Below are positions 1 through 38,802 of a stretch of DNA of 38,802 nt, piece after piece. Position numbers and translations under genes: made by a program. The notes under the pieces are model-generated. The model made no database searches. It saw only the letters and a list, made by a program, of their open reading frames with translations, and was not told where the DNA came from. The stretch is from a virus: positions 1 to 38,802 of IMG/VR virus record IMGVR_UViG_3300003691_000027; one strand, 5' to 3'. Every line of letters starts with the position of its first letter. Within the stretch, counting starts at the first letter, position 1.

Positions 1-73
1 AGAAGAAGAAATTCTCCGATAAAGTGACAGTTGAGCGTTATCGCTTAGTTGTTGACAATGGCGATCAGTTTGA
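1..73. repeat. Terminal direct repeat from circular genome
   Basis: Bases 1-73 are identical to 38730-38802. The major capsid reading frame runs through the join without interruption. This is the signature of an assembly of a circular or circularly permuted molecule, so one copy is redundant and the unique genome is about 38,729 bp. A true short terminal repeat of the virion DNA is possible but less likely, because the repeat lies in the middle of the capsid gene. Confidence 0.93.
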
Positions 74-905
74 TGCTGTTGATATTGGCGATCTTAACAT
101 AAGCCAGCATAGCGACTCTCGCAACAAGCTTGGCGATCTGTTTATTCGATTTAACGACCAGTCTAAATTCGATTGTGCTCAAGGCAACTTGAATACTAAT
201 GATTCGGGTTTACAATCGCCGTCGCACATTATCGATCTCGGCACTACTTTCACATTCAATCAGCTGATTGACATTGAAAAAACCTTGAAAACATCGCAAG
301 GCTTTACTACTGGCGCTATTAGACGACCTCTCGACTATTACCGGCTTGAAAATGGTGAGCCTGTATGGTTGTTCGTTGTAGATTCTTCAATGGCTAACTT
401 GTTGCGCTCCGATACTTCTGGTTTCCAGACTATTGTTCGCTCAGGCGACTTTAGAGGCGCTAAAAACCGTAACATCTCAGGTGTGATCGGTAAGTTAGGT
501 TCGCTATTGATTGTTGAAGCTGGTCATTTCTTTGGTGAGACTACTGGCTCCGTTGCAGGTTGGGGCTTGAACGACTCACAAGTAGAGATGTGCGGCTTGC
601 GTCAGTATGACGGGGCTTCGCCTGCTTCTGCGTTGTGGACTGGGCAAACAGGCTTTGACTATGGCTCGTCTAACTTGCATTCTCGTGGTCTTATCATGGG
701 TCAGAGTGCAGTTCAGAGTGCATTCGGTAAGCAGCCTGACTACAAGTTCAAAGAATCACAAGATTTCGGTATCAAAACGGAGTCTGCCGTTGAGTTCTGG
801 ATGGAAAGTCGCAAGACTAACATGACAGCAGAGAATTCAAGTTACAAGCAGGCTAAAATCTCTGGTCTTGACTATGGCGTTATCGCTGTAGACGTGAAGG
901 TGTAA
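1..905 (+). CDS. Major capsid protein, N4gp56 family (3' part)
   Basis: This is the C-terminal part of the major capsid protein; the N-terminal part lies at 38486-38802. Joined across the circular junction (38486-38729 plus 1-905) the gene encodes about 382 aa, a normal size for an N4gp56-type capsid subunit with the HK97 fold. Family-like stretches include the dense region that starts SDKVTVERYRLVVDNGDQFD and continues to LGDLFIRFND. The GTG at base 24 is an internal valine codon and not the start. Hundreds of copies would build the procapsid on the scaffold encoded immediately upstream. The next gene starts one base after the stop codon. The family call is from recognised sequence character, not from a search. 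Confidence 0.88.
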   Translation, partial: KKKFSDKVTVERYRLVVDNGDQFDAVDIGDLNISQHSDSRNKLGDLFIRFNDQSKFDCAQGNLNTNDSGLQSPSHIIDLGTTFTFNQLIDIEKTLKTSQGFTTGAIRRPLDYYRLENGEPVWLFVVDSSMANLLRSDTSGFQTIVRSGDFRGAKNRNISGVIGKLGSLLIVEAGHFFGETTGSVAGWGLNDSQVEMCGLRQYDGASPASALWTGQTGFDYGSSNLHSRGLIMGQSAVQSAFGKQPDYKFKESQDFGIKTESAVEFWMESRKTNMTAENSSYKQAKISGLDYGVIAVDVKV

Positions 906-906
906 C

Positions 907-1341
907 ATGACTGATTTAACACGTAAAAATAACTACATGCAGAAGAAAGGTGTCTGCATCTTCGCTGGTTCTGTTGAAGAAGGTACTGAAGATAATCAAG
1001 TATCTGCTGTCAACGGTGACCATTTGTTAGGTAATTTGCCTCCTGATGCCATTATCACTAACGCTTACATGCACGTTGTGACCGTTTCTGATGCTGGTAC
1101 ATCGCTGACAGGTAAGTTAGGTACGGCTTCAGGCGGCGGGCAAATACTGACAGCTGCTAACCTTAAGGCTGCCGTAGGTAAAGTAGGTACTTTCGCCGGT
1201 CAGACTTTGACAGGTTCAGGTGTCCCGATCTGGCTTAACTTAGCTTACGTCGGTACAGCGGCAACTAACGTCGGTGAGTACATCGTTGCGGTTGAGTATC
1301 TTGAGTACACCAAGCACACTGGTGAGCTTACTAAGATTTAA
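907..1341 (+). CDS. Small capsid-adjacent structural protein
   Basis: A 144-aa protein of unknown family lies directly after the major capsid gene, with one base between TAA and ATG. It has no membrane segment and is rich in Gly, Thr, Ala and Val, with alternating hydrophobic stretches that suggest a beta-sandwich (for example IITNAYMHVVTVSD and VGEYIVAVEYLEY). A small beta-rich protein immediately behind the capsid gene and in front of a terminator is often a decoration or cement protein present at capsid-like copy number. That role is inferred from position and composition only; a head completion protein is the main alternative. Confidence 0.6.
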   Translation: MTDLTRKNNYMQKKGVCIFAGSVEEGTEDNQVSAVNGDHLLGNLPPDAIITNAYMHVVTVSDAGTSLTGKLGTASGGGQILTAANLKAAVGKVGTFAGQTLTGSGVPIWLNLAYVGTAATNVGEYIVAVEYLEYTKHTGELTKI

Positions 1342-1348
1342 GTGGTGG

Positions 1349-1369
1349 GAGCCTCTTCGGAGGCTCTTT
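1349..1369 (+). terminator. Hairpin terminator with TTCG loop after capsid genes
   Basis: GAGCCTC (1349-1355), loop TTCG, then GAGGCTC (1360-1366) form a perfect 7-bp stem with the very stable UUCG tetraloop, followed by TTTA. The hairpin begins 7 bases after the stop of the capsid-adjacent gene and ends 10 bases before the adaptor ATG. The T-tract is short, so it may stop only part of the transcription, or act as an RNA-stabilising 3' end. Either way capsid genes would be expressed more strongly than the tail genes that follow. Confidence 0.8.
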
Positions 1370-1379
1370 AGAGGTTAGT

Positions 1380-2438
1380 ATGTCCAGAATAGATACAATA
1401 TTAACTAAGGTTAGGGATGTACTTGTAGATGTAGACAAGCGTAGATGGTCTGACGATAGGCTCATTAGATTAGTAGACGAAGCTCAATCAGACATCGCCG
1501 CGCACAGTAAGATACTGAAGGATAAAGTAGGTATATCTTTAGTAGTCGGGCAATCTGTGTATGAACTACCGGATAATTTATGGTTGCTAACAAGAGCTGC
1601 TACAGAAGGTAGAATACCTTTAATTAGTCACGATAAAATGGATGCCCAATCGGACGACTGGGAAACTGACGTAGGCAGCACGGTAACCGCTTTGGTATAC
1701 GACGAGCGGAGCCTAGAGAATATACGAGTATACCCAATCCCGTCAGATAATCCAGAAGACACGCTGTACACTATGCAAAACGCAGGGTACTTAGACGAGT
1801 CTACTTATATAGCTGGTACTCCCTACGGAGTATTGACCGATGCAGAAGGCTTGCAAGATTTGTTCGGTGTTGTCGTGTATGCAGATGATGAACAATACTT
1901 AATTACAGATCCAGATAGTTGTAACGGGTATACAACTACTGAAGTAGCTAATTTTGACTCAGTCTATGGCGCTGTAGCTAGCATGGTAGATAGTTACTTG
2001 AGCGTAGGGTTTCACGGTGATTCTGGGTTAGGGGAAGTTGTAGGGATTGATGATTACACACTAGATAGTGTTTACGGATTCACCATAGGGTTATATGACC
2101 CAGAGATAGGTGTCGAGAACTTCGACTCTCCTTACGGACTGGTATCTAATATAGCTGAGTCAAATAACGTACTTAGTGTCAACTATATCAAGACACCTAA
2201 AGAAATAACTAACTCAAACGATGAGTTAGAAATACCTACAGTATTCGATGCCGCTATTAGATACTACGTCATAGGTCACGCTTTCTTGGATGACGTGGAT
2301 ACTTCGTCACAGCGTAGAGCTGCCGACAATATAAACTTGTACGAACGCGAACTCAATTTAGTACGTCAAACATCTAGCACTGATGGTTCTCGTACGTCTC
2401 AAACAAATAGAACCATATACAGAGGGGCATTTAACTGA
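1380..2438 (+). CDS. Head-tail adaptor protein with inserted repeat domain
   Basis: This 352-aa protein looks like the adaptor that docks the tail to the portal in podoviruses (same role as T7 gp11 or P22 gp4). The helical N-terminus (residues 1-50, with RWSDDRLIRLVDEAQSDI) and the C-terminal helices (280-330, with ELEIPTVFDAAIRYYVIGHA) match that family's pattern. Family members are usually much shorter, roughly 160-250 aa. Here residues 126-262 appear to be an insertion splitting the core strand pair VYPIPSD / LSVNYIK. The insertion contains imperfect repeats of a NFDSxYG motif at 191-197, 229-233 and 248-253. A GAGG Shine-Dalgarno sits just upstream of the ATG. The last base of the stop is shared with the next gene's start. 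Confidence 0.75.
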   Translation: MSRIDTILTKVRDVLVDVDKRRWSDDRLIRLVDEAQSDIAAHSKILKDKVGISLVVGQSVYELPDNLWLLTRAATEGRIPLISHDKMDAQSDDWETDVGSTVTALVYDERSLENIRVYPIPSDNPEDTLYTMQNAGYLDESTYIAGTPYGVLTDAEGLQDLFGVVVYADDEQYLITDPDSCNGYTTTEVANFDSVYGAVASMVDSYLSVGFHGDSGLGEVVGIDDYTLDSVYGFTIGLYDPEIGVENFDSPYGLVSNIAESNNVLSVNYIKTPKEITNSNDELEIPTVFDAAIRYYVIGHAFLDDVDTSSQRRAADNINLYERELNLVRQTSSTDGSRTSQTNRTIYRGAFN

Positions 2439-4255
2439 TGACTAGGTTAGTGCGGAAAGCTTTAGCTACGCAGGAAGATTTAGTATTCGGGAAAGGCGAC
2501 ATAACACAGACTCGTAACGGTGTATCGTACCCACTGACCAAGATCAACATGATCGCCCCTGTTGTAGACATAGCAGAACGAGACACGCTAGATACTGATA
2601 AATTCACTCATTGTACTGTAGCTGGCGTACCTTACTCATGGGATGGCGCAGCATGGGTTAATCAAGGGTTAAACATTCCTTCGCTAGTGGTAGCTGATAA
2701 AGCAGCGGCAGTGTTACAAGCTCCTGATACTTCGTATACTATGTTCGTTCATGGCACTGATGGGGGATTGTTCCAAGCCGTCACTGGCGCAGTGGCTAGC
2801 ACATACTCAGACAATGGCGGCAGTTATTGTGGCACGGTGTTCATCCCGACGGGAGGGGACGGCAGTGCGGCATGGCAAAGAGTGTACATCGGAGCAGTAT
2901 TAGTTGAGTGGTTCGGCGCGTCAGCAGACGGCACAAACGATGACACAGCAGCTTCTATGTTAGCGTTAGCTAGCTTTAATCATGTAGTCTACAGCGCAGA
3001 GAATACTTACGCGCTAGCTACAGTAGAGATTGCATCTAATAAAGATATAGAGATCAACGGCACTTGCTTGATGTTAGCTAACAGCGCAGCAGGTACGAAC
3101 ATGTTCGAGAATGCTGACCTTGTGGGCGGTAACTCAGGCATAAGAATGTTCGGTATCGGTACTATCGATGGTTATAAGGCTGGGCAGTCAGGTATAACAG
3201 ACGCGGTATGGCACACATTAGTTCGCATTGATAACAGTGACGACATAGAGTTTAGCGTAGCTAATGTGACAGGAAACTATTTCCCTACGGCTACACCCTC
3301 GGATAAGACAACAGCCGCAGTCTACATAAGTAACTCGACTAGGGTTAGGTGTCATGATTCGATTGCCAAAGATTATGGACGAGAGGGCTTCTGGCTACAG
3401 TTGTGTAATAACTCCGAGATGTATAACATTCACACCGAAGGCGGGACAGATTCATGGTCGGGTACGCAGTTCTCAGGGGATTATAACAAGCAATACAACA
3501 TAACCACAAAAGATGCAGGAGCTGCTAGTGTGTCGTTTGATTGTCGATACTCATCACTTAGGGGTGTCACGGTCGATGACACGTCATATTTTCACGGTAT
3601 AAACTTTGGTCACGCCGGTATTCCAGCAGACGGCAGCGTTGCTTCCGATCTAGTGGTTAATGGGGCTGCTGATAAAGGTATTAATGTGGCCGCAGGGACT
3701 GTAGGGCTTAAGATAAGTGATTTCTACGTCTCAGGTTCTGGTGGGCATGGGGTGAACGCTTCTGACTCTTCTAACGACATTACAATTACCAACGGTAAAT
3801 CGACAGGTAATGCAGGTGACGGGGTTCGGCTATTCTCAGGGGCTGGTGTTACAAGTAGCAACTTTAAGTTAGGAGATGTGGATCTAACCGGCAACACCGG
3901 CTATGGGCTGGGAATGCAGGGCTGCACAGTTGATGTCAGTACCGCCGATCTATCAGGTAACACAGCAGGCACGATTGCAAGACTTAGCTCAGCAGTGGAG
4001 AATTTCACTAATGTAAGAGCGCACGCGACCGATGCGCTATCAGGTGGCGTTACAATCGCATCGCATGTCGTAGGGACTGGAACCACTGTCACGAATGCGA
4101 ACGTGTATCAAAACTCTAAGATAGTTATAGAAGCCTCCAACTCAGCTGGTGCGACTTGCGTACCTTATATTCGGGTCAAGAACGATGGCAGTTTCATTAT
4201 TGATTCTGTTACTACTCCGGGCGGTGGTGCGTTTATTAGGTGGAGTATTTTATAA
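2438..4255 (+). CDS. Tailspike with right-handed beta-helix
   Basis: This 605-aa protein is a receptor-binding tailspike candidate. Residues 1-40 look like a virion anchor, with the segment QEDLVFGKGDITQTRNG that resembles the N-terminus of the product of 17542-18105. Around residue 155 comes EWFGASADGTNDDTAA, the entry motif of the pectate-lyase-3 superfamily beta-helix. The rest is long, Asn- and Gly-rich and repetitive, with short strands typical of a parallel beta-helix (many DITITN- and VNGAADKG-like turns). Such spikes bind and often cleave surface polysaccharide. No catalytic residues can be assigned from sequence alone. The start overlaps the adaptor stop by one base, and the stop codon shares its last A with the ATG of the next gene. 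Confidence 0.82.
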   Translation: MTRLVRKALATQEDLVFGKGDITQTRNGVSYPLTKINMIAPVVDIAERDTLDTDKFTHCTVAGVPYSWDGAAWVNQGLNIPSLVVADKAAAVLQAPDTSYTMFVHGTDGGLFQAVTGAVASTYSDNGGSYCGTVFIPTGGDGSAAWQRVYIGAVLVEWFGASADGTNDDTAASMLALASFNHVVYSAENTYALATVEIASNKDIEINGTCLMLANSAAGTNMFENADLVGGNSGIRMFGIGTIDGYKAGQSGITDAVWHTLVRIDNSDDIEFSVANVTGNYFPTATPSDKTTAAVYISNSTRVRCHDSIAKDYGREGFWLQLCNNSEMYNIHTEGGTDSWSGTQFSGDYNKQYNITTKDAGAASVSFDCRYSSLRGVTVDDTSYFHGINFGHAGIPADGSVASDLVVNGAADKGINVAAGTVGLKISDFYVSGSGGHGVNASDSSNDITITNGKSTGNAGDGVRLFSGAGVTSSNFKLGDVDLTGNTGYGLGMQGCTVDVSTADLSGNTAGTIARLSSAVENFTNVRAHATDALSGGVTIASHVVGTGTTVTNANVYQNSKIVIEASNSAGATCVPYIRVKNDGSFIIDSVTTPGGGAFIRWSIL

Positions 4256-4509
4256 TGGATCAACAAACACTCATAAACGCACTGATAGGTGCTGTGTTTA
4301 TGCTAGGAGGCGCACTACTCCGCGCAATTTGGCAATCGCAAAGGGAGCTGCAGGCAGATAACAAAAAGATAGCCCAAGAGCTAAGCAGCGTTAAAATTTT
4401 AGTGGCGGGTGAATACGCTACCCGCACCGATGTAGATCGAAAGTTCGACGCTATGCTTGAGAAGTTAGATCGGATAGAGAGCAAACTTGACAGGAAGGTG
4501 GATAAATGA
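4255..4509 (+). CDS. Membrane-anchored coiled-coil lysis-region protein
   Basis: This 84-aa protein has one N-terminal membrane segment (about residues 7-24, LINALIGAVFMLGGALLRAI) followed by a charged coiled coil that ends KLDRIESKLDRKVDK. Small proteins of this build are common in phage lysis cassettes, where they are annotated as holin-like or accessory membrane proteins. The ATG at 4255 forms TAATG with the tailspike stop, which decides this start over the upstream in-frame GTG at 4240. It is followed, with a 4-base overlap, by a second small membrane protein. Whether this is the holin, an antiholin or an accessory factor cannot be decided from sequence. Confidence 0.6.
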   Translation: MDQQTLINALIGAVFMLGGALLRAIWQSQRELQADNKKIAQELSSVKILVAGEYATRTDVDRKFDAMLEKLDRIESKLDRKVDK

Positions 4510-4697
4510 AAACTAAATTCAGGGAGTCGTCTACTTTTGTCGTAGTGATCGGGCTATTGGTGCTTGAGCATGTGTTACTATATTTAGGAGCGTTTAACGA
4601 ACCTACACTCACTGAGTACGGGGTAGCCAATACCGCTCTAATGAGCATTTGGCTTGGTAGGGAGTGGAGAGTTGCGCACTACACAGGGGGCGGGTGA
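4506..4697 (+). CDS. Holin candidate, two membrane segments
   Basis: This 63-aa protein has a hydrophobic helix at about residues 10-30 (FVVVIGLLVLEHVLLYLGAF) and a second, weaker one around 40-52 (ANTALMSIWLG), with charged ends. Size, topology and position directly before the spanin genes fit a class II-type holin, which makes lesions in the inner membrane at the time of lysis. It overlaps both neighbours (ATGA with 4255-4509, and TGATG with the Rz-like gene), so the lysis genes are translationally coupled. Confidence 0.6.
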   Translation: MKTKFRESSTFVVVIGLLVLEHVLLYLGAFNEPTLTEYGVANTALMSIWLGREWRVAHYTGGG

Positions 4698-5062
4698 TGG
4701 AGTGGCTACTGCTGTTCTCCCTTGTGTCGGGCCTCGCTAATTTCTGGCAGTATGGTGAGAATCAAGAGCTGGAAACGAAGCTAGCCATTTCCAATCGAGT
4801 GGCTAAAGAGTGTCAACGAGCGGACATAGACGAGCATGAATTGGCATTGATTGCCGCTAACGATAGGGAACAGACTAATGAAGCTATTAGAAGGATCAGC
4901 GCTAGATCAGAACTCAACATTAGAAACATTAATCAAAGTTCTGGGGGCGCTTGTGATCTTCTTCCTAGTAAGGGTGGAGTGGAAAGAGTACAAAGCCACA
5001 TTGATCGCACCGATGCCATTAATCGTGCGTGGTTGCGAGGTTCCGGCGAGGGTGAAGACTGA
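4697..5062 (+). CDS. Rz: Inner-membrane spanin, Rz-like
   Basis: This 121-aa protein begins MEWLLLFSLVSGLANFWQYG, a signal-anchor helix, followed by a long charged helical region (residues 25-85) suited to a periplasmic coiled coil. That is the build of an i-spanin, which pairs with an outer-membrane lipoprotein to fuse the two membranes in the last step of Gram-negative lysis. The ATG at 4697 shares its A with the preceding TGA. An in-frame ATG at 4664 exists but would lie inside the previous gene and would place polar residues before the anchor. A second gene lies nested in the +1 frame, as in the lambda Rz/Rz1 pair. Confidence 0.75.
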   Translation: MEWLLLFSLVSGLANFWQYGENQELETKLAISNRVAKECQRADIDEHELALIAANDREQTNEAIRRISARSELNIRNINQSSGGACDLLPSKGGVERVQSHIDRTDAINRAWLRGSGEGED

Positions 5063-5210
5063 CAAGTTCTTACCAGTCCAGCCAACACTTTCGGCAGGGC
5101 CGACGAACAAACAAGAGGCGCAGTGGCACGCTACGAGAAGCGCCGCGTTAGAGCAGTTAGCTATCGACTTAATTAACGACAGAAGGGAACTGGCGAGGGT
5201 TTGCAAATGA
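4953..5210 (+). CDS. Rz1: Outer-membrane spanin, Rz1-like, nested in Rz
   Basis: This gene is read in the +1 frame relative to Rz; it starts within Rz and runs 148 bases past its end. From the GTG at 4953 (preceded by a GGGGG tract) the product is 85 aa. It has a short hydrophobic leader and a candidate lipoprotein cysteine at residue 28 in LIVRGC, comparable to the VVVGC of lambda Rz1 except for Arg at -2, which is unusual. After the cysteine come Pro-rich residues (PARVKTDKFLPVQPTLSAGP), also typical of o-spanins. The exact start is uncertain: GTG at 4974 or TTG at 5001 are alternatives, and the frame is open upstream to 4851. The nested position is the strongest argument. Confidence 0.6.
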   Translation: MIFFLVRVEWKEYKATLIAPMPLIVRGCEVPARVKTDKFLPVQPTLSAGPTNKQEAQWHATRSAALEQLAIDLINDRRELARVCK

Positions 5211-5593
5211 TAAAACTTGACACATGGCGGAACGAAGATTGCACACTGGGCAGACTTAGCTACGGAGAGTTTAAGTGCTTCACGTTAGAGCTGCCCGACC
5301 GAGACAACCAGCAAGATATTTCTTGTATCCCTGCTGGCCGGTATCGCGTCACCAAGTACAAGTCGCCATCAAAGGGTAACGTGCTGTTGCTGCATAACGT
5401 AGTTAATCGAACGTACATTGAGATTCACGCGGGTAATTACACTCGCCAGATTCTAGGTTGCATCTTGGTAGGTAACGCCATTAAATATATTGATGGTGAC
5501 ACAATTCCTGATGTGTCTAACTCTCGTAACACGCTTAAAGCGCTACTTGCGGCTGTACCTATCAACACCGAAATTGAGATCACACGTAGATGA
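5207..5593 (+). CDS. DUF5675 family protein in lysis cassette
   Basis: This 128-aa protein carries the signature of DUF5675: FTLELP, then CIPAGRYRV, then a central hydrophobic strand LLLHNV, then YIEIHAGNYTRQILGCILVG. The family is widespread in phages, often beside holins and spanins. A peptidoglycan-cleaving role has been suspected but not shown for most members. No other endolysin was recognised in this genome, so this gene is the best endolysin candidate by position. His (in IHAGN) and Cys (in GCILVG) are possible active-site residues. The ATG at 5207 overlaps the Rz1 stop by ATGA, which is preferred over the TTG two codons upstream. Confidence 0.7.
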   Translation: MIKLDTWRNEDCTLGRLSYGEFKCFTLELPDRDNQQDISCIPAGRYRVTKYKSPSKGNVLLLHNVVNRTYIEIHAGNYTRQILGCILVGNAIKYIDGDTIPDVSNSRNTLKALLAAVPINTEIEITRR

Positions 5594-7479
5594 AGTTACA
5601 AGACTTCACAGGCGGAGCGTCTACCCGATCACGTCCTCAATACCTTAATGTGAATGAAGGTGTGGAGTACGTGAATGTGGATAGCAGGGCGGGGTCTTTA
5701 GCTCCTGTACAAGACAAGACAATATTAGGGACATCGGTAGATAAGTATCACCACTACTACACAGCTAAAGATATGTGGGTGAGTAGCCCTAATTTCCGAG
5801 AGTATTTAGAGTATCAGAAACTGCTGTATTCTACGGATAGGGTAGGTACTCCAACAGTGTTTAATGGGAGTACCACACGGAATATTAGTATAGCAGCTCC
5901 GACTTCGTTCGCAGCTACTGTGGATAGTTACCCCGCACCTGTAACAGATGTTCTTATGACACCTGATAATTCAGGTAGTGGGTTACCTTTAGCTAAGTTA
6001 TCGTATAAGATAGTAAATGTAGACTCTGGTAGAGCATCTAGGGTATTAGATGTTACTGTAGCTTCTACAGGTTACATAGAAGCAACCATACTAAGTGTGG
6101 GTGTAGATGAAGTTTTAGATGTAGAAAGTAATGTTACGGTAGATTCGGGAGTTAGCGATAGATCAGTAACAATAGCCAATCCTGTAGGGGTTGTTATAGG
6201 TAGTGATGGTATCGCTGTGTATAGGCTTTATAACACTGTCTATCACTTAGTAGGGACTTTACTTACTGATACATCATCCCTATTGGATAATGTGGAAGAT
6301 ATAAGTGCTAATGCTGTATTAGATAGTAGCACATACGGCCCATTATCAGGCACGCTACAGTACGCACTTACTTCTTATAACAGCCAGTCCGGTGTGGAAT
6401 CAGCACCTAGTCAGTACACAGGTGAGTTGGATTTATCCTTAACTGGTGAGGTTGCTTTTAACAGTCTGCCAGTATCTTCAGATCCGCAAGTAGACTTTAA
6501 ACGCCTTTACCGTATAGGCGGCGATCTGTCTGCCATGACAATGGTCACAGAGTTACCCAACGCCAGCACTGTGTACACGGACGACACCAAAAGCAGTAAC
6601 GTAGATGGTAGGTTATTGACTACAATAGGTAACGGGGCCGCTCCTAGTTCTGTGCAATTCTTAATGTCTGCATATGCGATGATGTTTGGCGCTGTTGGGC
6701 CGTATCTGAGGTTCACCAGTGTAGGCGAGCCACATAACTGGCCTGCTTTAAACGCTATTACTTATGATGCGGACATAACAGGAATTGCGCAAGTCGCCAA
6801 CGGGTTACTTGTATTCACGGGGTATAAGACACACTTAGTTACAGGCACTGGGCCGGAGACATTCTCTACTCAAATACTTAGCAGGAATCAAGGGTGTATA
6901 TCCTTTGAGTCTGTGCAACACGCAGGGTCTACAGTTTTTTGGGTGTCTAATGAAGGGGTATGTGCGTCGTCAGGTGGAACCCCTACGGTATTGACGCAGA
7001 ACAAATTAGGTAAACTGTTATTATCACCTGTAAGCTCAGCACTGTTTAACGATGTTTATTATGTACACGACGCAGACGGCACTATATTAACTTACGATAC
7101 AACTTATAAAGTGTTAAGGGTGCTTGATTTAGGGGTTGTAAATCTACATGTGGCGTTAAACGAATTGTGGGGCTGGGCAGACGGGGCTTTATATAGGCTA
7201 TTTAGCAGTGCAGAGACTATCAGCCTGCATTACTTATCTCCTAGATTTATAGAAGGCAGTGTGACGCAAACTAAGGCGTACAAAGATGTTAATGTTTATT
7301 CTAAAGGGGATGTAACGGTAACTATCTATATAGACGATAAGCAAGTAGCTGTTAAGCAAATAACGCAAGAGCAGAAGACCATCATACCCGTTCCTACACC
7401 CGCGCAAAGGGGTTTCTTCATTCAGTTTAAGGTAGTGGGTACGGGTGAAGTGTATGAAATTGAGTATTCGGTGCAGTAA
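5590..7479 (+). CDS. Large tail protein (tail nozzle / stabilisation type)
   Basis: This 629-aa protein starts MKLQDFTGGASTRSRPQYLNVNEG, the opening typical of a podovirus tail protein family annotated as tail or stabilisation protein. In such phages this protein forms the nozzle below the adaptor (role of T7 gp12 or P22 gp10). The sequence is almost wholly beta, with repeated strand-turn units between residues 100 and 600, consistent with a beta-propeller or multi-domain beta fold. No membrane segment or enzyme motif is visible. It overlaps the DUF5675 gene by 4 bases, so the lysis cassette is embedded between two tail genes instead of lying at the end of the late operon. Confidence 0.7.
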   Translation: MKLQDFTGGASTRSRPQYLNVNEGVEYVNVDSRAGSLAPVQDKTILGTSVDKYHHYYTAKDMWVSSPNFREYLEYQKLLYSTDRVGTPTVFNGSTTRNISIAAPTSFAATVDSYPAPVTDVLMTPDNSGSGLPLAKLSYKIVNVDSGRASRVLDVTVASTGYIEATILSVGVDEVLDVESNVTVDSGVSDRSVTIANPVGVVIGSDGIAVYRLYNTVYHLVGTLLTDTSSLLDNVEDISANAVLDSSTYGPLSGTLQYALTSYNSQSGVESAPSQYTGELDLSLTGEVAFNSLPVSSDPQVDFKRLYRIGGDLSAMTMVTELPNASTVYTDDTKSSNVDGRLLTTIGNGAAPSSVQFLMSAYAMMFGAVGPYLRFTSVGEPHNWPALNAITYDADITGIAQVANGLLVFTGYKTHLVTGTGPETFSTQILSRNQGCISFESVQHAGSTVFWVSNEGVCASSGGTPTVLTQNKLGKLLLSPVSSALFNDVYYVHDADGTILTYDTTYKVLRVLDLGVVNLHVALNELWGWADGALYRLFSSAETISLHYLSPRFIEGSVTQTKAYKDVNVYSKGDVTVTIYIDDKQVAVKQITQEQKTIIPVPTPAQRGFFIQFKVVGTGEVYEIEYSVQ

Positions 7480-7988
7480 TGGCAAATTCTAGTGTTGTCA
7501 CCTTACCCGCTGATTTGAACGATATAGAAGCTATGCGCAGGTTCCTAACTAAGTTGGTCGAAGAGGTGGACACCTTATTAGGCTACAGGGGTGAGGATGC
7601 AGCAGTAACACAGGAAGATATAACAACGCTTAAGGAGCAGATCAACGCGATCAGCACTGGGCTTGCTCAGCAGGTCATAACTGTGAACACGGCATCTGAT
7701 ATTTTAGCTACCACAGGTCTGACGTTTTCGCAAGCGGATGTGATCACTGATTACACTACAGCAGGTAACGAGACTATAAGGTGTATAAATACAGCACCTA
7801 TAACAATAACAATGCGGGATGCTCCATTAACTTCTGAGCGGGTTTACATAATACAGACGGACGCAAGGGTCACAGTGGATGGGCGAATCAGGAATATAAA
7901 TGGGTCGCCAAGTATTCTAATGAATACAAAGAAATTAGTTCGAGAATTGTTGTATAATGCAGCATCTAATGAGTGGTTAATAATATGA
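7479..7988 (+). CDS. Virion-arm protein of unknown function, 169 aa
   Basis: The family is not recognised. Residues 10-65 are predicted helical with heptad character (DIEAMRRFLTKLVEEVDTLL, then ITTLKEQINAIS). Residues 75-169 are beta-rich, with Thr and Ile in alternation (IRCINTAPITITMRD) and a conserved-looking end KLVRELLYNAASNEWLII. A helical coiled-coil base with a C-terminal beta cap is a common build for short trimeric fibres or fibre connectors, and the gene lies between tail genes. This is an inference from composition and location. Both ends overlap neighbours (ATGG and ATGA). Confidence 0.55.
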   Translation: MANSSVVTLPADLNDIEAMRRFLTKLVEEVDTLLGYRGEDAAVTQEDITTLKEQINAISTGLAQQVITVNTASDILATTGLTFSQADVITDYTTAGNETIRCINTAPITITMRDAPLTSERVYIIQTDARVTVDGRIRNINGSPSILMNTKKLVRELLYNAASNEWLII

Positions 7989-9412
7989 GCTACACACCAC
8001 CAATAAATTATGCTAAGTCTGCGTTAGGGCAGATGATCGCAGTGTCTGAGTATCCAGTGGCGCAACTCTCAGCTGAGTATGGCATTTTGCCTCGATTGAT
8101 GCTTGAGACCACTGTATCGTCTGGCGCTGTATCGATAGACACAAACGACTTTAAATGTGACTCAGGCAGCTCAGCAGACGGGTTAGCAAGTATTCAAACG
8201 CGAAAGCTTGTTAAGGCGGCAGCTGGCAGAGGGTTATCATGTCGATTTTCTGCTTTATTTTCTACTCCACAAGCCTCTTCTTTATTACTGGCCGGTTTAT
8301 TTTCAAGTGAGAGCGGGTTTACTGTAGGGTATTCTGGAGCCACTTTCTGTTTTATGCGGTTACATGGCGGCGCGTCTGAATCACAGAAGTTAGCTTACTC
8401 GACAGGTGCGACAGGGTCTGAGACAGCCACTATCACGTTAGACGGTGTTGGCTATTCTGTGAACTTGACAGCTGGGACAACAACGCACAACGCAACCGAG
8501 ACAGCGTCACAGTTACAAGGCACTGTGCCTAACATGATTGTCACAGCGAATAACTCTACTGTGTATGTACAATCCCAAATTTCTGGCCCTTTAAGTACGT
8601 TCTCGTTCTCCTCTGCAACGGCTGTAGCAGCGTGGACACAAGTTAGGGCAGGTGTGGCCATTCTGATAGAAACGCATAACCAAGCAGATTGGAATAACGA
8701 TACTTTCAGTAGTTTAGACCCGTCCAAAGGTAATGTGTACAGCATTCAACAGCAGTATTCAGGGTACGGAGACGTGACCCTCTCAATAGAAGACCCAGAA
8801 ACTGGGGAGTTACAGCTGGCCCATACAATCCAATATACTAACGCTAACACAACCCCTATTGTAGCGAGTCCGGCCTATCGTTTAGGGTACGCCACCAGAA
8901 ATGTTGGTAACACGACACCAGTATGGGTTAAAGGCCATACAGTTGCCGCCTTCATAGAAGGGGAAGTGACAAGAAGCAGTGATTTTGAAAGTACAAGTAA
9001 TGAGCAGCTTAGTGTAGGCACTACGAATACTAACGTTGTATTGATACGTAATAGGGACACATTCTCTAGTAAGTTTAACCGAATAGAAATGTTCCCGTAC
9101 ATGCTATCTTTAGCTACTCAAGGTAGTAAAGGGGCGTTCTACGATATTATCGCTAACCCAACATTTACTACTGAGCCGGTATTCAGCTTTATAGATGAGG
9201 TCAACTCTGTTGTTGAGGTATCCACAGATAAAGTAACATTAACTGGGGGAAATGTGATTATGTCGTTCACGGTAGCGACAGAGCCGGTAGTTATTAAAGT
9301 GTCGGACTCTGACTTCGCGGTATCCCCCAGTGATACTTTCTGCATCGCAGCTAGAGTTCCATCGGGGGCATCCGCAGATATGCAAGCATCCATCGTATGG
9401 TCGGTAGGGTGA
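7985..9412 (+). CDS. Virion-arm beta-rich structural protein, 475 aa
   Basis: This is a large protein with no recognised family. It is rich in Thr, Ser, Ala and Val, has no membrane segments, and shows long stretches of alternating polar and hydrophobic residues as in virion decoration, fibre or spike proteins. A central region (about residues 140-230, with ATITLDGVGYSVNLTAG and FSFSSATAVAAW) resembles a small immunoglobulin- or carbohydrate-binding-like beta domain. The C-terminal 100 residues form another compact beta unit. The ATG at 7985 is chosen because it makes ATGA with the preceding stop; the in-frame GTG at 7973 would extend it by four residues. It probably belongs to the tail tip or fibre set. 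Confidence 0.6.
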   Translation: MSYTPPINYAKSALGQMIAVSEYPVAQLSAEYGILPRLMLETTVSSGAVSIDTNDFKCDSGSSADGLASIQTRKLVKAAAGRGLSCRFSALFSTPQASSLLLAGLFSSESGFTVGYSGATFCFMRLHGGASESQKLAYSTGATGSETATITLDGVGYSVNLTAGTTTHNATETASQLQGTVPNMIVTANNSTVYVQSQISGPLSTFSFSSATAVAAWTQVRAGVAILIETHNQADWNNDTFSSLDPSKGNVYSIQQQYSGYGDVTLSIEDPETGELQLAHTIQYTNANTTPIVASPAYRLGYATRNVGNTTPVWVKGHTVAAFIEGEVTRSSDFESTSNEQLSVGTTNTNVVLIRNRDTFSSKFNRIEMFPYMLSLATQGSKGAFYDIIANPTFTTEPVFSFIDEVNSVVEVSTDKVTLTGGNVIMSFTVATEPVVIKVSDSDFAVSPSDTFCIAARVPSGASADMQASIVWSVG

Positions 9413-9819
9413 TGGGTAATTTAACTTTACGAAGTAAGATTAATGAATTTGAAGCGAGTATGCAACTAGCGCCTTCAAGAATAGACGCAGCTGATTTAGT
9501 GACTCTGCACCACTTCACTGATAACGGATTGTATGCGAGAGAGTTGATTCTCCCTGCTGGGGTTATTATATCTGGCAAAGTAAAGAAATCGGAGTACATT
9601 TCTGTAATATCCGCAGGTAGTATGACAGAAGTGACGGAAGCTGGCAGGCAGAGAATTAGAGCGCCGTACACAATGGTGTGTGCGCCGGACACTAAGCGGT
9701 TATTATGGGCACACACTAAAACAGTGTGGGTAACGATACATAAAGTAACAAGTACAGATCTCGAAGCTGTTGAGGCCGAGATTATAGGTGGGGACGAGAT
9801 AATGGAGGTTATGACATGA
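9412..9819 (+). CDS. Small beta-rich virion-arm protein, possible cupin-like fold
   Basis: This 135-aa protein begins at the ATG that shares one base with the previous stop. After a short helical start (RSKINEFEASMQ), residues 35-115 read as a series of short strands, such as LYARELILPAGVIISGKV, EYISVISAGSMTEVT and WVTIHKVTS. That is the spacing of a cupin/RmlC-like jelly roll, seen in some phage small virion proteins. Metal-binding His residues of catalytic cupins are not clearly arranged, so a structural role is more likely than an enzymatic one. The cupin suggestion is tentative. Confidence 0.5.
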   Translation: MGNLTLRSKINEFEASMQLAPSRIDAADLVTLHHFTDNGLYARELILPAGVIISGKVKKSEYISVISAGSMTEVTEAGRQRIRAPYTMVCAPDTKRLLWAHTKTVWVTIHKVTSTDLEAVEAEIIGGDEIMEVMT

Positions 9820-10460
9820 GTTGGGTAGCTGTAGGTGTAGCAGTTTTCGGAGCGGTTAGTGCCAGTCAGAGTGCGAGTTCTGCCAGAAGCGCGGCAAATA
9901 GGCGAGCAAAGAATCAACTAGGGTTTGAGCAGGACAAGTACGACGACTGGAAGGATACTTACGGCGGTATCGAAGAGAACCTTTCCAACTACTATAATAA
10001 CTTAGACCCTGATACTTATGCCACCGCTGGATTAGAAGCATTTCAACAGGAACGGGACACGCAGTTAGAGAGAGTGCGAGCCACTTTAGCTCAACGGGGT
10101 ATTTCCGATAGTGGAATAGCGGCAGCCACAGAAGTGAACTACGCAATGGATACAGCACAAACCAGAGCGCAGATTCGCAGAGATGCGCCAGCAAAAGTAG
10201 CGGAAGCGCAATCCCGTTTCTTAGGTGTTGGGCTAGGTCAAAATCCTAGTGCTGGGTTAAGTAACGCACTGGCTACGGAAGCCCAGCGTTCCCATAATGT
10301 AGCCCAACAAAGTTCAGCAGTATCTGGGCAGGCGGTAGCGGGGGCGGTAGGTGCCGTGGGTACAGCGTTAGACGATTACCAGAACCGACCTCGACAACCG
10401 ACATACGATGAAGACATACCTACGTCTACGCCGATTTACAACGGAGGGCCAGCATTGTGA
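9816..10460 (+). CDS. Candidate ejection (internal virion) protein, 214 aa
   Basis: The N-terminus MSWVAVGVAVFGAVSASQSA is a small-residue hydrophobic helix, followed by a long Ala-, Gln- and Arg-rich helical region (residues 20-170) and a Gly/Ala-rich hydrophobic stretch (SGQAVAGAVGAVGTALDD). This mix of helices and a membrane-active segment, in a gene followed by two larger helical proteins and the portal, is typical of podovirus ejection proteins that form a conduit through the cell envelope (roles of T7 gp14 or P22 gp7/gp20). Function is inferred from build and order; the sequence family is not recognised. ATGA and GTGA overlaps join it to its neighbours. Confidence 0.6.
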   Translation: MSWVAVGVAVFGAVSASQSASSARSAANRRAKNQLGFEQDKYDDWKDTYGGIEENLSNYYNNLDPDTYATAGLEAFQQERDTQLERVRATLAQRGISDSGIAAATEVNYAMDTAQTRAQIRRDAPAKVAEAQSRFLGVGLGQNPSAGLSNALATEAQRSHNVAQQSSAVSGQAVAGAVGAVGTALDDYQNRPRQPTYDEDIPTSTPIYNGGPAL

Positions 10461-12034
10461 GCGCATACATAGGAGCAGGATTAGTTAAAGGGGCATTAGA
10501 TACCATCGATCATAGTCGTGGCAGGGAGGAGCGCGAAGGTCGCAGAGCGGAAGCCAAGACACGCCGTGCAGTTGCTAAAATGAAAGCGGATGAATTCGCC
10601 GAGAACCAACCACTACGCAAGACTGAGAGTGAGTTACAACTAATTCAAGCTACTGAAGGCGTGAGACAGTTAAAGAATCAGATATTCGAGCAGGCCACGT
10701 ACCGAACTTTTGATGCGTTCAGGCGTTCAGGCGACCCCCGAGAACTAAACAATTTCCTACGCCACGCCAAACAAACCCCTGAAGGTGAGGCCAAGTGGGG
10801 CAAGTGGGTAACATTTAAAGGTATTAAAAATGACCCGAACGCTAAAGTATTGTTAAGCCAAGCCGGTGTTGTGGGTACGGAAGCGTTTCTCAATGATCCA
10901 GAATTAGTTAAGTCAATGGTTATCGGGGTTGCTGCGGACGGTTCGGAAACACTGATAGACATGAAACAACTGTACAACCAGACTCGTTATCCTGAATATA
11001 CTGCCATGAAGGACACAGCAGCCGAGATAGAGGCGGCAAAGTTAGGTGTGTTACTAAGGCAATACAAGTCAGCTGAGCAGGCAGCGGTAGAAATGTTGAT
11101 AGCTGACGGCTCAGCCAGTAATACCGAGGAAGCGCTTGAGATTTATAGAAAGAGTAAAGGCCGCAGAAGTGGCGGAGGCGGCAGCTCTATACTTGAGAGA
11201 GCGGTGTCGCTCATAAAGAACGACCCAGCAAGTGCCGGTCTATCTAATGAAGAGCTATACAGCAAAGCAAAAACCATGACCCAAACCAACACAGCCACGC
11301 ACAAAGACTCGAAAAGTGCCGAGGTTGCTAGGGCAGGCATGGATGCAGTCGCGCCAAATGGCGACTTCTTCTCTATGGACATGAACAATCTAACACCGAA
11401 GCAGAAATCACAGCTTAGGAAATACGCCAACGATTTACAGGCGTTCACCAAGCATAAGTTCAGCCGTGAAGAAGAGCGCGAGATTAGAGATATTAAGGAG
11501 TTGATACACCTAGGCAAGACAGTAGGGGATAAACTAACAAATAAAGAGACAGGAATTATCGATAGGAGCCTTAATGAAGTTGGTCACATGATTTCTAACT
11601 CTGTGGATGATGGCGACGCTGGGCAGGCCGCATACTCTACTTTTATGATGATGTTTCTGAAGTCTATCTCTGGAGCTGCTGTATCATTAGGCGAGGCAGA
11701 ACGCTTTAGAGAAGCCGCAGGTTCGCTTAAAGATCAACTAGGGCCGGTGCTCAACAAATTTAGAGAGCAGATTAAACTTGTCAAGGTTAAGTTAGAAGCA
11801 GTCTATGACGCTAAAGATGAGTACCTATCTTATTACCATCTAGGTAGCACTGTAGACAATGTGGATGACGCTATTCGTGCCTTAGATGAACGACTGGCGA
11901 TGTTCACTAAGTACGAAACTGGGCTACGAGCTACACCTATTAAGAAAGAGGAGCCAGCCCCTGCACAAGGTACGCCGGACTACATCCCGCCAATTGAGGG
12001 TAAGCCGCAACTCGGGGAGATATTTAAACAATGA
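10457..12034 (+). CDS. Candidate internal virion protein, 525 aa
   Basis: This is a mostly alpha-helical, highly charged protein with no membrane segment except a mildly hydrophobic N-terminus (YIGAGLVKGALD). Basic and acidic residues alternate along residues 25-80 and 330-470, suggesting long coiled coils. A Gly/Ser-rich linker (RRSGGGGSSI) separates the halves near residue 240, and the end is Pro-rich. Size and position between a small hydrophobic ejection candidate and the portal fit a second ejection protein. The GTG start at 10457 makes GTGA with the preceding stop. No enzyme motif, including a lytic transglycosylase motif, was seen. Confidence 0.55.
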   Translation: MSAYIGAGLVKGALDTIDHSRGREEREGRRAEAKTRRAVAKMKADEFAENQPLRKTESELQLIQATEGVRQLKNQIFEQATYRTFDAFRRSGDPRELNNFLRHAKQTPEGEAKWGKWVTFKGIKNDPNAKVLLSQAGVVGTEAFLNDPELVKSMVIGVAADGSETLIDMKQLYNQTRYPEYTAMKDTAAEIEAAKLGVLLRQYKSAEQAAVEMLIADGSASNTEEALEIYRKSKGRRSGGGGSSILERAVSLIKNDPASAGLSNEELYSKAKTMTQTNTATHKDSKSAEVARAGMDAVAPNGDFFSMDMNNLTPKQKSQLRKYANDLQAFTKHKFSREEEREIRDIKELIHLGKTVGDKLTNKETGIIDRSLNEVGHMISNSVDDGDAGQAAYSTFMMMFLKSISGAAVSLGEAERFREAAGSLKDQLGPVLNKFREQIKLVKVKLEAVYDAKDEYLSYYHLGSTVDNVDDAIRALDERLAMFTKYETGLRATPIKKEEPAPAQGTPDYIPPIEGKPQLGEIFKQ

Positions 12035-13833
12035 AACCTACAATTGAGTACCTAAAGGATTCTTTCAAGATTGATTACGAAGCTTTTGAGAGTTCAAGGC
12101 GGGAAGCTTCGCAGGTCTGGGATTTGTACCATAACAGGCATTATACAGCGGAACAGTTAGCTATATTAGCTCAACGGGGCCAACCAGCCGAAACTTTCAA
12201 TGTCGTGAAGATGTTTGCTCGTATGTTGGTAGGTTATTATTCTACAGTAGTTAATACTGTTGTGGTGCAACCTGCTAATCCTAGAGATATTACTACAGCT
12301 TCTGTACTTAACGATACTATTAACTATGTGTTCGATGATAATCGCTTTGATATTGAAGGTGATGAGATAAAGTTAGGTGGGTTAGTATCTGGGCTGCTTT
12401 GTAGTTATACCAATGTAGAAAAGACAGGTGAGGGAGATCAATTTAACAGGCCGCTATATAGGACTAATGTACATAGCGTACCGGACAATGAGATTATTCT
12501 TGACGCTAACAGCACTAAAGATGATTACTCAGATGCGGTAAGGTTGCACAGGTTTAAGTGGCTATCTAAAGATCAGGTTATTAAGGCGTTTGGCAATGAG
12601 TCTGTAGAGAAGTTAGACGCTTACCATAACTTCCTGAACGAGGAAGACACAGAGTTCGAGTATAATTATGGTGAGTCTTTCACTGGATATTTTAAAGTTT
12701 ATGATAACTTTCTTATTGTACACACAGTAACAGAAGATACAGACGGCAGGCGCTGGTCTACCTTCTGGTCTGATGAAGTTAAGCTACAAGAGAGTGAGAT
12801 AACTTACCAAGATACTAAGTGGCCTTACCGCGTACAGAAATTGCAAAGCTCTGACAAGACTGAGTATTACGGTATTTTCAGGGAAGTTATCGAGCCTCAG
12901 AAAGCGCTAAACCAAGCTGTATTGCAGATTCAGCTGATGGTCAACTCTGAAAAAGTTATGGTGGAGAGTGACGCGGTTGAGAATATAGACGACTTTGCTA
13001 CTGCTTACAACAGAGTGAACGCTGTTATACCTGTAGTAAACCTGCAAGGTGTTAGATTAGATAAGCTATCCCGTGAGATTGCGGAGCAGTACACCATTAT
13101 TGATAACGCCTTGAACCGTATCCAGCGAGTGTTAGGTATCAACGATAGTTTCTTAGGTATGGCGTTTGCTTCTGATTCAGGTCGTAAAGTTAAGCTACAA
13201 CAGAACCAGACGGTAATGTCGCTGCGGTACATCACAGCACGGATTGAAGCGTTCTACCGATCTTTGGGCGAAGACATCGGTAATTTGGTCAAGCAGTATT
13301 ACACAGCAACGCAGATACTGGCTATTACTGATGATTACACTGGCCAACGATGGGTAGAGCTAAACAAGCCGATCATGGAAGGCAACGAGCCTGTATTGAT
13401 ACCGGAGACCGACCCAGCGACCGGAGACTTAGCTAAGGATGATTTCGGTAATATTATTATGGCCCCTGTATCTGAAGAAGATTCAGATTTAGCTTTCACT
13501 GAATTTCAGATTAAGATTGTGTCGTCAAGTTACAATGACGAGGATGAGAAGTCGCAGCTGTTGCTTGAAACTGTTATGTCTGGTTCGGTAGGTACGATGA
13601 TGTCTAAAGTCAATCCTGCTGGTTTCTTCCAGATGGCCGGTTTGTCGATGAAGTCGATGAGCACTAAACACAGCCCAGAAATCGCTAAGATCCTAGAGCA
13701 AACGGCTGCTATGTTGCAGCAAAGCCCAGAGGCCCAGCAAGGCGCTTCTGAAATGGCCGCTGGCGGTACTGGGCAACAGCCACTGAGCAAGTCGTTAAAA
13801 CTGCCACAGAACACTAACGAAGGAGTAGCGTAA
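12031..13833 (+). CDS. Portal protein, P22-like
   Basis: This 600-aa protein has the features of a P22-type portal. The start is helical (WDLYHNRHYTAEQLAILAQRG), then PAETFNVVKMFARMLVGYYS, a segment where portals of this class carry a conserved N-x(n)-R/G pattern. An alpha/beta wing follows, then the helical stem region near residues 285-420, with IEPQKALNQAVLQIQLMVNSE and MAFASDSGRKVKLQQNQTVM. The portal dodecamer is the DNA entry and exit channel, and binds TerL during packaging and the adaptor afterwards. The gene is far from terS/terL and on the other strand, which is not the common order. The Gln/Gly-rich C-terminus is probably the crown or barrel region. Confidence 0.85.
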   Translation: MKPTIEYLKDSFKIDYEAFESSRREASQVWDLYHNRHYTAEQLAILAQRGQPAETFNVVKMFARMLVGYYSTVVNTVVVQPANPRDITTASVLNDTINYVFDDNRFDIEGDEIKLGGLVSGLLCSYTNVEKTGEGDQFNRPLYRTNVHSVPDNEIILDANSTKDDYSDAVRLHRFKWLSKDQVIKAFGNESVEKLDAYHNFLNEEDTEFEYNYGESFTGYFKVYDNFLIVHTVTEDTDGRRWSTFWSDEVKLQESEITYQDTKWPYRVQKLQSSDKTEYYGIFREVIEPQKALNQAVLQIQLMVNSEKVMVESDAVENIDDFATAYNRVNAVIPVVNLQGVRLDKLSREIAEQYTIIDNALNRIQRVLGINDSFLGMAFASDSGRKVKLQQNQTVMSLRYITARIEAFYRSLGEDIGNLVKQYYTATQILAITDDYTGQRWVELNKPIMEGNEPVLIPETDPATGDLAKDDFGNIIMAPVSEEDSDLAFTEFQIKIVSSSYNDEDEKSQLLLETVMSGSVGTMMSKVNPAGFFQMAGLSMKSMSTKHSPEIAKILEQTAAMLQQSPEAQQGASEMAAGGTGQQPLSKSLKLPQNTNEGVA

Positions 13834-16800
13834 TGGCACTTGGCCCACTGATAAAGCCCGTTTCATCTTTCCTAAAAGCAGGCATTAAAGAGTTACCTGA
13901 AAAGATTAAGTCTAGCTCAGTTGATAATGAGTTACGCAAGAAGGGAATTAAAGCCGAAGAGCAGCAATTTTCAGGTGTTAAAGCCTCTGAAGGCGAGTTC
14001 ACGACGAAGGATGAACTGTTAGCTAAAGAAACTGCCCGTCCTGATGTGTTCGGCGAAGAGAAAGGCCGTGGTACGTTTAAGCCGTACACAATTAATAGCG
14101 CCACTAACCCTACCTACGCCGAGAATGTTTACACATTCAAAGGTGCGGAGCCTAACGAGTTTGTGTCGGAACAAATGCCAGAGGTGCAGAATTACTTGTA
14201 CCACACACGCACGTCAGAAGGCATGTTAGCCGGTAAACCGACACGGGTAGTTGAAGAGATCCAGTCGGACTTGTTCCAAGCTGCCCGAAAGGATGGTATC
14301 GACACGCCGAACGTACCGTACAAGAAAACGTGGCTTAAGAAAGGTATCGAGAAAGAGTTACACAAAGCCATCGAAGGAGGGCAAGAACAGTTAGCTATTC
14401 CTATCCGTGGTGGTGGTGTTAGTCAGTTAGTGCGGGATCAAGGTGTACAAAAGTGGTACGAAACTTCTGTACAGAATACAGCTAAGAAGATTGCCAACGT
14501 CAATAACATGGACTTTGAATTAGTGTCTGAGGGCATCCCGTGGAAGATGCCTGAGTATTTAGAAAACAATATTGACGACATACTCGAACGCAGCTCTAGG
14601 GATATAGGCGGCGATATAGAGACCAAGCTTAGTGATCTAGAGTTAGCTACAGCTGGTGAGTCGTGGCAGGATGACTTCTTCGCTGCTTTGGGTGTTAAAG
14701 ATATGGGCGATGTTGATACAGCAGCGCTTAAGTTACCAGAGAATGTAGCGTCTATGGAAGGCCAAGGGGTTGAGTACGCTGTTATTAAGTTCAAAGGCGA
14801 GCAAGCGCCTGTAAAGCTACCACCTCAAGCTGATATGGTTGACGCGATTAAAACTGCTAGTAATGTCACTGATGTTATGTTTGACATGGGTGTCGATAGT
14901 AAGTACGTGGATGCCGCTCAGGAAGCGCTAGGATTGCCGTATCCGTCAGCGATGTCCAAGAACCCAGAAGCAGCCGCAGCCGCCATACAGAAAGCAGCTA
15001 CTGAGTTCAAGATTAAGAACCCTCCTAACTTGTCGTTATACTCTGCTGATGCAGCAGCTATTGCCGCTGCATATGCTGCGTTTGAAGGCGGACAAACCCC
15101 AGAACAGGTTATTGCTACGGGCGGGCCGTTGTCTCCTGAGTTAGTTAAGGAGTTGCACACCGCCTACGGTCATGATTACCCGCTAGAGGCGGTGCAGGCG
15201 CACTTAGAAGAACCAGAGTTAGGTGACGAACAAAGCACACCAGCTAGTGATGCCGTGGAACCGGATGAAGGGTCTTGGTTCGGCAATGCGTACCGATCTT
15301 TATTGGGTCAAGAAGCGTACGACCCTAGAGAGTTAGTATCTAAAATGCGCGTATTATCTACTCAGAATGAGTATTTAGCTACGCAAGTTGCGGCAGTAGC
15401 CGGTAGTAAAAGCGCTGCTCGTAATGTAGAGAAAGCTGCTGAGGCTTCTAATGACCGTATCATTAAGATGGCCGCTGACCGTGGGGTTAAGCTTACGGTT
15501 AAGGACGGTGAATATTACGCCATTACAGAGAAGGGCGAAGAGCGAGTAACCCCGCAACTATGGCGCGAGCTGACTTCTAGCATGGGAGAGTTAGCTATGG
15601 GTATGGCTGGCGCTTTGCAGGGGTTCCGTACCGGCTTCGCTGCTGCACCTCCTGTTCTGCCTATCCCTGTTATCGGTGGGTTATCTAAACCATTAGGTGG
15701 TGCGATCGGCGCAATAACTTTAGGTACTGCCGGAGCTATTGCAGGTTCTGATTTCGATTACTTGCATAATGCTATACTGTTGCAAGAGGATGTAAACATG
15801 GGAGTGTTAGCTCAGCGTCACATGACAGTGGCTGAGATGAGCCTAGTTGGTGAGCTTGTCGGTGCTGGTGTTGTGAAGGCAGGCGGAAAATCCCTAAAGA
15901 ATATCGGCAAGGCGATGAAGTTTGTCAAAGATGGCGTTTTTGAACGTGCCCACAAAGCACTGCTTGAAGATTTCTTTATGACAGCTGAGGAAGCCACTGA
16001 TACTGTGCATAAGATGGCTAGGGTAGCTGAGCCACAGGGCCGCACCATGAACGAGAAACGCATTGCCGCCAATATGCTATCCAGAGCAGGCAGTGAAGAA
16101 GTAGTTGCCGATGCTGTCGCACAGAATACAAAAATGAGTCGGTCGCTATCTAAATCAATCACCACACGGGCCGAAGATCTACTGAAGACAACTAAGGATA
16201 TGACCAGCGATAACATTGGCGAACTCATCAGTAATGAGCTTAAAGCTTACGACACTCTGAACAGAGAGAGCTTCGACATGCTTAAGACACAGGCTGCAAA
16301 CGCTCCTAGAGCTAACAGCTTTAAGTTTAAGTTTGACGACATTGCGATCAAGCCGGTTATTGAGTCCATCGGTAAAGGTATTAAAGATACAGCGTTACAA
16401 CGTGCATTCTTGAAGCACGTACAAAAGATTAATAGTATGTCATCCACACGCACCTTACCAGACTTGATTGAGCTACGTAACATGGTTGATGAGTTCTCGT
16501 ACAATAAGAATATAATCAAACCTACAAGGGAAGGCAGAGCTGCCATCACAAATGTGAAGAACCGTATCGATAAAGCTATTAAGTTCGGCGCTGAACACAC
16601 GATGGATAACCCGAAACAGTGGCTGGATGAGCTAAAAGAAGTGAACAAAGAGTCTACCAGAGTTCACGGCTTGCGGACAAATAAATTAGTTAAGGCACTA
16701 TCTAATACTGGCGTGTCTGAGGCTACTATCGAGAAGACTATCGCTCGTTACGCTAATGCTATTGACGGCACTTTTGTTGACGTGTTGTCACAGCTGCCGA

Positions 16801-17537
16801 AGGCCACCAGAGAAAAAGCCGAAGGCACGGTAATTGATGTCTTAGCTAGAAAGTTCACTATCGGCTCTGAAGGTGGTCTACGGGCCACTCAATTTCCTGC
16901 TTTAGCTGAAGAGCTGAAGAGTATTAACTTTGTGTCCGCAGATGCTAGAGCCACTAAGAAAGCAATTATGCAGCTTGCCGATGTGTTCCGAAATGATGTG
17001 GCACTAGGCCAAGCAGCAGGTAAGATTAATGTGCCAGCGTTTCAAAGTGCGCTAACAGCTGATCCGGTTATACGGGCTAAAATGACGTTATCATCTATGG
17101 CTTTCAGTCGGTCTAGGGCTGTGTTTCCTGGCCACGGTGCGCGGTCGTTACAGCTTATAAACAAAACAGCTAAGTTACTAGAAAACCCTCTCGACGCTAA
17201 AAGTATTAAAGCGCTTAAAGCGGAGTTTGGTGACACTATCAATATAGATCCAGAACTTAATCAGCTTATGTCGGCTTATGCCAAGAAACAAGCGGACGGT
17301 ACAGCCGCTGAGTTTGTAGAGTTGTACGGTAATGGGAGGTTATTATCTACATTGAAGAAGGGCCAGAAGCATAGTATAGCTAGTCATAGGATTATGCCGC
17401 TGGATCAAATAGCAGAGGTGGCGCAGAGCAAGGGTATCCACCCTTCTGACACTGAGGCGCTTTATATGGTACTAGAAGATATGGGTTATAAAGCAGTACA
17501 AACAGGTGACAACACATTTAAGTTAATAGGAGAGTAA
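13833..17537 (+). CDS. Large internal virion protein with EIQSD domain, 1234 aa
   Basis: This is the largest gene of the phage. Residues about 90-325 contain a domain I recognise from large phage polyvalent proteins. It is marked by YAENVY (95-100), VVEEIQSDLFQAARKDG (139-155), a Lys/Trp segment (163-170), a helix with ARG-like packing (170-190) and QKWYETSVQNTAKKI (206-220). Its biochemical role is unknown to me. Residues 584-645 are Gly/Ala/Pro-rich and hydrophobic and could enter a membrane. The C-terminal half is helical and charged. Position after the portal and size suggest an ejected virion protein, comparable in place to T7 gp16. No transglycosylase motif is visible. Confidence 0.65.
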   Translation: MALGPLIKPVSSFLKAGIKELPEKIKSSSVDNELRKKGIKAEEQQFSGVKASEGEFTTKDELLAKETARPDVFGEEKGRGTFKPYTINSATNPTYAENVYTFKGAEPNEFVSEQMPEVQNYLYHTRTSEGMLAGKPTRVVEEIQSDLFQAARKDGIDTPNVPYKKTWLKKGIEKELHKAIEGGQEQLAIPIRGGGVSQLVRDQGVQKWYETSVQNTAKKIANVNNMDFELVSEGIPWKMPEYLENNIDDILERSSRDIGGDIETKLSDLELATAGESWQDDFFAALGVKDMGDVDTAALKLPENVASMEGQGVEYAVIKFKGEQAPVKLPPQADMVDAIKTASNVTDVMFDMGVDSKYVDAAQEALGLPYPSAMSKNPEAAAAAIQKAATEFKIKNPPNLSLYSADAAAIAAAYAAFEGGQTPEQVIATGGPLSPELVKELHTAYGHDYPLEAVQAHLEEPELGDEQSTPASDAVEPDEGSWFGNAYRSLLGQEAYDPRELVSKMRVLSTQNEYLATQVAAVAGSKSAARNVEKAAEASNDRIIKMAADRGVKLTVKDGEYYAITEKGEERVTPQLWRELTSSMGELAMGMAGALQGFRTGFAAAPPVLPIPVIGGLSKPLGGAIGAITLGTAGAIAGSDFDYLHNAILLQEDVNMGVLAQRHMTVAEMSLVGELVGAGVVKAGGKSLKNIGKAMKFVKDGVFERAHKALLEDFFMTAEEATDTVHKMARVAEPQGRTMNEKRIAANMLSRAGSEEVVADAVAQNTKMSRSLSKSITTRAEDLLKTTKDMTSDNIGELISNELKAYDTLNRESFDMLKTQAANAPRANSFKFKFDDIAIKPVIESIGKGIKDTALQRAFLKHVQKINSMSSTRTLPDLIELRNMVDEFSYNKNIIKPTREGRAAITNVKNRIDKAIKFGAEHTMDNPKQWLDELKEVNKESTRVHGLRTNKLVKALSNTGVSEATIEKTIARYANAIDGTFVDVLSQLPKATREKAEGTVIDVLARKFTIGSEGGLRATQFPALAEELKSINFVSADARATKKAIMQLADVFRNDVALGQAAGKINVPAFQSALTADPVIRAKMTLSSMAFSRSRAVFPGHGARSLQLINKTAKLLENPLDAKSIKALKAEFGDTINIDPELNQLMSAYAKKQADGTAAEFVELYGNGRLLSTLKKGQKHSIASHRIMPLDQIAEVAQSKGIHPSDTEALYMVLEDMGYKAVQTGDNTFKLIGE

Positions 17538-17541
17538 TAAC

Positions 17542-18105
17542 GTGGCTATCAGGAATATTAAGAAGAATCTAGCAGGTATGCAAGATATATTACAAGGGTA
17601 CGGAACCGAGACTCAGGCTAGGGGTTTAGGCACATACACCATAGATAAAGTAGATCTGCCGTTTGCGGTGGCTTCTGTGGCAGCTATGCAGGCGCTGGAT
17701 GTCACTGTGTACACCAGAGCGCGGGTCTACCATACTGAGCTACTTTACACTGATTACATCCATCACAGCACAGACAGCACAGGTGTTTTGCCTGATGTAG
17801 GTGCTGGTTCTTGGCATGTCGCTTCAGCCGCACCAGTTGCAGCCGCATTAACAGGGGCCACACCAGCTGTGTTCGGCAGTAATTCAATTGTCCTTACACA
17901 GACAGGGGCCACAAATGTTACGGCCATCACGGGCATTACAGACAAGACTTATGTAGACGTGTTTTTTGGGGATGGTAATAGCACGTTGAAGGAAACGGGG
18001 ACTTTTGCATTAAGTGGGAGTGTTGACACTACACCAGCTGCCAACACTCACATTCGGTTCTTTGTGTCAAGTGGGGTTCTGTACGAAGTCAGCAGGAGCT
18101 ACTAA
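17542..18105 (+). CDS. Short tail fibre-like protein with spike-type anchor
   Basis: This 187-aa protein is the last gene of the late arm. Residues 10-40 (MQDILQGYGTETQARG, then TYTIDKVD) match in pattern the N-terminus of the beta-helix tailspike (QEDLVFGKGDITQTRNG, then YPLTKIN), which suggests that both proteins dock on the same site of the tail. The middle reads like the short beta domain found after such anchors (VYTRARVYHTELLYTDYI), and the C-terminal 90 residues are Thr- and Ala-rich beta structure. It may be a second, shorter receptor-binding protein or an anchor for a separate fibre. It starts with GTG behind GGAGAG. Its 3' end overlaps the convergent VRR-NUC gene by 39 bp. Confidence 0.6.
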   Translation: MAIRNIKKNLAGMQDILQGYGTETQARGLGTYTIDKVDLPFAVASVAAMQALDVTVYTRARVYHTELLYTDYIHHSTDSTGVLPDVGAGSWHVASAAPVAAALTGATPAVFGSNSIVLTQTGATNVTAITGITDKTYVDVFFGDGNSTLKETGTFALSGSVDTTPAANTHIRFFVSSGVLYEVSRSY

Positions 18106-18363
18106 AGCATTCTGCACTGTTTGCAGATCCCAAGCGACTAAAGCAATACCGTTGCGGTCTCTAATCTCCGAGATATTCCAGTCTTGGAGTTTAGAGGCTT
18201 TATTTTTACCGTACTTAACCTCAACAGCGAAGAACCGGCCCCAATATGTACAACCTACAATATCGGGAATACCGGATCTGTTAGCTACCACAACCTTAAA
18301 AACATAGTGACCTTCACTATCCAGCCATTTTAATATTTTAGACTGTAGCTTCTGTTCGCTCAT
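18067..18363 (-). CDS. VRR-NUC domain nuclease
   Basis: This 98-aa protein is a stand-alone VRR-NUC domain, a PD-(D/E)xK-type fold found in phage Holliday-junction resolvases and repair nucleases. It has the early helix with SEQKLQSKILKWL, then RSGIPDIVG (catalytic Asp34), FFAVEVKYGK (Glu48 and Lys50), and a Gln/Trp helix KLQDWNISEI. It would resolve branched DNA made during replication and recombination before packaging. It is the last gene of the - arm, downstream of ligase and helicase genes, and its end overlaps the convergent late-arm gene. No terminator was seen between the two converging arms. Confidence 0.82.
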   Translation of the reverse strand: MSEQKLQSKILKWLDSEGHYVFKVVVANRSGIPDIVGCTYWGRFFAVEVKYGKNKASKLQDWNISEIRDRNGIALVAWDLQTVQNALVAPADFVQNPT

Positions 18364-18556
18364 TGAAGACTTTCTCCATTAATTCTTGCTTGGTTCGTAC
18401 CAAAGTACCTACGTCGTAGTAAATATCCCCCTTACTGAATGATACCATAGTAACCGTACCCTCACCGTTAGCTGTCTGCTTAATATGCACAGCGTACACC
18501 TGCTTCATAACGGGTTCGTTGTTCTCCATGATCCATGCTGTATCGTAAACGTTCAT
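18338..18556 (-). CDS. Hypothetical 72-aa protein
   Basis: The family is not recognised. The sequence is mixed alpha/beta with strands (MKQVYAVHIKQTANGEGTVTMVSF) followed by a helix ending EKVFNERTEATV, and looks like a small soluble protein. It overlaps both the ligase gene (ATGA) and the VRR-NUC gene (26 bp), so it belongs to the replication operon. Co-translation with ligase and nuclease suggests a part in DNA metabolism, without direct evidence. Confidence 0.6.
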   Translation of the reverse strand: MNVYDTAWIMENNEPVMKQVYAVHIKQTANGEGTVTMVSFSKGDIYYDVGTLVRTKQELMEKVFNERTEATV

Positions 18557-19347
18557 GTATCGTCCTTATGTCTAAATCCGATGAATGAAGGGAATCGTGG
18601 GACACCCTTCTTGCTCAGTTCTTGGTACTTAAACTTAGCTAACTTGTTTATTGTGTCACCTTCCCAGATCTCTTTACGTTGTGCTTCGGTAAAGCCCGTG
18701 CCGATGTTAAATTCGATACCTTCAAATTGTACAACTAACGCACCTAAAGTATCGCCAGCACTGCCATCTTTTCTGATTAGCTCGTCCATGTCAATAACCA
18801 GTGCTTCAGCATCGATAAAATGCTTCAGTTTCAGCATTCCGCCTTCTTTTAACGTGCTTCTACCGTTCTTATATTCTGCGTTAGGCGCTCGAACAATAGC
18901 ACCCTCGTAACCTTGCTTTACCCACTCATTCCACCAATACTTAGCTCTGTTAGCGTTCCTGATTAACACTGACTCAACAACTTCAACGAAATCTGCCCGT
19001 TTAGGTGTGTGTTGCAGATCAGTCATACGGGTTATGTATGGGCCTTCTGCTTTGTACGCATCAAATACAACATACCTGAAATCTGGCTCTCCTTTAATCG
19101 TCATAATAGCAGACTGTACGTCATTGAAGTCCCCGTTTAACATTAGCTCCCCATCCAGACCGTCTAGCTCGTGCAACTGTGCCATGCGCTGAACATGCCG
19201 GTTTGGGATTAACTTTCCCGTCCTGCTATATGCGATCCCGTCCACCATTAAACACCTTATACCGTCCAGCTTAGGCGACATAATAACAGGGTAGTTTAAA
19301 TCTGCGAGGTCTGGAACTACCCCACACGCTAACATCGGTTTAATCAT
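18553..19347 (-). CDS. ATP-dependent DNA ligase
   Basis: This 264-aa ligase seals nicks in phage DNA using ATP. Nucleotidyltransferase motifs are in order: motif I SPKLDGIRC with the adenylated Lys26; RTGK at 42-45; motif III LDGELML at 64-70; motif IIIa YVVFDAY at 92-98; motif IV GYEGAIVR at 146-153; motif V MLKLKHF at 171-177. A short OB-like C-terminal region follows. It is smaller than T7 ligase (359 aa) and close to minimal viral ligases, so it probably relies on a reduced DNA-binding surface. It overlaps the helicase gene upstream by ATGA. Confidence 0.93.
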   Translation of the reverse strand: MIKPMLACGVVPDLADLNYPVIMSPKLDGIRCLMVDGIAYSRTGKLIPNRHVQRMAQLHELDGLDGELMLNGDFNDVQSAIMTIKGEPDFRYVVFDAYKAEGPYITRMTDLQHTPKRADFVEVVESVLIRNANRAKYWWNEWVKQGYEGAIVRAPNAEYKNGRSTLKEGGMLKLKHFIDAEALVIDMDELIRKDGSAGDTLGALVVQFEGIEFNIGTGFTEAQRKEIWEGDTINKLAKFKYQELSKKGVPRFPSFIGFRHKDDT

Positions 19348-20525
19348 AATTTAATCCTTGTGAATACGCTATCTACGAAGTTTTTCTTGTTTATTGCTAC
19401 TGTTTTGTACGCTTGACTGCTTATAGCGCCTTTAACTAACATATAATGAACCACTATAGGGTCTACCCGTTCCATGTTAGCTTGTCTGGCCCTGCGCTGT
19501 GTGTGTTTAGCTGTGCTAAAGTCGTGACTATAAATCACTAGATCGTCATACATGCTCAAATCCACCCCTTCGGCATTACTTGTAGCCTGTAATATTACGG
19601 CTTTACTGAAAGCATAGCGAAGTTTCACACCTTCCTGAATGTAGTTGTACATTATAACCAGTTTACCGTGGTCGCCGAAGGTTTCTCTGATGTAATTGAG
19701 CTTCTCGCAGTTATCTAATGTTACGTACTGATCTTTTAACTTAGCTACACCGCCTTCCAGCATGTGCAACGAGGTACGCAACTTCATCGTTGTATCACAT
19801 ACAAGCGTACCAGCCTTAAGCTCTACAAGCTGGTGATCCATCAACTCGTTGTATACATGCTTTGTAGCGTCATCCAGAGTAATGTAGTGTAGCTTGTCTT
19901 CTGGTTCCTGCTTGAAACCTAGCTCTTTGCGAGTAACAGTTATCATAAGGTGCTCGAAGCAAGCGGTTACTTCTGCTGTGTGGCATTTGTCGTACTGGGC
20001 TATTTTTACCCCGTTTATTTGAATACTATAAGGTCTGCCGTACTTCTTGAACCAAGCGTAGAAGTTTTTGACCTCTTTCCAAGGTGAGTATGAGCTGAGC
20101 GCCAGCTGGTGATACACCATCTGCGGCCCTTGAGCGTGTGGCGTAGCGCTACAGTAAATTATGGGCCTGTTGACACACAACTTTTTAATACTCTTCCACG
20201 TAGCCGATGGCTTAGGGTACGAACTAACAAAGTTATGCGCCTCGTCGACAATAACCAGATCGTGCGGAACTTGGTTCTTAGCCTTGCCGAACGTGGTTAC
20301 TGTAAAATGCCCGTCGTGAGGGAGTTTAGCTAAAGTAGATTCCCAGCCTTCAACTGCTTTGCGCTTTGTGATAACTAGTATTGTTTTAGTGTAACGCCCA
20401 GCAGCGATAATAGCAGCAATAGTCTTACCTGTACGCTCCTCCCCTGCTAAGTAAGCAATACTGTACGCCTCAAGCTTAGCTCCTACAGCGTTAGCTAATT
20501 CATATTGGTGCGGGTAAGGTGTCAT
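19344..20525 (-). CDS. SF2 helicase (DEAH box)
   Basis: This 393-aa protein carries superfamily 2 helicase motifs: PYPHQ (Q-like motif, residues 3-7), Walker A LAGEERTGKT (26-35), motif Ia VITKRKAVEGW, Walker B and DEAH at VIVDEAHNF (91-99), motif III YCSATPHAQG, and motif VI TQRRARQAN near the C-terminus. It lacks a large accessory domain and resembles the compact SNF2/UvsW-like helicases of phages, which remodel forks or recombination intermediates. The ATG at 20525 is chosen because it makes ATGA with the preceding gene. A longer form from 20561 would overlap that gene. It is followed by ligase and nuclease genes in the same operon. Confidence 0.87.
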   Translation of the reverse strand: MTPYPHQYELANAVGAKLEAYSIAYLAGEERTGKTIAAIIAAGRYTKTILVITKRKAVEGWESTLAKLPHDGHFTVTTFGKAKNQVPHDLVIVDEAHNFVSSYPKPSATWKSIKKLCVNRPIIYCSATPHAQGPQMVYHQLALSSYSPWKEVKNFYAWFKKYGRPYSIQINGVKIAQYDKCHTAEVTACFEHLMITVTRKELGFKQEPEDKLHYITLDDATKHVYNELMDHQLVELKAGTLVCDTTMKLRTSLHMLEGGVAKLKDQYVTLDNCEKLNYIRETFGDHGKLVIMYNYIQEGVKLRYAFSKAVILQATSNAEGVDLSMYDDLVIYSHDFSTAKHTQRRARQANMERVDPIVVHYMLVKGAISSQAYKTVAINKKNFVDSVFTRIKL

Positions 20526-20707
20526 TTCTTTGAGTGCTCCAATTCGTGTTTGAGTAACCACTCTACGCTACGTGGCTTGTAATATTCTGCATCGTATAAT
20601 AATACGTCTGGTTTAGTAGGCGCTGGTGGCTCAGGCTGGTGTAGCCTTGCCTCCACACCAACAATCGCAGTACCTAAAGCAATTGCACCATACGCGATAA
20701 GTCTCAT
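20522..20707 (-). CDS. Small membrane-anchored protein, 61 aa
   Basis: Residues 1-20 (MRLIAYGAIALGTAIVGVEA) form a signal anchor or signal peptide. A Pro-rich stretch (PEPPAPTKP) and a charged helical tail (EWLLKHELEHSKK) follow. The family is not recognised. The build suggests a small inner-membrane protein with a periplasmic tail; if residues to VEA are cleaved it could be exported. It lies between replication genes with 4-base overlaps on both sides, so it is expressed early with them. A superinfection-exclusion role is possible but there is no direct support. Confidence 0.6.
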   Translation of the reverse strand: MRLIAYGAIALGTAIVGVEARLHQPEPPAPTKPDVLLYDAEYYKPRSVEWLLKHELEHSKK

Positions 20708-20907
20708 GGTGAATACTCCTTCAGGTTATTACGTCTAACTAATTCTTGATGGATTAGATAGGAGTAGGACGTGGTTAATGGTACGTTAGAGCCTTTAAAT
20801 ACAAACCTACCTTCCGTCAGCGTGATTGTACCTACGCTAGTATTAAGGCCGCTATCTAACTTAACTAGGTAATTGTATACGCCTTCCCTCATGTCAATAA
20901 ATTCCAT
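20704..20907 (-). CDS. Hypothetical 67-aa protein
   Basis: This is a small soluble protein of unrecognised family. It reads as beta strands (YNYLVKLDSGL, VGTITLTEGRFVFKG) followed by a helix (SYLIHQELVRRNNL). The ATG at 20907 precedes FIDMREG; an internal ATG six codons later is an alternative. It overlaps the small membrane-protein gene by 4 bases and belongs to the replication-arm operon. Confidence 0.55.
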   Translation of the reverse strand: MEFIDMREGVYNYLVKLDSGLNTSVGTITLTEGRFVFKGSNVPLTTSYSYLIHQELVRRNNLKEYSP

Positions 20908-20922
20908 GTTTACCCTTCAATA

Positions 20923-21072
20923 TCATTGATACGTGGACAGTGCGTCAGATTCAGAGCTAATTAACCCGTTAATCTTTGCACACTCCCAGTATCCGGCCCA
21001 CAACGTAAAAGTATTCCGGCCACTAAATTTGTATTCGCCGTTAGGCTCTCTGAGTTCGCTTACTGTTTTCAT
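20923..21072 (-). CDS. Hypothetical 49-aa protein
   Basis: A short open frame from ATG at 21072 reads MKTVSELREPNGEYKFSGRN, continues with a Trp-rich stretch (TLWAGYWECAKINGLI), and ends at TGA 20923. It fills most of an otherwise empty gap in a tightly packed operon, has a plausible upstream AAGGATAACCGG, and its start follows the attC-like site by about 30 bases. No family is recognised. Confidence rests on gap filling and a natural composition. Confidence 0.45.
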   Translation of the reverse strand: MKTVSELREPNGEYKFSGRNTFTLWAGYWECAKINGLISSESDALSTYQ

Positions 21073-21103
21073 CCGGTTATCCTTGCGCAAATCATCAATG
21101 AAA

Positions 21104-21162
21104 ATATAACAAGTCGTTCAAAGCGATTCGCTATCGCTCGCGTTTTAACTTTGGCGTTATGT
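21104..21162. other. Integron attC-like site (59 bp)
   Basis: On the + strand the outer boxes are ATATAAC (21104-21110) and GTTATGT (21156-21162). Each matches the attC core consensus RYYYAAC / GTTRRRY at 6 of 7 positions, and they pair with each other at 6 of 7. Inside, CAAAG (21119-21123) pairs with CTTTG (21149-21153), and GCGAT/ATCGC (21123-21127, 21133-21137) makes a terminal hairpin. TAACAAGTCGTTCAAAGC reads like the left side of the aadA1 cassette attC (from memory TAACAATTCGTTCAAGC), and TTTGGCGTTATG like the right side. The TAA of the adjacent - strand gene lies in the GTTATGT box. Orientation is not settled. Confidence 0.55.
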
Positions 21163-21303
21163 TTCTAGTAAAAGCTCAACTTCTTTATCTATCGATCTGT
21201 CATTAATTGAATCGTTGTCAACTAGGAATCTCAACTGAGCCTCAAGAGCTTCAATCCTGTGAGCGGCTACCTTACCATTACATCCGCAACAATGGATATT
21301 CAT
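21157..21303 (-). CDS. Small Cys-rich N-terminal protein, 48 aa
   Basis: The ATG at 21303 shares a base with the stop of the upstream nuclease gene (TAATG), so the start is well set. The product begins MNIHCCGCNGKVAAHRIEAL, a Cys/His cluster that could bind zinc, followed by a short helix and an acidic end (DKEVELLLET). The family is not recognised. Its stop codon lies inside the right box of the attC-like site, which resembles the position of a stop codon in a gene cassette. Confidence 0.55.
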   Translation of the reverse strand: MNIHCCGCNGKVAAHRIEALEAQLRFLVDNDSINDRSIDKEVELLLET

Positions 21304-22094
21304 TATAGATCCTTAACAGCGTGGCAAGGGTACACTGGGCAATACCGTGCATCGCATAAGTATTGATTTGGGTTAGGTCGCAATATTGTCTCAATCGGCG
21401 CTATATCTTTATGTACTAAGTCCAGCGTGTCTAAGATAATGTTGATACGGGCTTTAGCTTGCTCAATGTTGGGCATGAGAGTAAGAATCGACCCCTCAAC
21501 ACCAGACTTCTTGAGTACGACATTCTGGATCAGGTTGTGCTCAACAGTCTTGCCGTTTGCCTGAGCTAACATCTTATAGATGGACTGCTGCGTGGTGTGC
21601 GCCTGCGCTGAAGTTTTACGCTTGCCGGTCTTCAGATCCCCGATTGTGTTATCACTACGGTAATCTAAAGTACCGGCTACCTCACTCACCATAGGGTGAT
21701 CGATAGGGATACTGAAGAACTCCTCCACCGCGTTAGGTATTTTTGTGAACGGTAGAATATCTTCTACAAACGACTCAGTGCCTTTGAATATCTCTACCGC
21801 TACTGTGCCTTCGGTCTCGTCCTTATCATAGCTAACACCGTCATGCGTCTGCTCTTTCCACGACTCCATTGCTGCATCGACAGCTGCTGGCACGTTCGAG
21901 TCTTTCTTACCTGAAGCCATGGCTTCAGTCCAGATATTCTCAGCCGCTGAGTGTATGGCTGTTCCCAGACATGCCCGACTGTTCGGTGTACCAGTCACTC
22001 CCTCAAGATGTTGAGAACCCCACTTGTAAGCACACGAGAAGAAACTATCCACCGATGAAGGCCGGATTCTAATTTTGTCGTTGTTAATCTTCAT
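21303..22094 (-). CDS. PD-(D/E)XK exonuclease, Cas4/AddB-like with Fe-S cysteines
   Basis: This 263-aa protein is a RecB/Cas4-like nuclease. Residues 13-24 (SSVDSFFSCAYK) hold the first cysteine (Cys21). LGTAIHSAAE (43-52) is the conserved GxxxH region. EVAGTLDYR (138-146) gives catalytic Asp144, and IGDLKTGK (151-158) gives Asp153 and Lys155. QQSIYKMLA (169-177) is the QxxxY helix. At the end are Cys247, Cys252 and Cys257 in CDARYCPVYPC. One N-terminal and three C-terminal cysteines are the arrangement of the iron-sulfur staple in Cas4, AddB and Dna2 nucleases. It probably processes DNA ends in replication or recombination, filling the place of the T7 gp6 exonuclease. It lies directly downstream of the polymerase operon start. 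Confidence 0.85.
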   Translation of the reverse strand: MKINNDKIRIRPSSVDSFFSCAYKWGSQHLEGVTGTPNSRACLGTAIHSAAENIWTEAMASGKKDSNVPAAVDAAMESWKEQTHDGVSYDKDETEGTVAVEIFKGTESFVEDILPFTKIPNAVEEFFSIPIDHPMVSEVAGTLDYRSDNTIGDLKTGKRKTSAQAHTTQQSIYKMLAQANGKTVEHNLIQNVVLKKSGVEGSILTLMPNIEQAKARINIILDTLDLVHKDIAPIETILRPNPNQYLCDARYCPVYPCHAVKDL

Positions 22095-22345
22095 TTAACA
22101 CCTGCCTGTAATGTGTGTGGTGTGTGGTGTGTGATAGGGTCTACCCAGCACTTGAAAGTACCTAGTGGTTCTCCATCTTTGAATTCAAAGCCTCTACTAT
22201 TACCTAGTTCATCAATCGATGATATAGTGAGCTCGCTGTCAATGTCGTTTACATTACTTTCGATGTCGTCTATGAAGTTCCTAGCTCCTCTAGGAACTCT
22301 AGGAACTCTGCTGGACACGCGTTTAATATCTGTTCGTTTGCTCAT
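22091..22345 (-). CDS. Hypothetical 84-aa protein after polymerase
   Basis: The family is not recognised. The N-terminus is basic (MSKRTDIKRVSSRVPRVPRG) and the middle acidic (DDIESNVNDIDSELTISSID), ending in a small beta segment (GEPLGTFKCWVDP) and a His/Thr-rich tail coded by a GT-rich run at 22111-22133. The ATG has a good Shine-Dalgarno (CAGGAG). A palindrome and a -10-like box lie just upstream, so this gene may have its own promoter in addition to read-through from the polymerase gene. It overlaps the nuclease gene by 4 bases. Confidence 0.55.
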   Translation of the reverse strand: MSKRTDIKRVSSRVPRVPRGARNFIDDIESNVNDIDSELTISSIDELGNSRGFEFKDGEPLGTFKCWVDPITHHTPHTLQAGVK

Positions 22346-22356
22346 AAGTGTAACTC

Positions 22357-22378
22357 CTGTGATTTAAATTACAGTATA
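22357..22378 (-). promoter_or_regulatory. Candidate -10 box with 18-bp palindromic operator
   Basis: On the - strand a TATACT box (22373-22378) is followed by CTGTAATTTAAATCACAG (22357-22374), an 18-bp sequence that matches its own reverse complement at 16 of 18 positions. It then leads to the Shine-Dalgarno of the 84-aa gene. A dyad placed over the start of transcription is typical of an operator. No clear -35 box was found, so the promoter part is weak. Confidence 0.35.
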
Positions 22379-22398
22379 CAACAAATTTATTAAGTTAC

Positions 22399-24012
22399 TT
22401 ATACCGTTATGGAATATAGGAAGTCACCTTTCTCTATACCGCCCCAGTTATACCCTACACGCACTTCTACTGGCATAGGTAAATCTGAAATCTGGAAGCA
22501 CTTTGACATCTCAGTCCACGCTTCCTGCATTGTGTCTGCTAACTGCTTAGCCACTGGTTCGTAAATAGCCGGATCGGACGGGCAATCCAGAATGTAGCTA
22601 TCGTGGATAAAGTTTACAAGTTGTACATCTTCAGGCAGGTTCAAGTAATGCAGAGCTAACTTAGCTACCTCAGCACCAGCGCCTTGATTCTCAATATTTA
22701 GCTGATCTGTCATTAGCTTGCCGGTGTATGGACGACCTAGTGGGGTGTGTCCTAAGCGGCCCTTGCGCCATGCTGCAATACCGCGCTGCTGCCACGCCGC
22801 AATCTCACGCCATAAGCTTAGCCACCTAGCCTTAGCACGTTGGGTGTCTGCTCGTTTAGCCTGTGTACCCACACTCTTGAGCAGTATAGATATAATCATA
22901 TCCACACCACCACCGTACAATAAGTTAAAGTTATAAGTCTTAGTGATTTGCCTGTGCTCTGGTGTCCAGTCGTCGCCGAAGATCATCTTAGCTACGAAGC
23001 CGTGCAGATCCGCACCTTCGCGGAACAGCTCAGCCATAAGCTCACAGTTCACAATAGCGCAGATTGTCCGCAGCTCAAGTTGCGCATAATCTGAGAACAC
23101 AAGCACTCGTCCATTGTCAGGCGTGTAACCAAACACTCGCTTAAGCGCTCTCGGTATCTGCTGTAGGTTGTCATCACTGGATGTTAAGCGGCCTGACTTA
23201 GCTGAAGGCTTAAATTTACCTAGGACTCTAGGTTTGTCATACTTCTTGAGGAAGCTGAGTTGTTTCTTTAGTTTCTTTGTTTCGCGGATTTTAGCGGCTT
23301 CAGTGTTGCCATCCGCTATCATAGCAGCAAGTGCTAGATCATCAGATTCTGTACTGCCTAGATGTGCTCTAACCTGCTGCCACGAGTTAACATTAATCTT
23401 GACACCAATCTCTTCAATACGGGCTGTGTTAGCTACGGTCATTTCTGCTATGCGCTGCTGGTCTACTGGCATACCGTTCCATTGGAAGTCTAAGCATTTG
23501 CGTAGAACGTGCATATCTAATGAATAGCTAGGTGATTCCTGATTAACTAACTCCCACAATGCAGGCATGTGCTGCACGTCGATAGATGCGTACTGTAGTT
23601 GCTCCGGTGTCAGAATCTCGGCAGACCAGTCAGTCTTTTGAAGTTTCTTCTTATCTAAACCAGCCCTTATATATGGGTCGTAGCCTAGCAACGTTTCCAG
23701 CACGGCATCTAATGAGAATGCAGCGTTGCGAGGTAGTGCTATGCGGGATAGTAAGAATGTGCAATCCAGTCTGTTAGGTATCCAGCGTGTGCCGGTCTGT
23801 TGCTGGATTGTTGTTATGTCGTAGTGTGCGTTATGCCATACAGTGTGATGCTGGCCGATAAACATAGCTAACTCATGTGGATCGGGCCACCTTATAAGTA
23901 CAGGTTCGTCCCAACCCTTCTGCATGAGCTGTAATAAGCTTATCTTACCGTAGAATCCGCACGTTTCTGTATCGCAGAACAAAGGCAGTTCTGGATCTGT
24001 TTGTACGTCCAT
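22399..24012 (-). CDS. DNA polymerase, family A
   Basis: This 537-aa replicative polymerase has a 3'-5' exonuclease domain: DTE at 14-16 (Exo I), NAHYD at 61-65 (Exo II) and YASID at 141-145 (Exo III). The polymerase domain has motif A DYAQLELR (308-315), motif B RQITKTYNFNLLYG (354-367; Lys358, Phe362, Tyr366) and motif C HDS (470-472). Phe362 corresponds to E. coli Pol I Phe762. Motif C has Ser where HDE is usual; the metal-binding Asp471 is kept. The ATG at 24012 is chosen because CAGGAGT stands in front of it; a longer form to 24096 would run into the neighbour. No 5'-nuclease domain is present, as in other phage polymerases. Confidence 0.94.
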   Translation of the reverse strand: MDVQTDPELPLFCDTETCGFYGKISLLQLMQKGWDEPVLIRWPDPHELAMFIGQHHTVWHNAHYDITTIQQQTGTRWIPNRLDCTFLLSRIALPRNAAFSLDAVLETLLGYDPYIRAGLDKKKLQKTDWSAEILTPEQLQYASIDVQHMPALWELVNQESPSYSLDMHVLRKCLDFQWNGMPVDQQRIAEMTVANTARIEEIGVKINVNSWQQVRAHLGSTESDDLALAAMIADGNTEAAKIRETKKLKKQLSFLKKYDKPRVLGKFKPSAKSGRLTSSDDNLQQIPRALKRVFGYTPDNGRVLVFSDYAQLELRTICAIVNCELMAELFREGADLHGFVAKMIFGDDWTPEHRQITKTYNFNLLYGGGVDMIISILLKSVGTQAKRADTQRAKARWLSLWREIAAWQQRGIAAWRKGRLGHTPLGRPYTGKLMTDQLNIENQGAGAEVAKLALHYLNLPEDVQLVNFIHDSYILDCPSDPAIYEPVAKQLADTMQEAWTEMSKCFQISDLPMPVEVRVGYNWGGIEKGDFLYSITV

Positions 24013-24055
24013 TATTACTCCTGAGAATGGTGATAACCACCGTAAGTTTATGTGT

Positions 24056-24322
24056 TTATGCGTGTAAGTTAGGCACTGTAGCTGATATAGTACCACCGTT
24101 GGCCGTTACTTCAATACTAAAGAAATCTTTTATTGCTGCTTGGTTGTAATTACCTGACTCTGTGATAGTACCTACCAGCTCTAATTTATCAGGTTCGTCA
24201 CCTTGCTTAATCAGCACTGTACCTGTTGATGACATCACAATAGTGAAGTCTGGTGCTATCTTACCACGATCCCTGAATACTGTCTCGCTTACTGTGCTTG
24301 TTGCTGCATCAATAATAATCAT
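24056..24322 (-). CDS. Small beta-rich protein in fibre cassette, 88 aa
   Basis: The family is not recognised. The sequence is wholly beta in character (TSTVSETVFRDRG, FTIVMSSTGTVLIKQG, FFSIEVTANGGTISATVPN), similar to small virion or fibre-tip domains and unlike its replication neighbours. Its start overlaps the stop of the spike-like gene by ATGA, so it is co-translated with it and is likely a chaperone, tip or companion of that protein. It ends 43 bases before the polymerase start. Confidence 0.6.
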   Translation of the reverse strand: MIIIDAATSTVSETVFRDRGKIAPDFTIVMSSTGTVLIKQGDEPDKLELVGTITESGNYNQAAIKDFFSIEVTANGGTISATVPNLHA

Positions 24323-26103
24323 ACTTGCTCCAATTCTACTTTAGTTAGTGCTACTTTAGTTAGTGCTACTTTAGTTAGTGCTGTTAGTCCGAAACCAGCG
24401 CCAAACGACATACTCGGGTCATTCATAATATCAACAGCGTTATCCCCTACCCACGCCTGCACGGTGCTTATGTCGCTAGTGCTAGGCGGCATACCACTGT
24501 ACATAGCTAACGATCGGATCGTTGACCGCTCGGACAATGTATTCATTAGTACCAGCGTTGCGGCTGCCGTGAACCCGTCGAAAGTGGCTGGCGTACCGTC
24601 CCAGTCCATAGTTGTCATCGTATCTTGTGAGTAACCAACACATAGATAGTTGTTAGTTTTATCGTAAATAATGGACGCGATAACCTCGTCGCCTGCCGTG
24701 TTGTTATTGACAGAGCTGCTTGTCGTAGTGCCGTCCGTTGAATAAAGACCGTCAGCGCCTGCTGTCATATAAGCTAGTTTCGCCGAAGCGCCATCATAAA
24801 GATATTCAGCTGCACCGGAGTTTGTCCAATCGTCGTCAGGTGTGAATCCGAAAATAACCACGCCATTATCTGCATTGAACCATGTACTAAAATCAGAGAT
24901 GTCCAATTTATCGGCGCTGCGTGTTACTGCAACTGTCGTTGTTTCGATTGGGGTTGTCGGCTGCGTGCCTTCCTCATTCTGAGCAAAATCGACAATAATC
25001 TCATCGCCACTTGTTACAATTCTAAACCCAATTGATGGGTTAGCTTGCGTTCGTGTCAGCTTCACTTCCGAGAATGTAGACGAGTTTATATCACCTGTTA
25101 TCGCGGTGTATGTTGTGCCGCCATCGTCTGTGAATTCAATAACGCCCGTGCCAGTTTTCCGCTTGACTTGAAAGTGATTAGTGAATCCAGCAGACGCAAT
25201 GGTGATAGCGTTGAATATCGTTCCGTTAGCTGCTGTTGCTGTCAGTGTCGAAGCGGCATTTGCTTTGCCATCTACACCCACTGCATCCAGCAATGGTGTT
25301 ATATTTGTTGCTGCCCAGTTTGCGTGAGTTAAATCACGGCTTGGCCATAATGAGTTAGTGCGTTGTGGCTGTAGCTGAATCTGTGGAACTGGGGATACTG
25401 CCGTGCCTGCTGCTTCTGTTACTACATTGCCTGATACACTATTGCCATTCGTATCTGCGTAGTATTTAACACCGTCAACACCATAGCCGTAATTAATATC
25501 GATTAAATGCTCAGGTGGTGATTTATTGCTCCGCCCTGTCACAACAATAATCCCTACTTTAGTAACATCGATAACAATTGTCCCTGTTCCGTAGTTCCTA
25601 AGCCATACCCCTACTTTATGCGCCCCTAGAATCCTGCCGTCATCTGAGACTACGGTATAAACTGACGTTATCTTATCTTGCAGGTCGTTGAAACCTAGCC
25701 CAGTTGATCCACCAACTGGGTCTGAGAACGCAAGCCCAGTTGTGCTACCACTAACTAATTTTACTGATGCGTATGCTGCAACGAGAACATCAATAGAGAA
25801 AGTTTCTGTAGTTCTGTCATGTACCCCAGCGCCCGCCGGTAATGTTACTCGATAAGCCCCATCCCCGCTATCAACGACGGTCGCCCCCGTTCCGCTTTTA
25901 GTCCACAGCGTGACATCTTGCTTATCCCCCATGTAGTTATACTCACGTCGAGCGCCAGCACTAACGGTCTCATTGGGGAATGTCTCTACAAGCACACCTT
26001 CGTGATCGTAAAATGCACTAGGGGAAGTGTTGGTATTTGTAAGGCTAACGCCTGATGTGTGTTCAGCTAAATTTTTGAGGTGATACGAAGGTTTAAAAGC
26101 CAC
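24319..26103 (-). CDS. Spike/fibre-like virion protein in replication arm, 594 aa
   Basis: This is a large beta-rich protein. Residues 255-340, with NSLWPSRDLTHANWAATNITPLL and FNAITIASAGFTNHFQVKRK, look like the phage head-spike/fibre carbohydrate-binding-type domain found in many phages (pattern N-L-x-x-S-x-D-x-x-x-x-W). The N-terminal 200 residues and the LamG-like region around 400-560 are also beta. The C-terminus is three perfect ALTKV units ending VELEQV. Structural proteins are otherwise all on the + strand, so its place between polymerase and SSB genes on the - strand is odd. It may be a late-acquired moron whose product decorates the virion or the cell surface. It overlaps the upstream barrel-protein gene by 11 bp. 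Confidence 0.65.
   Translation of the reverse strand: MAFKPSYHLKNLAEHTSGVSLTNTNTSPSAFYDHEGVLVETFPNETVSAGARREYNYMGDKQDVTLWTKSGTGATVVDSGDGAYRVTLPAGAGVHDRTTETFSIDVLVAAYASVKLVSGSTTGLAFSDPVGGSTGLGFNDLQDKITSVYTVVSDDGRILGAHKVGVWLRNYGTGTIVIDVTKVGIIVVTGRSNKSPPEHLIDINYGYGVDGVKYYADTNGNSVSGNVVTEAAGTAVSPVPQIQLQPQRTNSLWPSRDLTHANWAATNITPLLDAVGVDGKANAASTLTATAANGTIFNAITIASAGFTNHFQVKRKTGTGVIEFTDDGGTTYTAITGDINSSTFSEVKLTRTQANPSIGFRIVTSGDEIIVDFAQNEEGTQPTTPIETTTVAVTRSADKLDISDFSTWFNADNGVVIFGFTPDDDWTNSGAAEYLYDGASAKLAYMTAGADGLYSTDGTTTSSSVNNNTAGDEVIASIIYDKTNNYLCVGYSQDTMTTMDWDGTPATFDGFTAAATLVLMNTLSERSTIRSLAMYSGMPPSTSDISTVQAWVGDNAVDIMNDPSMSFGAGFGLTALTKVALTKVALTKVELEQV
24336..24380 (-). repeat. Three perfect 15-bp tandem repeats
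   Basis: The unit CTACTTTAGTTAGTG (+ strand) is present three times without mismatch at 24336-24350, 24351-24365 and 24366-24380, inside the 3' end of the spike-like gene. It encodes the pentapeptide repeat ALTKV. Perfect identity means recent expansion or homogenisation, and copy number is likely to vary between isolates. Confidence 0.9.
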
Positions 26104-26824
26104 GGGTTACTCCGAAAGAGGCTGTAAATACACATAAATCTGAGTAACCTTTGGTGTAGTCAGCGACCAGATCAAGCGAGGGGTTTAACGCTACCCGAAC
26201 ACCACCGGAAGCCGTGACATTCTCGCTAAAGTTTTTCGTACCTGTCCTAGCACTGGCATAAATACCGAACCAATCTACAAAATCATAGCTAAAGTCAGCA
26301 GTGACACCACGATAAGCTGTAATGTCGTCCACATCTCGGTCATACTCTGATGTCTGAACTGGGGTAGCTAATTCAACCATCAGGACGGGCATGTAATACC
26401 GGATAACAGCACTATTTAAGAAGCGGGATATATTTCTGTTATCCTCTATCTCAAGAGTGTCAGTGTCACCTTCCCGATCTAAGTACTGCCCATCTTGCCC
26501 GTTAGATTCATGCTGAATACCAAACATGAAGTTATTAGCTCGCACTAATGCACCTAGCCTGTACATCTCTGGGGATACAGGGTCACTGTCCATATCACTG
26601 TGCATCAAGAACTTAGTCTGCATTTCAAACACAAATGCTGAGCTGTCATCAATGTTGATAAAGTATTGCACATCCCCACCGAACGTGTACGCATCCTCTC
26701 GTTCCGGTAGTTCCGTGATGTAATCCCGCGACATGCCTAGACTATAATCAGCCGAGCTTTCCGTGGGAACGCCTGCATAAGCAATAGTAATCATTGATAA
26801 AAGTAAAAGTAAAATGTAACGCAT
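26093..26824 (-). CDS. Outer-membrane lipid hydrolase-like beta-barrel protein
   Basis: This 243-aa protein has a Sec signal peptide (residues 1-17, MRYILLLLLSMITIAYA) and then amphipathic strands of a beta-barrel, ending with a terminal strand that closes in Phe (TASFGVTRGF), as for outer-membrane insertion. Residues 102-110 read GIQHESNGQ, the His-x-Ser-Asn motif shared by outer-membrane phospholipase A (PldA: His142, Ser144) and by the lipid A deacylase PagL. SRFLN (133-137) resembles the SRSWN that carries catalytic Asn156 of PldA; Glu118 would be a PagL-like alternative. Start at 26824 is set by AAGGAG and the signal peptide. It may attack host phospholipid or lipid A, for lysis or surface change. 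Confidence 0.62.
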   Translation of the reverse strand: MRYILLLLLSMITIAYAGVPTESSADYSLGMSRDYITELPEREDAYTFGGDVQYFINIDDSSAFVFEMQTKFLMHSDMDSDPVSPEMYRLGALVRANNFMFGIQHESNGQDGQYLDREGDTDTLEIEDNRNISRFLNSAVIRYYMPVLMVELATPVQTSEYDRDVDDITAYRGVTADFSYDFVDWFGIYASARTGTKNFSENVTASGGVRVALNPSLDLVADYTKGYSDLCVFTASFGVTRGF

Positions 26825-26842
26825 GGGTGGATCTCCTTGATA

Positions 26843-26862
26843 AGTACCGGTACTGGATAATA
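26843..26862 (-). promoter_or_regulatory. Candidate promoter with perfect 12-bp palindrome
   Basis: On the - strand TATTAT (26857-26862) is a -10-like box. Two bases later AGTACCGGTACT (26843-26854), a perfect 12-bp palindrome, sits where an operator would cover the transcription start, and then comes AAGGAG before the barrel-protein ATG. The -35 region is poor. The arrangement suggests separately controlled expression of the three-gene cassette. Confidence 0.4.
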
Positions 26863-27252
26863 TCACAGCCGTGTAAGTTTAATAACGTCGACGTTGGGCA
26901 GTAGCACACTGGCAGAATTTGCAAGGGCTTGCGCATTGCGGGATTTATTGATCTCAAGCAGAATGTTCTTCTCCAAAGCTTGCGCCGCTTCGTACTGCGT
27001 GGTGTCCAGCTTCGCAACGACCAACTTGTATGAGATTCTTACGTCGAAATCAATCGCCATAGGGTCTGTAACAGTGCGAACCTGCACTACTTTGAACTCT
27101 CTATCTGGGGTTTGCACGATAACCATGTCGCCTTCTTCGAGAGGTAACATAGTTTTGTACGTGTAAGTTTTGTCACCTGTGTAGGGTGCGAATACAGTCT
27201 CTACAAAGCGGAAGTCAGGGTTGTTAGCTAACAGTAAATTTACGTCGTTCAT
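26863..27252 (-). CDS. Hypothetical 129-aa replication-arm protein
   Basis: The family is not recognised. It has a short helical start, then a beta-rich core (YTYKTMLPLEEGDMVIVQTP, EFKVVQVRTV) with a KOW- or SH3-like look, and a long C-terminal helix (YEAAQALEKNILLEINKSRN) followed by a hydrophobic end. The ATG at 27252 is used; the frame also has a TTG at 27264, and neither has a strong Shine-Dalgarno. The short core followed by a helix is seen in small phage proteins of unknown role near SSB genes. It ends directly before the fibre cassette. Confidence 0.55.
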   Translation of the reverse strand: MNDVNLLLANNPDFRFVETVFAPYTGDKTYTYKTMLPLEEGDMVIVQTPDREFKVVQVRTVTDPMAIDFDVRISYKLVVAKLDTTQYEAAQALEKNILLEINKSRNAQALANSASVLLPNVDVIKLTRL

Positions 27253-27287
27253 AACAGTATCCAATGTTTGTGAGAGCGGTTATTAAT

Positions 27288-27923
27288 TTATAGGCGTGGT
27301 GTGCCTTTGCTCGCTACTGGCGCATCGTCGGTTGTGCCGTCGAAACCTTCATCACCAGACCAGCCGTCATCGTCATCACTGACACCAAAGCCGGAGTCTT
27401 GCGAGAATTCTACAAGCTTGAAGATCTGCACACGATCAAGGTACAACGTAACGCCAGCATCAACGATAGTCTTACCGTTAGGTGTGGTATTCTTGTAGAT
27501 CCCCATCGCGCCAGCCACTGCGCCTATCGTGCCGTTACCAATCTTAATGCTGCCAAGCTGCACCTCGCGGTTCTTGCTGTTGTACACTTTAACAACTTTA
27601 CCATCGCCGCTTGGATATGTCGTGCCGGTGTTAAACTGGAAGGTTAGCAGGCCATCTTCTTCGTAGATAGTTTTGCCGTTCTCGTCCTTCTCATCAGTTG
27701 CGGTTTTATGCGGGTAGTAGCCCATTGATTTTGGATCTTTCTTGAAGCCTTTGGGCTTGTTAGCTTCCCAAAACTTGTCCAACTTTGCTTGCAGCTCGGT
27801 AGCATCTTCAGGAACGAAGCTAACAACATATTTCATGTTGCCGGACATATTTTCTTTGCCCTCGCCTACAATGTTAACCCACTCTAAACTGCCTCTACCT
27901 GTCGTGATTTTTTCAGTGCTCAT
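27288..27923 (-). CDS. Single-stranded DNA-binding protein, T7 gp2.5-type
   Basis: This 211-aa protein looks like a phage SSB with an OB fold (residues 5-165). It has the segment MKYVVSFVPEDATELQAKLD, a loop with aromatic and basic residues (FKKDPKSMGYYPH), and VQLGSIKIGNGTIGAVAGAMG before LYLDRVQIFKLVEF. The C-terminus is strongly acidic (SDDDDGWSGDEGFDGTTDD), as in SSBs whose tail binds polymerase and helicase, but ends with a basic KGTPRL extension. It would coat single strands at the phage fork. A good AGGAGAG precedes ATG 27923. It lies with primase-helicase and polymerase genes. Confidence 0.78.
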   Translation of the reverse strand: MSTEKITTGRGSLEWVNIVGEGKENMSGNMKYVVSFVPEDATELQAKLDKFWEANKPKGFKKDPKSMGYYPHKTATDEKDENGKTIYEEDGLLTFQFNTGTTYPSGDGKVVKVYNSKNREVQLGSIKIGNGTIGAVAGAMGIYKNTTPNGKTIVDAGVTLYLDRVQIFKLVEFSQDSGFGVSDDDDGWSGDEGFDGTTDDAPVASKGTPRL

Positions 27924-27924
27924 C

Positions 27925-28107
27925 TTACTCTCCTTTTACGATTAATTGAATGTTATCTAACGGTACTGCAACAAACGTATTATCTTTCAGCTGCAACACA
28001 ACAGAATCTGCGAAGAATTGCACGATAGTACCAATGCCGAACTCTTTTTTACCCTGCTGAATTGCTTGCCCTGCGGCAAACGGCCAATATCTAACTTGCT
28101 TGTTCAT
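27925..28107 (-). CDS. Hypothetical 60-aa protein upstream of SSB
   Basis: This is a small beta-rich protein (FGIGTIVQFFADSVVLQLKD, then TFVAVPLDNIQLIV) with the look of a compact SH3- or Sm-like barrel, and a basic N-terminus. The family is not recognised. A strong Shine-Dalgarno (AAAGGAG) lies upstream, and its stop is one base from the SSB start, so the two are co-expressed. Confidence 0.6.
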   Translation of the reverse strand: MNKQVRYWPFAAGQAIQQGKKEFGIGTIVQFFADSVVLQLKDNTFVAVPLDNIQLIVKGE

Positions 28108-28112
28108 GGTTA

Positions 28113-28745
28113 TTATACTCCTTTGTGTGGTGGTTTGTTAGAACTTCTGGTTATATCAGACAACTTACACTCGATGCACTGCTGGTTATCAGTATGTACG
28201 CTTATCTCATTAGTTAATGTAACATGTGAGCATGTAGCACACACCCCTATCCGCAGATTACGAATCACGTCCGACACCCCTTCAGATACGCTAAACGCTC
28301 GCACAGGTGTCGTATCGATTACAAGTTGCGCGTAGCCTGCAATGTCCACCCATGAGTCAGCATAGTCCGCATCACCGTTCACAATCCTAGACACCTTATG
28401 TGCGATCATCTCTAAAGCTTCCCGCTCTACATCAAGCAATTTGTGCCACGTACGGCAATCGTGTAACGCACGTTTGCATTGTTGAGACATAGCCGCATTA
28501 TCTGTGAAGCTACCATACGTGTTCCCACGCTCTTTAAGCACTTGTTGAATATCGTTATTGTTGTCTAATGTACTGGCGGGTAATATCTCCGCTAATGCGC
28601 TAGCGACTGAAACTATACCTGTCCAACCTCTATCGTCATCAAGCAGGATGTTGACGACAGCTCTATCTATAGCCGCTAGTGCGATTGAATGCTTACGGGG
28701 TACGGTGGCCCAGTATTTACTGCCCATTATTACACTAATTAGCAT
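28113..28745 (-). CDS. DUF6378 protein with C-terminal zinc-ribbon-like motif
   Basis: The centre (about residues 66-145) matches the phage DUF6378 pattern: VLKERGNTYGSFTDNAAMSQ, then EREALEMIAHKVSRIVNG, then DSWVDIAGYAQLV. This family is all-helical and MazG-like in look, and a nucleotide-pool role is often suggested. The N-terminal 60 residues are of unknown type. At the C-terminus CATC and CIEC, 19 residues apart, form a likely zinc ribbon, so this is a multi-domain version. The start is uncertain: ATG 28745 overlaps the small gene upstream by 11 bp, and ATG 28727 follows its stop. Confidence 0.65.
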   Translation of the reverse strand: MLISVIMGSKYWATVPRKHSIALAAIDRAVVNILLDDDRGWTGIVSVASALAEILPASTLDNNNDIQQVLKERGNTYGSFTDNAAMSQQCKRALHDCRTWHKLLDVEREALEMIAHKVSRIVNGDADYADSWVDIAGYAQLVIDTTPVRAFSVSEGVSDVIRNLRIGVCATCSHVTLTNEISVHTDNQQCIECKLSDITRSSNKPPHKGV

Positions 28746-28881
28746 CTTTCTTTACCTCTTTAGCTACAGCGTCAGAAATTTTGACGGCTTTCTTTACAGG
28801 GAATAGCACGACATTCTTTGCATGTGCTGGTGTTTTCTTCAAGAACTCTATCAGTCCGTCGATTCTCTTGTTGTCGCTCAT
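28735..28881 (-). CDS. Small Lys-rich protein, 48 aa, partial duplicate
   Basis: The open frame reads MSDNKRIDGLIEFLKKTPAH, continues with a basic amphipathic helix, and ends VAKEVKKDAN. Its residues 8-18 nearly repeat residues 3-13 of the neighbouring upstream gene (DGLIEFSKKTP), and the underlying 34 bases are identical except one. It overlaps the 3' end of that neighbour in another frame. This looks like the product of a local duplication. Function unknown. Confidence 0.5.
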   Translation of the reverse strand: MSDNKRIDGLIEFLKKTPAHAKNVVLFPVKKAVKISDAVAKEVKKDAN

Positions 28882-29131
28882 AGTTTAAACCTCTTATAAT
28901 TACTGTCGAAAGGGCATAAAATATAGATGCAGTTACCCTCGAAATCACTAGTATTATCAGGGTGTTTACAGTGCTCAATAGTAACCTCCCAAAATTATCG
29001 CGTTGATATGTATAGTTAGGACAAGCTTTGCCACTAACAGGACAAGGAGGCTCTAGCCGTGTAGTTGTGTCGTTACCACTCTTCGCAGGTACTGGTGTTT
29101 TCTTCGAGAACTCTATCAGTCCGTCACTCAT
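28772..29131 (-). CDS. Small membrane protein, 119 aa
   Basis: The ATG at 29131 shares a base with the stop of the primase-helicase gene (TAATG). The product begins MSDGLIEFSKKTPVPAKSGN, has a Cys pair (PCPVSGKACP), then a hydrophobic segment (LLLSTVNTLIILVISRV, extending to STVII) long enough to span a membrane, and a charged tail with CKECRAIPC. The family is not recognised. The last 110 bases overlap the 48-aa gene in a different frame, so the C-terminus may be accidental, created when the 5' end of the gene was duplicated downstream. Confidence 0.45.
   Translation of the reverse strand: MSDGLIEFSKKTPVPAKSGNDTTTRLEPPCPVSGKACPNYTYQRDNFGRLLLSTVNTLIILVISRVTASIFYALSTVIIRGLNYERQQENRRTDRVLEENTSTCKECRAIPCKESRQNF
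28827..28860. repeat. 34-bp direct repeat, second copy at 29092-29125
   Basis: 28827-28860 and 29092-29125 are identical at 33 of 34 positions (G/A in CTTC[A/G]AGAAC). Both encode the N-terminal DGLIEF-KKTP segment of adjacent small genes. This is a tandem duplication of a gene start with 265 bp between copies. Confidence 0.85.
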
Positions 29132-31290
29132 TATTTCCACTCCAAGTCGTAGTAATATGTTTTATCGCCCATTGACGATGTCGCTTTAATTTTTATTCCG
29201 GCTGTACGTATCGAATTGTTTAACGCTCGCATGTTGCCTTTGTAGTCTGTCATTATGTCGTACAGCTCTTCTAGTGCAGCTGAAGTTAAGCGCTTATTCT
29301 CTAATGCTGTAACTACTATAGCACAGTTGTGATCTTTAGCAAGGTTCTTTAGGTAATCTAACATACCATTCTTAAGCACGAACGCTATCCTTTGTGCAGC
29401 ATACATGCTATCGGCTATCAGCTCTTGCTTACCTGCACTAGCTGGTGGCAGCTGGTAAGCACTGTTATGTAAGTCTGGCACTTCTGTAGCTAAGTAGTAA
29501 CAGAAATCTACACTCTCTGCCATTATCGCATCATGTATTGCTGTCATGTCATGCACCCACTCCTGCTGTATAAGCACGTTCGGTGTTGATAGTAGCGCTA
29601 TCCGTCGATCTCCGTCCTCAATCCCAAACGGGTTTGTGTTAGCTGTCATTATAAATGTGACATTATGTTTATGCTGATAGCCGTCATTCCGCATCTGCCG
29701 GATCTGTATGACTTGCTTGCCAGTGTAGGCTTTTAGTTTACCTAATGCTTCGTCTTTCTCTCGCATTGTGGTTAACTGGTTCCCGTACTCATCTAACTGT
29801 GCAAAGTAAGTATCTAACATCCACCCGTTAAACATCTCCAAGAACTCTTTAGTTGTTGGCTTAGCTACCTTACCCATTATCTGCTCTACCAGCTCTACAA
29901 ATGTATCCTTACCAGAGCCGGACACGCCGAGGAAGTATAGCACTACGGGGCTGTAGTCGAATGTTGTCAGCTTGCGCTTCATAAACGACAGCAGATAGTC
30001 TTGCATCTTCTCTTCTGGCACTAGCGATCTGAGGAACTTCAGTGTGGTCTCTGGTCGTTTGTAGAGTGGCGCATACGGCGCTGGGTCGTCCAGTATAGCT
30101 AACTCTGGGGTTCTTATGAATGTGTTCAGTGACCGTGCGGTAGGGTCGTCACCAGCGTGAAAGCCGAACGGTTTATTTGGTTCTGACTGCACGTTAATTA
30201 TCGGCATCGCAGACTTTACTTCTATCTTCTTAGGGAGTGAGTACACCACACTTTGTAAGTACGAGTAGAACTCGGAATCTCTGGCAAACGATTTTACGTG
30301 CTCATTTGCTGGGTCTACATAATAGTACATGGCACGGTGATCATCGAAGCCCAGCTCTATCGAAGATTGTCGCTTAGTGTGCATGATCATTCTGTGCGCT
30401 GCCCAGTCCTCGTCATACTGCCACAGCTGAATGCCGTCTACCGAAGCATTTCCGTGCAGCATAGGGTCAGCGATTGTCTTGTCTATGCGTGGCGCGTCCA
30501 TCGGCTGCTTGAATAGTGTGTTAATGTCATGCAGTGCGCTAACGTACAGCGTGTGATCTATGCTCACATCTGCGCCCAGTATAGCGCTTACTTTGCTTAG
30601 ATACTCAGACCCACGGCCTGCTGGTACGTTCTCTGGGTGTAGGAACCCTTGCTGTACATATTGCGGCTCTGTGCGGAAGTCTCGCGGAGTTATAATTTTA
30701 AATAACCCTGGCATGAATTTCTGCTCGTTTGTGAACTGCTTAACTAAAGGAGCTAAACACTGCGCCGTTAGTATGTTCTGTTTCTGTGCCGGTGCTAACT
30801 GTGGCGTGGGCGCTTTTAGTGTCTGTAGCAGTGCTTCGGTTGCCGGTGGCATAGGGCTTAGAGCAGGTAGCGTATCTGGGAACGGCTCTTTTGAAGTGTT
30901 GGCCGCCGTTGGCAGATATACAAAGCCGTTATTAGAGTAAAAGTCCAGCTCTATGTGGTCGTTCTTAATAATGAAATTATCTGGTAGCGCTGGTGTGTAG
31001 GCGTAAATAAATGTGCCGCCTTGCTTACCTTTGGACACAAACACAAATGAGTATGTAGGATCTAAAGCTCTGAATATTGTCAGCGAGTGGTCATTATCGC
31101 AGTCAATAGCCACTATGCCCGATAGCTCGCCCGTTAGTACGCCACCTATAGCCGTTGGGGTTGTGTTCTTGTTGTGGGTGTAGTGCTCTTTCCACTTCTG
31201 TGAGAAGTGGGGTATCGTCTTTGAGCCATCGGGCAGCCGTTCTAGTGTGCCTTTTAGCGGTACGGTATGCCAGTCCATGAACCGTTCCAT
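29131..31290 (-). CDS. Primase-helicase (AEP-like N-terminus, SF3-type helicase)
   Basis: This 719-aa replication protein has two parts. Residues 40-135 resemble an archaeo-eukaryotic primase/polymerase domain: GVLTGELSGIVAIDCDND (Asp63 and Asp65 as metal ligands) and HIELDFYSNNGFVYLPTA (112-129). Residues 415-600 form a D5/DUF5906-like helicase: Walker A GVSGSGKDT (455-463), Walker B FAQLDEYG (496-503) and a sensor/motif C region TANTNPFGIEDGDRR (549-563). It would unwind the fork and prime synthesis for the family A polymerase, in place of T7 gp4. Its start makes an overlap with the HTH gene stop, and its stop with the small membrane-protein gene. Confidence 0.87.
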   Translation of the reverse strand: MERFMDWHTVPLKGTLERLPDGSKTIPHFSQKWKEHYTHNKNTTPTAIGGVLTGELSGIVAIDCDNDHSLTIFRALDPTYSFVFVSKGKQGGTFIYAYTPALPDNFIIKNDHIELDFYSNNGFVYLPTAANTSKEPFPDTLPALSPMPPATEALLQTLKAPTPQLAPAQKQNILTAQCLAPLVKQFTNEQKFMPGLFKIITPRDFRTEPQYVQQGFLHPENVPAGRGSEYLSKVSAILGADVSIDHTLYVSALHDINTLFKQPMDAPRIDKTIADPMLHGNASVDGIQLWQYDEDWAAHRMIMHTKRQSSIELGFDDHRAMYYYVDPANEHVKSFARDSEFYSYLQSVVYSLPKKIEVKSAMPIINVQSEPNKPFGFHAGDDPTARSLNTFIRTPELAILDDPAPYAPLYKRPETTLKFLRSLVPEEKMQDYLLSFMKRKLTTFDYSPVVLYFLGVSGSGKDTFVELVEQIMGKVAKPTTKEFLEMFNGWMLDTYFAQLDEYGNQLTTMREKDEALGKLKAYTGKQVIQIRQMRNDGYQHKHNVTFIMTANTNPFGIEDGDRRIALLSTPNVLIQQEWVHDMTAIHDAIMAESVDFCYYLATEVPDLHNSAYQLPPASAGKQELIADSMYAAQRIAFVLKNGMLDYLKNLAKDHNCAIVVTALENKRLTSAALEELYDIMTDYKGNMRALNNSIRTAGIKIKATSSMGDKTYYYDLEWK

Positions 31291-31871
31291 TACATGGCTC
31301 TCCTTTTGTAGATTGCAGCCCTACTAATACCGTACTTGTTAGCTAACTCTGTAATTGTCAGTGTCTTGTCAGCGAGCAGATCAGCCCATCGCTCAGGCGA
31401 TAGTCGGCGCTGCGGTATAGTCATCTTCATAGCGCTTCTGTAGTGGTAGACAGTGGTTATGGCGCAACCCGCTAGTCTCGCCACGTCTGCGGGTGGCATG
31501 TCTGAAGCTACCAGCTCTTTAATGAGCGATGGATACCCCAGTATCGACAATGTGCGTGATTCTGTGATATGGAACCGTTTAGCTAACTGAGTCAGTGATA
31601 TATCGGTCGCGTTCCACATTGTTATAATGTCGCTGGTGTTCAGCACTGGCGTTTGTCGGGCCTTCTTTATATCTAGCATTGTGGTGTTGTAGCGCTTGGC
31701 TACCGCGTACCAGCCGCCTTCTGCTAGTTCCATCTCAGCTAGTGTGTGCGAGCAGAGTCGTTGTGGTGGGTTCGGTAGCGTGTTACGTACATGGCGTATA
31801 GTAGTTCTAAATGCGATAGCTAAGTCAACTACATCAGTTAAGCCAGCATTATAAGCGTCGATAATGTGCAT
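31290..31871 (-). CDS. Multi-HTH DNA-binding protein
   Basis: This 193-aa protein consists of several helix-turn-helix units in a row: near residues 12-30, 55-70 (GWYAVAKRYNTTMLDIKKA), 92-110 (SLTQLAKRFHITESRTLSIL), 125-145 (PPADVARLAGCAITTVYHY) and 172-190 (TITELANKYGISRAAIYKRR). The last is the clearest and resembles resolvase/Hin or sigma-region-4 HTH domains. No catalytic serine recombinase domain is present. It sits directly before the primase-helicase gene and could recognise the replication origin or control the replication operon. A small hairpin ACCC-TGAA-GGGT covers its ribosome binding site region (31878-31889). Confidence 0.75.
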   Translation of the reverse strand: MHIIDAYNAGLTDVVDLAIAFRTTIRHVRNTLPNPPQRLCSHTLAEMELAEGGWYAVAKRYNTTMLDIKKARQTPVLNTSDIITMWNATDISLTQLAKRFHITESRTLSILGYPSLIKELVASDMPPADVARLAGCAITTVYHYRSAMKMTIPQRRLSPERWADLLADKTLTITELANKYGISRAAIYKRRAM

Positions 31872-31887
31872 AGAGTGACCCTTCAGG

Positions 31888-31914
31888 GTAAAGAAAAGGG
31901 AGACAAGCTCCCTT
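31888..31914 (-). terminator. Rho-independent terminator (- strand)
   Basis: Read on the - strand, AAGGGAG, loop CTTGT, CTCCCTT form a perfect 7-bp stem (31896-31914) followed by a T-rich tail (TTCTTT). It lies 17 bases after the stop of the 158-aa gene and before the multi-HTH gene, so it separates these two transcription units or lets only part of the transcripts through to the primase-helicase genes. Confidence 0.8.
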
Positions 31915-31930
31915 CGTGGTGGTGTACAGC

Positions 31931-32407
31931 CTACATTGTAGCTAACAGATCGTCAAGTTCCTCAAAACCGAAGCCTTCAGGCGCTGAATCAGTCTCAGTG
32001 AAGGGCTGGATGGCGACACGATCCGCTTCAATAGCTTCGAGACGGGCTGGCAGCTCTTCTGCGCTCATATCACCGGATGCGATAGAGGTTAGTAGCGCCT
32101 CCTTAGCCTTAGCTGCTGCATTCTGCTGTCGTGTCCACTTAGCTAATCCATCCTTACTCATACTGTTCAGGCCAGTAGGTGAGCTGGACTTAACGCCAAA
32201 CTCTACAGCGCTCAGCGGGAACCACAGTTTGTGATAGAAGCAACGGATAGCAACAACTGTGCCAGCTTCGTCACGGTGGTAGACAGTCGCTTGATTGCGC
32301 TTAGCAGAGACGAGGGCAATCAGTTCAGGGAGGATAGTTTTTACTTTCTTTTCTGTGTTAGCTTCCAAAAAGTCTACTACAGGGACAAAAATTTTCTTGA
32401 TTGACAT
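31931..32407 (-). CDS. Hypothetical 158-aa protein, acidic C-terminus
   Basis: The family is not recognised. The N-terminal half is alpha/beta (KIFVPVVDFLEANTEKKVKT, then VYHRDEAGTVVAIRCFYHKL). A central helix carries WTRQQNAAAKAKEALLTSIA, and the C-terminus is acidic (ETDSAPEGFGFEELDDLL), the kind of tail that binds replication or transcription proteins. It is followed by a strong terminator, which is typical for a highly expressed early gene. A candidate promoter (TTGCCG at 32500-32505, TAATAT at 32478-32483, 16-bp spacing) lies upstream. Confidence 0.6.
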   Translation of the reverse strand: MSIKKIFVPVVDFLEANTEKKVKTILPELIALVSAKRNQATVYHRDEAGTVVAIRCFYHKLWFPLSAVEFGVKSSSPTGLNSMSKDGLAKWTRQQNAAAKAKEALLTSIASGDMSAEELPARLEAIEADRVAIQPFTETDSAPEGFGFEELDDLLATM

Positions 32408-32461
32408 AATGGTATTCCTTATTTAAGTAAGTGGTGGTGAGTAATAAGTTTAACATACTAA

Positions 32462-32670
32462 CTATATATTTGCTAGTATATTATCGTCTCCGTAGATAAC
32501 GGCAATTGCGGTTACATATTTCTTTGTTCTAGCGCCCATCATTTCACTATATGGGTGCGCCCAGAGGGTGATCTAACACTAATTAATGCCGCGTGCTCAG
32601 CGTAAAACCTGCCAGCACTGTCAAATTTTCCTGATGGGTGTACTTCTCTGGCTTTCAACTTCTCGAACAC
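32462..32670 (-). pseudogene. Small conserved phage gene split by a -1 frameshift
   Basis: Two short frames overlap at TGATG. The first starts at GTG 32670 and ends at 32539 (43 aa, containing REVHPSGKFDSAGRFY and ISVRSPSG). The second runs from ATG 32542 to 32462 (26 aa, MMGARTKKYVTAIAV). Reading the second frame upstream of its ATG gives HPYSEMMGARTKKYV. I recall small phage proteins with the continuous pattern REVHPxGxFDxAGRWYP ... RSPSRAHPYSYM.xxRTKKYV; this fits if one G is restored in the GGG run at about 32559-32561. The cause may be a real deletion, a sequencing error, or programmed shifting. GTG follows the preceding stop by one codon. Confidence 0.5.
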
Positions 32671-32673
32671 TGC

Positions 32674-32925
32674 TTACACTTTCAACTTGTCTGGCTGTAC
32701 TAACAACTTTAAAAACTGTACTGCTTCGCGCCTAATAGAAGAATCAACAGAGTCTCTAACTACTCTGCGAGCTACCCCTATAGCTTTTCTTGTTGATATC
32801 TCTACGCCTACTTTTAGCCGTTCCTTTCTCATTACAGCGAGCAAACCAGAGCAGAAAGCAGCAATAATTACGTCATTTTTGACTACTTCGTACTCGTAAG
32901 TATTAGAACTTGTTCGTATATGCAT
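32674..32925 (-). CDS. Hypothetical 83-aa protein
   Basis: The family is not recognised. A beta N-terminus (TYEYEVVKNDVIIAAF) is followed by a basic helical region (MRKERLKVGVEISTRKAIGV, then REAVQFLKLLVQ). It looks like a small soluble, possibly nucleic-acid-binding protein. It begins downstream of the 40-bp inverted repeat (- strand sense) and its stop is one codon away from the start of the frameshifted gene. Shine-Dalgarno AGAGGATG precedes the ATG. Confidence 0.55.
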   Translation of the reverse strand: MHIRTSSNTYEYEVVKNDVIIAAFCSGLLAVMRKERLKVGVEISTRKAIGVARRVVRDSVDSSIRREAVQFLKLLVQPDKLKV

Positions 32926-32989
32926 GTGTCATCCTCTAGTGCTAGTTATAGGGTATTAAGGTTATTTAGTGGGTTAGTTAGTCAATCAC

Positions 32990-33135
32990 ATGTCAGCGTA
33001 TTTACCCATAAAATCCAAAGGCTCTCTTAATTTTCATGACGTTTTTCTATTCCCAGACCCTATATACCCCTATTTTCAACAATAATTAAAATTCATAAGA
33101 GAGCCTTTGGATTTTGTTAGTAAATACGCTGTCAT
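32990..33135. repeat. 40-bp inverted repeat flanking a 66-bp loop
   Basis: The left arm 32990-33029 and the right arm 33096-33135 are inverted copies identical at 36 of 40 positions. The innermost 20 bases, AAATCCAAAGGCTCTCTTA and one flanking A, are perfect; the outer CAGCGTATTTAC is also perfect. The loop is AT-rich. GTTAGTTAGTCAAT (32973-32986) and GTTAGTTAGCCAAT (33139-33152) lie outside as a near-direct repeat. The whole 214-bp gap 32926-33139 holds no gene. It could be an RNase III site or terminator, a MITE-like insertion, or a replication element. A related repeat is at 35248-35330. Confidence 0.85.
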
Positions 33136-33139
33136 GCAG

Positions 33140-33328
33140 TTAGTTAGCCAATAGTACGCTAATTTGCCTATAAATCTTCGTCGAGGGCCACCTTATGACC
33201 AGTCGTCGGAGCATGTTTAGCTTGTTAGCACAGCTGCTACTGTTTAGCTCGGCAACGAATCTTTTACTGAATACTATGTGCTTCTGTCTGCCTGTTATGA
33301 CATCCTCATATAGTTCATCTAGGCTCAT
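33140..33328 (-). CDS. Hypothetical 62-aa protein
   Basis: A small basic protein with a helical core (ANKLNMLRRLVIRWPSTKIY) and no membrane segment. The family is not recognised. Its start overlaps the stop of the 149-aa gene by 4 bases, and its stop lies inside the right flank of the 40-bp inverted repeat, so that repeat is the first thing transcribed after the gene. Confidence 0.5.
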   Translation of the reverse strand: MSLDELYEDVITGRQKHIVFSKRFVAELNSSSCANKLNMLRRLVIRWPSTKIYRQISVLLAN

Positions 33329-33774
33329 AAATGTTCCACGACAAACGGATAATCATACTCTAAGTGCGCTATAATTACGTCGAGCTTACACTCTAAAAAT
33401 AGGTGTGCATTGCGGACTAATTGCTCAAACGTGTGATAAGGCGTGTACCCGCTTATAGGGGTAGTGGCTTCTCCGCATCTCTCTATCACGTAGTTCCCTA
33501 GTGCGTGTTCTTGTATGAATCGCCTGATAGCTATCACATCTTCATTAGTGAAACTGCATACAATCACATCAGTAATAAAGTTGTACTCTTTAGGGCTTTG
33601 TACTTCCATATAGACTAAGTCAGTACCTAACTCATTATTCAGCTTATCTATATATCTATCTGCGTAGTCGTTAATCAGTGTCGAGTAGTCCTCACCGCTT
33701 TGCATGTTGTCTTCTATGATAGATTCATGGTAAGTCCTGTAAAATCCGCCGAAGTTTATCTTTACTGTATTCAC
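33325..33774 (-). CDS. Hypothetical 149-aa protein
   Basis: The family is not recognised. It is acidic and alpha/beta, with motifs such as YHESIIEDNMQSGEDYSTLI, YNFITDVIVCSFTNEDVIAI and LFLECKLDVIIAHLEYDYPF. No catalytic motif is clear. A predicted globular fold and coupling with the neighbours (4-base overlaps both sides) suggest an early protein that acts on the host or on the phage replication machinery. Confidence 0.6.
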   Translation of the reverse strand: MNTVKINFGGFYRTYHESIIEDNMQSGEDYSTLINDYADRYIDKLNNELGTDLVYMEVQSPKEYNFITDVIVCSFTNEDVIAIRRFIQEHALGNYVIERCGEATTPISGYTPYHTFEQLVRNAHLFLECKLDVIIAHLEYDYPFVVEHL

Positions 33775-34052
33775 GCTTTTGCCCTCACTCGTTCCAAAGT
33801 GCCTATCTCAAAATAGAAAGGCGCGGTTAGGCCACCTTTAACGGCCCTCCTGCGTTCTAATGTGTAACACTGTACGTTTGCCCTAGTGTGTGTATTGATG
33901 CTTGTCACGGCTGCTGCACCGGCCTTCTTAGGCACGTAGAAATTTGACATGGTGTCCCCGAAGAACTTCATTGTCTTCCTGTCAAACATAAAACTGTCCG
34001 GTTGCTTTAATTCGTGCATGTATTTCAGGTCTGATGCGGTTTTGATAATCAT
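33771..34052 (-). CDS. Hypothetical 93-aa protein, FFGDTM-type
   Basis: This protein contains PDSFMFDRKTMKFFGDTMSNF (split here: FMFDRKTMKFFGDTM), a pattern I recall from small conserved phage proteins of unknown function. The rest is beta-rich with a C-terminal FEIGTLERVR. There are no enzyme or membrane features. It begins one base before the previous stop region (TGAAATG) and overlaps the next gene, so it is part of the small-gene operon downstream of the paired promoters. Confidence 0.6.
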   Translation of the reverse strand: MIIKTASDLKYMHELKQPDSFMFDRKTMKFFGDTMSNFYVPKKAGAAAVTSINTHTRANVQCYTLERRRAVKGGLTAPFYFEIGTLERVRAKA

Positions 34053-34053
34053 T

Positions 34054-34431
34054 TCAAATCTCCAGTGATTTTGGTACTTGGTAGCCGTTAAAGAGCTGTA
34101 GTAGCTTCACAGCCATGAAACGCCAATAGTTGCCTAGTATTGCGTCTTCCTGCTTTTCCGTCGCGTCACGGGGCAGTGAACCCCATTCAACGGCCAATTC
34201 AAGTATTTCGTGGTTCCAGTAAGCTATATCAGTGGCCAGTCCTTGCAGCCAGTCCGTCATAGCCGTTTGTGGCCCTACTTGGTTGACTCTCCACTGATAC
34301 TCACTTGTGAATCTGTCTACGCAATACTTAATTGATTCGTTGATGTTCATTGGCCCATCGTCGTTCATGTCTGCCATTATGTTTAAAAGGTAAACTTTAA
34401 CTTTTCGATCCTGTTCGCTTGATTTACTCAT
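34054..34431 (-). CDS. Hypothetical 125-aa protein
   Basis: This is a helical protein with the motif MNDDGPMNINESIKYCVDRF near the start and ELAVEWGSLPRDATEKQEDA near the end, a pattern I recall from phage early proteins without a known role. No membrane segment or catalytic motif is visible. It has its own promoter candidate (34459-34492) with a short leader of about 20 bases and a Shine-Dalgarno AAAGGA, so it is the first gene of a transcription unit. Confidence 0.62.
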   Translation of the reverse strand: MSKSSEQDRKVKVYLLNIMADMNDDGPMNINESIKYCVDRFTSEYQWRVNQVGPQTAMTDWLQGLATDIAYWNHEILELAVEWGSLPRDATEKQEDAILGNYWRFMAVKLLQLFNGYQVPKSLEI

Positions 34432-34458
34432 GATTAGCTATCCTTTGAAGTTGTAACT

Positions 34459-34492
34459 ATTATAACAGATTGGTGTCACTTTGTGTTATACC
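34459..34492 (-). promoter_or_regulatory. Promoter A with shared ACAAAGTGACA element
   Basis: On the - strand TATAAT (34459-34464) is a perfect -10 box. Upstream, ACAAAGTGACA (34474-34484) lies in GGTATAACACAAAGTGACAC. The same element with a TATAAT box at nearly the same distance occurs in front of the next gene upstream (34863-34894). No ordinary -35 box is present, so the shared element may take its place or bind an activator or repressor. Confidence 0.6.
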
Positions 34493-34506
34493 GTGTGTTT
34501 ATTAGC

Positions 34507-34830
34507 TTAGTCGAAAAGGTTATAAAGAGCGTGTGTCAAAGCCCAATCGTAACCGCTGGCAATGAATAGCATTTGCTCGTCAAACGTTGAATCATCGTCC
34601 AAAGCGCCCCACGCAAGCCCACGCGCCACGATCTGCACATTTGACGGGCTACCTAGTAGGTTTGTGTAGTTAATCCAGTTGTGAAGCCGTAGCGTGGACA
34701 CATCAGTGTTCGGAAACTGAGCGCAGTACGTTTCAAACCTGCGTTTGATTGACGCAATCTCTACACTAGCCTGTGATGGATCTTTAGCTATCATAGTTAG
34801 TAGGTGTTGCTCTATAAGTTTGTGATTCAT
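34507..34830 (-). CDS. Hypothetical 107-aa protein
   Basis: A helical soluble protein with Trp- and Asn-rich middle (LRLHNWINYTNLLGSPSN) and an acidic segment (GALDDDSTFDEQMLF). The family is not recognised. It is the gene nearest to the putative origin region on this strand and has promoter B directly upstream, so it is likely one of the earliest expressed genes. A second promoter separates it from the 125-aa gene. Confidence 0.58.
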   Translation of the reverse strand: MNHKLIEQHLLTMIAKDPSQASVEIASIKRRFETYCAQFPNTDVSTLRLHNWINYTNLLGSPSNVQIVARGLAWGALDDDSTFDEQMLFIASGYDWALTHALYNLFD

Positions 34831-34862
34831 TGTTTCCGTCTCTTTGCTAAGTTGTTAAAGTA

Positions 34863-34894
34863 ATTATAGCACACTGTGTCACTTTGTATAATAC
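34863..34894 (-). promoter_or_regulatory. Promoter B with shared ACAAAGTGACA element
   Basis: TATAAT (34863-34868, - strand) follows ACAAAGTGACA (34877-34887) in GGTATTATACAAAGTGACAC. It is the twin of promoter A: 8 instead of 9 bases separate the element from the -10 box. It would start a transcript about 26 bases before the 107-aa gene. Confidence 0.6.
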
Positions 34895-35057
34895 CTAGAA
34901 GTTATATAGGTATAACTATAAGTTACTAGACATGTGGTGAGAGTTGTGATAGTGAATGTGTCAAGCATGAATCGTGCCAAGAGGCGTTGTGGCACAGTTG
35001 TTGCTAGTGGTACGGAACTTGCTACTAAGCAGGAATCGTGCCAACTGTTAGGAGAGT

Positions 35058-35111
35058 GTCAAGAAGTTGACGAAAGAGGGCTAGGGGCAGGGCAGGTGTC
35101 AATTTTTTGAC
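35058..35111. promoter_or_regulatory. Two GTCAA-N4-TTGAC dyads
   Basis: GTCAAGAAGTTGAC (35058-35071) and GTCAATTTTTTGAC (35098-35111) are perfect half-site palindromes with four-base spacers. Their centres are 40 bp apart, close to four helical turns. The second extends to GTGTCAA-TTTT-TTGACAC (35096-35113). This is the appearance of a dimeric regulator's paired operator. The protein is unknown; the multi-HTH or the ribbon-helix-helix protein of this phage are candidates. Confidence 0.5.
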
Positions 35112-35121
35112 ACACCCGGAC

Positions 35122-35199
35122 ACTTTAATTCGGGCGACAAATTTGTTACATATTAAATTTAATAAGAGTACTTTAATTCGGGCGACAGATTTGTTATAT
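35122..35199. repeat. 30-bp direct repeats (iteron-like)
   Basis: 35122-35151 and 35170-35199 share 28 of 30 bases, with the core ACTTTAATTCGGGCGACA and ATTTGTTA. Start-to-start distance is 48 bp. No coding frame explains them. Confidence 0.85.
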
Positions 35200-35247
35200 G
35201 CTGGATTAGGCGTTAACTAATAAATTGCGGTAGAACGTCACTTTGAG

Positions 35248-35330
35248 AAATCCAAAGAGTCCTATATTTAAGTTAGTACGTATTTATTATTATTAATTAT
35301 ATCAATATTATTAAGGGAGTCTTTGGATTT
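35248..35330. repeat. 15-bp inverted repeat around AT-rich loop, downstream of terL
   Basis: AAATCCAAAGAGTCC (35248-35262) is inverted as GGAGTCTTTGGATTT (35316-35330), with one mismatch, around 53 bases of almost pure A/T. The outer AAATCCAAAG is the same as in the 40-bp inverted repeat at 32990-33135. It begins 7 bases after the terL stop on the - strand, so a transcript would fold it into a long hairpin. Confidence 0.8.
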
Positions 35331-35337
35331 TAGATAG

Positions 35338-36948
35338 TTACACTGCAAACCCAGAAGAAGGTTTGCGGGGTTCTGGTAGGGCCATACTAGTAAGACCTGT
35401 TTCTTTGTGGTCAGTGGCTATCTGGCGTAACATATCAGCCCCGTGACTGTATTCGTCGTGTAGGTGGTCATCCTTCCACACTTTGAGCTTTGCGTCCCAC
35501 TCTTTAGAGTAGTTATTAAAGCAGCGTATAAGATATGTACATTTAGGATCTATCATCATGTTAGGAATCATCCGCCGTACTGCTTCTCGACCGTCAGCCT
35601 TACTTATCTTAGCCATAGCGCGGCAGGTTGACCTTAGCTTCTTGCTCTTTACATATTCCCTGACTATAGTTAATCGGGTTCTGGCCAAGCCCCCTTGTGC
35701 TTTACCTCCGGCAGCTTGTCGAACCTTGACATCGTGAGGAAATACAAAGCTGCGTATAGGCCAGCCAAGCTCTATAGCTACATCTATATAGTATTCTAGG
35801 TCAAAGTTATTATTCCAATATTCGGCAACAATTCTGTACTTGCCTCTGTACCACTGCACCCAGCCCATTACGCAGTAGTCATGCACACCAATGTCGAAGT
35901 ATATGTCTGTGTCTAGATTGGGATCGTACAAGTCACTAATGACACCGCCTTTACGCACACAGTCTTCATTGAATTTACGTGCGTAGTATGTGCCATCCTT
36001 GCTGACAGCGAAAGCTTCCTCTGGTGTAGCTGGGTACTCTTGATAAATATCGCCTGCAAGCTCTCTACGCTGAGCGATCCAGAAGTTACGCTGTTCCAGA
36101 TTGATAACTCTGCCTGTCTTAATTTCAAGCTCGCTAAAATATGCTTTGGACTCGTTATCCTCAGACTGGAACACATCTAGCGTACAATCTGGATCGTACA
36201 GCCATGAGAGGAACACAGGGTAGAAATCTTTAGGGGCCATCTGCCCGCTCTCATGCGCTAGTACCGCGTTATCCCACATTTCAGAGAAATCATTACGCCC
36301 CTCAGCTGTAGACTCAATAATACCTGTATTTCCTTTAGCTAAGGTCTGTAGTGTGCCGGTCTTGGTCTCTTTAGCTCGCTGTGGGTTAGCGTTGGCAATC
36401 TTGCCGAATTCAGATATATGCAGTCTCTGTAGAGTGGCAGATCGGAACGACACACGCACAAACATTGTGCAGTTGTTACTAAACCCGTATTCTTTTGTGT
36501 TATCTTTAATTAGCTTAACTTTGGTGAAAGTTTTAACATCTTCGCTAAGGTTATCCCATAGAAACTTAACGCGCTCTAGTAATGTGGTAGCTTCATCAGT
36601 ACCTTGAGCCATTAAACCAATGCTAAGGTGCTTACCGAAGATGCAGTCATCAAAGAAGGACACTAACCAGAAAGTAGAGATGCCTTGCTGTCTACTCTTA
36701 AGGACGATCACACGCGGGTGCTTCTTAGAGGCCACGTACACAATATGCTGTGACTTGTTCATTACAAACTTAACCGCATTACCATCCTTATTTACGATGG
36801 TGTATAGGTTGTTAAGTCGCCATAACTTAGAGCTTAGATACCGGCTCTCAAACGCAGCTTTAGATGTACCGGCGGGTGGAGGATTGTTGAAGTGATCGTA
36901 CCCCAATGTGGGGTACATATCCTCAAACTCAGACTTAGTTAAGATCAC
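35338..36948 (-). CDS. terL: Terminase large subunit
   Basis: This 536-aa packaging motor has an ATPase domain with a Walker A-like motif VLKSRQQGIST (82-92), Walker B-like LHISEFGKI (176-184), with Glu180 as catalytic residue and Ser instead of the usual Asp before it, and motif III IESTAEG (211-217). The nuclease domain has DIGVHDYCVMGW (around 346), FPHDVKVR and, near the end, HDEYSHGADMLR. The LHISEFGKI form is seen in the P22/Sf6-like branch. The start is GTG at 36948, two bases after the terS stop. No good Shine-Dalgarno is visible, so it probably depends on translation of terS. It works with the portal encoded on the other arm. Confidence 0.92.
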   Translation of the reverse strand: MILTKSEFEDMYPTLGYDHFNNPPPAGTSKAAFESRYLSSKLWRLNNLYTIVNKDGNAVKFVMNKSQHIVYVASKKHPRVIVLKSRQQGISTFWLVSFFDDCIFGKHLSIGLMAQGTDEATTLLERVKFLWDNLSEDVKTFTKVKLIKDNTKEYGFSNNCTMFVRVSFRSATLQRLHISEFGKIANANPQRAKETKTGTLQTLAKGNTGIIESTAEGRNDFSEMWDNAVLAHESGQMAPKDFYPVFLSWLYDPDCTLDVFQSEDNESKAYFSELEIKTGRVINLEQRNFWIAQRRELAGDIYQEYPATPEEAFAVSKDGTYYARKFNEDCVRKGGVISDLYDPNLDTDIYFDIGVHDYCVMGWVQWYRGKYRIVAEYWNNNFDLEYYIDVAIELGWPIRSFVFPHDVKVRQAAGGKAQGGLARTRLTIVREYVKSKKLRSTCRAMAKISKADGREAVRRMIPNMMIDPKCTYLIRCFNNYSKEWDAKLKVWKDDHLHDEYSHGADMLRQIATDHKETGLTSMALPEPRKPSSGFAV

Positions 36949-36950
36949 AA

Positions 36951-37448
36951 TTAGGTAGGCTCGTCTGTTAAGAAGTTGTTATATGCAGGGGCTGCATCGA
37001 AGTTGTTCTGGACATTTACACTTGTTGTATTCTTGTTGAAGAATGCCTGTTGTATCTTACATAGCGATTCAGTCAAGACTTCCAGCTCGGAAACGGTATC
37101 AGCACCTAACACTCGGTTTTTTATTCTTTCATTTATAGCTAAGGCTGTTACTTGACATTCCTCTTGCAACATTTGTGCTTTATCTACACTTTTCCTGAAG
37201 CTGCCGAGAGCGCCGGTAATGTCGAGGGTGTTTTCTTCTTCTATCTTAGCTATCACGCTATCAAGCACTGCTGAATCTACGTCCACTATTTCGTTAATGG
37301 TGTTACTCTGCCTAGCCGCTTCAAACTCTCTCTGCCACCGCAATACTGTAGAGTACGGAATATCAGGCAATGCAGCTGTTATTTGAGAGGGTGCGTCGCC
37401 TTTCATAAGCAGGCTGATAACACTAAACTTTTGCTTGTCGTTCTTCAT
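36951..37448 (-). CDS. terS: Terminase small subunit
   Basis: This 165-aa protein has an N-terminal helix-turn-helix (residues 8-40, VISLLMKGDAPSQITAALPD then YSTVLRWQREFE) that would recognise the packaging site. It is followed by long helices (95-145) for oligomer formation, and a flexible C-terminus (NVQNNFDAAPAYNNFL) that would contact TerL or the portal. It lies directly before terL. A strong Shine-Dalgarno (GAGGGAG) precedes ATG 37448, inside the 3' end of the ribbon-helix-helix gene (26-bp overlap), so terminase expression follows the regulator. Confidence 0.8.
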   Translation of the reverse strand: MKNDKQKFSVISLLMKGDAPSQITAALPDIPYSTVLRWQREFEAARQSNTINEIVDVDSAVLDSVIAKIEEENTLDITGALGSFRKSVDKAQMLQEECQVTALAINERIKNRVLGADTVSELEVLTESLCKIQQAFFNKNTTSVNVQNNFDAAPAYNNFLTDEPT

Positions 37449-37581
37449 TCCACTCCCTCAGCAGCTTAATGACTAACGCGCTAAAGTTCATGCCGTTATT
37501 TTCGCAGTGTTTCTTTACTTCTTCAACGACTATAGTATCGGAGGGACGCTTAGTTTTAGTGGAGAATGTGTATACTGACAT
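37423..37581 (-). CDS. Ribbon-helix-helix (Arc-like) regulator
   Basis: This 52-aa open frame from ATG 37581 reads MSVYTFSTKTKRPSDTIVVE, then EVKKHCENNGMNFSALVIKL, then LREWNEE. It has one short strand, a helix, a turn with GMNFSALV, and a second helix, the build of Arc/MetJ-type repressors, which bind DNA through the N-terminal strand as dimers. It is the first gene of the - arm and overlaps terS. A 6+6-bp inverted repeat covers its own -10 box, which fits autorepression. Confidence 0.7.
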   Translation of the reverse strand: MSVYTFSTKTKRPSDTIVVEEVKKHCENNGMNFSALVIKLLREWNEERQAKV

Positions 37582-37595
37582 GTGTCACCTTTAAT

Positions 37596-37628
37596 AAGTT
37601 TAATAAAACTTTAACCTATTTCTTCCAA
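37596..37628 (-). promoter_or_regulatory. Promoter of the - arm with operator over the -10
   Basis: On the - strand TTGGAA (37623-37628), 17 bases, then TATTAA (37600-37605) form a plausible sigma-70 promoter for the RHH-terS-terL unit. AAGTTTTATTAAACTT (37596-37611), a perfect 6-bp inverted repeat with a 4-bp spacer, covers the -10 box. This is a likely binding site for the RHH protein encoded just downstream. Confidence 0.55.
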
Positions 37629-37678
37629 TTTGTCCACTTGTTTGTTAAACTTGACACTCTTATATTGAGGATATCACA

Positions 37679-38356
37679 ATGTCTACATTCGCAGAAGAAG
37701 TAACAGCTGCCGTAGCTAGCATGACACCTGATGCAGCTGGCAAATTACAACTACCAGAAGGTTTATCGGAAGGAGTGAAGTACGCGGCCAACGCCGAACG
37801 CAGAGTACGGGATAATCAGGCGGCATTTTCAAAATCTCGTGCAGAAGTAGCCACCCTAACAGCTGCAAACGCTAAACTAACGGAGAAATGGCAAGCGGAC
37901 TTTGTAGCCACAATTCCTGAGACTGACGAGCTGCTAACGCTGAAGGCCAATGACCCTGACGCATGGAGAGCTAAGATTAACGAGCTAGAGCAGGCCCGAA
38001 CCACTGAGTTTAGTGAGCAGACAGCCAATATCAACACCGAAGCAAAGCAAGTATCGGAATTGGAAGCCAGAACAGCAACATTAGCTACATTCTTGACCGA
38101 TAACCCCGCTATTACAGAAGATATGATCGAGAACGATACCCCACCACGCATTTTAAAGCGGTTAGAGAAGGGTGAGATTAGCTTCGAAGGGTATTTAAGT
38201 GAGGTCGCCACATATTTGACGGCGGGTAAAACCTTAGCTACGTCAGATGCCCCTGCTGATGAGCCTAATCTGTCAAATGCGGGTGGTTCCAGTATACCTA
38301 CGGCAACTGCGGTCGATTTAGATGCCGCTGCCTCATATAAAAACGAGACTTATTGA
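37679..38356 (+). CDS. Capsid scaffolding protein
   Basis: This 225-aa protein is acidic and mostly helical with a coiled-coil core (RRVRDNQAAFSKSRAEVATL, then LTAANAKLTEKW; later ELEQARTTEFSEQTA). A segment ITEDMIENDTPPRILKRLEKG is typical of podovirus scaffolds, and the C-terminus is flexible (DLDAAASYKNETY) as needed for contact with the capsid shell. It lies directly before the major capsid gene. TTGAGG upstream of the ATG serves as Shine-Dalgarno. A TTGTTT (37638-37643) / TATATT (37661-37666) pair would place the transcription start too close to the ATG, so the promoter of this arm remains uncertain. Confidence 0.8.
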   Translation: MSTFAEEVTAAVASMTPDAAGKLQLPEGLSEGVKYAANAERRVRDNQAAFSKSRAEVATLTAANAKLTEKWQADFVATIPETDELLTLKANDPDAWRAKINELEQARTTEFSEQTANINTEAKQVSELEARTATLATFLTDNPAITEDMIENDTPPRILKRLEKGEISFEGYLSEVATYLTAGKTLATSDAPADEPNLSNAGGSSIPTATAVDLDAAASYKNETY

Positions 38357-38364
38357 TTTATATG

Positions 38365-38468
38365 TGCTAGTATAAATTATACGGTTCGTAACTAGCATTC
38401 CTCCGAGTTGAGAAGCCAGCGAAAAACAGTGTGCATCTAGAGCCACTGATTCGGTGTCCTCTCAACTC
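38365..38468 (+). ncRNA. Structured leader RNA before the major capsid gene
   Basis: The 129-bp gap between scaffold and capsid genes holds two structures. TGCTAGT (38365-38371) pairs with ACTAGCA (38391-38397) around a TACG-GTT-CGTA hairpin. GAGTTGAGA (38405-38413) pairs perfectly with TCTCAACTC (38460-38468), enclosing CAGTG...CACTG and CACTG-ATT-CGGTG alternatives. The second stem ends 17 bases before the capsid ATG and its Shine-Dalgarno (AAAGGAA). It may stabilise or process the capsid mRNA. No ribozyme consensus was found. Confidence 0.55.
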
Positions 38469-38485
38469 AATTTAAAGGAAAGGCT

Positions 38486-38802
38486 ATGACTACCGCAGTA
38501 GTAGCACTCGATTCAGACCTTAAGCGCAAGAAGTGGATGCGTGAAGGTTTGATCCAAGCAGCATCCAAATCATTTTGGACACCTTATACGGGCAACTCAA
38601 AAGACTCTATCATATTTCAAACAAACAACACCAGCGCTTCCGAAGGGCATACAGTTGTTTTCGACTTTGATGGCAATCTATCCGGCAAAGCAATTAAAGG
38701 TAAAGACACTGCGTTCGGAAAAGGTGAGCAGAAGAAGAAATTCTCCGATAAAGTGACAGTTGAGCGTTATCGCTTAGTTGTTGACAATGGCGATCAGTTT
38801 GA
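38486..38802 (+). CDS. Major capsid protein, N4gp56 family (5' part)
   Basis: This is the N-terminal part of the capsid gene, beginning MTTAVVALDSDLKRKKWMRE and continuing through FWTPYTGN and EGHTVVFDFDGNLSG to the KFSDKVTVE shared with the start of the window. After removing the 73-base redundancy it joins in frame with 1-905, giving 382 aa. The N-terminal helix followed by the FWTPYTG and GHTVVFDFDGNLSG strands is characteristic of the N4gp56 family. AAAGGAA is the Shine-Dalgarno. Confidence 0.88.
   Translation, partial: MTTAVVALDSDLKRKKWMREGLIQAASKSFWTPYTGNSKDSIIFQTNNTSASEGHTVVFDFDGNLSGKAIKGKDTAFGKGEQKKKFSDKVTVERYRLVVDNGDQF

Follow-up and report, generated by a model that had tools for sequence, protein, structure and literature searches.

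A probable divergent homologue of the outer-membrane phospholipase OMPLA/PldA in a small podovirus genome

Can a phage carry an outer-membrane lipid hydrolase of its own, and what would such an enzyme do for it? The question is raised by an open reading frame at 26093..26824, on the minus strand of a viral DNA of 38,802 nucleotides (IMG/VR record IMGVR_UViG_3300003691_000027). The whole of this DNA is called the window here. The initial annotation had proposed that the product, referred to below as OMP, is a lipid hydrolase of either the PldA or the PagL type. To our knowledge, phages have few known means of passing the outer membrane, and these, the spanins and the disruptins, are not enzymes. 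Spanins are a membrane-anchored pair of coiled-coil protein and lipoprotein, and disruptins are small peptides, whereas OMP is a predicted barrel enzyme, for which an analogous role at the outer membrane would be possible.

The gene belongs to a phage genome. An exact terminal repeat of 73 bp is found at 1-73 and 38730-38802, and each end of the contig holds one part of the major capsid gene. It follows that the contig most likely represents a whole genome of about 38.7 kb that closes into a circle, with the OMP gene truly inside a phage. Judged by its terminase, primase, portal and capsid, it stands near Pseudoalteromonas phage PH1, Vibrio phage VPMS1, Edwardsiella phage KF-1 and Dickeya phage Amaethon, and the phage is a small marine-type podovirus of the KF-1/PH1-like kind.

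The reading frame begins with ATG and has 243 codons. A Shine-Dalgarno-like AAGGAG (26833..26838, minus strand) lies 8 nt before the start. The features read from this frame in the initial annotation are all present: a signal peptide, a C-terminal Phe, GIQHESNGQ at residues 102-110 and SRFLN at residues 133-137, while its barrel-like strands correspond to about 12 amphipathic strands. The predicted Sec signal peptide covers residues 1-17 (26774..26824, minus strand) and reads MRYILLLLLSMITIAYA, followed by G, with the boundary at AYA/G. Residues 2-17 are helical in the AlphaFold2 (AF2) model, with a pLDDT of about 73 for residues 1-10. Sec signal, barrel-type strands and terminal Phe are shared with OMPLA/PldA (PF02253; PDB 1qd5, 1qd6 and 7ezz).

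Family membership is difficult to read from curated profiles. The Pfam profile PLA1 (PF02253) matches residues 93-229 with 15.8 bits and an E-value of 0.011, under its gathering cut-off of 27 bits. In a pairwise BLAST with E. coli PldA nothing significant is found, only a 9-residue motif, and hhalign of the lone OMP sequence against eight PldAs aligns just 16 columns. A profile search, which had been suggested as a check, gives a clearer answer. The profile was built from 88 proteins (80 taken from bacterial genomes and from one provirus, the PldA of E. coli, and seven PldAs carried on plasmids) and scores OMP at 25.4 bits, compared with 8.0 bits for the best of 2000 plain shuffles. The best of 3000 shuffles that preserve parity, and with it the alternation of the strands, reaches 7.0 bits. 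Among 3151 reading frames from the loci collected, the best non-PldA besides OMP scores 6.7 bits.

Could this similarity be no more than the HESNG motif? It could not, because the scores persist when the motif is taken away. With residues 102-112 deleted, OMP still scores 11.4 bits, against 9.3 for the best shuffle, and a fragment made up of residues 113-243 scores 13.3 bits, against 6.3. Judged on sequence, the similarity to PldA goes beyond HESNG. Taken by themselves, residues 1-101 have no significant similarity to the PldA profile. For the C-terminal part alone, the alignment opens exactly at SRFLN (SRSWN in PldA) and passes through DITAYRG (DIxxYxG) to GYSD (GYGE). The order of HxSNG, SRxxN, DIxxYxG and GY in OMP is that of OMPLA, and a lipid-facing His/Ser pair is predicted as in OMPLA. 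It is very probable that the two proteins are homologous.

These scores also bear on the idea that OMP is a generic small porin-type barrel, like OmpW or OmpX, in which HxSN arose by chance. The generic barrel profile OMP_b-brl does match OMP, with 17.4 bits and an E-value of 0.0054, but this is under the required 28.7 bits. The PldA similarity survives removal of the motif. E. coli OmpF, OmpT, OmpW, FepA, CusC and NfrA all score below 0 with the PldA profile, and E. coli OmpA and OmpX are not reported by it at all. A chance motif in a porin-like barrel is therefore very unlikely.

The same can be said, even more strongly, of a lipid A deacylase of the PagL type, which would alter LPS. PagL, a lipid A 3-O-deacylase, has eight strands and a His-x-Ser motif with a Glu, and its HxSN is like that of OMP. 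Unlike a PagL, OMP has no match to the Pfam PagL profile even at E<=10, and both its size and its colinear C-terminal motifs fit PldA. The PagL half of the original proposal is therefore dropped as extremely improbable. Another profile, LpxR (PF09982), has no match anywhere in the genome. The PldA half stands, with a colinear profile match, places for all triad residues, and a strand that faces the right way.

The placement of these residues can be followed along the sequence. HESNG, residues 105-109 (26498..26512, minus strand), aligns with the OMPLA active-site motif, in which His, Ser and Gly are invariant in 91 of 91 PldAs. In the profile alignment, H105, S107 and N137 correspond to the OMPLA triad His142-Ser144-Asn156, and S133 to Ser152, which we take to be a calcium ligand. 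N137 and S133 both belong to SRFLN, residues 133-137 (26414..26428, minus strand), the point at which HMM alignments begin when C-terminal fragments, or the protein with its motif masked, are used. Of the 91 aligned PldAs, 90 have Asn or Asp at the Asn position. Global MAFFT alignments move the register of SRFLN by four residues relative to the profile alignment; for this reason N137 is the better-supported, but not the sole, choice for the putative triad Asn. Further on, DITAYRG, residues 167-173 (26306..26326, minus strand), and GYSDL, residues 226-230 (26135..26149, minus strand), align with DIxxYxG and GYGES(L) of OMPLA.

In OMPLA the triad lies on the outer surface of the barrel (PMC5043575). 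In OMP, the candidate strand 5, NFMFGIQHES (residues 98-107), has a value of +1.22 on its odd face, which holds H105 and S107, and of -1.80 on its even face, and is thus hydrophobic on the side of the two residues. Going by strand alternation, H105 and S107 would face lipid, as expected for an active site of the OMPLA type.

Other parts of the protein differ. Identity to OMPLA is about 20%, the N-terminus is shorter, and the signature motifs YTQ, SPFRETNY and GYGES(L)(I)DY are absent, with SDP...P and GYSDL all that remain. Gln94 of OMPLA is not kept. Residues near position 68 were considered as an equivalent of YTQ and dropped, Met68 being the residue that falls in the Gln94 column. Ser80 falls in the column of OMPLA Ser106, a calcium-site residue, in the MAFFT alignment only. 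The loop between HESNG and SRFLN (residues 110-132; 26429..26497, minus strand) is 23 residues long, compared with 5 in 87 of the 88 PldAs in which it is measurable, and is acidic, with eight D/E and two K/R.

These losses leave room for an OMPLA-derived barrel that lacks useful catalysis and acts as an outer-membrane decoy or receptor mask. Strong divergence and the loss of YTQ and LIDY fit such a protein, and so does the long, acidic loop at the surface next to the active site. However, His, Ser, Asn and the putative calcium-ligand Ser have been kept in spite of about 20% identity elsewhere, and a non-catalytic barrel is quite unlikely. The pattern of conserved residues suggests instead that OMP is probably catalytic. 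With a score under the curated Pfam cut-off and incomplete signature motifs, OMP is treated here as a divergent homologue whose mode of action is probably that of OMPLA, and not as a certified member of PF02253.

Comparison of predicted structures had been proposed as a further check. From the single OMP sequence, AF2 gives a pLDDT of 31.7. When 62 PldAs are supplied as the alignment, the pLDDT rises to 66 with a pTM of 0.60; the C-terminal strands are well formed and the N-terminal half is poorly modelled, so that the twelve strands of OMP remain candidates. A Foldseek search of the PDB with this model ranks OMPLA structures first to eighth (E-values from 1.2e-4 to 3e-3, query TM 0.47-0.59), and porins follow from an E-value of 0.045. 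In the viral structure library there is no match at E<=0.001, and the best, weak match is an OmpC-like phage porin. That match could be taken to favour a generic porin, whereas the PDB ranking, with OMPLA well before the porins, speaks against one. The comparison upholds the PldA assignment insofar as the only clear PDB matches are OMPLAs; because a PldA alignment guided the model, these matches are supporting and not independent evidence.

Close homologues of OMP were not found in IMG/VR, INPHARED, or GTDB genomes or plasmids, using pattern-seeded and single-sequence scans that divergent homologues could escape. Scans of the same type over 369 gammaproteobacterial genomes and 296 genomes of the same order gave no convincing homologue, only one chance-like match of 38 residues, and a scan seeded with DNPDI found no relatives.

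How common, then, are PldA-type genes in phages? No family in PHROGs v4 matches even E. coli PldA. INPHARED matches to E. coli PldA comprise two Salmonella records, two contigs labelled 'Acinetobacter phage MD-2021a' and one unverified fragment of 4.3 kb, and none is a verified phage case. One of the two Acinetobacter contigs was opened (CAKLQF020000008.1); it is a bacterial chromosome contig around pldA, with trkG, ilvA and rpiA. A further PldA gene, lying at one end of a provirus contig that comes from an isolate (L049), looks like a host gene and was rejected as a phage gene.

In seeded scans of IMG/VR, three other contigs were found to encode complete PLA1 proteins that pass the Pfam cut-off; these proteins are missing from PHROGs. 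In a 151-kb phage (L137), the gene lies at 7749-8513, near a tail-tube gene; this record also has a terminase (phrog_2), the only one of the three to do so. In a 71-kb contig (L138) it lies at 7791-8609, beside genes for anaerobic ribonucleotide reductase, DNA polymerase and ThyX, and the surroundings of its active site are altered (HNSTG, HRSIN). In a 49.9-kb contig (L136) it lies at 262-1032. The viral status of the 71-kb and 49.9-kb contigs rests mainly on IMG/VR and on gene content. Like OMP, these proteins are phage-encoded and of the PLA1 family type. Unlike OMP, they exceed the Pfam cut-off, and they occur in unrelated phages and in other gene contexts. Phage OMPLAs look rare and sporadic, and the remark in the initial annotation that such enzymes are rare in phages is borne out by the lack of a PHROG or a verified INPHARED case, with three other contigs in IMG/VR. 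No paper describing a phage OMPLA was found in the open-access literature.

Further clues come from the gene neighbourhood. OMP is the first gene of a three-gene insertion between a small conserved gene and the DNA polymerase gene, and shares its orientation with the replication genes. The small gene (26863..27264, minus strand; phrog_13551, a homologue of PH1 gp12), which is found beside the DNA polymerase in relatives, flanks the insertion upstream, and the family A DNA polymerase (22399..24096, minus strand; phrog_17) flanks it downstream. Where both flanking genes were detected in a relative, they almost always sit side by side or close to it, and these relatives yielded no copy of any of the three inserted genes. 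The PLA1 profile has no match in 36 related phage records. GC content is uniform across the insert, and sites resembling sigma-70 promoters are no commoner than in shuffles.

The second inserted gene (24319..26103, minus strand) begins with a GTG that overlaps the OMP stop and encodes a tail/lectin-like protein of 594 residues (phrog_5939 tail protein, E-value 2e-8). PH1 gp01, a protein of 783 residues, has no counterpart in this genome, and the 594-residue protein may for that reason be a relocated receptor-binding protein. The third gene (24056..24322, minus strand) encodes 88 residues with no family match.

The OMP gene is in the replication operon, outside a lysis-like cassette at 4240-5593 on the plus strand. 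That cassette encodes transmembrane proteins, an Rz-like i-spanin (phrog_89, E-value 0.001) and a DUF5675 protein, and its genes are likely to be the lysis genes. A crude lipobox scan for an o-spanin in the window and six relatives gave no convincing candidate, so that its absence here is nothing specific. Elsewhere, the label 'Rz-like spanin' (PHROG 20969) on the gene at 907-1341, plus strand, looks wrong: the gene comes after that for the capsid, and its product lacks both a signal and a transmembrane segment and resembles a decoration-type protein.

What would a phage do with such a protein? In the explanation that we prefer, to which we give an even chance of being right, OMP is a far-diverged phage OMPLA, a latent, calcium-dependent outer-membrane phospholipase that weakens the outer membrane when virions are released. 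It would be exported by its Sec signal, inserted through the BAM pathway and kept latent as a monomer. OMPLA itself is activated by Ca2+ and dimerisation (PMC5043575). Once the envelope is disturbed and lipid asymmetry is lost, OMP would likewise dimerise with Ca2+ and cleave phospholipids of the outer leaflet. A latent enzyme of this kind could be made early and then fire at lysis. The least certain step is the last, in which cleavage would leave the outer membrane weaker during virion release. Host OMPLA aids the release of colicins, and it is by analogy with this that the purpose of OMP may be lysis.

The main rival to a lysis role is that OMP is an active OMPLA-like enzyme that remodels the membrane in early or mid infection, either clearing phospholipids from the surface or raising LPS through PldA signalling, and so keeping the cell intact or closed to other phages. 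PldA is a sensor of asymmetry that raises LpxC and LPS through fatty-acid signalling (PMC5874903), which suits this proposal. The OMP gene shares an operon with replication genes, the DNA polymerase among them, and is encoded together with a tail/lectin-like gene; both would fit remodelling as well. Against it, a PldA encoded by the host would already serve. Remodelling is rather unlikely on our assessment, and the likelihoods attached to it and to the lysis explanation divide the cases by purpose.

If OMP is the enzyme that its sequence suggests, a phage outer-membrane phospholipase would mean an enzymatic opening of the outer membrane, or a new way of altering the host surface. A doubtful extension is that certain phages encode an outer-membrane phospholipase as a latent factor dedicated to breaching, produced early and set off by the collapse of the envelope, which would be an enzymatic alternative or aid to spanins. 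Such genes may go unnoticed in current phage annotation, because PHROGs offers no family that matches E. coli PldA and INPHARED no verified case. Since OMP is a copy of PldA/OMPLA that is missing from 36 related records and from catalogued phages, it may help this phage to break or remodel the outer membrane of its host.
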